A stretch of DNA of 45,968 nt. Origin: a bacterium. GTDB taxonomy: Bacteria > RBG-13-66-14 > B26-G2 > WVWN01. Below are positions 1 through 45,968 of this stretch, in pieces. The stretch lies in contig DATKVX010000093.1 in NCBI GenBank assembly GCA_035529855.1, positions 1-45,968 of the forward strand, read 5' to 3'. The stretch's first letter is position 1; each line of letters starts with the position of its first letter. A program made the translations under genes and the position numbers. The notes beneath the pieces are model-generated. The model had not been told where the DNA came from and did no database searches. It saw only the letters and a program-made list of their open reading frames with translations.

Positions 1-196
1 GGCCGAGCTGGAGGTATACGATTTGAGCGGCCGGCGGGTGGCGACGCTGTGCTCGGGCGCGGCGGAGGCCGGCGAGCGCGAGGTGGTGTGGAACCTGGCG
101 GGCGACGACGGCTCCGCGGTGCCGCCCGGGGTGTACATCTACCGCTTGCGGACGGCCGGCGACGTCGCCGCGCGGCGGCTGGTCGTGGCCCGGTAG
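1..196 (+). CDS. C-terminal end of a secreted protein with a FlgD-like/sorting-type tail (5' truncated by window)
   Basis: Only the last 64 residues are present; the frame is open from base 2 to the TAG at 194-196. The fragment reads as a small beta-sandwich. It opens with VYDLSGRRVATL, followed by a GEREVVWNLAGDDG segment, and ends with PPGVYIYRLRT and a basic RRLVVAR terminus. This pattern is typical of the FlgD-Ig-like or type-A sorting tails that close secreted hydrolases and surface proteins in FCB-group and related bacteria. The catalytic part lies outside the window, so the protein's function is unknown. The M14 peptidase at 41390 ends in a closely similar tail. A strong terminator follows. 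Confidence 0.7.
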   Translation, partial: AELEVYDLSGRRVATLCSGAAEAGEREVVWNLAGDDGSAVPPGVYIYRLRTAGDVAARRLVVAR

Positions 197-220
197 GCGG
201 GGTTAAGGATTGCCGAAGTC

Positions 221-248
221 GAAGGCGGGCCCCGGCCCGCCTTTTTTC
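221..248 (+). terminator. Rho-independent terminator after the truncated secreted-protein gene
   Basis: The palindrome GGCGGGCCCCGGCCCGCC (224-241) is followed directly by a run of six T. It lies about 27 bases after the stop codon at 196 and isolates the first gene from the next transcript. Confidence 0.85.
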
Positions 249-310
249 CGGCCCGCGGCGTTAAACGGCTCTTGGGGCGGCGGCGTCTAAATCCGGCCGG
301 GCATTTAGGA

Positions 311-339
311 TTGTAAACGCCCGGCGGCGGTGTTAAAAT
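311..339 (+). promoter_or_regulatory. Predicted sigma70-type promoter for the 382-4821 cluster
   Basis: TTGTAA at 311-316 and TAAAAT at 334-339 are separated by 17 bases. The predicted start of transcription (about 346) lies after the ATG at 343, so the ATG at 382 is the better start codon for the first gene. Confidence 0.5.
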
Positions 340-381
340 TATATGAGGAGTGATGGCGTTATCCGGAACGGCAAGGCACGG

Positions 382-831
382 ATGAGGACGTTCGTCGCGA
401 TTTTGGCGGTGTCGGCGTCGGCCGGCGCGGCGTTGGCCGGCGGCAGGGAAGCGTTCGTCGATTATTACGCCACGGCGTCGACGTTGATCGGCGCCCTTAA
501 CGGCATGGCCGCCGATTTGGAACGGTTGGATTTGCCGAGCGGCGAATTCTCCGACGACGTCGCCGACGATATCAGGTCCCGGCTTATAAAAGCCCGCGAA
601 GGTTTTAATTCCCTTTTGACGTCCGACGACCACACGAGCGAATTAAACGAGGGGTACATACTTTATATTGATAAAATGTTGTTGGCGTTGATGTTGGCCA
701 AAGAGTATCGCGAAAGAGGGGGGCCCGAAGAGCGAGCCCGGCTGGTTAAAATTATTGCGGAGAGTAACGAGTTACGGGCGGAAATGAACGCCAAAGTTAA
801 ACACGATAAAAAGAGTTGGGGCCTGGACTGA
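382..831 (+). CDS. Small exported protein of unknown function
   Basis: I do not recognise the family. The protein has 149 residues from the ATG at 382. It opens with a classical signal peptide (MRTFVAILAVSASAGAALAG), cleaved near residue 18-20. The mature part looks helical, rich in Leu, Ala, Asp and Arg, with an acidic middle and a basic C-terminus (KVKHDKKSWGLD). No catalytic motif or further membrane segment is visible. An in-frame ATG at 343 would add 13 residues, but it overlaps the predicted transcription start, so 382 is preferred. The gene lies 21 bases before a lipoprotein gene and probably shares its transcript. A periplasmic or surface role is inferred from the signal peptide only. 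Confidence 0.7.
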   Translation: MRTFVAILAVSASAGAALAGGREAFVDYYATASTLIGALNGMAADLERLDLPSGEFSDDVADDIRSRLIKAREGFNSLLTSDDHTSELNEGYILYIDKMLLALMLAKEYRERGGPEERARLVKIIAESNELRAEMNAKVKHDKKSWGLD

Positions 832-852
832 CGCCGAGGGTATCGAAAAGAC

Positions 853-1578
853 GTGAAGGCCGTTGAAGGTATAAGGGGAGTCGCGGCGGCCGCGGTCGCG
901 ATATCCGCAATAATGGTGGCCGCGGCGTGCCACGAACGCTTCATCGTCATTCAGGTGAAGAAGCCGCCCGATATCGACCCGTCGGTATACAAACGGGTCG
1001 GCGTGTTGCCGTTCGAGGGCGAGGAGGACGAGGGCCTTTTGGCCGCGAAAAGGGTGCGGGAGGAGGTAGCGGCGGAAGAGCTTTTTCTCGTCGAACCCGC
1101 CGAGACGGTCGAGGCCGCGCTCGACCGGGTTGACTTCTTCGACCCGTCGAGCAGGGACCAGGCGCTGGCTTTGGGTACCGATTTGGGGGTCGACGCCGTA
1201 CTCATCGGGGAAGTCGAATTTATCCAGAGGACCTATAGCCCGGAGGGCGACGTCCGCAACGAGCTCTACACCGCGGACCGCCAAGGGATTGCGCCGTTCG
1301 AGCTTGGGTCGTCGTACGCTACGCGCTATATGGACGTGAATTTAAGGTATACTTTACGGATGACGGTCAAAGCCCTCGACGTCAGGACGGGGCGTTTAAT
1401 GCGGCGCCGGGAATTCGAGGCGACGACGATGCAAACCTACAGTCAGAGCGAAGTTACCGACGCCTCCTTTAAGGAAAAGGATATCTTCGACCAGCTGCTC
1501 GGAGAAGCCGTGGATGACTTCGTATATACGCTCCAACCCCACGACGTGGCACAGACGCGCGAAGTTGCGAGATTTTAA
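853..1578 (+). CDS. Putative outer-membrane lipoprotein with a CsgG/LpoB/TolB-N-like domain
   Basis: The protein has 241 residues and starts at GTG. The signal peptide ends in a lipobox (VAAAC), so Cys26 is the predicted lipidated residue. The mature part begins KPPDIDPSVYKRVGVLPFEG and continues with a segment predicting alternating strands and helices that ends in VDAVLIGEVEFIQ. That 'xxVxVLPFxG ... DAVLxGxV' pattern is typical of periplasmic alpha/beta domains in CsgG, LpoB and related lipoproteins. The family placement is by pattern only. Its last 65 bases overlap the start of the Omp85 fusion gene in another frame, which implies translational coupling and suggests the two act in the same envelope process. 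Confidence 0.65.
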   Translation: MKAVEGIRGVAAAAVAISAIMVAAACHERFIVIQVKKPPDIDPSVYKRVGVLPFEGEEDEGLLAAKRVREEVAAEELFLVEPAETVEAALDRVDFFDPSSRDQALALGTDLGVDAVLIGEVEFIQRTYSPEGDVRNELYTADRQGIAPFELGSSYATRYMDVNLRYTLRMTVKALDVRTGRLMRRREFEATTMQTYSQSEVTDASFKEKDIFDQLLGEAVDDFVYTLQPHDVAQTREVARF

Positions 1579-4500
1579 ATACAAGTTGGTGTGGGCCTTA
1601 GCCTTCGGGGTCGTTTTTACCGCCGCGCGCGCGGCGGCTTTCGGCAAGTCCATCGTCCGCAACGAGAAGCTTTCCTGGCGGGTCCTTTCCACGGAACATT
1701 TCGATATTTATTACTACGAGGAGGAAGACTTCCTCCTCGACTGGGCGGCCGAAATCGCCGAGGACGCGTACGTCAGCATTTCGGACGAGCTGGGGTACGA
1801 CCTCTCCAAACGCATACCCATAATCCTTTTTATGTCGGCGCGGCATTTCGAACAGAACAACATAAGTCCGGTATCGGGGGAGGGCGTGGGCGGCTTCTCG
1901 GAACCGCTCAAGAGCCGCCTCGTAATGCCCTACAACGGCTCGCAGCGCCAATTCGAGGAGACCATGGTCCACGAGATGGCGCATATCTTCCAGTTCGATA
2001 TGTTGTTCCCGACCATAGGCGCGGTGTTTACGGCGGCGGCGCCGCCGGACTGGCTTATGGAGGGAATGTCTACTTACTACGGCAACGACGTCGACCCGGA
2101 AGGCGAGATGGTCTTACGCGACGCCGTTATGAGCGAGAACGTGCCCGACCTCGAGCAACTGAGCAATTTCGGATATTTACCCAGCCCGTACGTCGGTTAT
2201 AAGCTCGGCCAATCGGTTATGCAATACCTGGTCGAAACGTACGGCGACGACGCGCTGGCCGAGCTGCTGGAGGCGTTCAAGGGCACGACGCTCAGGAGGC
2301 CCGACAGCGCCCTGGAGGACGCGTTCGGCATTAAGCTCGCCGACCTCAACGAGGATTGGAGGGTTTGGCTTCGCCAACGTTATTGGCCCCTCATCGGCGA
2401 AAAAGAACAGCTCAAGGATTTCGCCACCGAGCTGACGCCCAAGGACGACAGGCGCGATTATATTTCGTATTTCAAACCGAAGTGGTCGCTCTCGGGCGAT
2501 TTAGTGGCGTGCCTTACGGTCAAGGAGCGCTTCCTGGACGTCTTCCTCGTGAACGCCGAGACGGGTGAGAAGTTCGAGAACCTCACCAAGGGTTATTCAC
2601 TGTCGAAGTACGAATACATAATGTACCTGCAGAACGGCCTTAGCTGGTCGCCGGACGGCAACTTCATCGCTTTCGTCGGCAAGAAGGGCACCTACGACCA
2701 GATATTTATATTGAACGTCTTCAACCGTAAAATAGCCCGGCGTTACAACCCGAAGTTCGAGGATATACTCTCGCCGGCGTACTCGCCCGACGGTACTAAG
2801 ATCGCCTTCGCCGGCGTCAAGCGCGCCAAGCGGGACATCTACGTTCTGGACGTAGCGTCGGGCCGGGTCGCGCAGGTCACCGACGACTTCTACTCCGAAG
2901 GCTATCCCGGTTGGTCGCCGGACGGCGAGTACGTATACTACGCCTCCGAGAGACAGACGTACCACGACATATTCCGCGTACGGCCCGACGGGACGGGCCT
3001 GGAGCAGATCACGTTCGGTGGTCACGAGAACGTTTCGCCCGCGGTATCGCCCGACGGCTCGCGGCTGATGTTCGTGTCGGACCGCGTCGGCGGCATCTTC
3101 AATATCTTCGCGATGGATTTGAAGACGCGGGAGGTAGGCCGGTACACGGACGTCGTGACCGGCGTCATGGACGCGGCCTGGTCCCCCGACGGCGAGACGG
3201 TAGCGTTTACCTCTTTCGAGAACATGACCTATTCTATTTGGACCATGCCGTGGCGGAACGAGCCGGTGGCGGAGGTCGCGCTCGAGCGCCCCGAGCCGGG
3301 CGACTACGGGTACGAGGAGTGGCTGGCGCGGCGCGGCAACCCGGGGGAGGGCGGCGAAGGAGTCGAATCGTCGGCGCCCGGCCGACCGGCGGAACTCGTA
3401 GCGGCGTTCGCCGGCGAGGAGGGCTCGGGAGCGGCCGGCGGCGAGGGCGAGGAAGGCGAGGCCGGCGACGAGGAGGAGGAGGAGGGGCTCGAGCCGCCGA
3501 CGGTCCGGGACCTCGTCGTTTCGGACGTCGTGGCCGGCTCCCGGAAGTACGGCGTTAAATTCAGCCCCGATTATCTGTACACCACTTTTTCCTATACTTC
3601 GGGCGGCGTTTTGACCAACTATTCCGTCTTCGGTTTAAGCGACATCCTGGGCAGCCACCGCATCGACGTCCTCTTCGATTTGACGTCGCTGGGGTCCTTT
3701 CAGGATATAAACGTCGCGTTGGATTACTATTACATGACGAGGCGCACGTCGTACGTCTTCTCGGCGGTAACGTGGCAGGATTGGTACATCGCGAACGAGA
3801 TCGGCTTCGACCAGCGCCTTTCGGGCGGGTCGGCCGTAGCCTCCTATCCGTTGAATATGAGGAACCGGGTCGACGCCGGCCTTTACGGTTACCAACGCCG
3901 GCGGAGGTATTTTTACAGTGCGGACGAGACGCCGATACCCCACCAGCAAGGGAATTTGCTGGGCGCGTTGGCCGGGTTCACTCGCGATACGTCGCAGTGG
4001 GGGTACTACCACCCCACCGCGGGCACGCGCCTGGCCTATACCGTCCGCCAGACCGTGCCGGCCACGCCGTCGTCGCTTTATTATACCGAGCAGCTCCTCG
4101 ACGCCCGGCGGTATATAAGGATATCGAGGCGGATAAGCCTCGCGTTCCGGGCCGCGGGGGGCGCCGGCCTAGGCCGCGACCCGCAGAACTTCTTCATCGC
4201 CGGCGGTTCGACGTTGCGGGGTTACCGTTACGACGAAGTCTACGGCACGCGCTTCGGCCTGGGTAGCTGCGAGTTCCGGTTCCCGATAATCGATTACGTC
4301 GTGTGGCCCATAGAGGGGTTCGCCATCGGCGGCTTCCGCGGCCTTTTCTTCGTTGACGTCGGCTCCGCCTGGGGGGACTACGACAACGAATCCATCTACC
4401 CCGACGACCACCAATGGCATACCGACGACGAGGACCTCGAACACGACCGCTTCACGTTCGCGACGTCGGAGGGCGGGTGGCACCTGGTCCACGGCAAGAT

Positions 4501-4630
4501 GTCGTTCGGGACCGGTTTCAGGTGGTGGCTGGGGTACTTCGACTTGAAGTTCGATTGGGGTTGGCGCACCAACCTCCGGGGCGTGGAGAAGCCGCCGCGC
4601 TTCCAATTCTCGTTGGGTTCGGATTTCTAA
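1514..4630 (+). CDS. Gluzincin metalloprotease / PD40 beta-propeller / Omp85-type barrel fusion protein
   Basis: This 1038-residue protein has three parts. (1) Residues about 50-300 form a peptidase-MA-like domain: HEMAH at 153-157 gives two zinc-ligand His and the catalytic Glu, and WLMEG supplies the likely third ligand, Glu183. (2) Residues about 370-585 carry five TolB/PD40 propeller blades, each with a WSPDG, YSPDG or VSPDG motif. (3) After an acidic Gly/Glu-rich linker (about 600-665), residues about 690-1038 resemble an Omp85/surface-antigen barrel with the GGSTLRGY loop-6 motif, and the protein ends in Phe. A hydrophobic export signal lies at about residues 22-40, so the true start may be a TTG or GTG near 1565-1589 rather than the ATG at 1514. 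It probably sits in the outer membrane with the propeller and protease in the periplasm. Neighbouring exported and lipoprotein genes fit that site. The substrate is unknown. Confidence 0.85.
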   Translation: MTSYIRSNPTTWHRRAKLRDFKYKLVWALAFGVVFTAARAAAFGKSIVRNEKLSWRVLSTEHFDIYYYEEEDFLLDWAAEIAEDAYVSISDELGYDLSKRIPIILFMSARHFEQNNISPVSGEGVGGFSEPLKSRLVMPYNGSQRQFEETMVHEMAHIFQFDMLFPTIGAVFTAAAPPDWLMEGMSTYYGNDVDPEGEMVLRDAVMSENVPDLEQLSNFGYLPSPYVGYKLGQSVMQYLVETYGDDALAELLEAFKGTTLRRPDSALEDAFGIKLADLNEDWRVWLRQRYWPLIGEKEQLKDFATELTPKDDRRDYISYFKPKWSLSGDLVACLTVKERFLDVFLVNAETGEKFENLTKGYSLSKYEYIMYLQNGLSWSPDGNFIAFVGKKGTYDQIFILNVFNRKIARRYNPKFEDILSPAYSPDGTKIAFAGVKRAKRDIYVLDVASGRVAQVTDDFYSEGYPGWSPDGEYVYYASERQTYHDIFRVRPDGTGLEQITFGGHENVSPAVSPDGSRLMFVSDRVGGIFNIFAMDLKTREVGRYTDVVTGVMDAAWSPDGETVAFTSFENMTYSIWTMPWRNEPVAEVALERPEPGDYGYEEWLARRGNPGEGGEGVESSAPGRPAELVAAFAGEEGSGAAGGEGEEGEAGDEEEEEGLEPPTVRDLVVSDVVAGSRKYGVKFSPDYLYTTFSYTSGGVLTNYSVFGLSDILGSHRIDVLFDLTSLGSFQDINVALDYYYMTRRTSYVFSAVTWQDWYIANEIGFDQRLSGGSAVASYPLNMRNRVDAGLYGYQRRRRYFYSADETPIPHQQGNLLGALAGFTRDTSQWGYYHPTAGTRLAYTVRQTVPATPSSLYYTEQLLDARRYIRISRRISLAFRAAGGAGLGRDPQNFFIAGGSTLRGYRYDEVYGTRFGLGSCEFRFPIIDYVVWPIEGFAIGGFRGLFFVDVGSAWGDYDNESIYPDDHQWHTDDEDLEHDRFTFATSEGGWHLVHGKMSFGTGFRWWLGYFDLKFDWGWRTNLRGVEKPPRFQFSLGSDF

Positions 4631-4821
4631 TGGTCGCGGCCGTGGGATACGTCGAGATCGACCGCCGGCGATGCGACCTGTGCGGCGCGTGCGTCGCGGT
4701 ATGCGCTCCCCTCGCGCTCCGCATCGAGGGCGAAACGCTCGCCTACGACGCCGCGGCCTGTACCGCCTGCGGCGATTGCCTTATTACCTGCCCGGTGGAG
4801 GCGCTGGCGGCGACGGAGTAA
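4630..4821 (+). CDS. Small 2[4Fe-4S] ferredoxin
   Basis: The 63-residue protein has two classical CxxCxxCxxxC[AP] clusters, CDLCGACVAVCAP and CTACGDCLITCP, the arrangement of clostridial-type low-potential ferredoxins. It should be a soluble cytoplasmic electron carrier. Its ATG shares a base with the stop of the Omp85 fusion gene (TAATG), so the two are translationally coupled, although an outer-membrane protein and a ferredoxin have no obvious shared role. No redox partner is adjacent. A terminator follows within 30 bases. Confidence 0.9.
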   Translation: MVAAVGYVEIDRRRCDLCGACVAVCAPLALRIEGETLAYDAAACTACGDCLITCPVEALAATE

Positions 4822-4849
4822 GCAGGCCGCGGCGACGGGGAAGATATTT

Positions 4850-4875
4850 GGGGTTGCCGCGGCGACCCCTTTTTC
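4850..4875 (+). terminator. Rho-independent terminator after the ferredoxin gene
   Basis: GGGGTTGCC and GGCGACCCC (4850-4858 / 4861-4869) pair around a two-base gap, with one G-T pair, followed by a run of five T. It ends the 382-4821 cluster just before tRNA-Ser. Confidence 0.75.
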
Positions 4876-4882
4876 GTAGAAT
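4854..4882 (+). promoter_or_regulatory. Predicted promoter for tRNA-Ser(CGA), inside the terminator hairpin
   Basis: TTGCCG at 4854-4859 and TAGAAT at 4877-4882 are 17 bases apart. The predicted transcription start near 4889 leaves about 7 bases before the mature tRNA 5' end. The -35 element lies in the left arm of the preceding terminator. Confidence 0.45.
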
Positions 4883-4895
4883 AACGTCGACGAAG

Positions 4896-4981
<86 letters not shown>

Positions 4982-5001
4982 AACGTTTCGTGGTATTCTC
5001 G

Positions 5002-5265
5002 ATGGCGTCGCGAACCGATAGGATAAGGTTGTTCGTCGCCGGCCTGGTGGCCAGGCCCCGGCTTGACTGGTACGCCTCGAGCCGGCGCGTGCGCCTCGAG
5101 CCCCGCCTGGAACGCTTCTTCGCCCGGCCCTTTATGTATCTGCTCGAGGAGGGCGGCGCGCTGGTGCCGGTTACGGTGGCGTTCGGCGAGGAGGAGTGGG
5201 ACGCGGCGGCGGCCGCGCTCGAGCGGGCCGGCGTGGAGGCCGACGCCCTCGGCCTTAAAAACTGA
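5002..5265 (+). CDS. Small hypothetical protein between two tRNA-Ser genes
   Basis: The 87-residue protein from the ATG at 5002 is not a family I recognise; a GTG at 4990 is an alternative start. It begins MASRTDRIRLFVAGLVARP and is rich in Arg, Leu, Ala and Glu. A central FFARPFMYLLEEGGALVPV stretch is followed by an amphipathic acidic C-terminus (EEEWDAAAAALERAG). No signal peptide or clear membrane span is seen. It fills the space between the two serine tRNAs (20 bases after one, 16 before the other) and may be read on the same transcript. Coding potential is moderate: codon use resembles the neighbours, but the gene is short and has no obvious ribosome-binding site. Confidence 0.5.
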   Translation: MASRTDRIRLFVAGLVARPRLDWYASSRRVRLEPRLERFFARPFMYLLEEGGALVPVTVAFGEEEWDAAAAALERAGVEADALGLKN

Positions 5266-5281
5266 ATACGGAAAATCCCGC

Positions 5282-5370
5282 GGAGAGGTGTCCGAGCGGC
5301 TTAAGGAGCACGCCTGGAGAGCGTGTGGGCCCGTTGGGCCTCGTGGGTTCAAATCCCACCCTCTCCGCCA
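5282..5370 (+). tRNA. tRNA-Ser(GGA)
   Basis: This is a class II tRNA with acceptor stem GGAGAGG/CCTCTCC and discriminator G. The anticodon stem-loop CACGC-CTGGAGA-GCGTG gives anticodon GGA (reads UCC and UCU). It has a long variable arm and the T-arm GTGGGTTCAAATCCCAC. Unlike tRNA-Ser(CGA), the CCA end is encoded (5368-5370). Both acceptor stems are identical, as expected if one seryl-tRNA synthetase reads them. Confidence 0.95.
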
Positions 5371-5387
5371 TTCTTAAAAACCGCGCT

Positions 5388-6107
5388 TTATTCCTCCAAC
5401 GCCGTTCTTAATTCTTTGGCGTTAACTACTGCGTGCGCTTCGGCGTCGTTGTTGAAGTACGCGTAAACCCGGCGGCTCGAGAGCCCCGTTATCGCCGCGC
5501 CGTACGCTTTTATTTCCTTTAGCGGGTAGCGGGTGGCGTAGCGCTCGCCGTGGAAGCGGAAGTAAGCGATGTCGGCCGTGGCGACGGGCTCCGCCGGCAT
5601 CCCCAGACCCGAGACGGCGCAAAAGGCGACGCCGTTGGCCCTGAGCAAGTCGTACGCCTCTTCATCCCACCAACTCTTGTGGCGGAACTCGACGGCGTTG
5701 TCGCGGCCCGACGCTAGGGAGGCGACGAACTTTTGCAGGAGGGCGACGTTGTCGTCGTCGCGGCGGAACGACGGCGGCAGCTGGAAGAGGTGGCACCCGG
5801 CCTTCTCCTTTAATATATCCGTGAGCTTGTAGAAGTCTTTGACCAACCGCGCGACGTCGCGAAGCTTTTTGAGGTGGGTGATCGTCCGCGGCGCCTTGAG
5901 CGTGAATCGGAAACCCTCGGGGGTTCGCTCGCGCCAGCCGGCCAGGGTCTTCTCGCTCGGCCACCGGTAGAACGAATAATTAACCTCGACGGTGGCGAAT
6001 TCCCGGGCGTAGAACTCGAGCCGGCGTCTCTTCGGTACGTCCTCCGGATAGAACCTACCCTTCCAGTGGTCGTAGTCCCACCCGGACGTTCCGACTAAAT
6101 ATTCCAC
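5388..6107 (-). CDS. DUF72 (YecE-like) TIM-barrel protein
   Basis: The 239-residue protein opens with VGTSGWDYDHWKGRFYP and contains VEVNYSFYRWPSEKTLAGW, FTLKAPRTITH, LFQLPPSF, AVEFRHKSWW and YFRFHG. These are the ordered signature motifs of the DUF72/YecE family, a TIM-barrel family with no settled biochemical role. The length is typical. The gene overlaps the end of the upstream phosphoribosyltransferase gene by 13 bases, so the two are co-translated. Its 3' end faces tRNA-Ser(GGA) with only 17 bases between. The family call is firm; the function is unknown. Confidence 0.9.
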   Translation of the reverse strand: MEYLVGTSGWDYDHWKGRFYPEDVPKRRRLEFYAREFATVEVNYSFYRWPSEKTLAGWRERTPEGFRFTLKAPRTITHLKKLRDVARLVKDFYKLTDILKEKAGCHLFQLPPSFRRDDDNVALLQKFVASLASGRDNAVEFRHKSWWDEEAYDLLRANGVAFCAVSGLGMPAEPVATADIAYFRFHGERYATRYPLKEIKAYGAAITGLSSRRVYAYFNNDAEAHAVVNAKELRTALEE

Positions 6108-6733
6108 CCTCGCGCCGCCCTCGCCATTATTTCCAGCACTTCCTCGTCGCCGACGTCGTACCAGTTCCGATAGACTTGCGCCACCGCCCGGAAGAACGGC
6201 GGCACCTCCAAAACGACCAGCTCGTCGACCATGCCCGCGATATCGTTCGCGACCTCCCGACCCGCGACCGGCACCGCGACGACGACCTTGGCGGCGTTCT
6301 TGTTTTTACAGAGCATAATGGCCGCGCGCATCGTGGACCCCATGGCCAGGCCGTCGTCGACGAGTATGACCGTTCTCCCCGATATCTCGGGAAGCGGTTT
6401 CCCCTTTCGCAAAACGTCGATTCTTCTTATAATCTCGCGGAGCTGTTCTTTTTTGATTTTTTCGATTCGTTTGGGGCCGAGCCGCGCGGCCGCCCCTTCG
6501 AAGATAAACGTGCTGCCGTCTTCGGCGACGGCGCCGAACCCGGCCTCGGGATTGCGGGGGTAGGGCAGTTTTCTGGCGACGAGTAACGCCAGGTCGGCCC
6601 CCAGGTATTTCGCGACCTCGTACGCCACCTCTACGCCGCCCCTGGGTATGGCCAGGACCAGGATGTCTTCGGCCCGATATTTCTCTAAAGCTCGGGCCAG
6701 TCGTTCGCCGGCGTCTTTTCTGTTATCGAACAC
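6095..6733 (-). CDS. Phosphoribosyltransferase-family protein
   Basis: The 212-residue protein starts at GTG, with GGAAGG five bases upstream. It carries the type I phosphoribosyltransferase signature VILVDDGLAMGSTM, the PRPP-binding loop with paired acidic residues. The early IPRGGVEVAYEVAKYLG segment and the LVARKLPYPRNPEAGFGAV loop are typical of the stand-alone predicted PRTases often annotated COG1926. The substrate base is unknown; this branch is not one of the classic purine or pyrimidine salvage enzymes. It is the first gene of a two-gene unit with the DUF72 gene. Confidence 0.88.
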   Translation of the reverse strand: MFDNRKDAGERLARALEKYRAEDILVLAIPRGGVEVAYEVAKYLGADLALLVARKLPYPRNPEAGFGAVAEDGSTFIFEGAAARLGPKRIEKIKKEQLREIIRRIDVLRKGKPLPEISGRTVILVDDGLAMGSTMRAAIMLCKNKNAAKVVVAVPVAGREVANDIAGMVDELVVLEVPPFFRAVAQVYRNWYDVGDEEVLEIMARAARGWNI

Positions 6734-6944
6734 GGCGGCCTTCCGTTCGTTTGGTCAGACCCGGATATCTTTTTTGGGCGGGTTAAATATTTAACGGCCG
6801 CAGGGCTTGTGTTGACGGCCTTTTAACGTAATAATACGGGACGGCGAAGGGTAACATTCCGGCCTCGTTCCCACAAGGCCGGCGCCGTTCAACGCCGACG
6901 GTGGCGACCGCCTAAGGCTAATCTTCGGGTTACCCCGATTCAAT

Positions 6945-7775
6945 ATGACTACGCGAAATCCTTTTGACGGTCACGGGTCCCCCATCAAACTCGTCGTCGC
7001 GGACCTGGACGGGACGATAACCGCGGACGAGCTCAAGCCGCTCGACTGCCAGGGCCTGAGCGTCCTCAGGCGGTATAACGACCTCTCCCGCCGCGAGGGG
7101 GACCGGACGTTTCCGCCCATTTCTCTCATCACCGGCCGGCCGCACTCGTACCTCGAGGCGTTCGCGCGCTTTATCTCGACGCCGCTGCCGTCGCTCTTCG
7201 AGTCCGGGTGCGGGATGCACTTGCCGACGGCGGCGTTGGGCCGCGAGTACCTCTTCCACCCGGCGCTGGCCGCCCCGCGCGTTTCCGAGGCGCTCGAGCG
7301 GTTCCGCGCCTGGGCCGATGACGAGCTGGTGGGGAAGCGCGGCGCCGGCGTAATAATCGGGAAGAAGTATTCCTTCAGCTTCGCGGCCGGCGATTGTTGT
7401 CCGGTGGAGGAATTGCTCGAGGCCACCCGCGCCATGCCGGCGGATTTGGCGCCGCTCTTCGTCGTGACGCGGTCCATCGGCGTCGTCGACGTTACGCCGC
7501 GGCCGGTAGATAAAGGGTCCGGCTTCGAGTGGCTTACGGGGTATTTGCGGACCGAGCTCGGCTTCGACGTCGCCGCGGCCGACGTCGTGGGCGTCGGGGA
7601 TTCCTACAACGACCTGCCTTTCCTGGCGAAGGTCGGGATATCTTGCGCCGTGCCGAACGCCGCCGCGGCGGTGCGCGATGCCGTCGATTACGTCGCTACC
7701 AAGCCCACCGCCGAGGGCGTCGCGGAAATCGTCGAACGGGCGGCCGCGGCGAACCTGCGGCTCGGGTATCGATAG
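6945..7775 (+). CDS. HAD-superfamily (IIB/Cof-like) phosphatase
   Basis: The 276-residue protein contains the HAD motifs in order: DLDGT (motif I, nucleophile and general acid Asp), SLITGRP (motif II), and GVGDSYNDLPFL with VPNAAAAVRDA (motif IV). The long insertion between motifs II and III matches the IIB cap class, which includes sugar-phosphate, mannosyl-3-phosphoglycerate and phosphoglycolate phosphatases. The substrate cannot be read from sequence. I see no ribosome-binding site before the ATG. The gene ends 6 bases before mutL, so the two form an operon. Confidence 0.85.
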   Translation: MTTRNPFDGHGSPIKLVVADLDGTITADELKPLDCQGLSVLRRYNDLSRREGDRTFPPISLITGRPHSYLEAFARFISTPLPSLFESGCGMHLPTAALGREYLFHPALAAPRVSEALERFRAWADDELVGKRGAGVIIGKKYSFSFAAGDCCPVEELLEATRAMPADLAPLFVVTRSIGVVDVTPRPVDKGSGFEWLTGYLRTELGFDVAAADVVGVGDSYNDLPFLAKVGISCAVPNAAAAVRDAVDYVATKPTAEGVAEIVERAAAANLRLGYR

Positions 7776-7781
7776 GGTAAT

Positions 7782-9557
7782 ATGGCCAAAGTCCGGAAGC
7801 TCGACGAAGAGACGATCGCCCTCATCGCCGCCGGCGAGGTGGTGGAGGGGCCGTGGTCGGTCGTCAAGGAGCTTACGGAGAACAGCCTCGACGCCGGCGC
7901 CCGCCGCGTAGACGTGTCCGTCGACGGCGGCGGGTTCAAAGAGATAAAGGTGGCGGACGACGGCTGCGGCATGGGGGAGGAAGACCTGACGCTGGCGTTC
8001 GAGCGTTACGCGACGAGCAAAGTCGCGCGTCCCGAAGACCTCGACGCCGTCGCGACGTTGGGGTTCCGGGGCGAGGCGCTGCCCGCCATAGCCGCGGTCT
8101 CGCGGGTAACGGTTTACACCCGGGCCGAGGGCGAGCCGACGGGGCTGAAGGCGGAGGTCGCGGCGGGGGCGGTGAACGTTTCGCGCGAGGGCGCGCCGCC
8201 GGGGACGACGGTTATCGTTCGAGACCTTTTCTACAACGTCCCGGCGCGCCGCAAGTTCGCCGGTAAGCCGGCCAGCGAGTGGCGCCGCGCGGCGGAGGCG
8301 TTCAAGCGTCTCGCGCTCGCGCGGTTGGGGCCGGCGTTCTCGCTCACCAAAGACCGCCGCCTGCAGTACACCACCTCGGCCAACGCCACGGCGCGGCAGC
8401 GCGTCGGCGAAGTCCTGGGGTGGGAGCTGTTGGACCAATTGATTCCCGTCGCCGCCCGAAGCGGCGCTTTTTCGCTGGAGGCGTACCTGTCGCCGGCGTC
8501 GGCGTCGTACGGGACCACCGGCAACGTGTACACCGTCGTGAACGGCCGGCCGGCCCGCGCCAAATCGGTCTTCAAGGGTGTTATGTCGGCTTACGACGGC
8601 AGGCTGGAGCGGGGCCGGTACCCCCTGGTCGTCCTCTACCTCGAGCTGCCGCCGGAAGCCGTCGACGTCAACGTCCACCCCCGGAAGGAGGAAGTCCGCT
8701 TCGCGGACGAGGGTGCGGCGTTCGAGTTCGTGAGCCGGGCGTTCCGCGAGGAGCTGGCGCGCGTGGGCGTTGCGGTGCCGTCGACTACTTTCGAAGTGCC
8801 GGCGCGAGAGGCGCCGCCCCGCGAGGCGGAGGTAACGGCGGCGGTAAGGGAGAACGTCGAGGGGTATCTGAAAAGGCACGGCCTGTGGCCGGGAGCGGCG
8901 CCCGGCGGCTTTGGGAGGGGGGACGTAAGAACGGAGGCCGCGGCCGCGCCGGCGGCCTTCGCCGTCGCCGAACGCTCGCCGGAGGGCGGCGCGGTGGAGG
9001 TGCTGGGCCAGCTCGGCACTACGTACGTAATCGTACGGCGGGGGGGCGACCTGGTAGTCGTCGACCAGCACACCGCCCACGAGCGCGTCATCTACGACCG
9101 GTTGCTGGCCCGCGCCGGGGGCGGGGCCGGCTGCCAGGAACTCCTCATGCCGGTTACGGTGTCGCTGGGGGCCGCGGCGGCGGCGGATTTACGGCCTTGC
9201 CTGCCGGCGCTCAACGACTTGGGCTTCGAGGTGGAGGAATTCGGCGGCGACGCCTTCGTGCTGCGGGGCCATCCCAACGACGTCCGTGTCGGCAACGTCG
9301 AAAAATTCCTGGCGCGCGTGGTGGAAGATTTCGTCGAGGAGGGGCGCCCCGCCGAGCTCGAGAGGCGCCGGGGGGCGGTGCTCAAGGGCGTGGCCTGCCA
9401 CGGCGCCGTGAAGGCCGGCGAGCGTTTGGAACACGCGGAGATGGCGGCGCTGGTGGGCGAGCTCTTCGCGTCGCCCACGCCGGACGTGTGCCCCCACGGT
9501 CGCCCGACTATGGTCAACCTCGCCGCGCGCGATTTGGCGCGATTGTTCCGGAGGTGA
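7782..9557 (+). CDS. mutL: DNA mismatch repair protein MutL (endonuclease type)
   Basis: The 591-residue protein begins with the GHKL ATPase domain: IAAGEVVEGP, KELTENSLDAGA (the catalytic Glu and Mg-binding Asn), DDGCGM, RYATSK, TLGFRGEAL, and a DLFYNVPARRKF segment. The C-terminal dimer/endonuclease domain has DQHTAHERVIYD (from residue 428), ACHGAVKAGE (Cys539) and CPHGRP (Cys570). These match the metal-binding motifs of nicking MutL proteins of bacteria without MutH. Two small departures from consensus are DQHT for DQHA and YD for YE at the end of that motif. The linker at about 345-400 is low-complexity. No mutS is in the window. Confidence 0.97.
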   Translation: MAKVRKLDEETIALIAAGEVVEGPWSVVKELTENSLDAGARRVDVSVDGGGFKEIKVADDGCGMGEEDLTLAFERYATSKVARPEDLDAVATLGFRGEALPAIAAVSRVTVYTRAEGEPTGLKAEVAAGAVNVSREGAPPGTTVIVRDLFYNVPARRKFAGKPASEWRRAAEAFKRLALARLGPAFSLTKDRRLQYTTSANATARQRVGEVLGWELLDQLIPVAARSGAFSLEAYLSPASASYGTTGNVYTVVNGRPARAKSVFKGVMSAYDGRLERGRYPLVVLYLELPPEAVDVNVHPRKEEVRFADEGAAFEFVSRAFREELARVGVAVPSTTFEVPAREAPPREAEVTAAVRENVEGYLKRHGLWPGAAPGGFGRGDVRTEAAAAPAAFAVAERSPEGGAVEVLGQLGTTYVIVRRGGDLVVVDQHTAHERVIYDRLLARAGGGAGCQELLMPVTVSLGAAAAADLRPCLPALNDLGFEVEEFGGDAFVLRGHPNDVRVGNVEKFLARVVEDFVEEGRPAELERRRGAVLKGVACHGAVKAGERLEHAEMAALVGELFASPTPDVCPHGRPTMVNLAARDLARLFRR

Positions 9558-9578
9558 GCGTCGGCGCTTAAATAAAAA

Positions 9579-9606
9579 ACCGCGGCTGGGCCGCGGCTTT
9601 TTTTGC
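9579..9606. terminator. Bidirectional terminator between mutL and parA
   Basis: CCGCGGC-TGG-GCCGCGG (9580-9596) is flanked by AAAAAA on the left and TTTTTTT on the right, so it can end transcription of mutL (plus) and of the coiled-coil/parA unit (minus). Confidence 0.9.
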
Positions 9607-9608
9607 GC

Positions 9609-10394
9609 TTAAACGCGGGGCTTTGCCCGGTTTCGCCGTCGCCGAACGATTTCGCCGGCGAGGTGCATATACGCCTGCGCGCCCGCCGACCGGCCGTCGA
9701 AGGTGATGGCCGGTTTTCCGTGTGCCGGCGCTTCGGCCAGCGCGACGCTGCGCGGAATTACGGTTCTGAATACGAGCCTGCCGAAGCGGCGACGAAGGTC
9801 GCTCTCTACTTCGTGCGCGAGTTTCGTCCGCCCGTCGTACATCGTCAACAAAAACCCCTCAATATCGAGGTCGGGGTTGACGCTGAGGCGGACGGTTTTG
9901 ACGAGGCGGATGAATTGCTCGAAGGCGTGGTAGGAATAAAATTCCGCTTGCACCGGGACAAGGACGGAATCCGCCGCGACGAGCGCCGACACCATCAAGT
10001 GCCCCATACTCGGCGGCGAATCCATTATTATATAATCGTATTCGTCCTCGAGTTCTTCCACCGAGCGGGCGAGCATGGTGCGGTTGAGGGAACCCCGCGT
10101 TATCTCGTCTTCGGCGTTGTTCGACCAGATGTTGCTGGGGATGACGTAGAGGTTGGGTATTTCGGTTTCGTGTACGCTGCCGGAGGCGGGGAAGTTCCGC
10201 GTGAATATCTCGTACACGCCGCGGTAGAGCAAATCCTGGTTGAAGTCCAAGGCTACGCTCGCGCAGGCTTGGGGGTCGAGGTCGACGAGGAGCGTCTTCT
10301 TCTCCGCGACGGCCAGGGAAGCGCTCAAGTTCACCGCGGTGGTTGTTTTCCCGACGCCGCCTTTTTGGCTGGCTACGGCGATTTTACGTGCCAT
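9609..10394 (-). CDS. ParA/Soj-family ATPase
   Basis: The 261-residue protein has the deviant Walker A motif SQKGGVGKTTT with the signature Lys, Walker A' LLVDLDPQA, and Walker B IIMDSPPSMG. Its length fits chromosomal Soj or small orphan ParA proteins with no N-terminal DNA-binding extension. A basic C-terminus (RRRRNRAKPR) could help non-specific nucleoid binding. ParA dimers bind the nucleoid in an ATP-dependent way and position cargo. No parB gene follows and I saw no parS-like palindrome nearby. Instead the gene lies 31 bases after a giant coiled-coil gene in the same transcript, which suggests a cargo-positioning role rather than plain chromosome segregation. Confidence 0.92.
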   Translation of the reverse strand: MARKIAVASQKGGVGKTTTAVNLSASLAVAEKKTLLVDLDPQACASVALDFNQDLLYRGVYEIFTRNFPASGSVHETEIPNLYVIPSNIWSNNAEDEITRGSLNRTMLARSVEELEDEYDYIIMDSPPSMGHLMVSALVAADSVLVPVQAEFYSYHAFEQFIRLVKTVRLSVNPDLDIEGFLLTMYDGRTKLAHEVESDLRRRFGRLVFRTVIPRSVALAEAPAHGKPAITFDGRSAGAQAYMHLAGEIVRRRRNRAKPRV

Positions 10395-10425
10395 TACGGT
10401 ATGGGCTCCCGGCTCGCCGGGTGGG

Positions 10426-13400
10426 TTACGCCGGCGGTTTGCTTTCGCTCGCCCGCTTGAGAGCTTCGTTTAAGATGACGTCGGAGCGTGCGAGTTTTCT
10501 CTGTAGGTCGTCGAGGCGGTCGCCGGCCGATTTTAAGTTCGCCATCTTGGCGTCGACGTCCTTCGTGAGGAAGCTCATTTGCGCGAGCTTTTCGGCGACG
10601 GCGTCTACCCGTTTCTCCTCGTTCCGTAGCTGGCCCATCTTCTCTTCGACCGCCGCCGCGGCGCGGTTTATCTGTTCGAACCTGGCCTCGATATTCTTGA
10701 GCTCGGCCCGTTTGCCGCTTATGTCGCGGACGGCCGCGGCAACGTCTTTGCGCGCGTCCGAGAGCTCGCTCATCTGGCCCCGGACCTCGCTTATGGCATC
10801 GGCCTCGCTCTTGAGGTCCGCCATCCCGTCTTTGACCAGGTCGTAATAGGCCTTGAGGTCGCGCACCTCGCGTTCGACCGCCGCCACTTCGTCGCGCCGC
10901 TGGCCCAACAGGCGCAGGCGTTCGTCGAGGTCCTCGGCCAGCATGGTGAGGGCGTTGACCCGTTCGTCGACGGCGACGACGTCCTGGCTCCGCCGCTCGA
11001 CGAGGGTGGCCTTGCGAGCCGTCTCCTGGGAGGCATCCAGGATTTTCTCGAGGATGCGATTGACCTCTTTCTCCGTGTCGGAGGCTCGCGCGGCGTGGGA
11101 GGCGACGCGGCCGTTTACGTCCGTTACCTCGGCCCGGAGGTCCTCTATCTTTTCCACTTCGCCGGCCAGCTCGAGCCGTAACTTGCCCTGGGCGCCCAGG
11201 GCTTTTTCGACCGCGGCGGAGCTCTCCTCGAGAGCGGCGACCTTGTCGACCAGCCGGTCGACCTCTTTCTCGGATTTGAGCGCCGCCCGACGTTTATCCT
11301 CGAGCAGCGAGAGGTCCCGGTTGAGGTCGTCGAGGCGGGAGCTCAACGCGTCGAGCTTAGCGTCTTCGCGGAGCACCGTCATCATACGGCCGTCGATGTC
11401 TTTGAGGAGAGTGTCGATTTTCTCGGTCTTGTCGTGAACGCTGGAAACCAGTTCTTCGCGGAGTCGGATTTCCTCCTGGCGTCGCTCGAGCCGCTCGAGC
11501 ACTTCCTGCGCGGACTTATTCAGGCGGGCGAAATCTTCTTGCGTACGCGCCCGTTCCGTCCGATATTCGCCGAGCTCGCGCGACGCGACTTCGGACAAGC
11601 GCCCCGACTCCTCCAGCGTCTTTTGGATATCCTTTATCTGTTGCGCCGCGACTTCGACCCGGCCGACGCCGGTCGTTATTTCGCGGACTTTGGTTTCGAC
11701 CTCGTCGAGGCGGGAGGCGCGGGCGTCGAAGGCCGCTTCGCGAGCCTTATTCTCGGAGATCTGGTCGGCGACGGCGCGGGACAGCGCGTCCGCCTCGGCC
11801 AGGCGCGTTTCCAGCGCCCCGATTTTTTCGCGCAATTTTTCCACGGAAGGCGATTGCGCTTGGAAGTCGGCCAGGTCCGCTTTGACGGCGCGGAGTACGT
11901 CGGCGCGGTTATCTATGGCGTCCAGCGTAGAGGTGGCCTCGGCGAGCTTACTTTCGGCGAGGCCCAGTTTTCCGACGAGCTCTTCGGCGGTGCGGGATAC
12001 CTTATCGAGGTCGGCCCGGACGTTGCGGAACTCGGCCGATTGGCGTTCGAACGCCGCCACTTCGAGGCCGAAATCTTCCTGGCGACTCTCCACGTCGGCT
12101 AGCTTGTCCCGAATGCCTTGGGCTTCGCGGAACCGGTCGCGCGTCGCGGCCAGCATTTCCTCCAGGTCGGTGATACGCTTTTCGCCGTCGCGCACCATCT
12201 TCTGTTCTTCAGCCAGCTTCTTGAGCCGGACGTCCATCTCCCACAAAAGGACGTCGAGCTTGCCCGATTCTTCGTTGGCTTTGGCGACGAGATCGCGCTG
12301 GTCTTCCAAGACGTCGATCTTGGTGTTGATGTGCTCGATAAGCGAGTTGAGGCGGTCGACGTTATGGGTCGCTTCGGCGTAGCGTTCGCTTTCCAGGCGT
12401 AGGATGCCGAAGTCCTCCTCGATTTTGGCGAGCGATTTCTCGAGCGCTTGGGCCCGCTCGGCCGAGCTTGTGAGTTCCTTTTGGGCCGCTCCGAAGCGAG
12501 CGTCGAAGTCGCCGAGTTTTTCGCTGAAGCTTTCCACTTTTTCGATTACGGCGTCGGCACGTTTTTCGGCGCCGGCGAGCTCGGCGACGCGTTTTTCGTA
12601 ACCGTCGACTTTCTGGTCGATCTTGGTCGTGCGGCCCGCCAGCGCGCCCGCGCGCCGCGAGATGTCGCCCAGGCCGGCGTCGGTATCCTTGAACTCTTTG
12701 CGGATTTTATCCAAAGAGGCTTTCAAGCCGGTTACGTCTTCGCCGTATTTTTGGGCCTCGCCGCGGACGCGATTGAGCTCGCTTTTGGCGGCGTTGCCTT
12801 CCGAGGCCGCTTCTTTCGCCGCTTGAACCGCCGCCTCGACGCGGCTCTTTACGGCGTCTATCTCTTTCGCGGCTTTGGCCGCCTCGCCCAGTTTGCTCTC
12901 CAAGGCGGCGGTTTTCGCGGCGACGTCCTCGGCGCGCTCGCCCAGCTTGTCCGTTTTATTGGATAACGTCGTGATGGTTTTGGCGCGGGTACCGAGTTGG
13001 CTTAACCCGTCATCCAGGCCTTTCAGGCGGCGTCCGATTTCGGTGCTCGACGTTTTGACGCCGTCCTTCAGGTTAGCTAACGCCGTAGCTTGCTGGTCGG
13101 CGGCCTTCTTCGTCTCGGACAACGACGCTTTGATTTCGGCGAGACTTTGTTTATTCGCCTCGTTGACCTTGGCGGTCTTTTCGGCGGAGGCGCCGGCGGC
13201 GCGGAGCTCGGCGCGGAATTCGGTCATTTGGCCGGCGGTTTTTTCGACGTTATCCAGTTTGGCACGGGCCGCGGCGATATCCTTCTCGACCGCTTTTAAC
13301 TTCTTGGCCTGGTCGCCCAGGCCGGCGATTTCGGATTTGACCGATTTCAGCTCGGCGTCGGCGCGGCCTATGCCCTGCAGCGTGGTTTTGACCGATTTAT

Positions 13401-13971
13401 CCAAGTCGGCGGTTTGCGTCGCCAGCGACGATACGCGGTCGGCCGACTCGCGAACGCGAGCCGTTATCTTGTCCTCGGCACCCGCGACTTTTTCGGTTAT
13501 CTTCGCGACCTCCGCGTCCGTTTTTCGCAGTTCGCCCAGTTTGGCCTCGAATTTCGAAACGTCCCCGGCGGCGCGGCTTACGCTTTCGTTTAACGCGCGC
13601 GCTTTTTTATCGAGGGCGAGAAGGTCGGCCTGCTTCTCGGCCAGGGTGTTAAGCTGCTTTTCGATTTCGCCGGTTTTCGCCGCCGCGGCCGCGGCTTTTT
13701 CCGCGGTCGCATCCACTTGTGCCGGGAGGCCTTCCAGCCCCTTGACCGTTTCGGCGAACGACGCGGACGCGGCCTCGAACTCTGTGGCCTTTTTATCGAG
13801 CTCGTCGGCCTTTTTGAGGTCGCGTTCGACTTTGGCCGCCTGCGTCGACAGCTTCTTCTCCTGGTCCGAGGCTTTATCGATGAGCTTCTTGAATTCGGCC
13901 GCCCGTTTATCGAAATACTTGCCGACCAATTCCGGCGTCAACTCTTGCTTCTTGCCAAATAAGGGGGCCAT
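10426..13971 (-). CDS. Giant soluble coiled-coil protein (1181 residues) paired with ParA
   Basis: The start is the ATG at 13971, preceded by GGAGG seven bases upstream; a longer frame opening at 13998 lacks such a site. After a short head (MAPLFGKKQELTPELVGKYF), almost the whole protein is heptad-rich helix made of Ala, Lys, Glu, Asp, Leu and Arg. I see prolines only at residues 3, 13, 83, about 708 and at the extreme C-terminus, no cysteine, one Trp (near 577), and no signal peptide or membrane segment. It should therefore be a long cytoplasmic rod. The N-terminal half is Ala/Lys-rich and the C-terminal half more charged. Several copies of an L-x3-D-hydrophobic-D-x-R-hydrophobic-x2-L motif recur near residues 571, 851, 1004 and 1128. 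I recognise no named family. Co-transcription with parA suggests a scaffold or cargo adaptor. Confidence 0.85.
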   Translation of the reverse strand: MAPLFGKKQELTPELVGKYFDKRAAEFKKLIDKASDQEKKLSTQAAKVERDLKKADELDKKATEFEAASASFAETVKGLEGLPAQVDATAEKAAAAAAKTGEIEKQLNTLAEKQADLLALDKKARALNESVSRAAGDVSKFEAKLGELRKTDAEVAKITEKVAGAEDKITARVRESADRVSSLATQTADLDKSVKTTLQGIGRADAELKSVKSEIAGLGDQAKKLKAVEKDIAAARAKLDNVEKTAGQMTEFRAELRAAGASAEKTAKVNEANKQSLAEIKASLSETKKAADQQATALANLKDGVKTSSTEIGRRLKGLDDGLSQLGTRAKTITTLSNKTDKLGERAEDVAAKTAALESKLGEAAKAAKEIDAVKSRVEAAVQAAKEAASEGNAAKSELNRVRGEAQKYGEDVTGLKASLDKIRKEFKDTDAGLGDISRRAGALAGRTTKIDQKVDGYEKRVAELAGAEKRADAVIEKVESFSEKLGDFDARFGAAQKELTSSAERAQALEKSLAKIEEDFGILRLESERYAEATHNVDRLNSLIEHINTKIDVLEDQRDLVAKANEESGKLDVLLWEMDVRLKKLAEEQKMVRDGEKRITDLEEMLAATRDRFREAQGIRDKLADVESRQEDFGLEVAAFERQSAEFRNVRADLDKVSRTAEELVGKLGLAESKLAEATSTLDAIDNRADVLRAVKADLADFQAQSPSVEKLREKIGALETRLAEADALSRAVADQISENKAREAAFDARASRLDEVETKVREITTGVGRVEVAAQQIKDIQKTLEESGRLSEVASRELGEYRTERARTQEDFARLNKSAQEVLERLERRQEEIRLREELVSSVHDKTEKIDTLLKDIDGRMMTVLREDAKLDALSSRLDDLNRDLSLLEDKRRAALKSEKEVDRLVDKVAALEESSAAVEKALGAQGKLRLELAGEVEKIEDLRAEVTDVNGRVASHAARASDTEKEVNRILEKILDASQETARKATLVERRSQDVVAVDERVNALTMLAEDLDERLRLLGQRRDEVAAVEREVRDLKAYYDLVKDGMADLKSEADAISEVRGQMSELSDARKDVAAAVRDISGKRAELKNIEARFEQINRAAAAVEEKMGQLRNEEKRVDAVAEKLAQMSFLTKDVDAKMANLKSAGDRLDDLQRKLARSDVILNEALKRASESKPPA

Positions 13972-14079
13972 AATAGGACCTCCCGGCGGGCGCGACACAA
14001 CGCTTGACCGCCTACGCGCCGGCCAGACGTACGGAAGTTGAGTTTATATTATGATTAATACAAGTCCCTTGGAATTCAG

Positions 14080-14108
14080 AATATAGAATAATTACCTGGT
14101 AGCGTCAA
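14080..14108 (-). promoter_or_regulatory. Near-consensus sigma70-type promoter for the coiled-coil/parA operon
   Basis: Read on the minus strand, TTGACG (14103-14108) and TATATT (14080-14085) are exactly 17 bases apart in an AT-rich stretch. Transcription would start near 14073, giving a leader of about 100 bases before the ATG at 13971. Confidence 0.65.
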
Positions 14109-14175
14109 CATAAAAAACGCTCTTTCGCGCATTAAACGGCCCAAGGCCCCTGCCGAGTGCGTTTACCCCGGCTTC

Positions 14176-14754
14176 TTAGTGAAACCAGTCTATTACCCTC
14201 GGCCGGAAAAACGCCGCGGCCGCGACGGCAATGATTTGGACCAGTATCGCCGCCTCGCCGGCGAGCGCGACGCCGAGCCGCCATCGGCTCCGCACGGCCG
14301 CGGGGCGGCGCGTAAAGCGCGGGAGCCATATGGGGACCGTGCCGCGGTAGGCCCGGTACTCCCGGCTGAAGCGCCGTCCCAGGTCGCGGTCGCGCGCTCT
14401 CTGTATGAGCGAGTCCAGCAAGATAAAGACGAAGGCCGTCGCCAGCGGCAGCCACGGCAGAAGGCCCCCCGCCCATAACGACAGGCCGACGGCGACGGCG
14501 ACGTTGCCGATGTGCTTCGGGTTCCGCACCCAGCGATACGGCCCGGCCGCCGAAAAGGCGGCGATCGCTTCCGCGGAATCTACCCGGCTCCACGCGCCGC
14601 CGTACCCCGAGGCCCAGAGCCTTAACGCTTCGCCCGCGATAACGGCCGCGGCGCCGAGCCAAGGCCAGCTCGAGCGCGTTTCGGCGGAAAAAATTACGGC
14701 CCCCGCCCAAAGGACGGCCGTTAGCGCGCGCAACGTGAGGAGCGTACGGATCAC
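14176..14754 (-). CDS. Isoprenylcysteine carboxyl methyltransferase-like membrane protein
   Basis: The 192-residue protein has about four to five hydrophobic segments. It carries the hallmark GPYRWVRNPKHIGNVAVAVGL, the conserved 'GPYrxvRNPxYxG' motif of the ICMT/PEMT/NnrU-like integral-membrane methyltransferase superfamily. A later LIQRARDRDLGRRFSREYRAYRG segment matches the family's 'E..L...fg..Y..Y....' element. The acceptor is unknown; bacterial members may modify lipids or small molecules. It starts at GTG. A GATAAT box lies six bases upstream, but no good -35 element is visible. It lies downstream of the TPR gene on the same strand and may share its transcript. Confidence 0.8.
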   Translation of the reverse strand: MIRTLLTLRALTAVLWAGAVIFSAETRSSWPWLGAAAVIAGEALRLWASGYGGAWSRVDSAEAIAAFSAAGPYRWVRNPKHIGNVAVAVGLSLWAGGLLPWLPLATAFVFILLDSLIQRARDRDLGRRFSREYRAYRGTVPIWLPRFTRRPAAVRSRWRLGVALAGEAAILVQIIAVAAAAFFRPRVIDWFH

Positions 14755-14821
14755 TTTTACATTATCCCCGGAAGCGGCGGCAACTACGCCGGTATGATTT
14801 AACGCCCGTTATCTCCGGGCG

Positions 14822-15742
14822 TCACTTCTCCGCGATGCGGCGCTGCAGGCGGTCCAGCATTTCAACCAGGCCGTCGATTACGGCCCCCGAATCGACGACC
14901 TTCTCGGCTTCGGCGAAGGCCTCCTCGTAGCGCCCTTGGGCCTCCAGCGCCGCGGCGAGGTAAAAACGCGCTTCGCCGTCGCCCGGTTTACGCTCGAGCA
15001 CCGCGCGGTAGCGTTTCTCGGCGCCGGCGTAATCGCCCTGCATGAAGAGGATGCCGCCGAGGTTGTAGTTGGCCGTTAAGCTGGCGGCCTCGAGCGCCAG
15101 CGCGTTCTCCAGGTGCGCTCGAGCCAGGTCGTATTTGCGCGCCTGCATCTCCAACAAGCCGAGGTACGACATCGCGAGCGCGTTCTCGGGGTCGGCCGCC
15201 AGCGCTCGCTCGAGCTTGGCGCGGGCTTCGGCGTCGTCGCCCCCTTTGAGGTCGAGGTACGCCAGGCCGGTCAGGGCCCCCGAATCTTGCGGTACTCGGG
15301 CGAGGACCTGTTCGAACGTCGCCCGGGCGTCGTCGTCGCGGCCGGCGTCGAGGTAGGCTTGACCCAACGCTAATAATACCGTCGGGTCGTCGGGGCGCTC
15401 TTTGAGGGCTTCTTGGTAATTTACGATCGCGGCGTCGTACCGGCCCAGGATATCCAGCGCGAAACCTTTGTAATATAGTACCTCGACGGTGAAGGTTCCG
15501 GCGACGTCGCGCACCAGCACTTCGTCCAGCGCCGCGAGCGCTTCCTCGGCCTTGCCGCCTAGGATAAGCGCCCGGGCGAACTGCAGCTTGGTGGCGAGTT
15601 CGGCCTCGCCGGGGGGCAACTCTTCGCGCGGGACGCGCAACAGCTCCAAATCGGCCAGCGACGGTCCGTCGCCCGTGGCGGCAAGGCAAAGCGCCGCGGC
15701 CGCGAACGCGACCAGCGCGGCGGCGAGCAATCTACTTCTCAC
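14822..15742 (-). CDS. Exported tetratricopeptide-repeat protein
   Basis: The 306-residue protein starts at GTG. An N-terminal signal peptide (LLAAALVAFAAAALCLAA) is followed by about six or seven TPR units from residue 50 to the end. Typical TPR residues recur (A..LG..Y, A...Y..AL...P), as in YLDAGRDDDARATFEQVL and YLGLLEMQARKYDLARAHL. The Cys in ALCLAA is not a convincing lipobox, so it may be periplasmic rather than a lipoprotein. TPR rods bind partner proteins; the partner here is unknown. The predicted promoter puts the transcription start within one or two bases of the GTG, and there is no ribosome-binding site. Confidence 0.85.
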   Translation of the reverse strand: MRSRLLAAALVAFAAAALCLAATGDGPSLADLELLRVPREELPPGEAELATKLQFARALILGGKAEEALAALDEVLVRDVAGTFTVEVLYYKGFALDILGRYDAAIVNYQEALKERPDDPTVLLALGQAYLDAGRDDDARATFEQVLARVPQDSGALTGLAYLDLKGGDDAEARAKLERALAADPENALAMSYLGLLEMQARKYDLARAHLENALALEAASLTANYNLGGILFMQGDYAGAEKRYRAVLERKPGDGEARFYLAAALEAQGRYEEAFAEAEKVVDSGAVIDGLVEMLDRLQRRIAEK

Positions 15743-15749
15743 GTTAATA

Positions 15750-15778
15750 ATTCAAGCACCTTGGGCCGGCCAAGTCAA
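15750..15778 (-). promoter_or_regulatory. Predicted promoter of the TPR gene (leaderless arrangement)
   Basis: On the minus strand TTGACT (15773-15778) and TTGAAT (15750-15755) are 17 bases apart, and the GTG start begins 8 bases after the -10 box. Confidence 0.45.
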
Positions 15779-15900
15779 GGCCAAAGACGGTAAGAACGAG
15801 TGAAAATCGGCTTTCGGGCGGAATTTCGAAGGGGCCGGCTTTAAAGTATTACGTTTTCCGGCGTAAATGTTGAATTTAACACGGGGAGTCCAGAAAAAGT

Positions 15901-15930
15901 TTGATATAGGGCCCGGAGATGTTTTATAAT
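15901..15930 (+). promoter_or_regulatory. Sigma70-type promoter for the queH-metH-nucleotide-sugar operon
   Basis: TTGATA (15901-15906) and a perfect TATAAT (15925-15930) are separated by 18 bases. Transcription should start near 15937, only about 6 bases before the ATG at 15943. An upstream in-frame ATG at 15919 lies within the promoter and cannot be the start of this transcript. Confidence 0.7.
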
Positions 15931-15942
15931 GAATTTTTTCGT

Positions 15943-16509
15943 ATGAGGATACTCTTACACGCCTGTTGCGGGCCTTGTTTGGTGGCGCCGGCGCGCGCGC
16001 TTGCGGCGGAAGGGCGCGAGATACTGGCCTTTTGGTACAACCCGAACGTCCAGCCGTACCGCGAGTACCGCAAAAGGCTCGCCGCGTTCAAGGAAGTAAT
16101 AAGCCGCGACGGCTGGCCCGCCGAGGTGGACGACCGCTACGACGTCGATTTTTTCCTGAGGGAGGTCGCCGTTCGCCGGGAGGGCCGGTGCCCGCGTTGC
16201 TACAACGAGCGGCTTTCGCGAGCCGCGGCGCGGGCGGCGGCGCGCGGCTGCGACGCCTTTACGACGACGCTGCTGATATCGCGCCACCAGGACCACGAGG
16301 CCGTGCTGGACGCGGGGGCCCGGGCGGGGGCGGAGGCCGGCGTCGCGTTTATGGGGCGAGATTTCAGACCTTTGGACGACGAGAGCCACCGACTCGCCCG
16401 CGAGATGGGGCTCTACCTCCAGGGTTATTGCGGCTGTATATACAGCGAGGAGGAACGTTACCGCAAGCCGGAGGACGTTGACTCGAGCGAAGTTCGATTT
16501 GGCGGTTAA
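15943..16509 (+). CDS. queH: Epoxyqueuosine reductase QueH
   Basis: The 188-residue protein begins MRILLHACCGPC and has CPRCYNERL and a GYCGCIYSEEERY segment near the C-terminus. These paired-Cys motifs define the QueH (former DUF208) family, which reduces epoxyqueuosine in tRNA to queuosine, the last step of the pathway, using Fe-S chemistry unrelated to QueG. The start at 15943 is chosen because the promoter's -10 box overlaps the alternative ATG at 15919. No other queuosine gene is in the window. Its last 32 bases overlap the next gene, so the operon is translationally coupled. Confidence 0.92.
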   Translation: MRILLHACCGPCLVAPARALAAEGREILAFWYNPNVQPYREYRKRLAAFKEVISRDGWPAEVDDRYDVDFFLREVAVRREGRCPRCYNERLSRAAARAAARGCDAFTTTLLISRHQDHEAVLDAGARAGAEAGVAFMGRDFRPLDDESHRLAREMGLYLQGYCGCIYSEEERYRKPEDVDSSEVRFGG

Positions 16510-17080
16510 GGCCGCGCTGGTGTGGAAGCACCTGAGGATGCCGGCGCGGGAGGCGGCGCCCGAGCTCCGCGGCGATTTCGACGACGCTTACCGCCGGGCC
16601 CGCGCCGTGCTCGAGCCCAGGTATTCGTACGCTCGCGCGGCCGCCGTCGCGGCCCGCGGCCGGACGCTGGAATTGGAGGGCGGCGTAGTCTTCGAGAGCG
16701 GGGACCTCGTTAAGTTGGCGGCCGGCGCTTCCGCCGTCGTCGCGATAGCGGCGACGGTGGGGGACGGCGTCGACGAGTTGGCCCGCGAGTACGACGGCCG
16801 GGGCGACACGTTCGCGATGACGGTGGCCGACGCCGTCGGCTCGGTAGCGGCGGAGGAGCTTATCTCGCTGGTCCACGGCTCGATTAAAGACGAAGCGGCT
16901 CGAGCCGGCGAAGCGGTAACGCGGCGCATAAGCCCCGGCTACGGCGACTTCGAGCTCGCGGCCCAGGAGCGCCTGCTCCGGCTGGCCGGCGGCTTCGAGC
17001 TGGGAATAAGTTTGACCGAGAACTATATGATGATTCCGCGCAAGAGCGTGACCGCGGTTGCGGCGGTTGTGGCGAAATGA
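16478..17080 (+). CDS. Stand-alone methionine synthase reactivation domain protein
   Basis: The 200-residue protein starts at TTG with GGAGG three bases upstream. The C-terminal half has RISPGYGDFELAAQERLL and ISLTENYMMIPRKSVTAV, which match the SAM-binding 'R.aPGYg' and 'lt...am.P..SvsG' elements of the MetH activation domain. This short free-standing form is known in bacteria whose MetH lacks its C-terminal domain. It should bind SAM and help methylate oxidised cob(II)alamin on MetH, with reductant from an unidentified flavodoxin or ferredoxin. Its stop overlaps the metH start (ATGA). The truncated MetH next to it strongly supports the assignment. Confidence 0.85.
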   Translation: MTRAKFDLAVKAALVWKHLRMPAREAAPELRGDFDDAYRRARAVLEPRYSYARAAAVAARGRTLELEGGVVFESGDLVKLAAGASAVVAIAATVGDGVDELAREYDGRGDTFAMTVADAVGSVAAEELISLVHGSIKDEAARAGEAVTRRISPGYGDFELAAQERLLRLAGGFELGISLTENYMMIPRKSVTAVAAVVAK

Positions 17081-19467
17081 AACTTCGGCGCGAACAATTC
17101 AAAGCGTTGGCCCGGAAGCGCGTTTTACTGCTGGACGGCGCGATGGGCACGCTGCTCCAGGATAAGGGCCTGCCGGCCGGCGAGCCGCCGGATGGGTTCA
17201 ACCTATACAACCCCGACGCGGTGCGCGCGGCGCATGCGGCCTACGTCGCCGCCGGCGCCGACATCATTTTGACCAATACTTTCGGCGCGACGAAGCGGCG
17301 GCTCGCGCCTTTTCGCCTCGCCTCCCGCGCCGACGAAATAAACCGCGCGGGGGTCGCGCTGGCGCGGGAAGCCGCGGGCGATAAGGTCCGGGTGGCAGGC
17401 GACGTCGGCCCGCTGGGCGAATATCCGGAGCCGTTGGGCGCGCTCTCGTTCGACGAGGCGTACCGCGAATTCTACCGTCAGGCGCGAGTGCTGGCCGACG
17501 CCGGCGTCGACCTCGTCGTCGTCGAGACGATGTCGGACCTGCGTGAGGCCAAGGCCGCGGTAGTGGCGGCGCGCGCGGCGTTCGACGGTCCTATAATCGC
17601 CTTTATGACGTTCGACGAGGACGGCCGCGCCGTTACCGGTACGCCGCCCGAGGTCGCCGCCGTTACGCTCGTCGCCGCGGGCGCGGACGCGGTGGGGGCC
17701 AATTGCTCGGTGGGGGCGCGCGAGCTCGTGCCGGTTATCCGGGCGATGGCGGCCGCGGTGGACGTTCCGGTGTGCGCCGAGCCGAACGCCGGCCTGCCCC
17801 GGCTCGTGGCGGGCAAGACGGCGTTCCGGCAGACGCCGGCCCAATTCGCGTCGTGGGTGCCGAAGCTCGTCGCCGCCGGCGCCGCGGTGGTGGGCGGTTG
17901 CTGCGGCACGACCCCGGAGCACGTACGGTTGGCGGCGAAGGCGGCCGAGGGTCTGACGCCGCCGAGGCGCAGCCGGGGAGAGCGCAGGTCCACGCTCGCC
18001 GCCCGGGCGCGGCTGGTCGTCGTAGGCGGCGGCGCGCCCGTCGTCGTGGGCGAACGGATTAATCCGACGGGCCGGCGCGAGCTTACGCGGGAGTTCGCGA
18101 GGAACCGATTTGACTTGGCGGCCCGCGAGGCCGAGGCGCAGGTGGCGGCGGGCGCGGCCGTCGTGGACGTGAACGTCGGCGACGGGGAAGGCGCCGCGGG
18201 AACGATGGCGGCGGCGGTGCGCGCGGTCCAGGATGCCGTGGACGTGCCGGCGTCGGTCGACTCCGCGCGGCCGGAGGTGCTGGAGGCCGGTTTAAAGGCC
18301 GCGGTGGGGAAGCCGTTGTTGAACTCTTGCCCGGCGTCGGCGCGCGCTATGGCCAGGCTGCTGCCGATGGCGCGTCGCTGGGGTGCGGCCGTGGTGGGCC
18401 TGGCGATGGGCGCCCGCGGCATCCCGGCGACCGCGGCCTCGCGGCTGAAGTTGGCCGAGAAGTTCGTGGGTCGGGCGCTGGACGAGGGCATCGCGCTCGA
18501 CGACATATACGTCGACCCGTTGATGCTTACGGCGGCGCGGGGCGGCGCGGCCCAAACCTTCGAGACCCTGCGCGAGATAAAAGAGAACCTGGGCGTACGT
18601 ACGGTTATGGGCGTGAGCAACGTGTCGCACGGCCTGCCGGAGCGAGACGTTTTGAACGCCGCGGCGTTCCTCTATGCCGCGGGCGCGGGCCTCGACCTCG
18701 CCATCGTAAATCCCCTCGACGAGCGGATGCGGCAAGCTATGCGTACCGCGTCGGCTTTGGCGGGCGGCGAACGGGAAGTGGCCTCGTACGTCGAGGCGTT
18801 TTCGAGAAAAGCTCCGCGGAAAAAAGAGAGGAAGAGGAAGGCAACGCCGGGCGGCGAGCTGTACGAGGCGGTTCTCGGCGGCCGGCGCGAACGCGCCAAG
18901 GCCGCGGCCGCTCGAGCCCTAAAAAATTCCCCCAAGCCGTTGGTTATAAATGATAAATTTATCGCTCCGGCGTTGAAGGAAGTGGGCCGCCTTTTCGAGC
19001 GGAAGGAGTATTACCTGCCGCAGGTGATTCGGGCGGCCGAGGCGGCGCAAGCGGCGTTTGGCGTCGTCGAGAAAGCGATCGATAAAAAATCGCGCCGGCC
19101 CGCGGGCCGGGTCGTCTTCGCTACCGTAGCGGGCGACGTACACGACATAGGCAAGAACGTCGTCGCCGCGGTGTTGCGGAGTCACGGGTTCGACGTATAC
19201 GATTTGGGGAAGAACGTTTCCACGCCGCGCGTGGTCGAAAGCGCGGCGGCGCGGCGGGCGGACGTCGTGGCGCTGTCGGCGTTGATGACGACGACGATGC
19301 CCGAGATGGGTAAAGTCGCGGAGGCGCTGCGGGCGCGAGGCGTCAAGGCGCGCTTGTTGGTGGGCGGCGCCGTCGTTACGAAGAAGTACGCCGACGAGAT
19401 CGGCGCCGCGTACGCGCGGGACGCCGTCGCCGCGGCGCGCGTCGCAAAACGTCTGGTTCGACCGTAA
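17077..19467 (+). CDS. metH: Cobalamin-dependent methionine synthase lacking the activation domain
   Basis: The 796-residue protein transfers a methyl group from methyltetrahydrofolate through cobalamin to homocysteine. The homocysteine-binding barrel (1-300) starts LLLDGAMGTLLQ and has zinc ligands Cys210 (GANCSVG) and Cys275/Cys276 (GGCCGT). The pterin-binding barrel (about 320-570) starts VVVGERINPTGRR. The cap and cobalamin domains (about 600-796) contain DVHDIGKN with the cobalt-ligating His689. E. coli MetH is about 1227 residues; the missing C-terminal activation domain is supplied by the upstream overlapping gene. A basic KAPRKKERKRK linker separates the pterin and cap domains. Confidence 0.95.
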   Translation: MKLRREQFKALARKRVLLLDGAMGTLLQDKGLPAGEPPDGFNLYNPDAVRAAHAAYVAAGADIILTNTFGATKRRLAPFRLASRADEINRAGVALAREAAGDKVRVAGDVGPLGEYPEPLGALSFDEAYREFYRQARVLADAGVDLVVVETMSDLREAKAAVVAARAAFDGPIIAFMTFDEDGRAVTGTPPEVAAVTLVAAGADAVGANCSVGARELVPVIRAMAAAVDVPVCAEPNAGLPRLVAGKTAFRQTPAQFASWVPKLVAAGAAVVGGCCGTTPEHVRLAAKAAEGLTPPRRSRGERRSTLAARARLVVVGGGAPVVVGERINPTGRRELTREFARNRFDLAAREAEAQVAAGAAVVDVNVGDGEGAAGTMAAAVRAVQDAVDVPASVDSARPEVLEAGLKAAVGKPLLNSCPASARAMARLLPMARRWGAAVVGLAMGARGIPATAASRLKLAEKFVGRALDEGIALDDIYVDPLMLTAARGGAAQTFETLREIKENLGVRTVMGVSNVSHGLPERDVLNAAAFLYAAGAGLDLAIVNPLDERMRQAMRTASALAGGEREVASYVEAFSRKAPRKKERKRKATPGGELYEAVLGGRRERAKAAAARALKNSPKPLVINDKFIAPALKEVGRLFERKEYYLPQVIRAAEAAQAAFGVVEKAIDKKSRRPAGRVVFATVAGDVHDIGKNVVAAVLRSHGFDVYDLGKNVSTPRVVESAAARRADVVALSALMTTTMPEMGKVAEALRARGVKARLLVGGAVVTKKYADEIGAAYARDAVAAARVAKRLVRP

Positions 19468-19482
19468 GGAAAGGAAGCGCCG

Positions 19483-20433
19483 ATGAAGATACTGATAACG
19501 GGCGTTACGGGGTTCGCCGGCAGTCACCTGGCCGATTTCGCGCTGGCCCAGGGCGACGTCGAAGTCTTCGGCACGGCGCGCTGGCGCAGTCCCAACCAAA
19601 ATATCGAACACATCGCGGACAAGATAACGGTCGTAGACGCCGACCTGAGGGACGCGTCGTCCATCGAGTCGCTGGTGGCGGACATTAAGCCGGCGTGGAT
19701 ATTCCATTTGGCGGCGCAGTCGTACGTGGTCTCGAGCTGGAAGCTGCCGTCGGAGACGATAACCACCAATATCGTGGGGACCGTCAATATTTTCGAGGCG
19801 GTCCGTCGGGCGAAGTATTCGCCCCGCATCCTGGTCGCCTGCTCCTCCGAGGAATACGGTTACGTCGAACCCGGCGAGGTCCCCATCACGGAGGATAACC
19901 CGCTGCGGCCGCTTAGCCCGTACGGCGTGAGCAAAGTGGGCCAGGATTTATTGTCGTACCAATACTTCAAGTCGTACGGCGTGGAGGTGGTCCGCACCAG
20001 GGCGTTCAACCATACCGGCCCGCGGCGCGGCAGGGTGTTCGTGTGTTCCAACTTCGCCATCCAAATCGTCGAAGCGCAGAAAGGGCTCCGGCCGCACGTC
20101 AGCGTGGGCAACCTCGACGCCGTACGCGACTTCACCGACGTGCGCGATACGGTGCGGGCGTATTGGCTCGCGCTCGAGGCGGCGGAGGCGGGCGATGTCT
20201 ACAATATATGCAGCGGCAAGGGGTACAGCATCCGGGAAGTTTTAGAGAAGCTGATCGCGATAAGCGGCGCCGACGTCGACGTCGTAGTCGAATCGGAGCG
20301 GCTCCGGCCGTCCGACGTACCGTTGCTCGTGGGAGACAACGCCAAGTTCGTAAAACGGACCGGGTGGCGCCCGCAGATACCGTTCGACCAAACCCTTTCC
20401 GACATATTGGAATATTGGAGAGAGCGGATATGA
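19483..20433 (+). CDS. NAD-dependent nucleotide-sugar epimerase/dehydratase, GDP-mannose dehydratase/Rmd-like
   Basis: The 316-residue short-chain dehydrogenase has the dinucleotide motif TGVTGFAGSHL, a Ser-Tyr-Lys active site (CSSEEYGY; YGVSKVG) and the RAFNHTGPRRG loop. That loop is seen in GDP-mannose 4,6-dehydratases and more closely in GDP-4-dehydro-6-deoxy-D-mannose reductases (Rmd). The length also fits Rmd better than Gmd, but no separate Gmd lies nearby, so I leave the step open. Its end overlaps ugd by 4 bases. Together with the next two genes it supplies sugar nucleotides for surface polysaccharide. Confidence 0.82.
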   Translation: MKILITGVTGFAGSHLADFALAQGDVEVFGTARWRSPNQNIEHIADKITVVDADLRDASSIESLVADIKPAWIFHLAAQSYVVSSWKLPSETITTNIVGTVNIFEAVRRAKYSPRILVACSSEEYGYVEPGEVPITEDNPLRPLSPYGVSKVGQDLLSYQYFKSYGVEVVRTRAFNHTGPRRGRVFVCSNFAIQIVEAQKGLRPHVSVGNLDAVRDFTDVRDTVRAYWLALEAAEAGDVYNICSGKGYSIREVLEKLIAISGADVDVVVESERLRPSDVPLLVGDNAKFVKRTGWRPQIPFDQTLSDILEYWRERI

Positions 20434-21758
20434 AGATCGCAGTCGTAGGTACCGGGTACGTGGGCCTGGTTACCGGCGCGTGTTTCGCCGACTTGGGGAA
20501 CGCCGTGATTTGCGCCGACGTCGACCGCCGGAAGATAGAGATGCTGAAGCGCGGCGAGACGCCCATCTTCGAGCCGGGCCTGGTGGAGAAGGTCCGCATA
20601 AACGCGCGCGTGGGGCGGCTGTCTTTTACCGACGACGTGGCCGACGCGGTCAAGAAGTCGAAGATAATTTTCGTGGCGGTGGGGACGCCGTCCGGCCCCA
20701 ACGGCGAGGCGGACCTGAGCCAGGTACGCGCCGTGGCCGAGACCGTCGGCCGGGCCATGGACGGCTACCGCTCGGTGGTCAACAAGTCCACCGTTCCGGT
20801 GGGCACCGGCGACATCGTGAGCCATATCATCGCGGAGGAGTCCGGGGGCGCGTATCCCTACGACGTCGTATCCAATCCCGAGTTCTTGCGGGAGGGGTCG
20901 GCCATCCACGACTTCATGCAGCCCGACCGCATCGTAATAGGGTGTTCGAACGCCGCCGCGGGCGAGATGGTGGCCGAGCTCTACGCGCCGCTCAACGCCC
21001 CCATAATCATTACCGACGTGTTGTCGGCGGAGATGATCAAATACACTTCCAACGCTTTCCTGGCCCTCAAGATCTCTTTCATAAACGAGATAGCGAACAT
21101 CTGCGAGCGGGTGGGCGCGGACGTGCGAGAGGTGGTCGAGGGCGTCACCAAGGACGGCCGCATCAACCCGGCGTTCTTCGGCGCCGGCGTGGGCTACGGC
21201 GGCTCGTGCTTCCCCAAAGACACGCTGGCGTTGGTGGACATCGCGGCCAAGGCCGATTATGATTTTAAAATACTCAAGGCCGTGGTCGACGTTAACGCCG
21301 TGCAGCGCGACCTCTTCGTGGAGAAGATCGCCGCGCGCCTGGGCGAATTAAAAGGAAAAAAGGTCGCGGTGTGGGGCCTGTCGTTCAAACCCAACACCGA
21401 CGACATCCGCGAATCGCCGGCGCTGTACATTATCCAAAAACTGCTCGAAGGGGGCGCCGTCGTAACGGCGTACGACCCGGTCGCGATGGACGGGGCCAAG
21501 GAAGTACTCCCCGGCGTGGGTTACGCCGACGACCCCTACGCCGCCGCGGAAGGCGCCGACGCGCTGGCCGTGGTCACGGATTGGAACGAGTTCAAGGAAG
21601 CCGACTTCAAAGGCCTGGTCAAGGCGATGCGGCGGCCGCTCATCTTCGACGGCCGGAACATATACGACCCGGCCAAGGTCGAAGCCGCGGGCGTGGAGTA
21701 CGTCGGCGTGGGCCGGCGGCCCGGCGCCGCGGCGCGAGAACCGGATACTAAACCTTAG
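20430..21758 (+). CDS. ugd: UDP-glucose 6-dehydrogenase
   Basis: The 442-residue enzyme oxidises UDP-glucose to UDP-glucuronate with 2 NAD+. It starts MKIAVVGTGYVGLVTGACFA (Rossmann GxGxxG) and has VGTPSGPNGEADL, NPEFLREGSAIHDF, GGSCFPKD with catalytic Cys260, and AVWGLSFKPNTDDIRESPA in the C-terminal UDP-binding domain. Length and motif order are standard. The ATG overlaps the preceding stop (ATGA). The next gene uses its product. Confidence 0.97.
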   Translation: MKIAVVGTGYVGLVTGACFADLGNAVICADVDRRKIEMLKRGETPIFEPGLVEKVRINARVGRLSFTDDVADAVKKSKIIFVAVGTPSGPNGEADLSQVRAVAETVGRAMDGYRSVVNKSTVPVGTGDIVSHIIAEESGGAYPYDVVSNPEFLREGSAIHDFMQPDRIVIGCSNAAAGEMVAELYAPLNAPIIITDVLSAEMIKYTSNAFLALKISFINEIANICERVGADVREVVEGVTKDGRINPAFFGAGVGYGGSCFPKDTLALVDIAAKADYDFKILKAVVDVNAVQRDLFVEKIAARLGELKGKKVAVWGLSFKPNTDDIRESPALYIIQKLLEGGAVVTAYDPVAMDGAKEVLPGVGYADDPYAAAEGADALAVVTDWNEFKEADFKGLVKAMRRPLIFDGRNIYDPAKVEAAGVEYVGVGRRPGAAAREPDTKP

Positions 21759-21774
21759 CGGGAAAGGTTTGACG

Positions 21775-22716
21775 ATGGCGCGTTACGTTATAACCGGCGG
21801 CGCGGGGTTCATAGGCTCCCACCTCGCCGAACGCTTGCTGCAGGAGGGGAACGACGTCGTCGTTCTCGACAACCTCGTCACGGGCGACCCCGAAAACGTA
21901 GAGGTCCTGAACGAGCACGACGCCTTCGAATTCCGGGACGTCGACGTCGCCCGGCCTTACGAGTTGGACGGCGCCGCCGATTACGTCTTGCACGTCGCGA
22001 GCCCGGCCAGCCCGGACGACTTCGAGCGGATTCCCCTCGAGATTATGGCCGTAAACTCGGAGGGGACGCGCCTGGCCGCGGAGCTGGCGCTCGAGCGCGG
22101 CGCGCGGTTCCTGTTCGCGTCCACGAGCGAGGTGTACGGCGACCCGGAAGTTCACCCCCAGAGCGAGGATTATTGGGGCAACGTCAACGCCTTCGGGCCG
22201 CGCGCCGTATACGACGAGTCGAAGCGGTTCGGCGAGGCCATGGTCGCGGCCTTCAAGCGCCACCGCGGCCTGGACGTACGGGTGGTGCGCATCTTCAACA
22301 CCTACGGGCCCCGCATGCGCCCCTCCGACGGCCGCCTGATACCGAACTTGATTTCGCAGGCGCTGGCCGGAAAGCCGCTGACGGTTTACGGCGACGGCTC
22401 GCAAACCCGTTCCTTCTGCTACGTCGGCGACATGGTGGACGGGATTTTGGCGTTACTCTATTCCGACGTAGCGGAGCCGGTTAATATCGGCATGCCGGAG
22501 GAGATGACCGTCCTCGATATGGCGGAGATGATACGCGACGCCGTCGACCGCGGTTTGGAAATCGCGTACCGGCCGCTGCCCGTCGACGACCCGCGCCGCC
22601 GCCGGCCCGATATCACCCGCGCTACCGAGCTGTTGGGTTGGCGACCCCGGGTGCCCGTCTCGGAGGGTTTGCCCAAGACGATCGAATGGTTCCGACGGAA
22701 GTTGGCCCGGGATTAG
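21775..22716 (+). CDS. UDP-glucuronate decarboxylase (UDP-xylose synthase)
   Basis: The 313-residue protein begins MARYVITGGAGFIGSHLAERL. It has the family-specific ASPASPDDF, STSEVYGDPEVHPQSEDYWG, YDESKRFGE (Tyr/Lys of the active site), RIFNTYGPRM and YGDGSQTRSFCYVGD motifs, which closely follow UXS from animals and bacteria. It makes UDP-xylose from UDP-glucuronate, the product of the adjacent ugd. The ATG at 21775 is preferred over a TTG at 21769 because GAAAGG lies at the right distance before it. The 3' end overlaps ruvX by 4 bases in a convergent arrangement, with no terminator seen between them. Confidence 0.93.
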   Translation: MARYVITGGAGFIGSHLAERLLQEGNDVVVLDNLVTGDPENVEVLNEHDAFEFRDVDVARPYELDGAADYVLHVASPASPDDFERIPLEIMAVNSEGTRLAAELALERGARFLFASTSEVYGDPEVHPQSEDYWGNVNAFGPRAVYDESKRFGEAMVAAFKRHRGLDVRVVRIFNTYGPRMRPSDGRLIPNLISQALAGKPLTVYGDGSQTRSFCYVGDMVDGILALLYSDVAEPVNIGMPEEMTVLDMAEMIRDAVDRGLEIAYRPLPVDDPRRRRPDITRATELLGWRPRVPVSEGLPKTIEWFRRKLARD

Positions 22717-23144
22717 TCGGGAAGGTATTCGGGGGGAGTTTTTTTGCTGACGTCGAGATAGGTCTGGAGGATTAGCGCCGCCGCGGCCGCGTCGGCGGTC
22801 TTTTTTATTTTTTGGGGGGAGGCGCCGGCGGCGCGCAACTTCTCTTCCGCGGACTTGGTGGTGAATCTTTCGTCTATTAATTTTACGGGGACGGAAACCC
22901 GGCGCTGGACGTCGCGGGCGAACTCCTGGACGCGCTCCGCCGCGGGGCCCTCTCGGCCGGTAAGCGTCAGCGGATAGCCGACGACGATTTCCTCGGCGCC
23001 GGTAACCGAAGCGGCGTTAACGACGGCCGCGGCGGCCTTGCCTTCGTTTTTTATAACTTTGTAGGGCGAAGCGATGGTCCCGGTTTCGTCGGATACCGCC
23101 AGGCCGATGCGTTCTTCGCCCCAGTCTACGCCTAAAACTCGCAT
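22713..23144 (-). CDS. ruvX: Putative pre-16S rRNA nuclease / Holliday junction resolvase-like YqgF (RuvX)
   Basis: The 143-residue RNase H-fold protein has the motifs VLGVDWGEERIGLAVSD (first catalytic Asp), EEIVVGYPLTLTG, LIDERFTT (Glu) and KTADAAAAALILQTYL (C-terminal Asp). This is the standard YqgF/RuvX set, linked to 16S rRNA 5' end processing and formerly to Holliday junction resolution. A near-perfect promoter lies so close that transcription would start about 2-3 bases before the ATG; no ribosome-binding site is present. Confidence 0.95.
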   Translation of the reverse strand: MRVLGVDWGEERIGLAVSDETGTIASPYKVIKNEGKAAAAVVNAASVTGAEEIVVGYPLTLTGREGPAAERVQEFARDVQRRVSVPVKLIDERFTTKSAEEKLRAAGASPQKIKKTADAAAAALILQTYLDVSKKTPPEYLPD

Positions 23145-23152
23145 TAGGGTGT

Positions 23153-23181
23153 ATTATACATAAAAAGGGCAGCCGTTTCAA
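23153..23181 (-). promoter_or_regulatory. Near-perfect sigma70 promoter of ruvX (leaderless)
   Basis: On the minus strand TTGAAA (23176-23181) and TATAAT (23153-23158) are 17 bases apart. The ATG starts 9 bases after the -10 box. Confidence 0.8.
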
Positions 23182-23203
23182 CGTCGCGCCGCGGCCATTT
23201 CGC

Positions 23204-23232
23204 TTGATTGTAGCATCGTCTTACTTTATAAT
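23204..23232 (+). promoter_or_regulatory. Sigma70-type promoter of the mtnP-to-PspA gene run
   Basis: TTGATT (23204-23209) and TATAAT (23227-23232) are 17 bases apart. Transcription near 23239 gives a leader of about 114 bases before the TTG start at 23353. The -35 box lies 22 bases from that of the divergent ruvX promoter. Confidence 0.7.
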
Positions 23233-23352
23233 ATGCGAACGCCGGGCCGAGCAGTATCGGCTATCGGTATTAACGGCGGCTTACTATTCCGGCGTCGCAA
23301 CGTTGTCTTCCCCTGATGGTAATCTTCGTTCTCGTCTAAGGAGGTTCGGAAT

Positions 23353-24210
23353 TTGAGTAAAGCGGCGACGGCCTTTATCGGCGGCTCCGGCCTTTACGAA
23401 ATTGAGGGCTTCGACGTCGACGAGCGGCGCCGGCTCGAGACGCCCTACGGCCCCCCCTCGGACGACCTTATTATCGGCACTTTCGCGGGGGCGCCGGTGG
23501 TCTTCCTTCCGCGCCACGGCGCCGGCCACCGCCTACCCCCGGGCGGCGTTAACTTCCGCGCCAATATCTGGGCGCTCAAGTCGCTGGGCGTAGAGCGTAT
23601 ATTGAGCGTATCCGCGGTAGGCAGCCTGAAGACGGAGGTTAAGCCCCGCGACTTCGTCATACCGGACCAGCTGTACGACAACACGAAGCACCGCGCGTCG
23701 ACGTTCTTCGACGCCGGGATGGCGGTCCACGTATCGCTGGCGGACCCGTACTGCCCCCGCGTGCGGGAGCTGGCGACGGCGGCCTGCGAGCGGCTGGGAT
23801 TAGGGGTGCATCCCCGCGGCACCTACGTCTGCATGGAGGGGCCGCAGTTCTCCACGCGCGCCGAATCCAACGTCTACCGCCACCTCGGCTTCGACGTCGT
23901 CGGCATGACCAGCGCCACCGAGGCCAAGCTCGCCCGCGAGGCCGAGATGTGCTACGGCACGGTCGCGCTCGTGACCGACTACGACGTGTGGCTCGACGCC
24001 GAAGACGTAACTATAGGCATGGTTTTGGATAATATGCGGGCCAACGTCGCCAACGTCAAGGCCGTGGTCGAAGACGTCCTGCCGGAGCTCGCCGCGGCCG
24101 GCGCGTGCGCTTGCCAACGGGCGCTCGAGGGCGCCATCGTAACGGACCTCGAGCTGGTGCCGGACGATGTCAAGGAACGGCTGCGGCCTATTTTAGCGAA
24201 GTACTTGTGA
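23353..24210 (+). CDS. mtnP: S-methyl-5'-thioadenosine phosphorylase (purine phosphorylase family)
   Basis: The 285-residue enzyme starts at TTG with AAGGAGG upstream. It has the phosphate loop FIGGSGLYEI, FLPRHGAGHRLPPGGVNFRANIWALKS-type segments, CMEGPQFSTRAES, GMTSATEAKLAREAEMCYG and a VTDYDVW motif. This is the MTAP/PNP-II family. The Leu-Pro of the usual 'MTxLPE' purine/MTA motif is changed to 'MTSATE', so preference among methylthioadenosine, adenosine and other purine nucleosides is not certain. The role is to split methylthioadenosine into adenine and methylthioribose phosphate; a methionine synthase is encoded a few kilobases upstream. Confidence 0.88.
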   Translation: MSKAATAFIGGSGLYEIEGFDVDERRRLETPYGPPSDDLIIGTFAGAPVVFLPRHGAGHRLPPGGVNFRANIWALKSLGVERILSVSAVGSLKTEVKPRDFVIPDQLYDNTKHRASTFFDAGMAVHVSLADPYCPRVRELATAACERLGLGVHPRGTYVCMEGPQFSTRAESNVYRHLGFDVVGMTSATEAKLAREAEMCYGTVALVTDYDVWLDAEDVTIGMVLDNMRANVANVKAVVEDVLPELAAAGACACQRALEGAIVTDLELVPDDVKERLRPILAKYL

Positions 24211-24223
24211 GGTTTATCGGAAG

Positions 24224-25297
24224 GTGACGCCCAGGCCCATCGAAGTAATTTTGCGGAACGTATTGGAGGAGGTCGAGCCGTTCTTCGAGGTGGAGAAGTT
24301 TTACGGCCGGCCGCCGGGCGTGGTTCTGGTGGGGAAATTCAAGGCCGGCGGTCACGACGCCGTCGCCCGGCACTTCGAGCCGCTCGGTTATTATACCAAG
24401 GCGACGCCGCTCGCGGGCGGGCGTTGGTTGGTGGAGGTCAGCCCGCGGCGGTTGGAGCGGCCGCGCCGGCGGATGCTCGTGAATGCCCTCCTGTTCGTCG
24501 CGACCATAGGGACGACGCTCGCCGCCGGGACGTGGCAGCGGGGCGGCAACCTGCTCCGGCCGGCGGATTGGCTCTTGGGCGTACCGTTCTCGGCCTCGAT
24601 AATGACCATCCTGTTGTGCCACGAGATGGCGCACTTCTTCGCCTCGATGAGACACCGCGTACGCGCGACGTTGCCCTATTTCCTGCCGGTGCCCCATCCG
24701 CTACTCGGGACCTTAGGCGCGGTTATCAAGATGGAATCGCCCATCCCGGACCGTCGGGCGCTGTTGGACATCGGCGCCGCCGGGCCGCTGGCGGGCTTCC
24801 TGGTCGCGCTCCCGTTGACGGTCGTGGGCCTCCATTACTCGGCGATAGTCTCGCCGGGGGCGGCCGCCGCCGGGACCGTTATCTTCGGCGACTCGTTGAT
24901 ATTCAAATTCTTGACGTACGCCGTAAAGGGCCCGCTGGGCGGTATGGACGTATCGCTTCATCCGCTGGCGCTCGCGGGGTGGATAGGCCTGTGGGTCACG
25001 TCCGTCAACCTGCTCCCCATAGGCCAGCTCGACGGCGGCCACGTCTCGTACGCGATGTTCGGCAAATACAGTGTATGGGTGGCGCGGGCGGCGTTCGTGG
25101 CGCTAATCCCGCTCGGCTTCGTCTGGACCGGGTGGTTCTTCTGGGCGTTTTTGATTATACTGTTCATCCGGTTAAAGCACCCGCCGCCCATAGACGACGC
25201 CGCCCCGCTCACGCCGCTGAGGCGTCTCGTGGGGTGGGCCGTCTTCGCGATAGCGGTCCTGACGTTCATCCCGGCGCCGATAAATATATTGTCTTAG
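24224..25297 (+). CDS. Site-2 protease family (M50) membrane metalloprotease
   Basis: The 357-residue protein starts at GTG. The N-terminal 85 residues are soluble (EVILRNVLEEVEPFFEVEKF), followed by about six to seven membrane segments. The M50 motifs are LLCHEMAHFFAS (His133, Glu134, His137) and NLLPIGQLDGGHV with Asp270 as third zinc ligand. Such proteins cleave membrane-embedded substrates, often anti-sigma factors. The layout, with a long soluble N-terminus and no PDZ domain, matches the EGY1-like/archaeal-type branch rather than RseP. The substrate is unknown. It sits 13 bases after mtnP and 15 before mrp in one operon. Confidence 0.9.
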   Translation: MTPRPIEVILRNVLEEVEPFFEVEKFYGRPPGVVLVGKFKAGGHDAVARHFEPLGYYTKATPLAGGRWLVEVSPRRLERPRRRMLVNALLFVATIGTTLAAGTWQRGGNLLRPADWLLGVPFSASIMTILLCHEMAHFFASMRHRVRATLPYFLPVPHPLLGTLGAVIKMESPIPDRRALLDIGAAGPLAGFLVALPLTVVGLHYSAIVSPGAAAAGTVIFGDSLIFKFLTYAVKGPLGGMDVSLHPLALAGWIGLWVTSVNLLPIGQLDGGHVSYAMFGKYSVWVARAAFVALIPLGFVWTGWFFWAFLIILFIRLKHPPPIDDAAPLTPLRRLVGWAVFAIAVLTFIPAPINILS

Positions 25298-25312
25298 TAA
25301 CGGGGAGAGACA

Positions 25313-26200
25313 ATGCCTAACGACGACGGACCGGAAAAAGAACCCTCGGCTGAGGAAGCGGCGAAGCTCGAGCGCTTCAAGCAACGCCTCGAGCTCGAAA
25401 AGCGCATCGCCGAGCGGATGAAGCTCATCCGCCACAAGATCTTGGTGGCGTCCGGCAAGGGGGGCGTCGGCAAGACGACGGTGGCCGTAAACTTAGCGCT
25501 CGCGTTGGCCCAAGCGGGGGACGGCGTGGCGCTGCTGGACGCGGATATACACGGCCCGGGCGTGCCGCTGATGCTCGGCCTGGCGGACGTTAAACCCACC
25601 GGCGGCGATGCCGGCATAAACCCGGTGGCGTACGATGACAAGCTGGTCGTGATGAGTATGGCCTTCCTCGTCGCGGGCGAGTCCGACGCCGTCATATGGC
25701 GCGGGCCGCTCAAGATGGCGATGATAGACAACTTCCTGGCCGACATTAACTGGGGCGAACGCGACTGGCTCGTGGTGGACACGCCGCCCGGAACCGGCGA
25801 CGAGATATTATCGCTGGCGCAGCGTATAAAGGACGCCGACGGCCTGATAATGGTGACGACGCCCCAGGCGGCCGCGGTGGCGTCGGCCCGCAAGAGCCTG
25901 ACGTTTGCCGTAAAAACGAAAATACCGGTTTTAGGGGTAATCGAGAATATGGGCCCGTTCGCCTGTCCGGAGTGCGGGCACGATATAAAATTGTTCGGCG
26001 GCGGCGGCGGCGAACGCGTTGCGGCCGAGTTCGGCGTCCGTTTCCTGGGGGCCGTTCCCTTCGACCCCGACGTGGTCCCGGAATCGGACCGCGGCCAACC
26101 CGTTATGGTGGCCCGGCCCGATAGCGCGACCGCGCGGGCCTGGAGGAAGATAACGGCGAAGGTTCGGGAAGTGGTCGCGGCGTCGGCTAAGGAAAAGTAG
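25313..26200 (+). CDS. mrp: Mrp/ApbC-type Fe-S cluster carrier ATPase
   Basis: The 295-residue P-loop protein has ASGKGGVGKTTVAVNLA (deviant Walker A), LLDADIHGPGVPLMLGL, the switch and Walker B elements WRGPLK and LVVDTPPGTGDE, and the Cys218-x2-Cys221 pair (FACPECG) that binds a bridging [4Fe-4S] cluster in the Mrp/NBP35 family. An acidic, charged N-terminal extension of about 40 residues replaces the usual DUF59 domain. It should carry Fe-S clusters to apoproteins in the cytoplasm. It is third in the mtnP operon. Confidence 0.95.
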   Translation: MPNDDGPEKEPSAEEAAKLERFKQRLELEKRIAERMKLIRHKILVASGKGGVGKTTVAVNLALALAQAGDGVALLDADIHGPGVPLMLGLADVKPTGGDAGINPVAYDDKLVVMSMAFLVAGESDAVIWRGPLKMAMIDNFLADINWGERDWLVVDTPPGTGDEILSLAQRIKDADGLIMVTTPQAAAVASARKSLTFAVKTKIPVLGVIENMGPFACPECGHDIKLFGGGGGERVAAEFGVRFLGAVPFDPDVVPESDRGQPVMVARPDSATARAWRKITAKVREVVAASAKEK

Positions 26201-26253
26201 AAATAAAGTGCGAACTCGTTAATGGGCTACGGGGCGTAAGCGTTACGCGCGAG

Positions 26254-27390
26254 GTGAACGTCTTGGCGGCGAAAGATAAGGGTAAAGATAAAGAAAAAAT
26301 AAAACTGGCGGTCCTGTTCGGCGGCCGGTCCGGCGAGCACGAAGTATCCATTATTTCGGCGCGCTCCATGATGGCCGCGGTGGACGGCAAGAAGTTCGAG
26401 GTGCTGCCGATTTACATTTCGCCCGAGGGCAGTTGGTACTTCTGGGCCGGTTTCATGCAGGGCGTGGCGCGCCCGGACGAGAGCGAGCCGTCGTATACGC
26501 CGGTCGCGGACCCGCAGCGGCGCGCTTTTCTGGTGCGCCTCGACGGCGGCGGCGAGCTGGAGGCCGACGTCGTCTTCCCGCTGTTGCACGGGCCCTACGG
26601 CGAGGACGGGACGATTCAGGGTCTGCTCGAGCTGGACGCGATGCCGTACGTGGGCTCCGGGCCGCTGGCCGCGGCCCTGGCCATGGACAAGGAGATGTCG
26701 AAGGACGTATTGCGGGCGAACGGCATCTCGACGGTGGACTACTTCGCGGTCGCGCGGCGGCGCTTCGAGGAGGAGCCGGACCGGGTTACGCTGGAGGTCG
26801 AGCAGCGGTTGCGTTATCCGCTGTTCGTAAAGCCGGCGAACCTCGGCTCGAGCATCGGCATACGCAAGGTTAACGACCGCGACTCGTTGAAGAAGGCGTT
26901 GGCCGACGCGGCGCGGTACGATTCCAAAATTCTGTGCGAGCAGGCGGCCAACGGCCGCGAGTTCGAGTGCGCGGTCCTGGGCAACTACGCTCCGGAGGCG
27001 TCGCCGGTGGGCGAGATCGTGCCGGCGGGAGAGTTCTACGACTACAAGGCCAAGTACGTCCGGGACGACGCCCAGCTCCTCGCCCCCGCGGTGATGGACG
27101 AAGAGCTCGCCCGACGGGTGCAGGACTTGGCGGTGCGCGCGTTCAACAGCCACGGCTGCGCCGGCCTGGCGCGCGTCGACTTCTTCTACTTGCCGGACCG
27201 GGAACTCTTATTGGTAAACGAATTAAATACCATGCCCGGCTTTACGCCCATAAGTATGTACCCCAAGTTGTGGGACGTGGCCGGCCTGAAGTACGCCAAG
27301 CTCATCGAGCGGTTGGTAGACCTGGCGTTCGAACGCCACGACGAGCTTATGCGTAACCTTATAAAGTACGAAGACGCCGTGGAAATCTAA
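26254..27390 (+). CDS. ddl: D-alanine-D-alanine ligase
   Basis: The 378-residue ATP-grasp enzyme starts at GTG, with a lysine-rich lead-in (KDKGKDKEKIK) before LAVLFGGRSGEHEVSIIS. Other motifs are LHGPYGEDGTIQGLLEL, PYVGSGPLAAALAMDK, FVKPANLGSSIGI and LLVNELNTMPGFT. All are canonical for Ddl, which joins two D-alanines for peptidoglycan. The 53-base gap before it contains a small hairpin (GCGTAA-GCG-TTACGC, 26235-26249) of unknown role. The gene shows that the organism makes peptidoglycan with a D-Ala-D-Ala end. Confidence 0.96.
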   Translation: MNVLAAKDKGKDKEKIKLAVLFGGRSGEHEVSIISARSMMAAVDGKKFEVLPIYISPEGSWYFWAGFMQGVARPDESEPSYTPVADPQRRAFLVRLDGGGELEADVVFPLLHGPYGEDGTIQGLLELDAMPYVGSGPLAAALAMDKEMSKDVLRANGISTVDYFAVARRRFEEEPDRVTLEVEQRLRYPLFVKPANLGSSIGIRKVNDRDSLKKALADAARYDSKILCEQAANGREFECAVLGNYAPEASPVGEIVPAGEFYDYKAKYVRDDAQLLAPAVMDEELARRVQDLAVRAFNSHGCAGLARVDFFYLPDRELLLVNELNTMPGFTPISMYPKLWDVAGLKYAKLIERLVDLAFERHDELMRNLIKYEDAVEI

Positions 27391-27414
27391 CGACGAAAAG
27401 GAAGAGGTGGCGAA

Positions 27415-27843
27415 TTGTTATTCTTATTGGCTTCGACGGCATACGCGATGGGCGGGGGCGGCGGCGGCGAAGGACAGGGCGGCGGCGGCTTCGGCATCAT
27501 CCTGCCGCTCCTCCTCATTATGGTCATCTTCTACTTCCTGCTGATAAGGCCTCAACAGCGCGCCGAGAAACGCAAGAAGGAAATGATCTCCTCGGTCAAA
27601 AAAGGTTATCGCGTGATAACCGCGGGCGGCATCCGGGGTACGGTGGCGAAGGTTTACGAGAAAGACAAGATCGTGGTCGTAACCGTCGCGAAGGATGTCG
27701 ACGTCGAGGTGGCGCTGGCGAAGATCGAGGCCGCGGCGCCCCCCGGGGAAGAAGTAGCCGTCGCTGCGAGCGGGGGCAAAGATGATAAGGCGGCCGGCAA
27801 GCGCAAGGAGCGTAAGGAGCCGCGGCGGCCCCGCCGCAAGTAG
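27415..27843 (+). CDS. yajC: YajC-like Sec translocon accessory protein
   Basis: The 142-residue protein starts at TTG with GGAAGAGG seven bases upstream. A Gly-rich N-terminal segment leads into one membrane helix (ILPLLLIMVIFYFLLIRPQQ). The typical YajC tail follows: RAEKRKKEM, VKKGYRVITAGGIRGTVAKV, IVVVTVAKDVDVEV. The Lys/Arg-rich end (GKRKERKEPRRPRRK) is longer than usual. YajC associates with SecDF. No secD or secF is in the window. Confidence 0.93.
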   Translation: MLFLLASTAYAMGGGGGGEGQGGGGFGIILPLLLIMVIFYFLLIRPQQRAEKRKKEMISSVKKGYRVITAGGIRGTVAKVYEKDKIVVVTVAKDVDVEVALAKIEAAAPPGEEVAVAASGGKDDKAAGKRKERKEPRRPRRK

Positions 27844-27845
27844 AA

Positions 27846-28562
27846 GTGGCCGAGAACGAAAACGAAGCGGACGTAGGCGAAGGCGTCGGGTCCGCGGGGG
27901 CGCTCGTCACGCTGGCTACGCTGAAGGAGGACGCCGAGGTCGCGGCGTACCTCGCCGAGGCGGACCGGGTCCTCGCGGTGTTGGGCTTCACGGAGCACGG
28001 CGAGAGACACGCCGCCATGGTGGCCGAGCGGGCGCGGGCCATGATATCGGCGCTGGGTTACAAGGAGCGGCGGGCGGAGCTCGCGGCCGTCGCCGGCCAC
28101 CTCCACGATATCGGCAACGTCGTCAACCGCCACAACCACGAGGCGCTGTCGGCGGTGTTGGCGCGCGATATATTGCGGCGGCTCGGCATGGACGTAACCG
28201 AAACGCTGCAGGTGATGACGGCCATCGGCAACCACGACGAGGGCTCGGGCGTGCCGGCGAGCGTTATAAGCGCGGCGCTGACCATCGCGGACAAGTCGGA
28301 CGTGCGGCGGGACCGCGTTCGGAACCCGTCCATGATATCCTTCGATATCCACGACCGCGTGAACTACGCCGCGAAGCGCAGCGAGCTGGAGGTGGACGGC
28401 GAGGCCAAGGCCATTACGCTAAAGCTCGAAATAGATACGTCGATATCGCAGGTCATGGAGTACTTCGAGACCTTCCTCTCGCGGATGATAATGTGCCGGC
28501 GGGCGGCGAGGCGGCTGGGGTGCAACTTCGGCCTGGTCATAAACGAAGTTCAAATGCTTTAG
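27846..28562 (+). CDS. HD-domain metal-dependent phosphohydrolase
   Basis: The 238-residue protein starts at GTG two bases after yajC. The HD fold is shown by EHGERHAAMV, GHLHDIGNVVNRHNHE (metal-binding His-Asp pair), AIGNHDEGSG and IADKSDVRRDRVR (Asp). It resembles the HD proteins commonly annotated as generic metal-dependent phosphohydrolases. The acidic N-terminus (AENENEADVGEG) is probably disordered. The C-terminal 80 residues look like an alpha/beta regulatory domain. The substrate (nucleotide or cyclic dinucleotide) cannot be inferred. Confidence 0.85.
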   Translation: MAENENEADVGEGVGSAGALVTLATLKEDAEVAAYLAEADRVLAVLGFTEHGERHAAMVAERARAMISALGYKERRAELAAVAGHLHDIGNVVNRHNHEALSAVLARDILRRLGMDVTETLQVMTAIGNHDEGSGVPASVISAALTIADKSDVRRDRVRNPSMISFDIHDRVNYAAKRSELEVDGEAKAITLKLEIDTSISQVMEYFETFLSRMIMCRRAARRLGCNFGLVINEVQML

Positions 28563-28584
28563 GAGCAGGCGACGGGGTGATGTT

Positions 28585-29322
28585 ATGCGACGCGTACGTG
28601 GGGCGCCGGTATTTACCTTGGCCTTGTGTTTGGCGGCCGGGTGCGGCGGCGCGGCCGAGAAGGAGGCGCGCGTGAGCGACGACGCCGAAATGTGGCGTCG
28701 CCTCAACGCGATGGTGGACAGCCAGATCGAGGGTCGGGGCGTCTCGGACCCGGCGACGCTGGCCGCCGTGCGTAAGGTACCGCGCTGGGAGTTCGTCCCG
28801 GCGGACCTCGGGAACCGCGCGTTCGAAGATAACCCGCTGGCCATAGGCGAGGGGCAGACGATTTCGCAGCCGTACATCGTCGCCTATATGACCGAGGCGT
28901 TGAAGCTGGAGGCCGGCGATAAAGTGCTGGAAGTCGGGACCGGCTCCGGGTACCAGGCGGCTATCCTGGGCGTTATAGCGGCCGACGTTTATACCATAGA
29001 GATAATCCCGTCGCTGGCCGAGGACGCCCGGGCGACGCTGGAACGCCTCGGCTACGACAACGTCCACGTCCGCGTCGGCGACGGTTACGGCGGCTGGCCC
29101 GAGGAGGCCCCCTTCGACGCCATTATCGCGACCTGCGCTCCCGACCACGTTCCGCAGCCGCTGTTGGACCAACTCGCCGACGGCGGCCGGCTGGTTCTGC
29201 CGCTCGGCGGCCGGTATCCGCAGATGCTCAAGCGCTATACGAGACGCGGCGATACTTTCGAGGAAGAAGACCTCGAGCCGGTGCTGTTCGTCCCCATGAC
29301 GGGGGAAGCGCAGGAGCAATAA
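28585..29322 (+). CDS. Exported lipoprotein form of protein-L-isoaspartate O-methyltransferase (PCMT-like)
   Basis: The 245-residue protein starts with a signal peptide and lipobox (FTLALCLAAGC, Cys20 predicted lipidated). The PCMT core follows: VPRWEFVPADL, ENPLAIGEGQTISQPYIVA-like residues, VLEVGTGSGYQAAIL (SAM loop), YTIEIIPSLAEDAR, VRVGDGYGGWPEEAPFDAII and RLVLPLGGR. PCMT repairs isoaspartate in aged proteins using SAM. The odd feature is the export signal: SAM is not known to be supplied in the periplasm, so either the N-terminal prediction is wrong or the enzyme acts on envelope proteins with an unknown SAM source. An internal start such as the Met in DAEMWRRL would give a cytoplasmic enzyme of normal size. 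Confidence 0.88.
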   Translation: MRRVRGAPVFTLALCLAAGCGGAAEKEARVSDDAEMWRRLNAMVDSQIEGRGVSDPATLAAVRKVPRWEFVPADLGNRAFEDNPLAIGEGQTISQPYIVAYMTEALKLEAGDKVLEVGTGSGYQAAILGVIAADVYTIEIIPSLAEDARATLERLGYDNVHVRVGDGYGGWPEEAPFDAIIATCAPDHVPQPLLDQLADGGRLVLPLGGRYPQMLKRYTRRGDTFEEEDLEPVLFVPMTGEAQEQ

Positions 29323-29372
29323 CGGTTCTAACCGCGTTGGGCCGTCGGGCCCGCGCGCGGGAGGTGTTCCGC

Positions 29373-29765
29373 ATGGCGAACGAGAGAGACGTGGAGAGGT
29401 TTTTCGAGGAATTGGGGTACGACTACGAGATGCTGGGCCCGCAGATGTGGGTCGTGGACGCCGCGGCCGAGGGCGGCTTCGGCAAGGTCGTCGTGAGCTA
29501 TAGCCCGCCGTTGGTCGTGCTGCGGCTCAAGGTGGCGGACCTGGCCAAAGGCCGGGAGGACGCCAAACTCTTCCATATGCTGCTGGAGGCGAACGCCCGC
29601 GACGTCGTCCACGGCGCCTTCGGCCTGGAGGACAAGGCTATCGTAGTGGTCGATACGTTGGAGGCGGAGTACCTGGACGCCGTCGAGCTCCAAGCGTCGG
29701 TGGACGGCATGGCTTTCGCCGCGGCGACGGTTTTACCCCGCTTAAAAGAGTTCGGCCTGAAGTAA
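29373..29765 (+). CDS. YbjN/CesT-like small protein upstream of pspA
   Basis: The 130-residue protein starts at the ATG at 29373, with GGGAGG nine bases upstream. It reads as an alpha/beta sandwich: an N-terminal helix (ERDVERFFEELGYDYEM), strands (KVVVSYSPPLVVLRLKVADL), LFHMLLEANARDVVHGAFGLEDKAIVVVDTLE, and a C-terminal helix. This is the pattern of the YbjN and type III secretion chaperone-like (CesT) fold. The placement is by pattern, not by a strict motif. It lies 13 bases before pspA with a matched ribosome-binding site, which suggests it works with PspA, perhaps as a chaperone or regulator. Confidence 0.75.
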   Translation: MANERDVERFFEELGYDYEMLGPQMWVVDAAAEGGFGKVVVSYSPPLVVLRLKVADLAKGREDAKLFHMLLEANARDVVHGAFGLEDKAIVVVDTLEAEYLDAVELQASVDGMAFAAATVLPRLKEFGLK

Positions 29766-29778
29766 GGAGGAGGCCGCT

Positions 29779-30513
29779 ATGGGTGTTTTGGAACGGATCG
29801 CGAAGATCATAGAAGCGAATCTAAACGCCATGCTCTCGTCGGCGGAAGACCCCGAGAATATGCTCGAGCAATTGATGGCGGACATGCGCGAGCAATACCG
29901 CGAGGCCCAACGGCAGGTTACGGTCTCCGTTGCCGACGAAAAGCGTCTCGAGGCTAGATACCGCAAGGCGAAGGCCAACGCGGACGAGTGGCAGCGGCGC
30001 GCCGTCCTGGCGCTGCAGAAGGGCCGCGAGGATTTGGCGCGCGAGGCGTTGCTCCGCAAGCAGGAAGAGGCGGCGGCCGCGACGGAATACCTGACCCAAC
30101 TCGAGCAGCAGAGCATCCTCGTCGAGCGGTTGAAGCAGGGGCTCGTCGCGCTCGACCGGAAGATCGACGAGGCCGCGCGCAAGAAGGACCTCATCATCGC
30201 CCGCCAGAAGCGCGCCGAGGCCGCCCAGACCATCAACCGCGCCGTTTCCTCCATCGACGACCGGAGCGCTTTCGAGGCGTTGGGCCACGTCGAGGAGAAG
30301 GTGGCGCGCCTCGAGGCGACCGCCGAAGCCGAGGCCGAGGTCGCCGCCCTCAAGAGCACTAAAACCCTGGAAGACGAGTTCAAGAAACTCGAAACCGGCG
30401 ACGTGGACGTCGAGCTCATGGCGTTGAAAGCATCGTTGGGCCTGGCGCTGGCGCCGGGCGAGGTTCCCCAGGCGCTCCCGGAGGGCGAGGAAAAGGGTAA
30501 GGCCGACGCCTGA
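29779..30513 (+). CDS. pspA: PspA/IM30 (ESCRT-III-like) membrane-remodelling protein
   Basis: The 244-residue protein begins MGVLERIAKIIEANLNAMLSS with an amphipathic helix. It then has the family's EDPENMLEQLMADMREQ and long helical hairpins (QRQVTVSVADEKRLEARYRKA; KKDLIIARQKRAEAAQTIN). Length and helix layout fit PspA/Vipp1, which forms oligomers on the inner membrane and keeps it intact under stress. The C-terminal part after about residue 215 is short and acidic and lacks the Vipp1 extension. The AAGGAGGAGG ribosome-binding site is strong. PspF, PspB and PspC genes are absent here; the neighbours are a YbjN-like gene and a membrane protein gene. Confidence 0.95.
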   Translation: MGVLERIAKIIEANLNAMLSSAEDPENMLEQLMADMREQYREAQRQVTVSVADEKRLEARYRKAKANADEWQRRAVLALQKGREDLAREALLRKQEEAAAATEYLTQLEQQSILVERLKQGLVALDRKIDEAARKKDLIIARQKRAEAAQTINRAVSSIDDRSAFEALGHVEEKVARLEATAEAEAEVAALKSTKTLEDEFKKLETGDVDVELMALKASLGLALAPGEVPQALPEGEEKGKADA

Positions 30514-30522
30514 ACCCCGCCT

Positions 30523-31182
30523 ATGAACTGGAAGGTAATACTCCGGCCCTTCGGCCTGCCGGTTTTTCTGGCAAGCCTCATCTTCTTGCCGTTCTTCCCG
30601 GTCGTAACGGCGGCGGGCGCCGTTTTTTACGGCGGCACGTTGTACTGGGCCTACCACCGCGAACGCAATAAGGCGCTGCCGCGGGGGACGGTGGACGAGG
30701 TTGGCAGGCTGCCGTATCGTCGCCGCAAGCTCGCGAATCACGCCATCGCCGCGGCGCGCGACATCGAACGCCGCCTGTCCCGCCTCCCGATAGATATGGT
30801 GGAGCGTATGCCGCTCCGGGCGGAAGACGCCGGCCGCCTGGCGGCCGCGGTCGTCTACTACCTGCGGGAGGAAGGCGGGGCTCGAAAGCTGGTGAAGGCC
30901 GGCGCCGGCGGCGAGGCCGCGGAGCTCGCCAAGAAGGCCGCGGTGGACGCGGAGCGAACGTTCTCCAAAATGCAGGAGTTGCAGAACGCGCTGACGGCGC
31001 TCGCGCTGGCGAGCGCGCACGTCGACCGCGAAATGCTGGCCGCCGAGGCGGACGACGCCGCGGAAGAGATAAAAGGGTTGCGGCGGGCGATGGAGGAGGC
31101 TCGAGCCGAGCTCGGCGCCGCCGCCGAAAGACCCGCGCTCGAGGGCGGCTCGGGGCGTTGGGAAGGCGGCGAGGGCGATTAA
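30523..31182 (+). CDS. Membrane-anchored helical protein downstream of pspA
   Basis: I do not recognise this 219-residue protein. The N-terminus holds one long or two short membrane helices (LPVFLASLIFLPFFPVVTAAGAVFYGGTLYWAY) and a basic stretch (HRERNKALPRG). The rest is Arg/Ala/Glu-rich helix with coiled-coil character (RRRKLANHAIAAARDIERRL; DERTFSKMQELQNAL-like segment) and ends in a Gly-rich acidic tail. It starts 9 bases after pspA, so co-translation is likely, and it may be the inner-membrane anchor or partner of PspA in this organism. That role is inferred from position only. Confidence 0.65.
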   Translation: MNWKVILRPFGLPVFLASLIFLPFFPVVTAAGAVFYGGTLYWAYHRERNKALPRGTVDEVGRLPYRRRKLANHAIAAARDIERRLSRLPIDMVERMPLRAEDAGRLAAAVVYYLREEGGARKLVKAGAGGEAAELAKKAAVDAERTFSKMQELQNALTALALASAHVDREMLAAEADDAAEEIKGLRRAMEEARAELGAAAERPALEGGSGRWEGGEGD

Positions 31183-31201
31183 CGCCGCCGCGCGACGGGT
31201 C

Positions 31202-32242
31202 TTGCTTTGCCTTTGGGTAGCCGCGGTCGGCGCGAACGCGCGGCCCCTCGAGGTCGTAAATTACTGGAACGGCGTCCTGGGCGCGTCGGGCGAGTTCCGC
31301 ACCGTCTTCGACAATGCCGAATATTCGACCGTCCGTTTGCCGAAGTTGGACGAACGGGCGTATTTTTTTTCGGACCTGACGCTGTACGCCGATTTCCACG
31401 TGGCCGAAGGCGTATTGGTGCAAGCGGGCGGGAAGGTCCGTTACGACTTCGGCGACGACGCCGCCGGCGGCCCGGGGCCGCGCGCGTACCTCCGCTTGCG
31501 CGGCACGCTCGATACCGAGCATAACCAATGGACGTTCGGCCACTTCCGCGACTACGTATCGCCGCTCACCTTCGAACAGCGCGACTACGACGACGAGCTG
31601 GCCGGCATGCGGTACCGCCTTACGTGGGGCCCGAGCGACAGCCACTTCTTCCTCGCGCGGACGTCGACGGTGGGGGAGGAGCGGTACGAGACGTTCGCCG
31701 GGGGCGGACGGGTATCGCTGCGGCCGTGGGAGAAAACGGTCCTGGGGGCCAACCTGGGCGGCATCCACCAGGGCGGCTTCGACGCGGGCGGCGGGTCGCC
31801 CCCGCCGGGCGGCCGCAAGCGCGAGGCCGGCGTCGGGTCGCTCGATTTCGAACAGGGGATTCCGTGGGGCCTTTTCGCGGCCGGCGAGGCCGCCCTCTCG
31901 GTGGACCGCGGCGATAGGGAAGAGGGCTCGCTGCGGGACAACGCTTTCTGGGTCGGCGGCGGATGGCGGCGGGGCCCCTTCGAGGTGAGCGGCCGCCTCT
32001 ATCGCGTGGGGTGGGCGTTCGCGACGCCGTGGGGCGTGAGGTTCCTACGCAACGAGGAGGGGTCGATAATATTAAGCGACTTTTACGCGTGGACCGCGCG
32101 CGGCGCCGCGTCGTTCGACGTCTTCGGGACGGCCAGGCTTACGTTGGCGCTCGAGGGCGGCGTTAAATATAAAGAGGAGAGTTTCGCCGAGCAGGATTAC
32201 AATTTCAATATCGGGCTGATCAAGTTCGAGGTTTACCTGTAG
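31202..32242 (+). CDS. Predicted outer-membrane beta-barrel protein
   Basis: The 346-residue frame from TTG at 31202 begins MLCLWVAAVGANA, a short signal-like stretch lacking positive charges. Reading back in frame adds INAAARRVL from an ATT at 31178, which would complete a good signal peptide, but no ATG or GTG exists there. The mature part has alternating aromatic/Gly amphipathic strands (FFSDLTLYADFHVAEGVLVQAGGKVRYDF, shortened here to its pattern), DTEHNQWTFGHFRDYVSPLTF, and it ends in FEVYL. This is the pattern of a 14-16-stranded barrel, though no family is recognised. It is last in the mtnP-pspA run and is followed by a strong terminator. Confidence 0.65.
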   Translation: MLCLWVAAVGANARPLEVVNYWNGVLGASGEFRTVFDNAEYSTVRLPKLDERAYFFSDLTLYADFHVAEGVLVQAGGKVRYDFGDDAAGGPGPRAYLRLRGTLDTEHNQWTFGHFRDYVSPLTFEQRDYDDELAGMRYRLTWGPSDSHFFLARTSTVGEERYETFAGGGRVSLRPWEKTVLGANLGGIHQGGFDAGGGSPPPGGRKREAGVGSLDFEQGIPWGLFAAGEAALSVDRGDREEGSLRDNAFWVGGGWRRGPFEVSGRLYRVGWAFATPWGVRFLRNEEGSIILSDFYAWTARGAASFDVFGTARLTLALEGGVKYKEESFAEQDYNFNIGLIKFEVYL

Positions 32243-32263
32243 CGTCGTTTTTTCAAAGAAAAC

Positions 32264-32291
32264 GCCGCCCGCCCGGGCGGCTTTATTTTTT
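32264..32291. terminator. Terminator between the barrel gene and hisS
   Basis: GCCGCCC-GCCC-GGGCGGC (32264-32281) is followed by TTTATTTTTTT on the plus strand. On the minus strand an AAAGAAAA run precedes it, so it may also serve hisS. Confidence 0.85.
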
Positions 32292-32320
32292 TGCAGCCGT
32301 TTCTTTGGGCTCTTCCGCGT

Positions 32321-33658
32321 TTATGTCCGCTCGAGCATTTTCGCGACTGCCGCGGCCACCTCCGCGCGCGGCACTTCCACTTGTTCTCGTTTCGCGAGGT
32401 CCTTCAATTGGACGACGCCCTTCGCGACCTCGTCCGGGCCGACGACGACGACGAACGGAATACCCTTCGCGTCCGCGTAGCTGAATTGCTTGGCGAGCTT
32501 GGCGGAGGGCTCGAGGTAGACCTCGCACCCGGCGCCGGCCGCCCGGATTTCGCGGGCGACTTGCAACGCGTATTGCAAAACGCTTTCGTCGTATACCGCG
32601 ACGAGGACGTCCGCGGCCGCGGCGGCGCCGGCGGTATCTCTTTCCGTCAGGAGCGTTATTATGCGTTCCAGGCCGAACGACGTTCCCGTCGCCGGGAGGT
32701 CCGGGCCGCCCAGCTGCGCGATAAGGTGGTCGTAGCGGCCTCCCCCCGCTACCGAGCCCACGCCCCCCTCGGCGACGAACGCCTCGTAGATGGGGCCGGT
32801 GTAGTAGTCCAGGCCGCGGGCCATATGGAGGTCGAAGCTCAGTACGCCGTCGGGGACGCCGAAGTAATTCAGGTATTCGGCAAGGTCGCGCATTTCGGCG
32901 ACGCCCTCCCGGCCTTCGTCGTAGTTGCCGGCGAACGCCTGAGCCGCATTTAAATAAAAATCGATGCGGCCGCCGTTCTTGGGGTCGAACAACACGCCCA
33001 TGATTTCGTCGGCTGCCGGTTGGGGTATGTCGCTCGCCGCCAGTTCGGCCTCGACGCCGTCGCGGCCTACTTTGTCGAGTTTGTCCATAGCTCGGATGGC
33101 GGCGAATTTACGCTCGGCCGGGACGCCGGCGTAATCCATAAAGGCCGAAAGTATCTTGCGGTGATTTATGCTTATGCGGTAATCCCGGAAGCCCAAGGCC
33201 GCGAGCGTTTCGTGCATGACGGCGACCATCTCGGCGTCGGCCAGCACGGAGGCCGTCCCGACGCAGTCGACGTCGCACTGGACGAACTCGCGGAAGCGGC
33301 CTTTTTGCGGCCGCTCGGCGCGCCACACCGGCTGGATCTGGTACCGCTTGAACGGCTTGGGAAGGTCCTGGTTCGCGGCCATGACGCGCGCCAGCGGGAC
33401 CGTGAGGTCGTAGCGCAGGCCCAGGTCGGCCTCGCCGCGTTCGCCGGCGGCGCCGCGCTTCAGGATGCGGAAGATAAGGCGGTCCGCCTCGTCGCCGTAC
33501 TTACCGGTCAGGACGTCGAGACGCTCGAGCGCGGGGGTCTCCAGCGGCGCGTAGCCGAAGCTTTCGAAGACGCGCTTGACGGTTTCGACCGCGCCGGCGC
33601 GGGTACGGATCTGCGCCGGTAAGTGGTCGCGCGTTCCTTTGGGCGGTAGGGGTTTCAT
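32321..33658 (-). CDS. hisS: Histidyl-tRNA synthetase
   Basis: The 445-residue class II synthetase begins KPLPPKGTRDHLPAQ. It has motif 2 (YQIQPVWRAERPQKGRFREFVQCD), the histidine A loop RGLDYYTGPIYEAF, GGGRYD, and motif 3 (GTSFGLERI). A C-terminal anticodon-binding domain (ADVLVAVYDESVL to the end) follows. The QCDVDCVGT segment fits the group of HisRS with Val-Asp-Cys rather than the E. coli form. It follows hutH by 38 bases on the same strand with no clear ribosome-binding site of its own, so a shared transcript with histidine ammonia-lyase is likely. Confidence 0.96.
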   Translation of the reverse strand: MKPLPPKGTRDHLPAQIRTRAGAVETVKRVFESFGYAPLETPALERLDVLTGKYGDEADRLIFRILKRGAAGERGEADLGLRYDLTVPLARVMAANQDLPKPFKRYQIQPVWRAERPQKGRFREFVQCDVDCVGTASVLADAEMVAVMHETLAALGFRDYRISINHRKILSAFMDYAGVPAERKFAAIRAMDKLDKVGRDGVEAELAASDIPQPAADEIMGVLFDPKNGGRIDFYLNAAQAFAGNYDEGREGVAEMRDLAEYLNYFGVPDGVLSFDLHMARGLDYYTGPIYEAFVAEGGVGSVAGGGRYDHLIAQLGGPDLPATGTSFGLERIITLLTERDTAGAAAAADVLVAVYDESVLQYALQVAREIRAAGAGCEVYLEPSAKLAKQFSYADAKGIPFVVVVGPDEVAKGVVQLKDLAKREQVEVPRAEVAAAVAKMLERT

Positions 33659-33696
33659 CGGTTATGGAAATACGCCGTTCCGTAAAGCGGCCGGCT

Positions 33697-35229
33697 TTAT
33701 TCCAATTCCCCCGCGACCTTCTCGGCCGCGGCCAGGACCTCGCCCGACTTTACGAGCTCGGCCACGCGGTTGATGTCGTATTGCGTCGGCCGGTCTTCCT
33801 CCATAAAGGCGACGTGCTTGCGGACCAGCTTGTGCAACGCCTCCGCGGCGGCGCCGCCCTTGAGCGGCCGCCGGTGGTCCATCGCCTGGCACGCCGCGAT
33901 GAGCTCGATAGCGATTATATACCAGGCGTTGCGTAATATCTGCTTCGTCTTGATAGCGGTGTTCATGCCCATGGAGACGAAATCTTCCTGGTCGGCGGCG
34001 GCGGGGATTGAGCCGACGGCGGCGGGGTGGCAGAGGACGCGGTTCTCGTTCACCAGCATGCCGGCGGTATACTGCGTGAGCATGAGGCCGCTGAACATGC
34101 CGGCGCCGTGTATGAGGAACGCCGGCAATCCCTCGCTCAGGTTGGGGTTCATCAGGCGGTTGAGGCGCCGCTCGGAGAGGACGCACACCGTCGTTACCGC
34201 GATCCCGACGAGCTCGAGGGCGAAGGCCAGCGGCGTCCCCTGGAAGTTGGCCCCGGTGACCACTTCGTCGTCGTCGGGGAAGAAGAGCGGGTTGTCGCCG
34301 GCGCCGTTGACTTCCGTCTCGAACATTCGCCGTGCCCAGTCGAAGGCGTCCTTGGCCGAGCCGACGACCTGGGGCGTGGAGCGGAGGCTGTACGCGTTCT
34401 GGATCTTCTTCTTGCCTATCTTCCCGGGGACGAGCATCTCGGAGCCCTCGAGCAAACGGCGGATGTTGCTCGCGCATTTGACGGCGCCCGGGTAACCGCG
34501 CGCTTTGTGGAGGCGTTCGTCCAGGCACAGCGTGTTGAGGTTCAGGACCTCGAACGTCATGGCGGCGACGGCTTCCTGCGTCTTGGCCCAACGGTAGGCG
34601 TCGTGGAGCTCGAGGGCGCCCATACCGGCGATGACGTTGGAGCCGTTGATGGTGGCCAGGCCGTCGCGGGCCTCGAAGACGATGGTGGGTACGCCGGCGG
34701 CGTCCATGGCCTTTTTGCCGTCCATCCGTTTGCCGTTGTAGAACGCCTCGCCCTCGCCTAGGAGTACGAGCGCCACCTGGCTCATGGGCGAGAGGTCGCC
34801 GGAGGCGCCCACCGAGCCGTGTTGGAAAACGACCGGCGTCACGCCCTTGTTGAGCATCTCGAGCAGCGTCTCCACCACCACCGGCCTGAGCCCGGAATAG
34901 CCGATGCAGTGGCAGTTGACGCGGGTGGCCATCGCGGCGCGGATGTCGTCGACGTCGCACGGCTCGCCGCAGCCGGCGGAGTGGGAGTATACGAGGTAGC
35001 GCTGGAACTCCTGCGTTTGCTCGGGCGTGAGGACTACCTCGGAGAGCTCGCCGATGCCGGTCGTCACGCCGTACATAACCTCGCGCTTCTCGACCTTGTC
35101 GTTAAGCATGGCGCGGCACCTGCGGATCCGTTCCCACGCGTCCTCGGTCACCTCGACCGGCTCGCCGTCGCGGGCGATTTTAACCAGACTCTCGATCGTA
35201 AGCGATTTACCGTCGAGTTTAGCCGTCAT
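33697..35229 (-). CDS. hutH: Histidine ammonia-lyase (aromatic amino acid lyase family)
   Basis: The 510-residue enzyme removes ammonia from L-histidine to give urocanate, the first step of histidine breakdown. The MIO cofactor forms from Ala142-Ser143-Gly144 in GSVGASGDLSP. The substrate-selecting pair Ser82-His83 (YSHSAG) and Glu415 in QED are the states seen in histidine lyases rather than Phe/Tyr lyases. The active-site Tyr lies in YGVTTGIG. LSPMS replaces the common LAPLA after the MIO loop. The ATG has AGGAGG seven bases upstream. hutU and hutI are not in the window; hisS follows directly. Confidence 0.92.
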   Translation of the reverse strand: MTAKLDGKSLTIESLVKIARDGEPVEVTEDAWERIRRCRAMLNDKVEKREVMYGVTTGIGELSEVVLTPEQTQEFQRYLVYSHSAGCGEPCDVDDIRAAMATRVNCHCIGYSGLRPVVVETLLEMLNKGVTPVVFQHGSVGASGDLSPMSQVALVLLGEGEAFYNGKRMDGKKAMDAAGVPTIVFEARDGLATINGSNVIAGMGALELHDAYRWAKTQEAVAAMTFEVLNLNTLCLDERLHKARGYPGAVKCASNIRRLLEGSEMLVPGKIGKKKIQNAYSLRSTPQVVGSAKDAFDWARRMFETEVNGAGDNPLFFPDDDEVVTGANFQGTPLAFALELVGIAVTTVCVLSERRLNRLMNPNLSEGLPAFLIHGAGMFSGLMLTQYTAGMLVNENRVLCHPAAVGSIPAAADQEDFVSMGMNTAIKTKQILRNAWYIIAIELIAACQAMDHRRPLKGGAAAEALHKLVRKHVAFMEEDRPTQYDINRVAELVKSGEVLAAAEKVAGELE

Positions 35230-35593
35230 CTATGAGCCTCCTGTAAAGCAACCGTCGAGCCGGGCCGCCAAGGCCCGACGTAAAATCCTTCCGGCGATTT
35301 TTCGCGGTATACGTTACGGTTTCCGCCGCGGGTTTTATCGGTATTTATCGTAAAAAGGTTTACGTTAAAATTTAGCTGCGGACTAATCGGCCGTAATTCT
35401 ATCACTTACGAGCGCGGGCCGCAATATCTTATTAAATACCGCGGGTAGTATTGACGCGTATTCGGCCTAATAGTTAACCTTTTCAACATTATCGTATTTA
35501 TGTTAATATAAAACGGTACTAAAGGGGAAGCTGTAACGGGGCCGAAAACGCTTCGAAGAACCCATAACGCAACGGTAGTGGCAAGGAGGTACC
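35230..35593. other. AT-rich divergent intergenic region (hutH / KamA-like gene)
   Basis: This 364-base stretch has no credible gene. It separates divergent hutH (minus) and the KamA-like gene (plus), holds the hutH ribosome-binding site at 35237-35242, and has runs such as TTAAAATTTAG and ATGTTAATATAAAA. A possible plus-strand promoter is listed separately. I see no clear riboswitch or operator. Confidence 0.6.
35482..35509 (+). promoter_or_regulatory. Possible promoter of the KamA-like gene
   Basis: TTCAAC (35482-35487) and TAATAT (35504-35509) are 16 bases apart in AT-rich DNA, about 78 bases before the predicted start region of the gene. The match is only moderate. Confidence 0.35.
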
Positions 35594-37393
35594 GTGCCGG
35601 TTTTCAGTAAACGGTTTGAACGGCGGATGTGGGCGGCGGCGCCCGAAGTGAAAGCGCTCTTGGGGGCCGCGGCGACTCGGGAGGAGGCCCGGTTGGCCGT
35701 CTTCGATTACCTCGAGGCGCGGAAGCGCGAAATACGGGCCGAGGAGGTCGACCTCCCCAGCTGGGAATGGGAAGTCGCCGACGATTGTATCGACGTACTG
35801 AGAAATATTTTGTCGGTTTATTACGAGAAATCGGCGAAGTTCAGCGGCCTGCGGACCCTTTGGCAACTGGCGCGGGGTAAATATTCGGGGCGGCGAAGGG
35901 AGCTGTCGCCCGGTTTTTTTGAAGAATTCCGACACCTTTTCCTGGGGATAGCGGGCAGGTCGCCGATATACGAGGGCAAGGAGTTGCCGACGCACTTGGG
36001 CCTGCACGGCCGTAAAGCCGCGCTCGCGCGGTCGCGGGACCTCGACCTCCTCGCGGGTCAATTGGAGGAGGGCCTGGCGCGGTATCCGTCGGGCCTTGAC
36101 CAGGATTTAATCGAGGAGCGGCGTCGGAACGTCGCCCGCGTTAAGAAGCTCTTCGGCGCGAGCGACGACGAGTGGACCGACTGGCACTGGCAGTTCGGCA
36201 ACGTCATTCGCGACCGCAAGACGCTGCAGAAGATAATAACGCTCTCGCGCGACGAGGCGAAGGCCGTTAGCCTCGCGACCAAGAAGGGCGTGCCGTTCGG
36301 CATTACGCCGTATTACGCGTCGCTGATGCGCGGCCGCATATCGCGTTCCCGCATGCACGCCACCCGGGCGCAGGTCATTCCGCCCTTGGCGTACGTCCAG
36401 AATATGGTAAAGTTCCGCGGCCGCCGCGAGTTCGAGTGCGACTTTATGCTCGAGCGCGATACGTCGCCGGTGGACCTCGTAACGCGGCGCTATCCCACCA
36501 TCGCGATTTTAAAACCTTACAGCGGCTGCTTCCAGGTTTGCGTCTATTGCCAGCGCAACTGGGAAATTACGGGTACTTCCGGCGTGGGCGCCGCGGCGCC
36601 CAGGAGGAAGCTCGACGCCGCCCTCGATTGGCTCGAGGCCGCGCCCGCCGTCACCGAGGTCCTGGTTACGGGCGGCGACCCGCTCGCGCTGAGCGACGAC
36701 CGCATCGAGTACATTATGGGCCGGTTGGCGGCGATGTCGTCGGTGGAACGCGTCCGGTTGGGGACGCGGGCTCTCGTCGTCGCGCCCATGCGCGTTACGC
36801 AGGACCTCGCCGACCTCATAGGCCACTATAACGAGCCCGGGCGGCGCGAGGTCGTCGTCGTGACCCATTTCGAACATTCCGCGGAGGTCACGCCGGAGGC
36901 GATGCGCGGGGTGTGGCGGTTCCGGCGGCGGGGCATCGCGGTTTACAATCAGGCGGTATTCACCTTCGCCAACTGCCGCCGCTTCGAAATGTGCAAGCTC
37001 AGGCTCGAGCTGCGGCGCGTCGGCGTTGACCCGTACTACCTCTTCAACGCCAAGGCCAAGGAGGAGCTCGACGTCTACCGCGTACCGCTGGCGCGCCTCG
37101 CGCAGGAGCGTAAGGAGGAGGCGCGGCTCCAGTCGGGCGTCGTGCGGACCGACACGCCGGTGTACAACATCCCGCGGCTCGGCAAGCACAACGTCATCGC
37201 CTGGCAGCACCACCGCGTTATTGCCGTCCTTCCGGACGGCCGCCGCGTGTACGAGTTCCAACCCTGGGAGAAGAACATCTCGCCGGAGGAGGTCTTCATC
37301 GAGGCCGACGTCTCCATCTACGACTTTCTGGAGGACCTCAAACGGCGCGGCGAGAACGTGCGGGAATACAAGACGATTTGGTATTATTTTTAG
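35594..37393 (+). CDS. KamA-family radical SAM protein (aminomutase-like, substrate uncertain)
   Basis: The 599-residue protein starts at GTG with AAGGAGG upstream. The radical SAM cluster is Cys312-x3-Cys316-x2-Cys319 (GCFQVCVYCQRNW), followed by the VLVTGGDPLAL Gly-rich motif. The downstream NQAVFTFANC and DPYYLFNAKAKEE segments align with the substrate-binding strands of lysine 2,3-aminomutase. In my alignment from memory, the two Asp residues that hold the lysine epsilon-amino group are replaced (the second by Lys487), so lysine is an unlikely substrate; glutamate or another amino acid is possible. A helical N-terminal extension of roughly 200 residues makes it longer than the 416-residue clostridial enzyme. 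Confidence 0.82.
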   Translation: MPVFSKRFERRMWAAAPEVKALLGAAATREEARLAVFDYLEARKREIRAEEVDLPSWEWEVADDCIDVLRNILSVYYEKSAKFSGLRTLWQLARGKYSGRRRELSPGFFEEFRHLFLGIAGRSPIYEGKELPTHLGLHGRKAALARSRDLDLLAGQLEEGLARYPSGLDQDLIEERRRNVARVKKLFGASDDEWTDWHWQFGNVIRDRKTLQKIITLSRDEAKAVSLATKKGVPFGITPYYASLMRGRISRSRMHATRAQVIPPLAYVQNMVKFRGRREFECDFMLERDTSPVDLVTRRYPTIAILKPYSGCFQVCVYCQRNWEITGTSGVGAAAPRRKLDAALDWLEAAPAVTEVLVTGGDPLALSDDRIEYIMGRLAAMSSVERVRLGTRALVVAPMRVTQDLADLIGHYNEPGRREVVVVTHFEHSAEVTPEAMRGVWRFRRRGIAVYNQAVFTFANCRRFEMCKLRLELRRVGVDPYYLFNAKAKEELDVYRVPLARLAQERKEEARLQSGVVRTDTPVYNIPRLGKHNVIAWQHHRVIAVLPDGRRVYEFQPWEKNISPEEVFIEADVSIYDFLEDLKRRGENVREYKTIWYYF

Positions 37394-37490
37394 GACTTCG
37401 TTTTCCGCAGGGCCTCGATGGCGGAGGCGCCGCCGCATCGGGGTCGGGGCCGGATTAACGCGTCGGTTAGTTAGACGTTTCGAAAAAAAT

Positions 37491-37519
37491 AAAAGCCGCC
37501 CTGCGGGGCGGCTTTTTTA
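37491..37519. terminator. Bidirectional terminator between the KamA-like and porin genes
   Basis: AAAAGCCGCC (37491-37500) pairs with GGCGGCTTTT (37507-37516), with a T run on the right and AAAAAAAT on the left. It can end both converging transcripts. Confidence 0.85.
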
Positions 37520-37531
37520 TTCGTGGATTTA

Positions 37532-38593
37532 TTAAAATCTGACCTGGAACTGCGCGGAAATTTTATCGTTGTCTATTTTTTCGTCCGCTTCTATGAAATG
37601 TTGGTAATTGGCCATGAGCTTGCAGTGGTGGCCCGGCTCGAGGTGCAGGTTCACGCCCCCCGTGACGGCTTCCGCGACGTCGCCCGGTATGTTGCGGCCG
37701 GGGTCGTAGTGCTCCCACCGAGCGGCGGGTTCTACGATTTGAAGCCAGGGCCAGGGGAGCGGGTGTTTGTAGCTCGCTTGAAGGTAATACCCGGCGTCGG
37801 ACAGGTCGACGGCTCCGCCGCCGGCGGACTGCGGGAAGGTTTGCTCGCGGTAGAGGAGTTCTCCCTGGAAGGTGAAGCGCTCGCGGTCGAAGGCGACGCA
37901 GCCGCCGTAGCGGGCGCCGTCGCCTGTTCCGTAGGGGGCCATATACGGTTTGCCCACGTAGTAGTATCCCTCGAGCGTCAGGCCCTTCGTCGCGGCCCAG
38001 GGGAACGGGTTGCCGGCGACGCGGACGGCTACGTCTTTGGCGACGTTCTCGTCGACGCGGTTCGGGCCGGAGCCGTTGACGCCGGCGACCGCGAGCGACG
38101 CCCAATCCGGCCTGTCGTCGGAACGGAGTTTGAACTCGAGCTGCGCCCCGACGTCCCGCCCGCGCGGCGGCGCGACGTTCGCCGTGACCATGGAGCGGTC
38201 GATTAACAGCAGCTTCGACGTCGACGTATACGACTCGCGGCTGAACGGCACGAGGAATTGGCCCGCGCGGATTTCCGTATAGGGAATAATTTTAAGAGTA
38301 CCGTACGCGTCCATGAGGGCGGGGGAGCAGGCCGCGTCGAAGTAGATGGAGTAGCCGGCGTACTTGAAGACGTCGCCCCGAAAGATAAGGCTGGCGGACC
38401 TGAGGCTGAAGGTGTTTACGGTCGGCGCGCCCACCGCGAGCTCGTCGCCGTTTTGGTACGTGTACCGGCCTATGGCGTAACCGGAGATTATCAGGCTGCC
38501 GTGGGTGGATTTGACTACCTCGTAGTCGGCGGCGGCGCCGGCGGCCGATAACAAAATGGCCGATATTAAATATGGGAATGACTTCCGGAACAT
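37532..38593 (-). CDS. Phosphate-selective porin O/P-like outer-membrane protein
   Basis: The 353-residue protein from the ATG at 38593 starts with a signal peptide (MFRKSFPYLISAILLSAAGAAA). The mature part has RSASLIFRGDVFKYAGYSIYFD, EIRAGQFLVPFSRESYTS, SMVTANVAPPRGRDVGAQL and a C-terminal strand ending QFQVRF with terminal Phe. The 'GqfxxPfsxE' and 'RDxG' elements are typical of the OprO/OprP porin family. Members pass phosphate, pyrophosphate or organic anions; phosphate selectivity is not shown here. The gene begins 14 bases after the lactate permease stop, so an outer-membrane partner for the permease is a reasonable inference. Confidence 0.82.
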   Translation of the reverse strand: MFRKSFPYLISAILLSAAGAAADYEVVKSTHGSLIISGYAIGRYTYQNGDELAVGAPTVNTFSLRSASLIFRGDVFKYAGYSIYFDAACSPALMDAYGTLKIIPYTEIRAGQFLVPFSRESYTSTSKLLLIDRSMVTANVAPPRGRDVGAQLEFKLRSDDRPDWASLAVAGVNGSGPNRVDENVAKDVAVRVAGNPFPWAATKGLTLEGYYYVGKPYMAPYGTGDGARYGGCVAFDRERFTFQGELLYREQTFPQSAGGGAVDLSDAGYYLQASYKHPLPWPWLQIVEPAARWEHYDPGRNIPGDVAEAVTGGVNLHLEPGHHCKLMANYQHFIEADEKIDNDKISAQFQVRF

Positions 38594-38607
38594 AAATCCC
38601 ACTCGCT

Positions 38608-40176
38608 TTATATTGTCCATATCAACGCCAGGACGGCGCACAGCGCCGTAATGGCGAGAGAGACGACGAAGGTCTTGCGGAGTACGTTGCCCTCTTCGCC
38701 GATGGCGTCTATGATGGCGGCGGCGTTCTGGAGCTTGGCCGGGCTGATGACGGAGGCGAGGCCGCCGCCCACGCCGGAGGCCGCGGCCCAGACCAGGCCG
38801 ACCACCTTAAGCTTTTCCGCGAAAGCCGCGGTATCCAGGTGCAGCTTGGTCAACATCGCGATGGACGACGTCTCCGAGCCCGAGATGAAGCCGCCCAACA
38901 ACCCCAGGAAGGGGGCGACGAGGCCGTAGAAGTCGCCGAAGGTCGCGGCCGCGCCGTGCGCCAGGACGAAGACCATGTTGTGGGAAGGCACCGGTAGCTC
39001 CCAGGCCGCCGCGCCGACGACCTTTCCGGAGTGGTTGATGACGTACGCTACGGCGAAGTATACCGCCGCCGCTATAACCGGCCGCCATGCCCGGTGCGTC
39101 CATTTCCGTACCGCCCGGGTGAATTCCTCACCGGTCGGTTTGAGAAACGGGAGCGCGAGGAAAGTCGTTACCGTCACCCAGAAGTACGCCTGCCAGAAGA
39201 AGCGGACTTTTATCGGCGCGCCGGGGATTACCTCGAGCGGCATGGCGAGCTTTTTGAAGAGGAGGTCGAAAAACGGCAGGCTCGGCGTGTTGGTCAACGT
39301 TGCGAAGACGACGAGCAGTATCCAGGGCGAGATCGCCGCGACGAGGGGCATACGCGCCCGCGCCGCGCCGTCGGCCTCGGTCGGGTCGCCGCGCTCGTAG
39401 ACCCTTTGCCCCCGGAGAGATACGTACGCCGCCATAACGACGGCGACCGCGGCCCCGGCCGCCACGCCGGTTAGCGTCGTCATGCCGAGGCGGTTCATCC
39501 CGATGGCGACGAAACCCGCGGTCAGGCCGGCTATGAGCGTGGGCACGGCCCCCCGCAGCATAAGCTTGAACCGGCCTACGAGGTAAAGCATGCCGAACGC
39601 AATAGCGGTGGAGATGACGGGCATAAAGCGCGCGAAGTACCGGCCGGCCTCGTTGGGTTCCAGGCCGGTGAACGAAGCGAAGACCACCACCGGGATGCCG
39701 AGCAGCGCGTACGTGCAGAGGGCGTCGTAGCCGATGGCGGGCAGGGCGATGGCGACGAAGGAGGAGTATCCGAGCGCTATCATGATGGGGGGGAGTATCG
39801 AAACCGGCGTCGCGCCCAGCGCGGTGAGCAAGGTCCCGAAGCCGACGTTGATGATGAGGATCTGGGCGACGCGGTCGCCGCGTGCGATCCCCTTCAGCGT
39901 CGCTACCAGCCGCGCGACGGCGCCGCATTCCAACATAACTCCCATTTGAAACAGCGACGCCGCGACCATAAGCGTAATGGGCAGGGATTCGACCACCCCA
40001 GCCGCGCTCGCGACGAGGCAGACGCGCGGCGAGGTCTTGAAGTATAAAATGGCGACGGCCACCGTGAAGAACCAACCGATGATGCCGGCGGTATCCGCGG
40101 CCTTTTTCAGGAACGTGATGAGGACGAAGATAACTATTACAGGCGACAGCGCAAGAAGGACGGCGAGCCACGTCAT
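38608..40176 (-). CDS. L-lactate permease family transporter
   Basis: The 522-residue protein has about 12-14 membrane segments over its full length. Family features include LINVGFGTLLTALGATPVSILPP-type residues in the N-terminal half, GLEPNEAGRYF, SPWILLVVFATLTN and LGGFISGSETSSIAMLTKLH, plus SVISPAKLQNAAA near the end. These are typical of LctP/LldP (lactate and glycolate permeases). It should import lactate or a related 2-hydroxy acid with protons across the inner membrane. GGAGG lies ten bases before the ATG. No lactate dehydrogenase gene is adjacent; the next gene encodes an outer-membrane porin. Confidence 0.9.
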   Translation of the reverse strand: MTWLAVLLALSPVIVIFVLITFLKKAADTAGIIGWFFTVAVAILYFKTSPRVCLVASAAGVVESLPITLMVAASLFQMGVMLECGAVARLVATLKGIARGDRVAQILIINVGFGTLLTALGATPVSILPPIMIALGYSSFVAIALPAIGYDALCTYALLGIPVVVFASFTGLEPNEAGRYFARFMPVISTAIAFGMLYLVGRFKLMLRGAVPTLIAGLTAGFVAIGMNRLGMTTLTGVAAGAAVAVVMAAYVSLRGQRVYERGDPTEADGAARARMPLVAAISPWILLVVFATLTNTPSLPFFDLLFKKLAMPLEVIPGAPIKVRFFWQAYFWVTVTTFLALPFLKPTGEEFTRAVRKWTHRAWRPVIAAAVYFAVAYVINHSGKVVGAAAWELPVPSHNMVFVLAHGAAATFGDFYGLVAPFLGLLGGFISGSETSSIAMLTKLHLDTAAFAEKLKVVGLVWAAASGVGGGLASVISPAKLQNAAAIIDAIGEEGNVLRKTFVVSLAITALCAVLALIWTI

Positions 40177-40306
40177 TGACGCAAGACCTCCGGAAAGATA
40201 AAAATTAAAGCGAAATTAACACGCCCGCGCTGGATAGGCAAGGTAAATAATATTGCTGGGTATGTTGCCAAGTTGGCGGGATATTAAAGCTGTTACCGAC
40301 CTTTAC

Positions 40307-40333
40307 GAAAAAAGCCGCCCGAGGAAGGCGGCG
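40307..40333 (-). terminator. Terminator of the proline dehydrogenase gene
   Basis: On the minus strand GCCGCC-TTCCTC-GGGCGGC is followed by six T. It separates the proline dehydrogenase gene from the permease/porin pair. Confidence 0.8.
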
Positions 40334-40354
40334 TTTAACGGGAGCGGTTTTACG

Positions 40355-41263
40355 TCAGTCGAATTCGTATTTGACGAAAATATTTCGAAAAATTTGGCCG
40401 GCGAGGCGCGGGTTTTCCTTTAAGCGGCGGGTGGAGTAGGGGTACCACGCCGTCCCGAACGGGACGTAGATGCGGAGCTTGTGGCCCGCCGCTACGATTA
40501 TATCGCGGAGTTTGGCGTCTACGCCCAGGAGCATCTGGAACTCGTATTGGTCGCGCTTGAGGCCGAACTCGTGGACGGCGCGTAGGCCTTCCCAGACCAT
40601 CTTCTCGTCGTGGGTCGCGATGCCGACGTAGCACCCGCCGCCGAGGAGGACGTCGAGCAGGAGGCCGTAGTTGGCGTTTACGACGGCCTTGTCTTTATAG
40701 GCCGGCTCCCGCGGTTCGTTGTATATACCCTTGCACAGGCGCAGATTGGCCTTGGCCGCGGCGAGCCCCGCGCAGTCGGCCAGGCTGCGGCGGAGGTACG
40801 ATTGTATAACGGTGCCGACCTCGTCGTACTTCTCGCGAAGCGCGTAATATATATCGAGGGTATCCTGGGTGCAGGTGGAGTCTTCCATGTCGATGCGGAC
40901 GAAGTTGCCGTAGCGCTCGGCCTCGTCGCAGACGGCGGCGATATTTTGTTGGCAGAACCCCTTGTCTATCTTCAGGCCGAACATGGTAGGTTTGAGCGAG
41001 ACGTTGGCGTCGAGCTTTTCGGCGTCTATGGCCGCGAGGACGTTTTTGTAATCTTGGACCGCGGCGAGCGCTTCCTCGCGGCTGTCGACCTCTTCGCCCA
41101 GGACGTCTATGGTGGCGCGGATGCCGCGTTTATTCAGGGCGCCGGTTACGCGGACGGCGTCTTCCAGCTTGTCGCCGGCGATGTAGCGGCCGGCGAAATG
41201 CCGCACCAGCGGCTTTGGAACGAGCGGCAGCGTCGCGACGATGGCTTTGTTGAACAAGCTCAT
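40355..41263 (-). CDS. Proline dehydrogenase (short, monofunctional)
   Basis: The 302-residue TIM-barrel flavoprotein has VSLKPTMFGLKID, FVRIDMEDS, GTVIQSYLRRSLAD, LRLCKGIYNEPREPAYKDK, VGIATHDE, FQMLLGV and a YVPFGTAWYPYSTRRLKENP segment. These are the conserved FAD- and substrate-binding motifs of PutA-type proline dehydrogenase, including the C-terminal YxxRRxxE. It oxidises proline to pyrroline-5-carboxylate. No P5C dehydrogenase gene is fused or adjacent. AGGAGG lies eight bases before the ATG. Confidence 0.94.
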   Translation of the reverse strand: MSLFNKAIVATLPLVPKPLVRHFAGRYIAGDKLEDAVRVTGALNKRGIRATIDVLGEEVDSREEALAAVQDYKNVLAAIDAEKLDANVSLKPTMFGLKIDKGFCQQNIAAVCDEAERYGNFVRIDMEDSTCTQDTLDIYYALREKYDEVGTVIQSYLRRSLADCAGLAAAKANLRLCKGIYNEPREPAYKDKAVVNANYGLLLDVLLGGGCYVGIATHDEKMVWEGLRAVHEFGLKRDQYEFQMLLGVDAKLRDIIVAAGHKLRIYVPFGTAWYPYSTRRLKENPRLAGQIFRNIFVKYEFD

Positions 41264-41327
41264 CCTGTGCTCCTCCTGCGACGGTAGAATGAACGAAGGC
41301 CGGCGCCCGGCGGCGCCGAATTACGAA

Positions 41328-41359
41328 AGCCCGGTTCGGCGCGAGCGCCGCCGGGCTTC
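41328..41359. terminator. Large GC hairpin between the M14 peptidase and proline dehydrogenase genes
   Basis: AAGCCCGG and CCGGGCTT pair around an inner GGCGC/GCGCC element. On the minus strand, the likely direction, the T run after it is weak, so it may be a poor terminator or an mRNA-stabilising hairpin. Confidence 0.45.
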
Positions 41360-41389
41360 CGTTATTATTTTTTGTTAGGTCGTCTCAAG

Positions 41390-42699
41390 TTAACGGGTCA
41401 CGAACAGGCGCCTACTGAGCGTTTCCGCGTTCGTCCGGAGCCGATAGACGTGGACCCCCGGCGCCAGCGGCCGGCCCGCCTCGTCGGCGACGTTCCAGCG
41501 GACTTCCGTCGGACCGGCGTCGGCCTCGGCCCGGAACGACGTTACGTTAACGGGCAGCTCCGTGAAGCCGAGCTTTAAGAGTTTTAGGAGTACCGGGTAT
41601 TGTTCGGCGCAGGTGATGGGGATCTGGTAGGCCGGCGGTTGTTGGGAGGTATCGATCTCGAACGTGAAACCCCAATCCCCTTCGTGACCGGTACCGGCGT
41701 ATTCCCAATCTAAGGCGTTGCCGGAGGCCAAGTAGTGAAGGACTTCCCAGTCGTTGCCGTGCCGCCACCCGGGCAGGGTTGCGAGCAGATGCGTCGCGAG
41801 GTTCTTGTAATACGTGTAATCGGGCTCCGGCGGGTGGCCTTGGGTATAAGCCCACGGGTAGAGCATCACCCGGCCGGAGGAGTGGTAGTTTAACGTAAAC
41901 GCGAATTGGTGGTTAACGTCGTTTATGAGGTCCCGGATGGCTATCGTCTCGGGCTCCGAGAAGGCGTACGGGCCGAGATAATTGCTCCTGCTGGGATTGC
42001 CGCTCGAGCCCGGGCCGCCCCACGGGTAGTCGTAGTTGCGGTTGAGGTCGACGCCGTAAATCCCGCCGCCATTATCGCGGCGGTTCTTACGCCACCTGTT
42101 GGAAACCGTGAAGACGTGGTTATGGCCGTCCGGGTTGAGCATCGGGATTATCCAGGTCTCGACGTTATCGACGAGCATCTTCACGTCGGGGTCGGTCGGG
42201 TATTTCTCGCACAAGTTCTTGGCGAGGTGGAGCGGTACCTCGACCGTCATGATCTCGTTGGCGTGGTGGTTGCCGTCTATGAGGGTATCCTTCTCCGCCG
42301 CCTCGTGGGTCGCGACGTTGTCCGATATCTTCAGCGCCCAGATTTCGCGCTTCTCCCACGTATCGCCGACGTCGTAAAGTGCGCAGATGTTGGGGTACGT
42401 AGCGGCCGGCCCCTGGAGTATCGGTACGAGCTCGGCGTATTCGGAGGGTGGCGCGTCGGAGGTATCGATTTCGTCCAGAACGTCGTAGGAGATACCTTTA
42501 AGGCCAAGGACGGTGAGGTCGTCAGCCGACGCGTATAGGTCGAAGTGGTCGCCGGGTACGGCGCCGTCTACGCCGAAGTCGCCAGGTCGGCCGTCAGGCG
42601 GCCCGGCTCGGCCTAAGCACGGGTTAAATAGACCGTATCGGCGTGCGCGCCGCCACCTAAAGCCGTAGCCGTTATCGCGATAAAGGTTATAGTTCTCAC
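41390..42699 (-). CDS. Secreted zinc carboxypeptidase (M14) with a frame-disrupted N-terminus and C-terminal sorting tail
   Basis: The main frame (open from about 42708 down to 41390) encodes an M14 carboxypeptidase T-like enzyme. It has CALYDVGDTWEKREIWALK, zinc ligands His and Glu in GNHHANEIM, PMLNPDG, VDLNRNYDYPWG (substrate Arg), the third ligand His in TLNYHSSGR, and the catalytic Glu in FTFEIDT. It ends in a FlgD-like tail (PGVHVYRLRT...). The main frame has no usual start before the Met at 42250, which is inside the zinc motif. A GTG at 42699 with GAGGAG upstream opens a perfect signal peptide (RTITFIAITATALGGGAHA), but in another frame that ends at TAG 42613-42615. A one-base deletion, sequencing error or -1 frameshift would join them. 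Confidence 0.8.
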
Positions 42700-42959
42700 A
42701 TAAGCTCCTCGGCTACGTAAACCGAACCGTTTAAGATATTCGTATTAGGGACGCGGCTTTTTCGCCGTCTTCGACTTCGCCGTCCGGAACGGGCTACTGA
42801 TTTATATTTTGCGTATTTTGTCAACAATTGGTATTCTACGCGCCAAGAAATAGGAAACCTTTGTATTTCAACGAAAAATATGTATTTACCGTATTGTTTT
42901 CCACAATCTATCAACATCGTCGTTATTCGGCGGAAGCGCCTTATTTCTTTGGGGTTGCG

Positions 42960-44564
42960 CTAATTATTTTTTAATGATGAAACCTTGTCAGGGCGTATTA
43001 CGGTATCCCGGCCCCACCTCGCGTCGTCGCGGCTCGGGTGGTCCAGGTTGAAGTGGAGGCCGCGGCTCTCGGGGCGGGCTTGGGCGGAGTGTACGATCAG
43101 CTGGCCCACCGTTACGATGTTATGTAACTCGGCCAGGTCGTGGTTCGGGTTGGCGGTCGCGACCAGCTTGTCCACGTTGCGGCGGATGGCGGCCAGCCTT
43201 TCCGCCGCCATCTCGAGGCGGCGGTCGCTCCGCACGATGCCGACGAAGTCGCGCATAGTCCGCCGGACCAGGTACCAGTCGTGGGAGATAACTACCGGCT
43301 CGTGGTCGTTGGCGCGCTCGCCGTTCCACGCCGCGGCCTTGACCGCCTCGCCGACGAGGTTAATTTCTTCCGCCGTGGCGTCGGCGGCGCGTTTGGCGAA
43401 GACGACCGCCTCCAGCAGCGAGTTCGACGCGAGGCGGTTGGCGCCGTGAAGGCCGGTACAGGCGACTTCTCCCACGGCGTAAAGGCCGGGGAGCTCGGTG
43501 CGGCCGTGGACGTCCGTTATGACGCCGCCGCAGCAGTAATGGGCCGAGGGGGCCACGGGCGCCGGCTCCACCGCCAGGTCGATGCCGTACTCGAGGCATT
43601 TGGTATAAATATAGGGGAACCTCTTCTCCAGTTTCTCCTTGCCTAGAGCCGTTACGTCGAGGAAGACGTGGTCCGTCCCGGCCTTCTTCATCTCCTGGTC
43701 GATGGCGCGGGCGACGACGTCGCGCGGGGCCAAGTCCGCGTCCGGGTGGTAGTCCGGCATGAAGCGGTCGCCGTTTTCGTTGAGGAGGGCGCCCCCCTCG
43801 CCGCGGAGCGATTCCGAAAGCAGGAAAGACCGTTCGGGGAGCGTCTTGGCGCCGGGGCGAAAGAGGCAAGTGGGGTGGAATTGGTAGAACTCCATGTTAG
43901 CCACGGCGACGCCGGCGCGCCAGGCCGCGGCGATGCCGTCGCCGGTGCTCACGTCCGTGTTGGAAGTGATGAGATAGACTTTGCCGGCCCCGCCGGTGGC
44001 CAGGACCGTCGCCCGCGCCGCGAACGGCATTACGTCGCCGTCGGCGCTCAGGACGTACGCCCCTCGGCACCGGCGGCCTTCGCCTTCGCCCTCCACTATT
44101 AAGTCGAGGGCGAGGTGGTTTTCGAAAATGTCGACGTTGGGCCGTCGGCTCAGCGTGTCTATAAGCGCGTCCTCTATCGCTTTGCCGGTCAAGTCCGCGG
44201 CGTGGAGGATGCGCCGGCGCGAATGGCCGCCCTCCATCCCGAGGTCGTAACCGCCGTCCAGTTCCCTCGTGAACTCGACCCCCAATTGGGCGAGCTCCGC
44301 CACCCGGCGCGGCCCCTCGCGCACCACCGTCTCGACAACGTCTTCGTGGCACAGGCCCGCGCCGGCCCGGATGGTGTCCTGCGCGTGGAGGTCGACGTCG
44401 TCGTCGGGCGACGTGACGGCGGCGATGCCGCCCTGGGCGAGCGCGGTGGAGCTGTCCGTAAGGCACCGTTTGGTAACGAGGCCGACGCGGCCGCGGTCGC
44501 CGAACTCCAGCACCGTGTACAGGCCGGCCAGGCCCGAGCCGATTACGAGAACGTCGAACTCCAT
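42960..44564 (-). CDS. nadB: L-aspartate oxidase
   Basis: The 534-residue flavoprotein from the ATG at 44564 has the FAD motif VLVIGSGLAGLYT, SSTALAQGGIAAV, HAADLTGKAIE, EFYQFHPTCL, YCCGGVITDVHGRTELPGLYAVGEVACTGLHGANRLASNSLLE-type elements and a C-terminal helical domain. All are standard for NadB, which oxidises aspartate to iminoaspartate for NAD synthesis. An ATG 16 codons upstream lies before the predicted transcription start and is rejected. The -10 box (TATAAT) lies 9 bases before the ATG, giving a near-leaderless mRNA. nadA and nadC are not in the window. Confidence 0.95.
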   Translation of the reverse strand: MEFDVLVIGSGLAGLYTVLEFGDRGRVGLVTKRCLTDSSTALAQGGIAAVTSPDDDVDLHAQDTIRAGAGLCHEDVVETVVREGPRRVAELAQLGVEFTRELDGGYDLGMEGGHSRRRILHAADLTGKAIEDALIDTLSRRPNVDIFENHLALDLIVEGEGEGRRCRGAYVLSADGDVMPFAARATVLATGGAGKVYLITSNTDVSTGDGIAAAWRAGVAVANMEFYQFHPTCLFRPGAKTLPERSFLLSESLRGEGGALLNENGDRFMPDYHPDADLAPRDVVARAIDQEMKKAGTDHVFLDVTALGKEKLEKRFPYIYTKCLEYGIDLAVEPAPVAPSAHYCCGGVITDVHGRTELPGLYAVGEVACTGLHGANRLASNSLLEAVVFAKRAADATAEEINLVGEAVKAAAWNGERANDHEPVVISHDWYLVRRTMRDFVGIVRSDRRLEMAAERLAAIRRNVDKLVATANPNHDLAELHNIVTVGQLIVHSAQARPESRGLHFNLDHPSRDDARWGRDTVIRPDKVSSLKNN

Positions 44565-44573
44565 AGTGCGATA

Positions 44574-44602
44574 ATTATAACATTCGTTAATATAAAACGC
44601 AA
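44574..44602 (-). promoter_or_regulatory. Predicted promoter of nadB (near-leaderless)
   Basis: On the minus strand a perfect TATAAT (44574-44579) lies 17 bases after a weak -35 box TTGCGT (44597-44602) in AT-rich DNA. The nadB ATG begins 9 bases after the -10 box. Confidence 0.55.
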
Positions 44603-44610
44603 AAGTAATC

Positions 44611-44637
44611 AAAAAAGGGCGGCCGCGAGGCCGCCCT
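44611..44637 (-). terminator. Terminator of the 44669-45232 barrel gene
   Basis: On the minus strand GGGCGGCC-TCG-CGGCCGCCC is followed by six T. It lies just upstream of the nadB promoter. Confidence 0.88.
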
Positions 44638-44668
44638 GTGTAACGCCGATGGAACGGCGGGTGAGCCG

Positions 44669-45232
44669 CTAAAACGCGAAGCGAACGCCGCCTTCGGCTT
44701 GCCCCTTTGTGGCCGTTTCGCCGTCTTTAATAAGTACGAAAGCGCCAACGTCGAAATACGGTACTATTATATTATTACCAGGGATCCGGAAGTCGATGCC
44801 GCCGCCCGCCCGGGCGTAACCGGCTTCAAAAGTAAATTGATATCCCCAGCCTTCCGCGGTCTCCTTAAAATAACCGCCGCCGAAGTACGCGTGCGGTTTG
44901 ACAAGTATCGAACGGCTGTACGGTACGAAGTAAGGTCTGAACTCGAGGCCCGCGATTAAACCCGAGGTGTCGCCAAAGAAGTATGAGATCTCCGGCCCAA
45001 ATGCGAAGTAGTCGCATATTTGGAAACCTACATCGGACCCTATATAGGCGCGGGAAGGGTCTCCCAGCAAACCGCCAACGTTGCCCGATATCGCCATGAC
45101 GTTACGGGCCCACTCGTCGCCCGCGACAACCGCGAGTTCGCCGCGTTCTGCGAGGAATTGGGCCTGCGCCGGCCGGCATCCGCCGCGACTTCCCCCGAAA
45201 ACAAATAGGGCCGTACCTTCAGGTGGCGCCAC
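44669..45232 (-). CDS. Small outer-membrane beta-barrel protein, signal peptide not intact
   Basis: The 187-residue frame from GTG 45232 encodes an eight- to ten-stranded barrel. It has amphipathic strands such as AYIGSDVGFQICDYFAFGPEISYFF, split by short turns, then RPYFVPY, VKPHAYFGGGYF and FTFEAGYARAGGGIDF, and ends GGVRFAF with terminal Phe. The mature protein probably starts at the AQA|QFLAERGELAV junction near residue 25. The residues before it (APPEGTALFVFGGSRGGCRP) are not a normal signal peptide, and an in-frame stop precedes the GTG. A frame error or decay in the signal region is likely. No specific family is recognised. Confidence 0.65.
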   Translation of the reverse strand: MAPPEGTALFVFGGSRGGCRPAQAQFLAERGELAVVAGDEWARNVMAISGNVGGLLGDPSRAYIGSDVGFQICDYFAFGPEISYFFGDTSGLIAGLEFRPYFVPYSRSILVKPHAYFGGGYFKETAEGWGYQFTFEAGYARAGGGIDFRIPGNNIIVPYFDVGAFVLIKDGETATKGQAEGGVRFAF

Positions 45233-45240
45233 CAGTTAAC

Positions 45241-45295
45241 AAGGGGCTTAAGCCGCTTGTCCAAAAATATGGCGGCCAGACATAAAGGTCAGGCC
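45241..45295. repeat. Two adjacent inverted repeats in an intergenic gap
   Basis: AAGGGGCTTAAGCCGCTT (45241-45258) is a nearly perfect 18-base palindrome. GGCCAGAC and GTCAGGCC (45274-45281 / 45288-45295) form a second hairpin with one mismatch around ATAAAG. They fill the gap between two barrel genes. They have no adjacent T run long enough for a classic terminator and may be an interspersed intergenic repeat. Confidence 0.5.
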
Positions 45296-45351
45296 CTACG
45301 AAACCGGTACCCCAGCCGGCAATCCGGTCGGCAAATCGTTGATGGTAAAGT

Positions 45352-45968
45352 TTAAAAACAGAAACGCGCCGTACCGCCGAAGAGGAATACGTCGGGAGCG
45401 GATGCATTCGCGTCGAACACGTACCCTTCGATTTCCCATTCCATTTCGATATCGCCCGGGATTATCAAGTAATCGGCCTTCACGCCGAGCGCGACGTGCG
45501 GCGTCACGTGGAATTCGCAGCCGAAGGGGATATCGAAGACGGGTTTAACGCTCGTGCCGTCGTCAAGCGTCATCTCGAACTCGAGGAATTTAAATTCCCA
45601 CGCCAAGATGGCGACCCCCGCGCCGAAGCCGCAGAACGGCTTGACCATATTACGGGGCCCTACGCCGACGCCCAATAACACCGTTTCCCGTATCGGGATA
45701 AGGCTAATTTTGTAACCGATTTTTCCGAAGTAACCCAGTTCGAACTCTTTGTTTATCTTGCTGTAGCCGACGTCGCTCGAGAGCTCGAGAGAAAGCTGGG
45801 CCGCCCCCGGCCTGGTAAATAACGGTACGGTTAAGCCGGCACCCGCAGCCCACGAATTTCCCATATCACCTTCGTAAGAGGCCAGGCCGCCGGTAAAATA
45901 TATACCTATTTCGTGCGCGCGCGGCGCTGAAGCCGCCCCGACGCCCGGTTTTATTTCCTCTAACGCGC
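45352..45968 (-). CDS. Outer-membrane beta-barrel protein (5' end beyond the window)
   Basis: The frame is open from the stop at 45352 to the right edge, giving at least 205 residues without a start. It shows alternating strands (HEIGIYFTGGLASYEGD, AAGAGLTVPLF, LSLELSSDVGYS, KIGYKISLIPIRETVLLGVGVG) and ends LFGGTARFCF with terminal Phe, as barrels do. A Met at 45864 lies within a strand and is not the true start. The GC-rich tail resembles the neighbour at 44669, so the two may be distant paralogues. Function unknown. Confidence 0.7.
   Translation of the reverse strand, partial: ALEEIKPGVGAASAPRAHEIGIYFTGGLASYEGDMGNSWAAGAGLTVPLFTRPGAAQLSLELSSDVGYSKINKEFELGYFGKIGYKISLIPIRETVLLGVGVGPRNMVKPFCGFGAGVAILAWEFKFLEFEMTLDDGTSVKPVFDIPFGCEFHVTPHVALGVKADYLIIPGDIEMEWEIEGYVFDANASAPDVFLFGGTARFCF

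Follow-up and report, generated by a model that had tools for sequence, protein, structure and literature searches.

A long coiled-coil protein (the rod) and an orphan ParA ATPase are encoded in an operon-like arrangement in a relative of Candidatus Coatesbacteria, and the two genes are co-inherited in its class. On balance, we consider it somewhat probable that they form a positioning module that is restricted to a single class of Candidatus Coatesbacteria. Among the known systems of spatial organisation in bacteria, those based on ParA-type ATPases are the main ones, and additional ParA-type ATPases with no known cargo are encoded in many genomes. The source genome (2.62 Mb, 97% complete) has Candidatus Coatesbacteria bin3 (CP070755.1) as its nearest named relative. 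In the window, i.e., the whole stretch of 45,968 nucleotides that was analysed, we assigned the following features to the locus, with the evidence given in brackets.

9580-9598, both strands: putative bidirectional terminator of parA and the convergent mutL, with the hairpin CCGCGGC-nnn-GCCGCGG at 9580-9596 (sequence)
9609-10394, minus strand: orphan ParA ATPase gene, 261 amino acids (ORF, Pfam, AlphaFold, structure comparison, tree)
10119-10133, minus strand: ParA residues 88-92, NIWSN, at the partner-pocket segment (alignment; pocket residues from PMC12462528)
10426-13971, minus strand: coiled-coil rod gene, 1181 residues from the ATG (ORF; hydrophobic periodicity; homologues in 7/7 class genomes)
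12046-12408, minus strand: Trp module around W577, QRDLVAKANEESGKLDVLLWEMD, which defines the wider rod family (alignment A6)
13948-13959, minus strand: rod codons 5-8, FGKK, basic N-terminal motif and candidate ParA contact (comparison of rods)
13979-13984, minus strand: ribosome-binding site GGGAGG of the rod gene (sequence; kept in four congeners)
14080-14108, minus strand: promoter TTGACG-17-TATATT (10/12 consensus; kept in four congeneric species)

Locus organization

The preliminary description of this locus had reported a promoter with a strong ribosome-binding site, a long coiled-coil gene followed 31 bases later by parA, and a shared terminator, and each of these was recovered. The ORF coordinates place the rod gene ahead of parA with a gap of 31 bases, and the hydrophobic periodicity described below bears out the coiled coil. 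An alternative GTG start, 27 bases further upstream of the ATG, would give a rod of 1190 amino acids. A hairpin in the 31-base gap was considered as a translational coupler and rejected, as it is not conserved in the closest species.

Taken alone, the promoter score is weak and near chance expectation, with one site found and 0.7 sites this good expected by chance in the region. The 10/12 promoter with its 17-base spacing lies at -135 to -137 from the rod start codon in 4/4 species of the genus, and GGGAGG is kept alongside it in the four congeners while the flanks diverge. Downstream of parA, the hairpin has T-runs on both sides in the sequence, and the terminator prediction lists the plus-strand side only. 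It can plausibly terminate both parA and the convergent mutL, and two congeners have hairpins at the same place.

Two other observations were made in the window. On the plus strand, MetH is apparently split (16478-19467), with a 796-residue MetH (17077-19467) preceded by a short ORF (16478-17080) that encodes a portion of the B12-dependent activation domain. A second P-loop ATPase (25313-26200, plus strand) is an Mrp/NUBPL-type iron-sulfur carrier and not a ParA (Pfam PF10609, 2.5e-89).

The window ParA is an orphan with an altered partner pocket

The ATPase had been called a canonical ParA, and we agree. It matches Pfam AAA_31 (5e-52), carries the deviant Walker A motif KGGVGKTTT with the signature lysine, and is modelled by AlphaFold as a confident ParA fold (pLDDT 88). 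The closest solved folds are of the Soj/ParA type (TM ~0.9, ~43% identity), whereas McdA and MinD are further off and the identity to McdA is only 20-21%. By its Walker A motif and its fold, it is thus a Soj-type ParA.

The reported absence of ParB and parS nearby was likewise confirmed. No parB lies next to the window parA, the only ParB_N match of the genome being on contig C118, and the search for parS with up to three mismatches gave no match in the 46-kb window. On C118, a ParB is encoded beside the second ParA of the genome, and within ~800 bases of that parA there are two parS-like sites, one reading CGTTTCACGTGAAACG and the other differing from it by one base. Because a complete ParABS with two parS sites is present there, the window ParA is a true orphan, and its operon has neither the adjacent parB nor the nearby parS of a ParABS locus.

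We placed the window ParA in a tree of 54 ParAs, including six rod-linked and 33 ParB-adjacent ones. The rod-linked ParAs form one clade (support 98/97), which stands apart from the 33 ParB-adjacent ParAs and is nested in a ParB-less group with ParAs of KSB1/Calditrichota (98/84; the bootstrap is not fully settled).

Partner pocket: The residues of M. xanthus ParA that hold the activating arginine of ParB are Y81, E82, D110, and E117 (PMC12462528). We mapped these residues onto the window ParA through the alignment to 8RAY. Y61, E62, and E97 are the kept equivalents of Y81, E82, and E117, and W90 is found at the position of D110. All seven rod-linked ParAs have Trp at this position, and no ParA of the ParB-adjacent set does. 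The segment around it reads N[IV]WSN in the same seven, in place of the DLxGAE that is usual in ParAs served by a ParB. A related N[VL]WSD is present in three KSB1-type sister ParAs and in genome G203, and neither version was found in any ParB-adjacent ParA examined. The altered segment suggests a different partner and an insulation from ParB. That the window ParA serves the chromosomal ParB-parS or a plasmid would suit its canonical sequence. We find this hardly credible, given the dedicated parA-parB with its parS sites on C118, the position of the window ParA outside the ParB-adjacent ParAs, and the different pocket segment.

DNA-binding positions: The Arg at the IPR position, the counterpart of K227 in HpParA, which binds DNA, does not vary among the complete proteins, and this speaks for the positioning reading. 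Among the four DNA-binding lysines of HpParA, only this equivalent is conserved throughout, and the positions of K199 and K230 are not basic in the window ParA, which counts against the positioning reading. Where MinD has a C-terminal membrane-targeting helix, the window ParA ends in a basic tail (RRRRNRAKPRV), the last residues of which are of low confidence in the AlphaFold model. The parA of G002 (L038, 10827-11609) is broken near the 3' end by a run of unknown bases, and its C-terminus is outside the comparison.

KSB1/Calditrichota sisters: These orphan ParAs are sisters of the rod-linked ones in the tree, and 3/4 of the KSB1-type share the N[VL]WS segment. Their operons have no coiled-coil rod and carry sensory or cell-wall genes instead; response regulators, DUF4388, transglycosylase, and CheW-like or chemoreceptor genes adjoin the ParA. 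In the KSB1-type loci L057, L058, L061, L067, and L225, the operon of the ParB-less ParA also encodes response regulators, a protein with a transglycosylase domain, and a protein of 700-970 amino acids without a Pfam match, and these operons are a candidate for another orphan ParA system. In the Calditrichota-type loci L060, L064, L075, and L226, the ParB-less ParA is followed by a response regulator, CheW-like, and MCP-like genes, which is a PpfA/ParC-like chemosensory setting.

Conservation of the rod-ParA pair

The pair is present in 7/7 genomes of the class, from four families, with the same gene order and a rod-to-ParA distance of 31-68 bases. Within the genus, the neighbouring genes are conserved; from one family to another, hardly anything but the pair persists, and a LeuD-like gene and a methyltransferase recur loosely around it in the other families. 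The pair is absent from all seven sister-class genomes examined. The comparison with named genomes covered 80 loci that encode the closest ParAs, and a long coiled coil adjoins only the Coatesbacteria one.

Co-transcription without a common function has to be weighed here, i.e., an operon that an orphan ParA shares by chance with a rod gene of older origin. It agrees with the occurrence of the rod family elsewhere without a linked ParA and with the quite different genes that adjoin the KSB1/Calditrichota relatives of the window ParA. However, the pair persists in four families amid neighbours that are mostly replaced, the change in the rod N-terminus coincides exactly with the linkage to ParA, and the ParA pocket is altered in the same clade. 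We give this explanation little credit.

The rod belongs to a wider family

We found no confident globular domain in the rod. Its hydrophobicity has a period of 3.46 residues (a heptad would give 3.5), which is coherent along the whole length and has a power of 13 versus 1.4 for the 99th percentile of shuffles. For charge, four of the five proteins had no periodicity peak above the shuffle limit, and only that of G006 exceeded it. The AlphaFold model of the full rod is of low confidence (mean pLDDT 51), with helices only and no usable shape, and this counts against the positioning reading as well. If the rod were a single uninterrupted parallel coiled coil, a rise of 0.148 nm per residue would make it a straight particle ~140-175 nm long. 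Unrelated long coiled coils in the fetched loci have periods of 3.36-3.64, mostly with weaker coherence; one further protein with a 3.45 period, in G113, is without a clear Trp module. The Pfam matches of the rod, NPV_P10 and BLOC1_2, are generic coiled-coil matches that are also found in other coiled coils, and we rejected them as an identity for the rod.

A chromosome organiser, in which an SMC-like but headless rod tethers or compacts DNA and ParA is the nucleoid anchor, would suit the Soj-type fold of ParA and the weak matches between the rod and the coiled coils of SMC/Rad50. We regard this as quite improbable: the matches are far below the cut-offs and common to unrelated coiled coils, no head or hinge domain was found in the rod, and the genome already has a ParABS.

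The preliminary description had recognised no named family for the rod, which is right only in part. With NCBIfam SpiroCoCo_C (the SpiroCoCo models are NF047514/NF047515), the rod reaches 158.9 bits as a sum of partial stretches, above the cut-off of 125, and a sister-class rod scores 140.1 bits. With SpiroCoCo_N, it scores 59.8 bits, below the cut-off of 75, and the stretch is at residues 1066-1170 and not at the N-terminus. We rejected a SpiroCoCo membership on anatomy and period. The L178 protein, which matches both models end to end, starts with a hydrophobic segment, ends in a distinct C-terminal region, follows a 3.64 period for most of its length, and has no adjoining ParA. The C-terminal 240 residues of L178 have a 3.45 period as in the rod, and a distant link of this part to the rod is possible.

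The Trp module around W577 is conserved far outside the class and identifies rods in the sister class and outside the phylum. Using alignment A6 and a cut-off of 1e-7, we found matches in 23 of 386 sampled genomes, i.e., 12 Coatesbacteria, nine strong others (E <1e-35; five of these nine are rows of the search alignment), and two weak ones. There is one main copy of the Trp-module rod per genome. From the Trp to the C-terminus, the rods measure 597-617 residues in all members measured but G006 (537), the N-terminal part before the Trp varies from ~145 to 576 residues, and the period is 3.455-3.464 throughout the family. The window rod has the Trp module and 604 residues from the Trp to the C-terminus and is a member. 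A fixed length together with a sub-heptad period over at least 600 residues is unusual.

The preliminary description had asked whether homologues of the rod are always neighbours of an orphan ParA and had counted homologues without ParA as a refutation; such homologues were found in the sister class and outside the phylum. In the fetched stretches of 9 to 20 kb, no ParA adjoins any of the 15 unpaired rods, and the only P-loop ORF of the ParA kind near them is ~3.5 kb away (G166). As most of the family is without a linked ParA, this is a further point against the positioning reading. The family is apparently undescribed, fixed in length, and present in other lineages without ParA, and it seems that a ParA motor was added to an older rod in one lineage. 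Tentatively, the rod may be a member of an undescribed cytoskeletal or ruler-like family, and one class could have turned it into what a dedicated ParA motor carries or is built around, by means of an added N-terminal activator peptide.

Outside Coatesbacteria, the rods of L233-L237 and L252-L255 (750-896 amino acids) are single-copy, have a 3.456 period, and are without ParA. The gene next to the unpaired rod resembles an NAD(P)H-hydrate epimerase in L234, L252, and L255. In the sister-class loci L171, L172, and L175, the gene before the unpaired rod has an HD_5 (HD-GYP type) domain, based on a Pfam match in L171 and look-alike ORFs in L172 and L175.

The N-terminus of the paired rods

G6, K7, and K8 are invariant in the seven paired rods. 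An [FI]GKK N-terminus is found in 7/7 paired rods versus 0/15 unpaired rods. The paired rods share ancestry, and the seven occurrences are not seven independent events. The GKK motif is short, and three unpaired rods of the sister class begin with MGKK, which weighs against the positioning reading. Residues 1-12 of the rod are non-helical in the low-confidence model.

A short basic N-terminus is the common ATPase-activating element of ParB, MinE, and PomX, and short basic N-termini are also seen in TlpT and McdB (PMC7993993). As [FI]GKK is restricted to paired rods and basic N-termini are known activators, we propose that this end of the rod may switch ParA. The rod had been put forward as an adaptor or scaffold. 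At the sequence level, its co-inheritance with ParA in 7/7 genomes, the altered pocket, and [FI]GKK fit a role as an adaptor or ATPase-activating partner; what falls away is the rod as a protein dedicated to ParA.

Comparison with known systems

PomX/PomZ: The system that positions the division site in M. xanthus likewise consists of a ParA-type ATPase and a coiled-coil partner. PomX activates PomZ through a basic N-terminus of 22 residues and is a protein of 404 amino acids, the N-terminal half of which is rich in Ala and Pro and the coiled coil of which is short and C-terminal (PMC7993993). In contrast, the paired rods have 950-1181 residues and the 3.46 period, PomX being compared here by its published architecture only. 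We identified no PomY-like gene here.

McdA/McdB: In this and other orphan ParA/MinD systems, an orphan ATPase gene is likewise found beside a presumed adaptor gene, and more than one third of genomes have several ATPases of the ParA/MinD type (PMC10241942).

Scy: This very long coiled coil of Streptomyces interacts with ParA (PMC3718342). Following the Scy/ParA example, the window pair could serve cytoskeletal regulation and not transport, with the rod forming a scaffold that resembles a filament and stays at one site, and with ParA and rod controlling the assembly of each other. The very long coiled coil with no other domain and the scaffold-like ~605 residues from the Trp to the C-terminus in all but one measured member speak for this. 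However, Scy works with the chromosomal ParA and not with a dedicated one, and makes contact along a non-canonical coiled coil, whereas here an orphan ParA is in the rod operon and the correlation with the N-terminal GKK points to an activator peptide and not to contact along the rod. We consider cytoskeletal regulation unlikely.

Candidate cargo

CheW is absent from G004, G005, and G006, three class members that have the pair, and chemosensory arrays were rejected as a general cargo. Microcompartments were rejected as well: shell genes are missing from the pair-bearing G004 (89% complete genome) and present in sister-class genomes, which are without the pair. Unlike McdAB, the pair does not co-occur with microcompartments. 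That neither chemotaxis nor microcompartment genes track the pair counts against the positioning reading. Chemoreceptor arrays and microcompartments could be local cargo in some genomes; neither of them fits as a universal cargo. Microcompartment shell genes are otherwise widespread in the phylum, and on contig C7 of G000 (L223), shell genes and an aldehyde dehydrogenase gene make up a bacterial microcompartment locus.

Proposed mechanism

We slightly favour a mechanism in which the basic N-terminus of the rod lets ParA place the rod, together with its load, along the nucleoid. ATP-bound ParA would dimerise and sit non-specifically on the nucleoid. The rod would self-associate as a long coiled coil and display a disordered basic N-terminal peptide, LFGKK. 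This peptide would bind the ParA dimer near the conserved Tyr-Glu...Glu pocket, as remodelled by NIWSN, and would trigger ATP hydrolysis and the release of ParA. Repeated binding and release would then move or space the rod assembly, with whatever it carries, over the nucleoid. The sequences themselves show the operon-like gene order, the co-inheritance, the orphan status of ParA, the family relations, and the sequence signatures; that the two proteins touch, that the ATPase is activated, that the nucleoid is bound, and that the assembly moves is what we infer. As for the origin, an older single-copy rod family without ParA would have acquired, in this class, an N-terminal extension and an orphan ParA.

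The adaptor candidate of this orphan ParA is clear, and the rod family is a natural experiment, as its members occur with and without ParA and differ at the N-terminus. The idea that grafting a basic peptide creates a ParA partner (PMC7993993) is made directly testable by this family.
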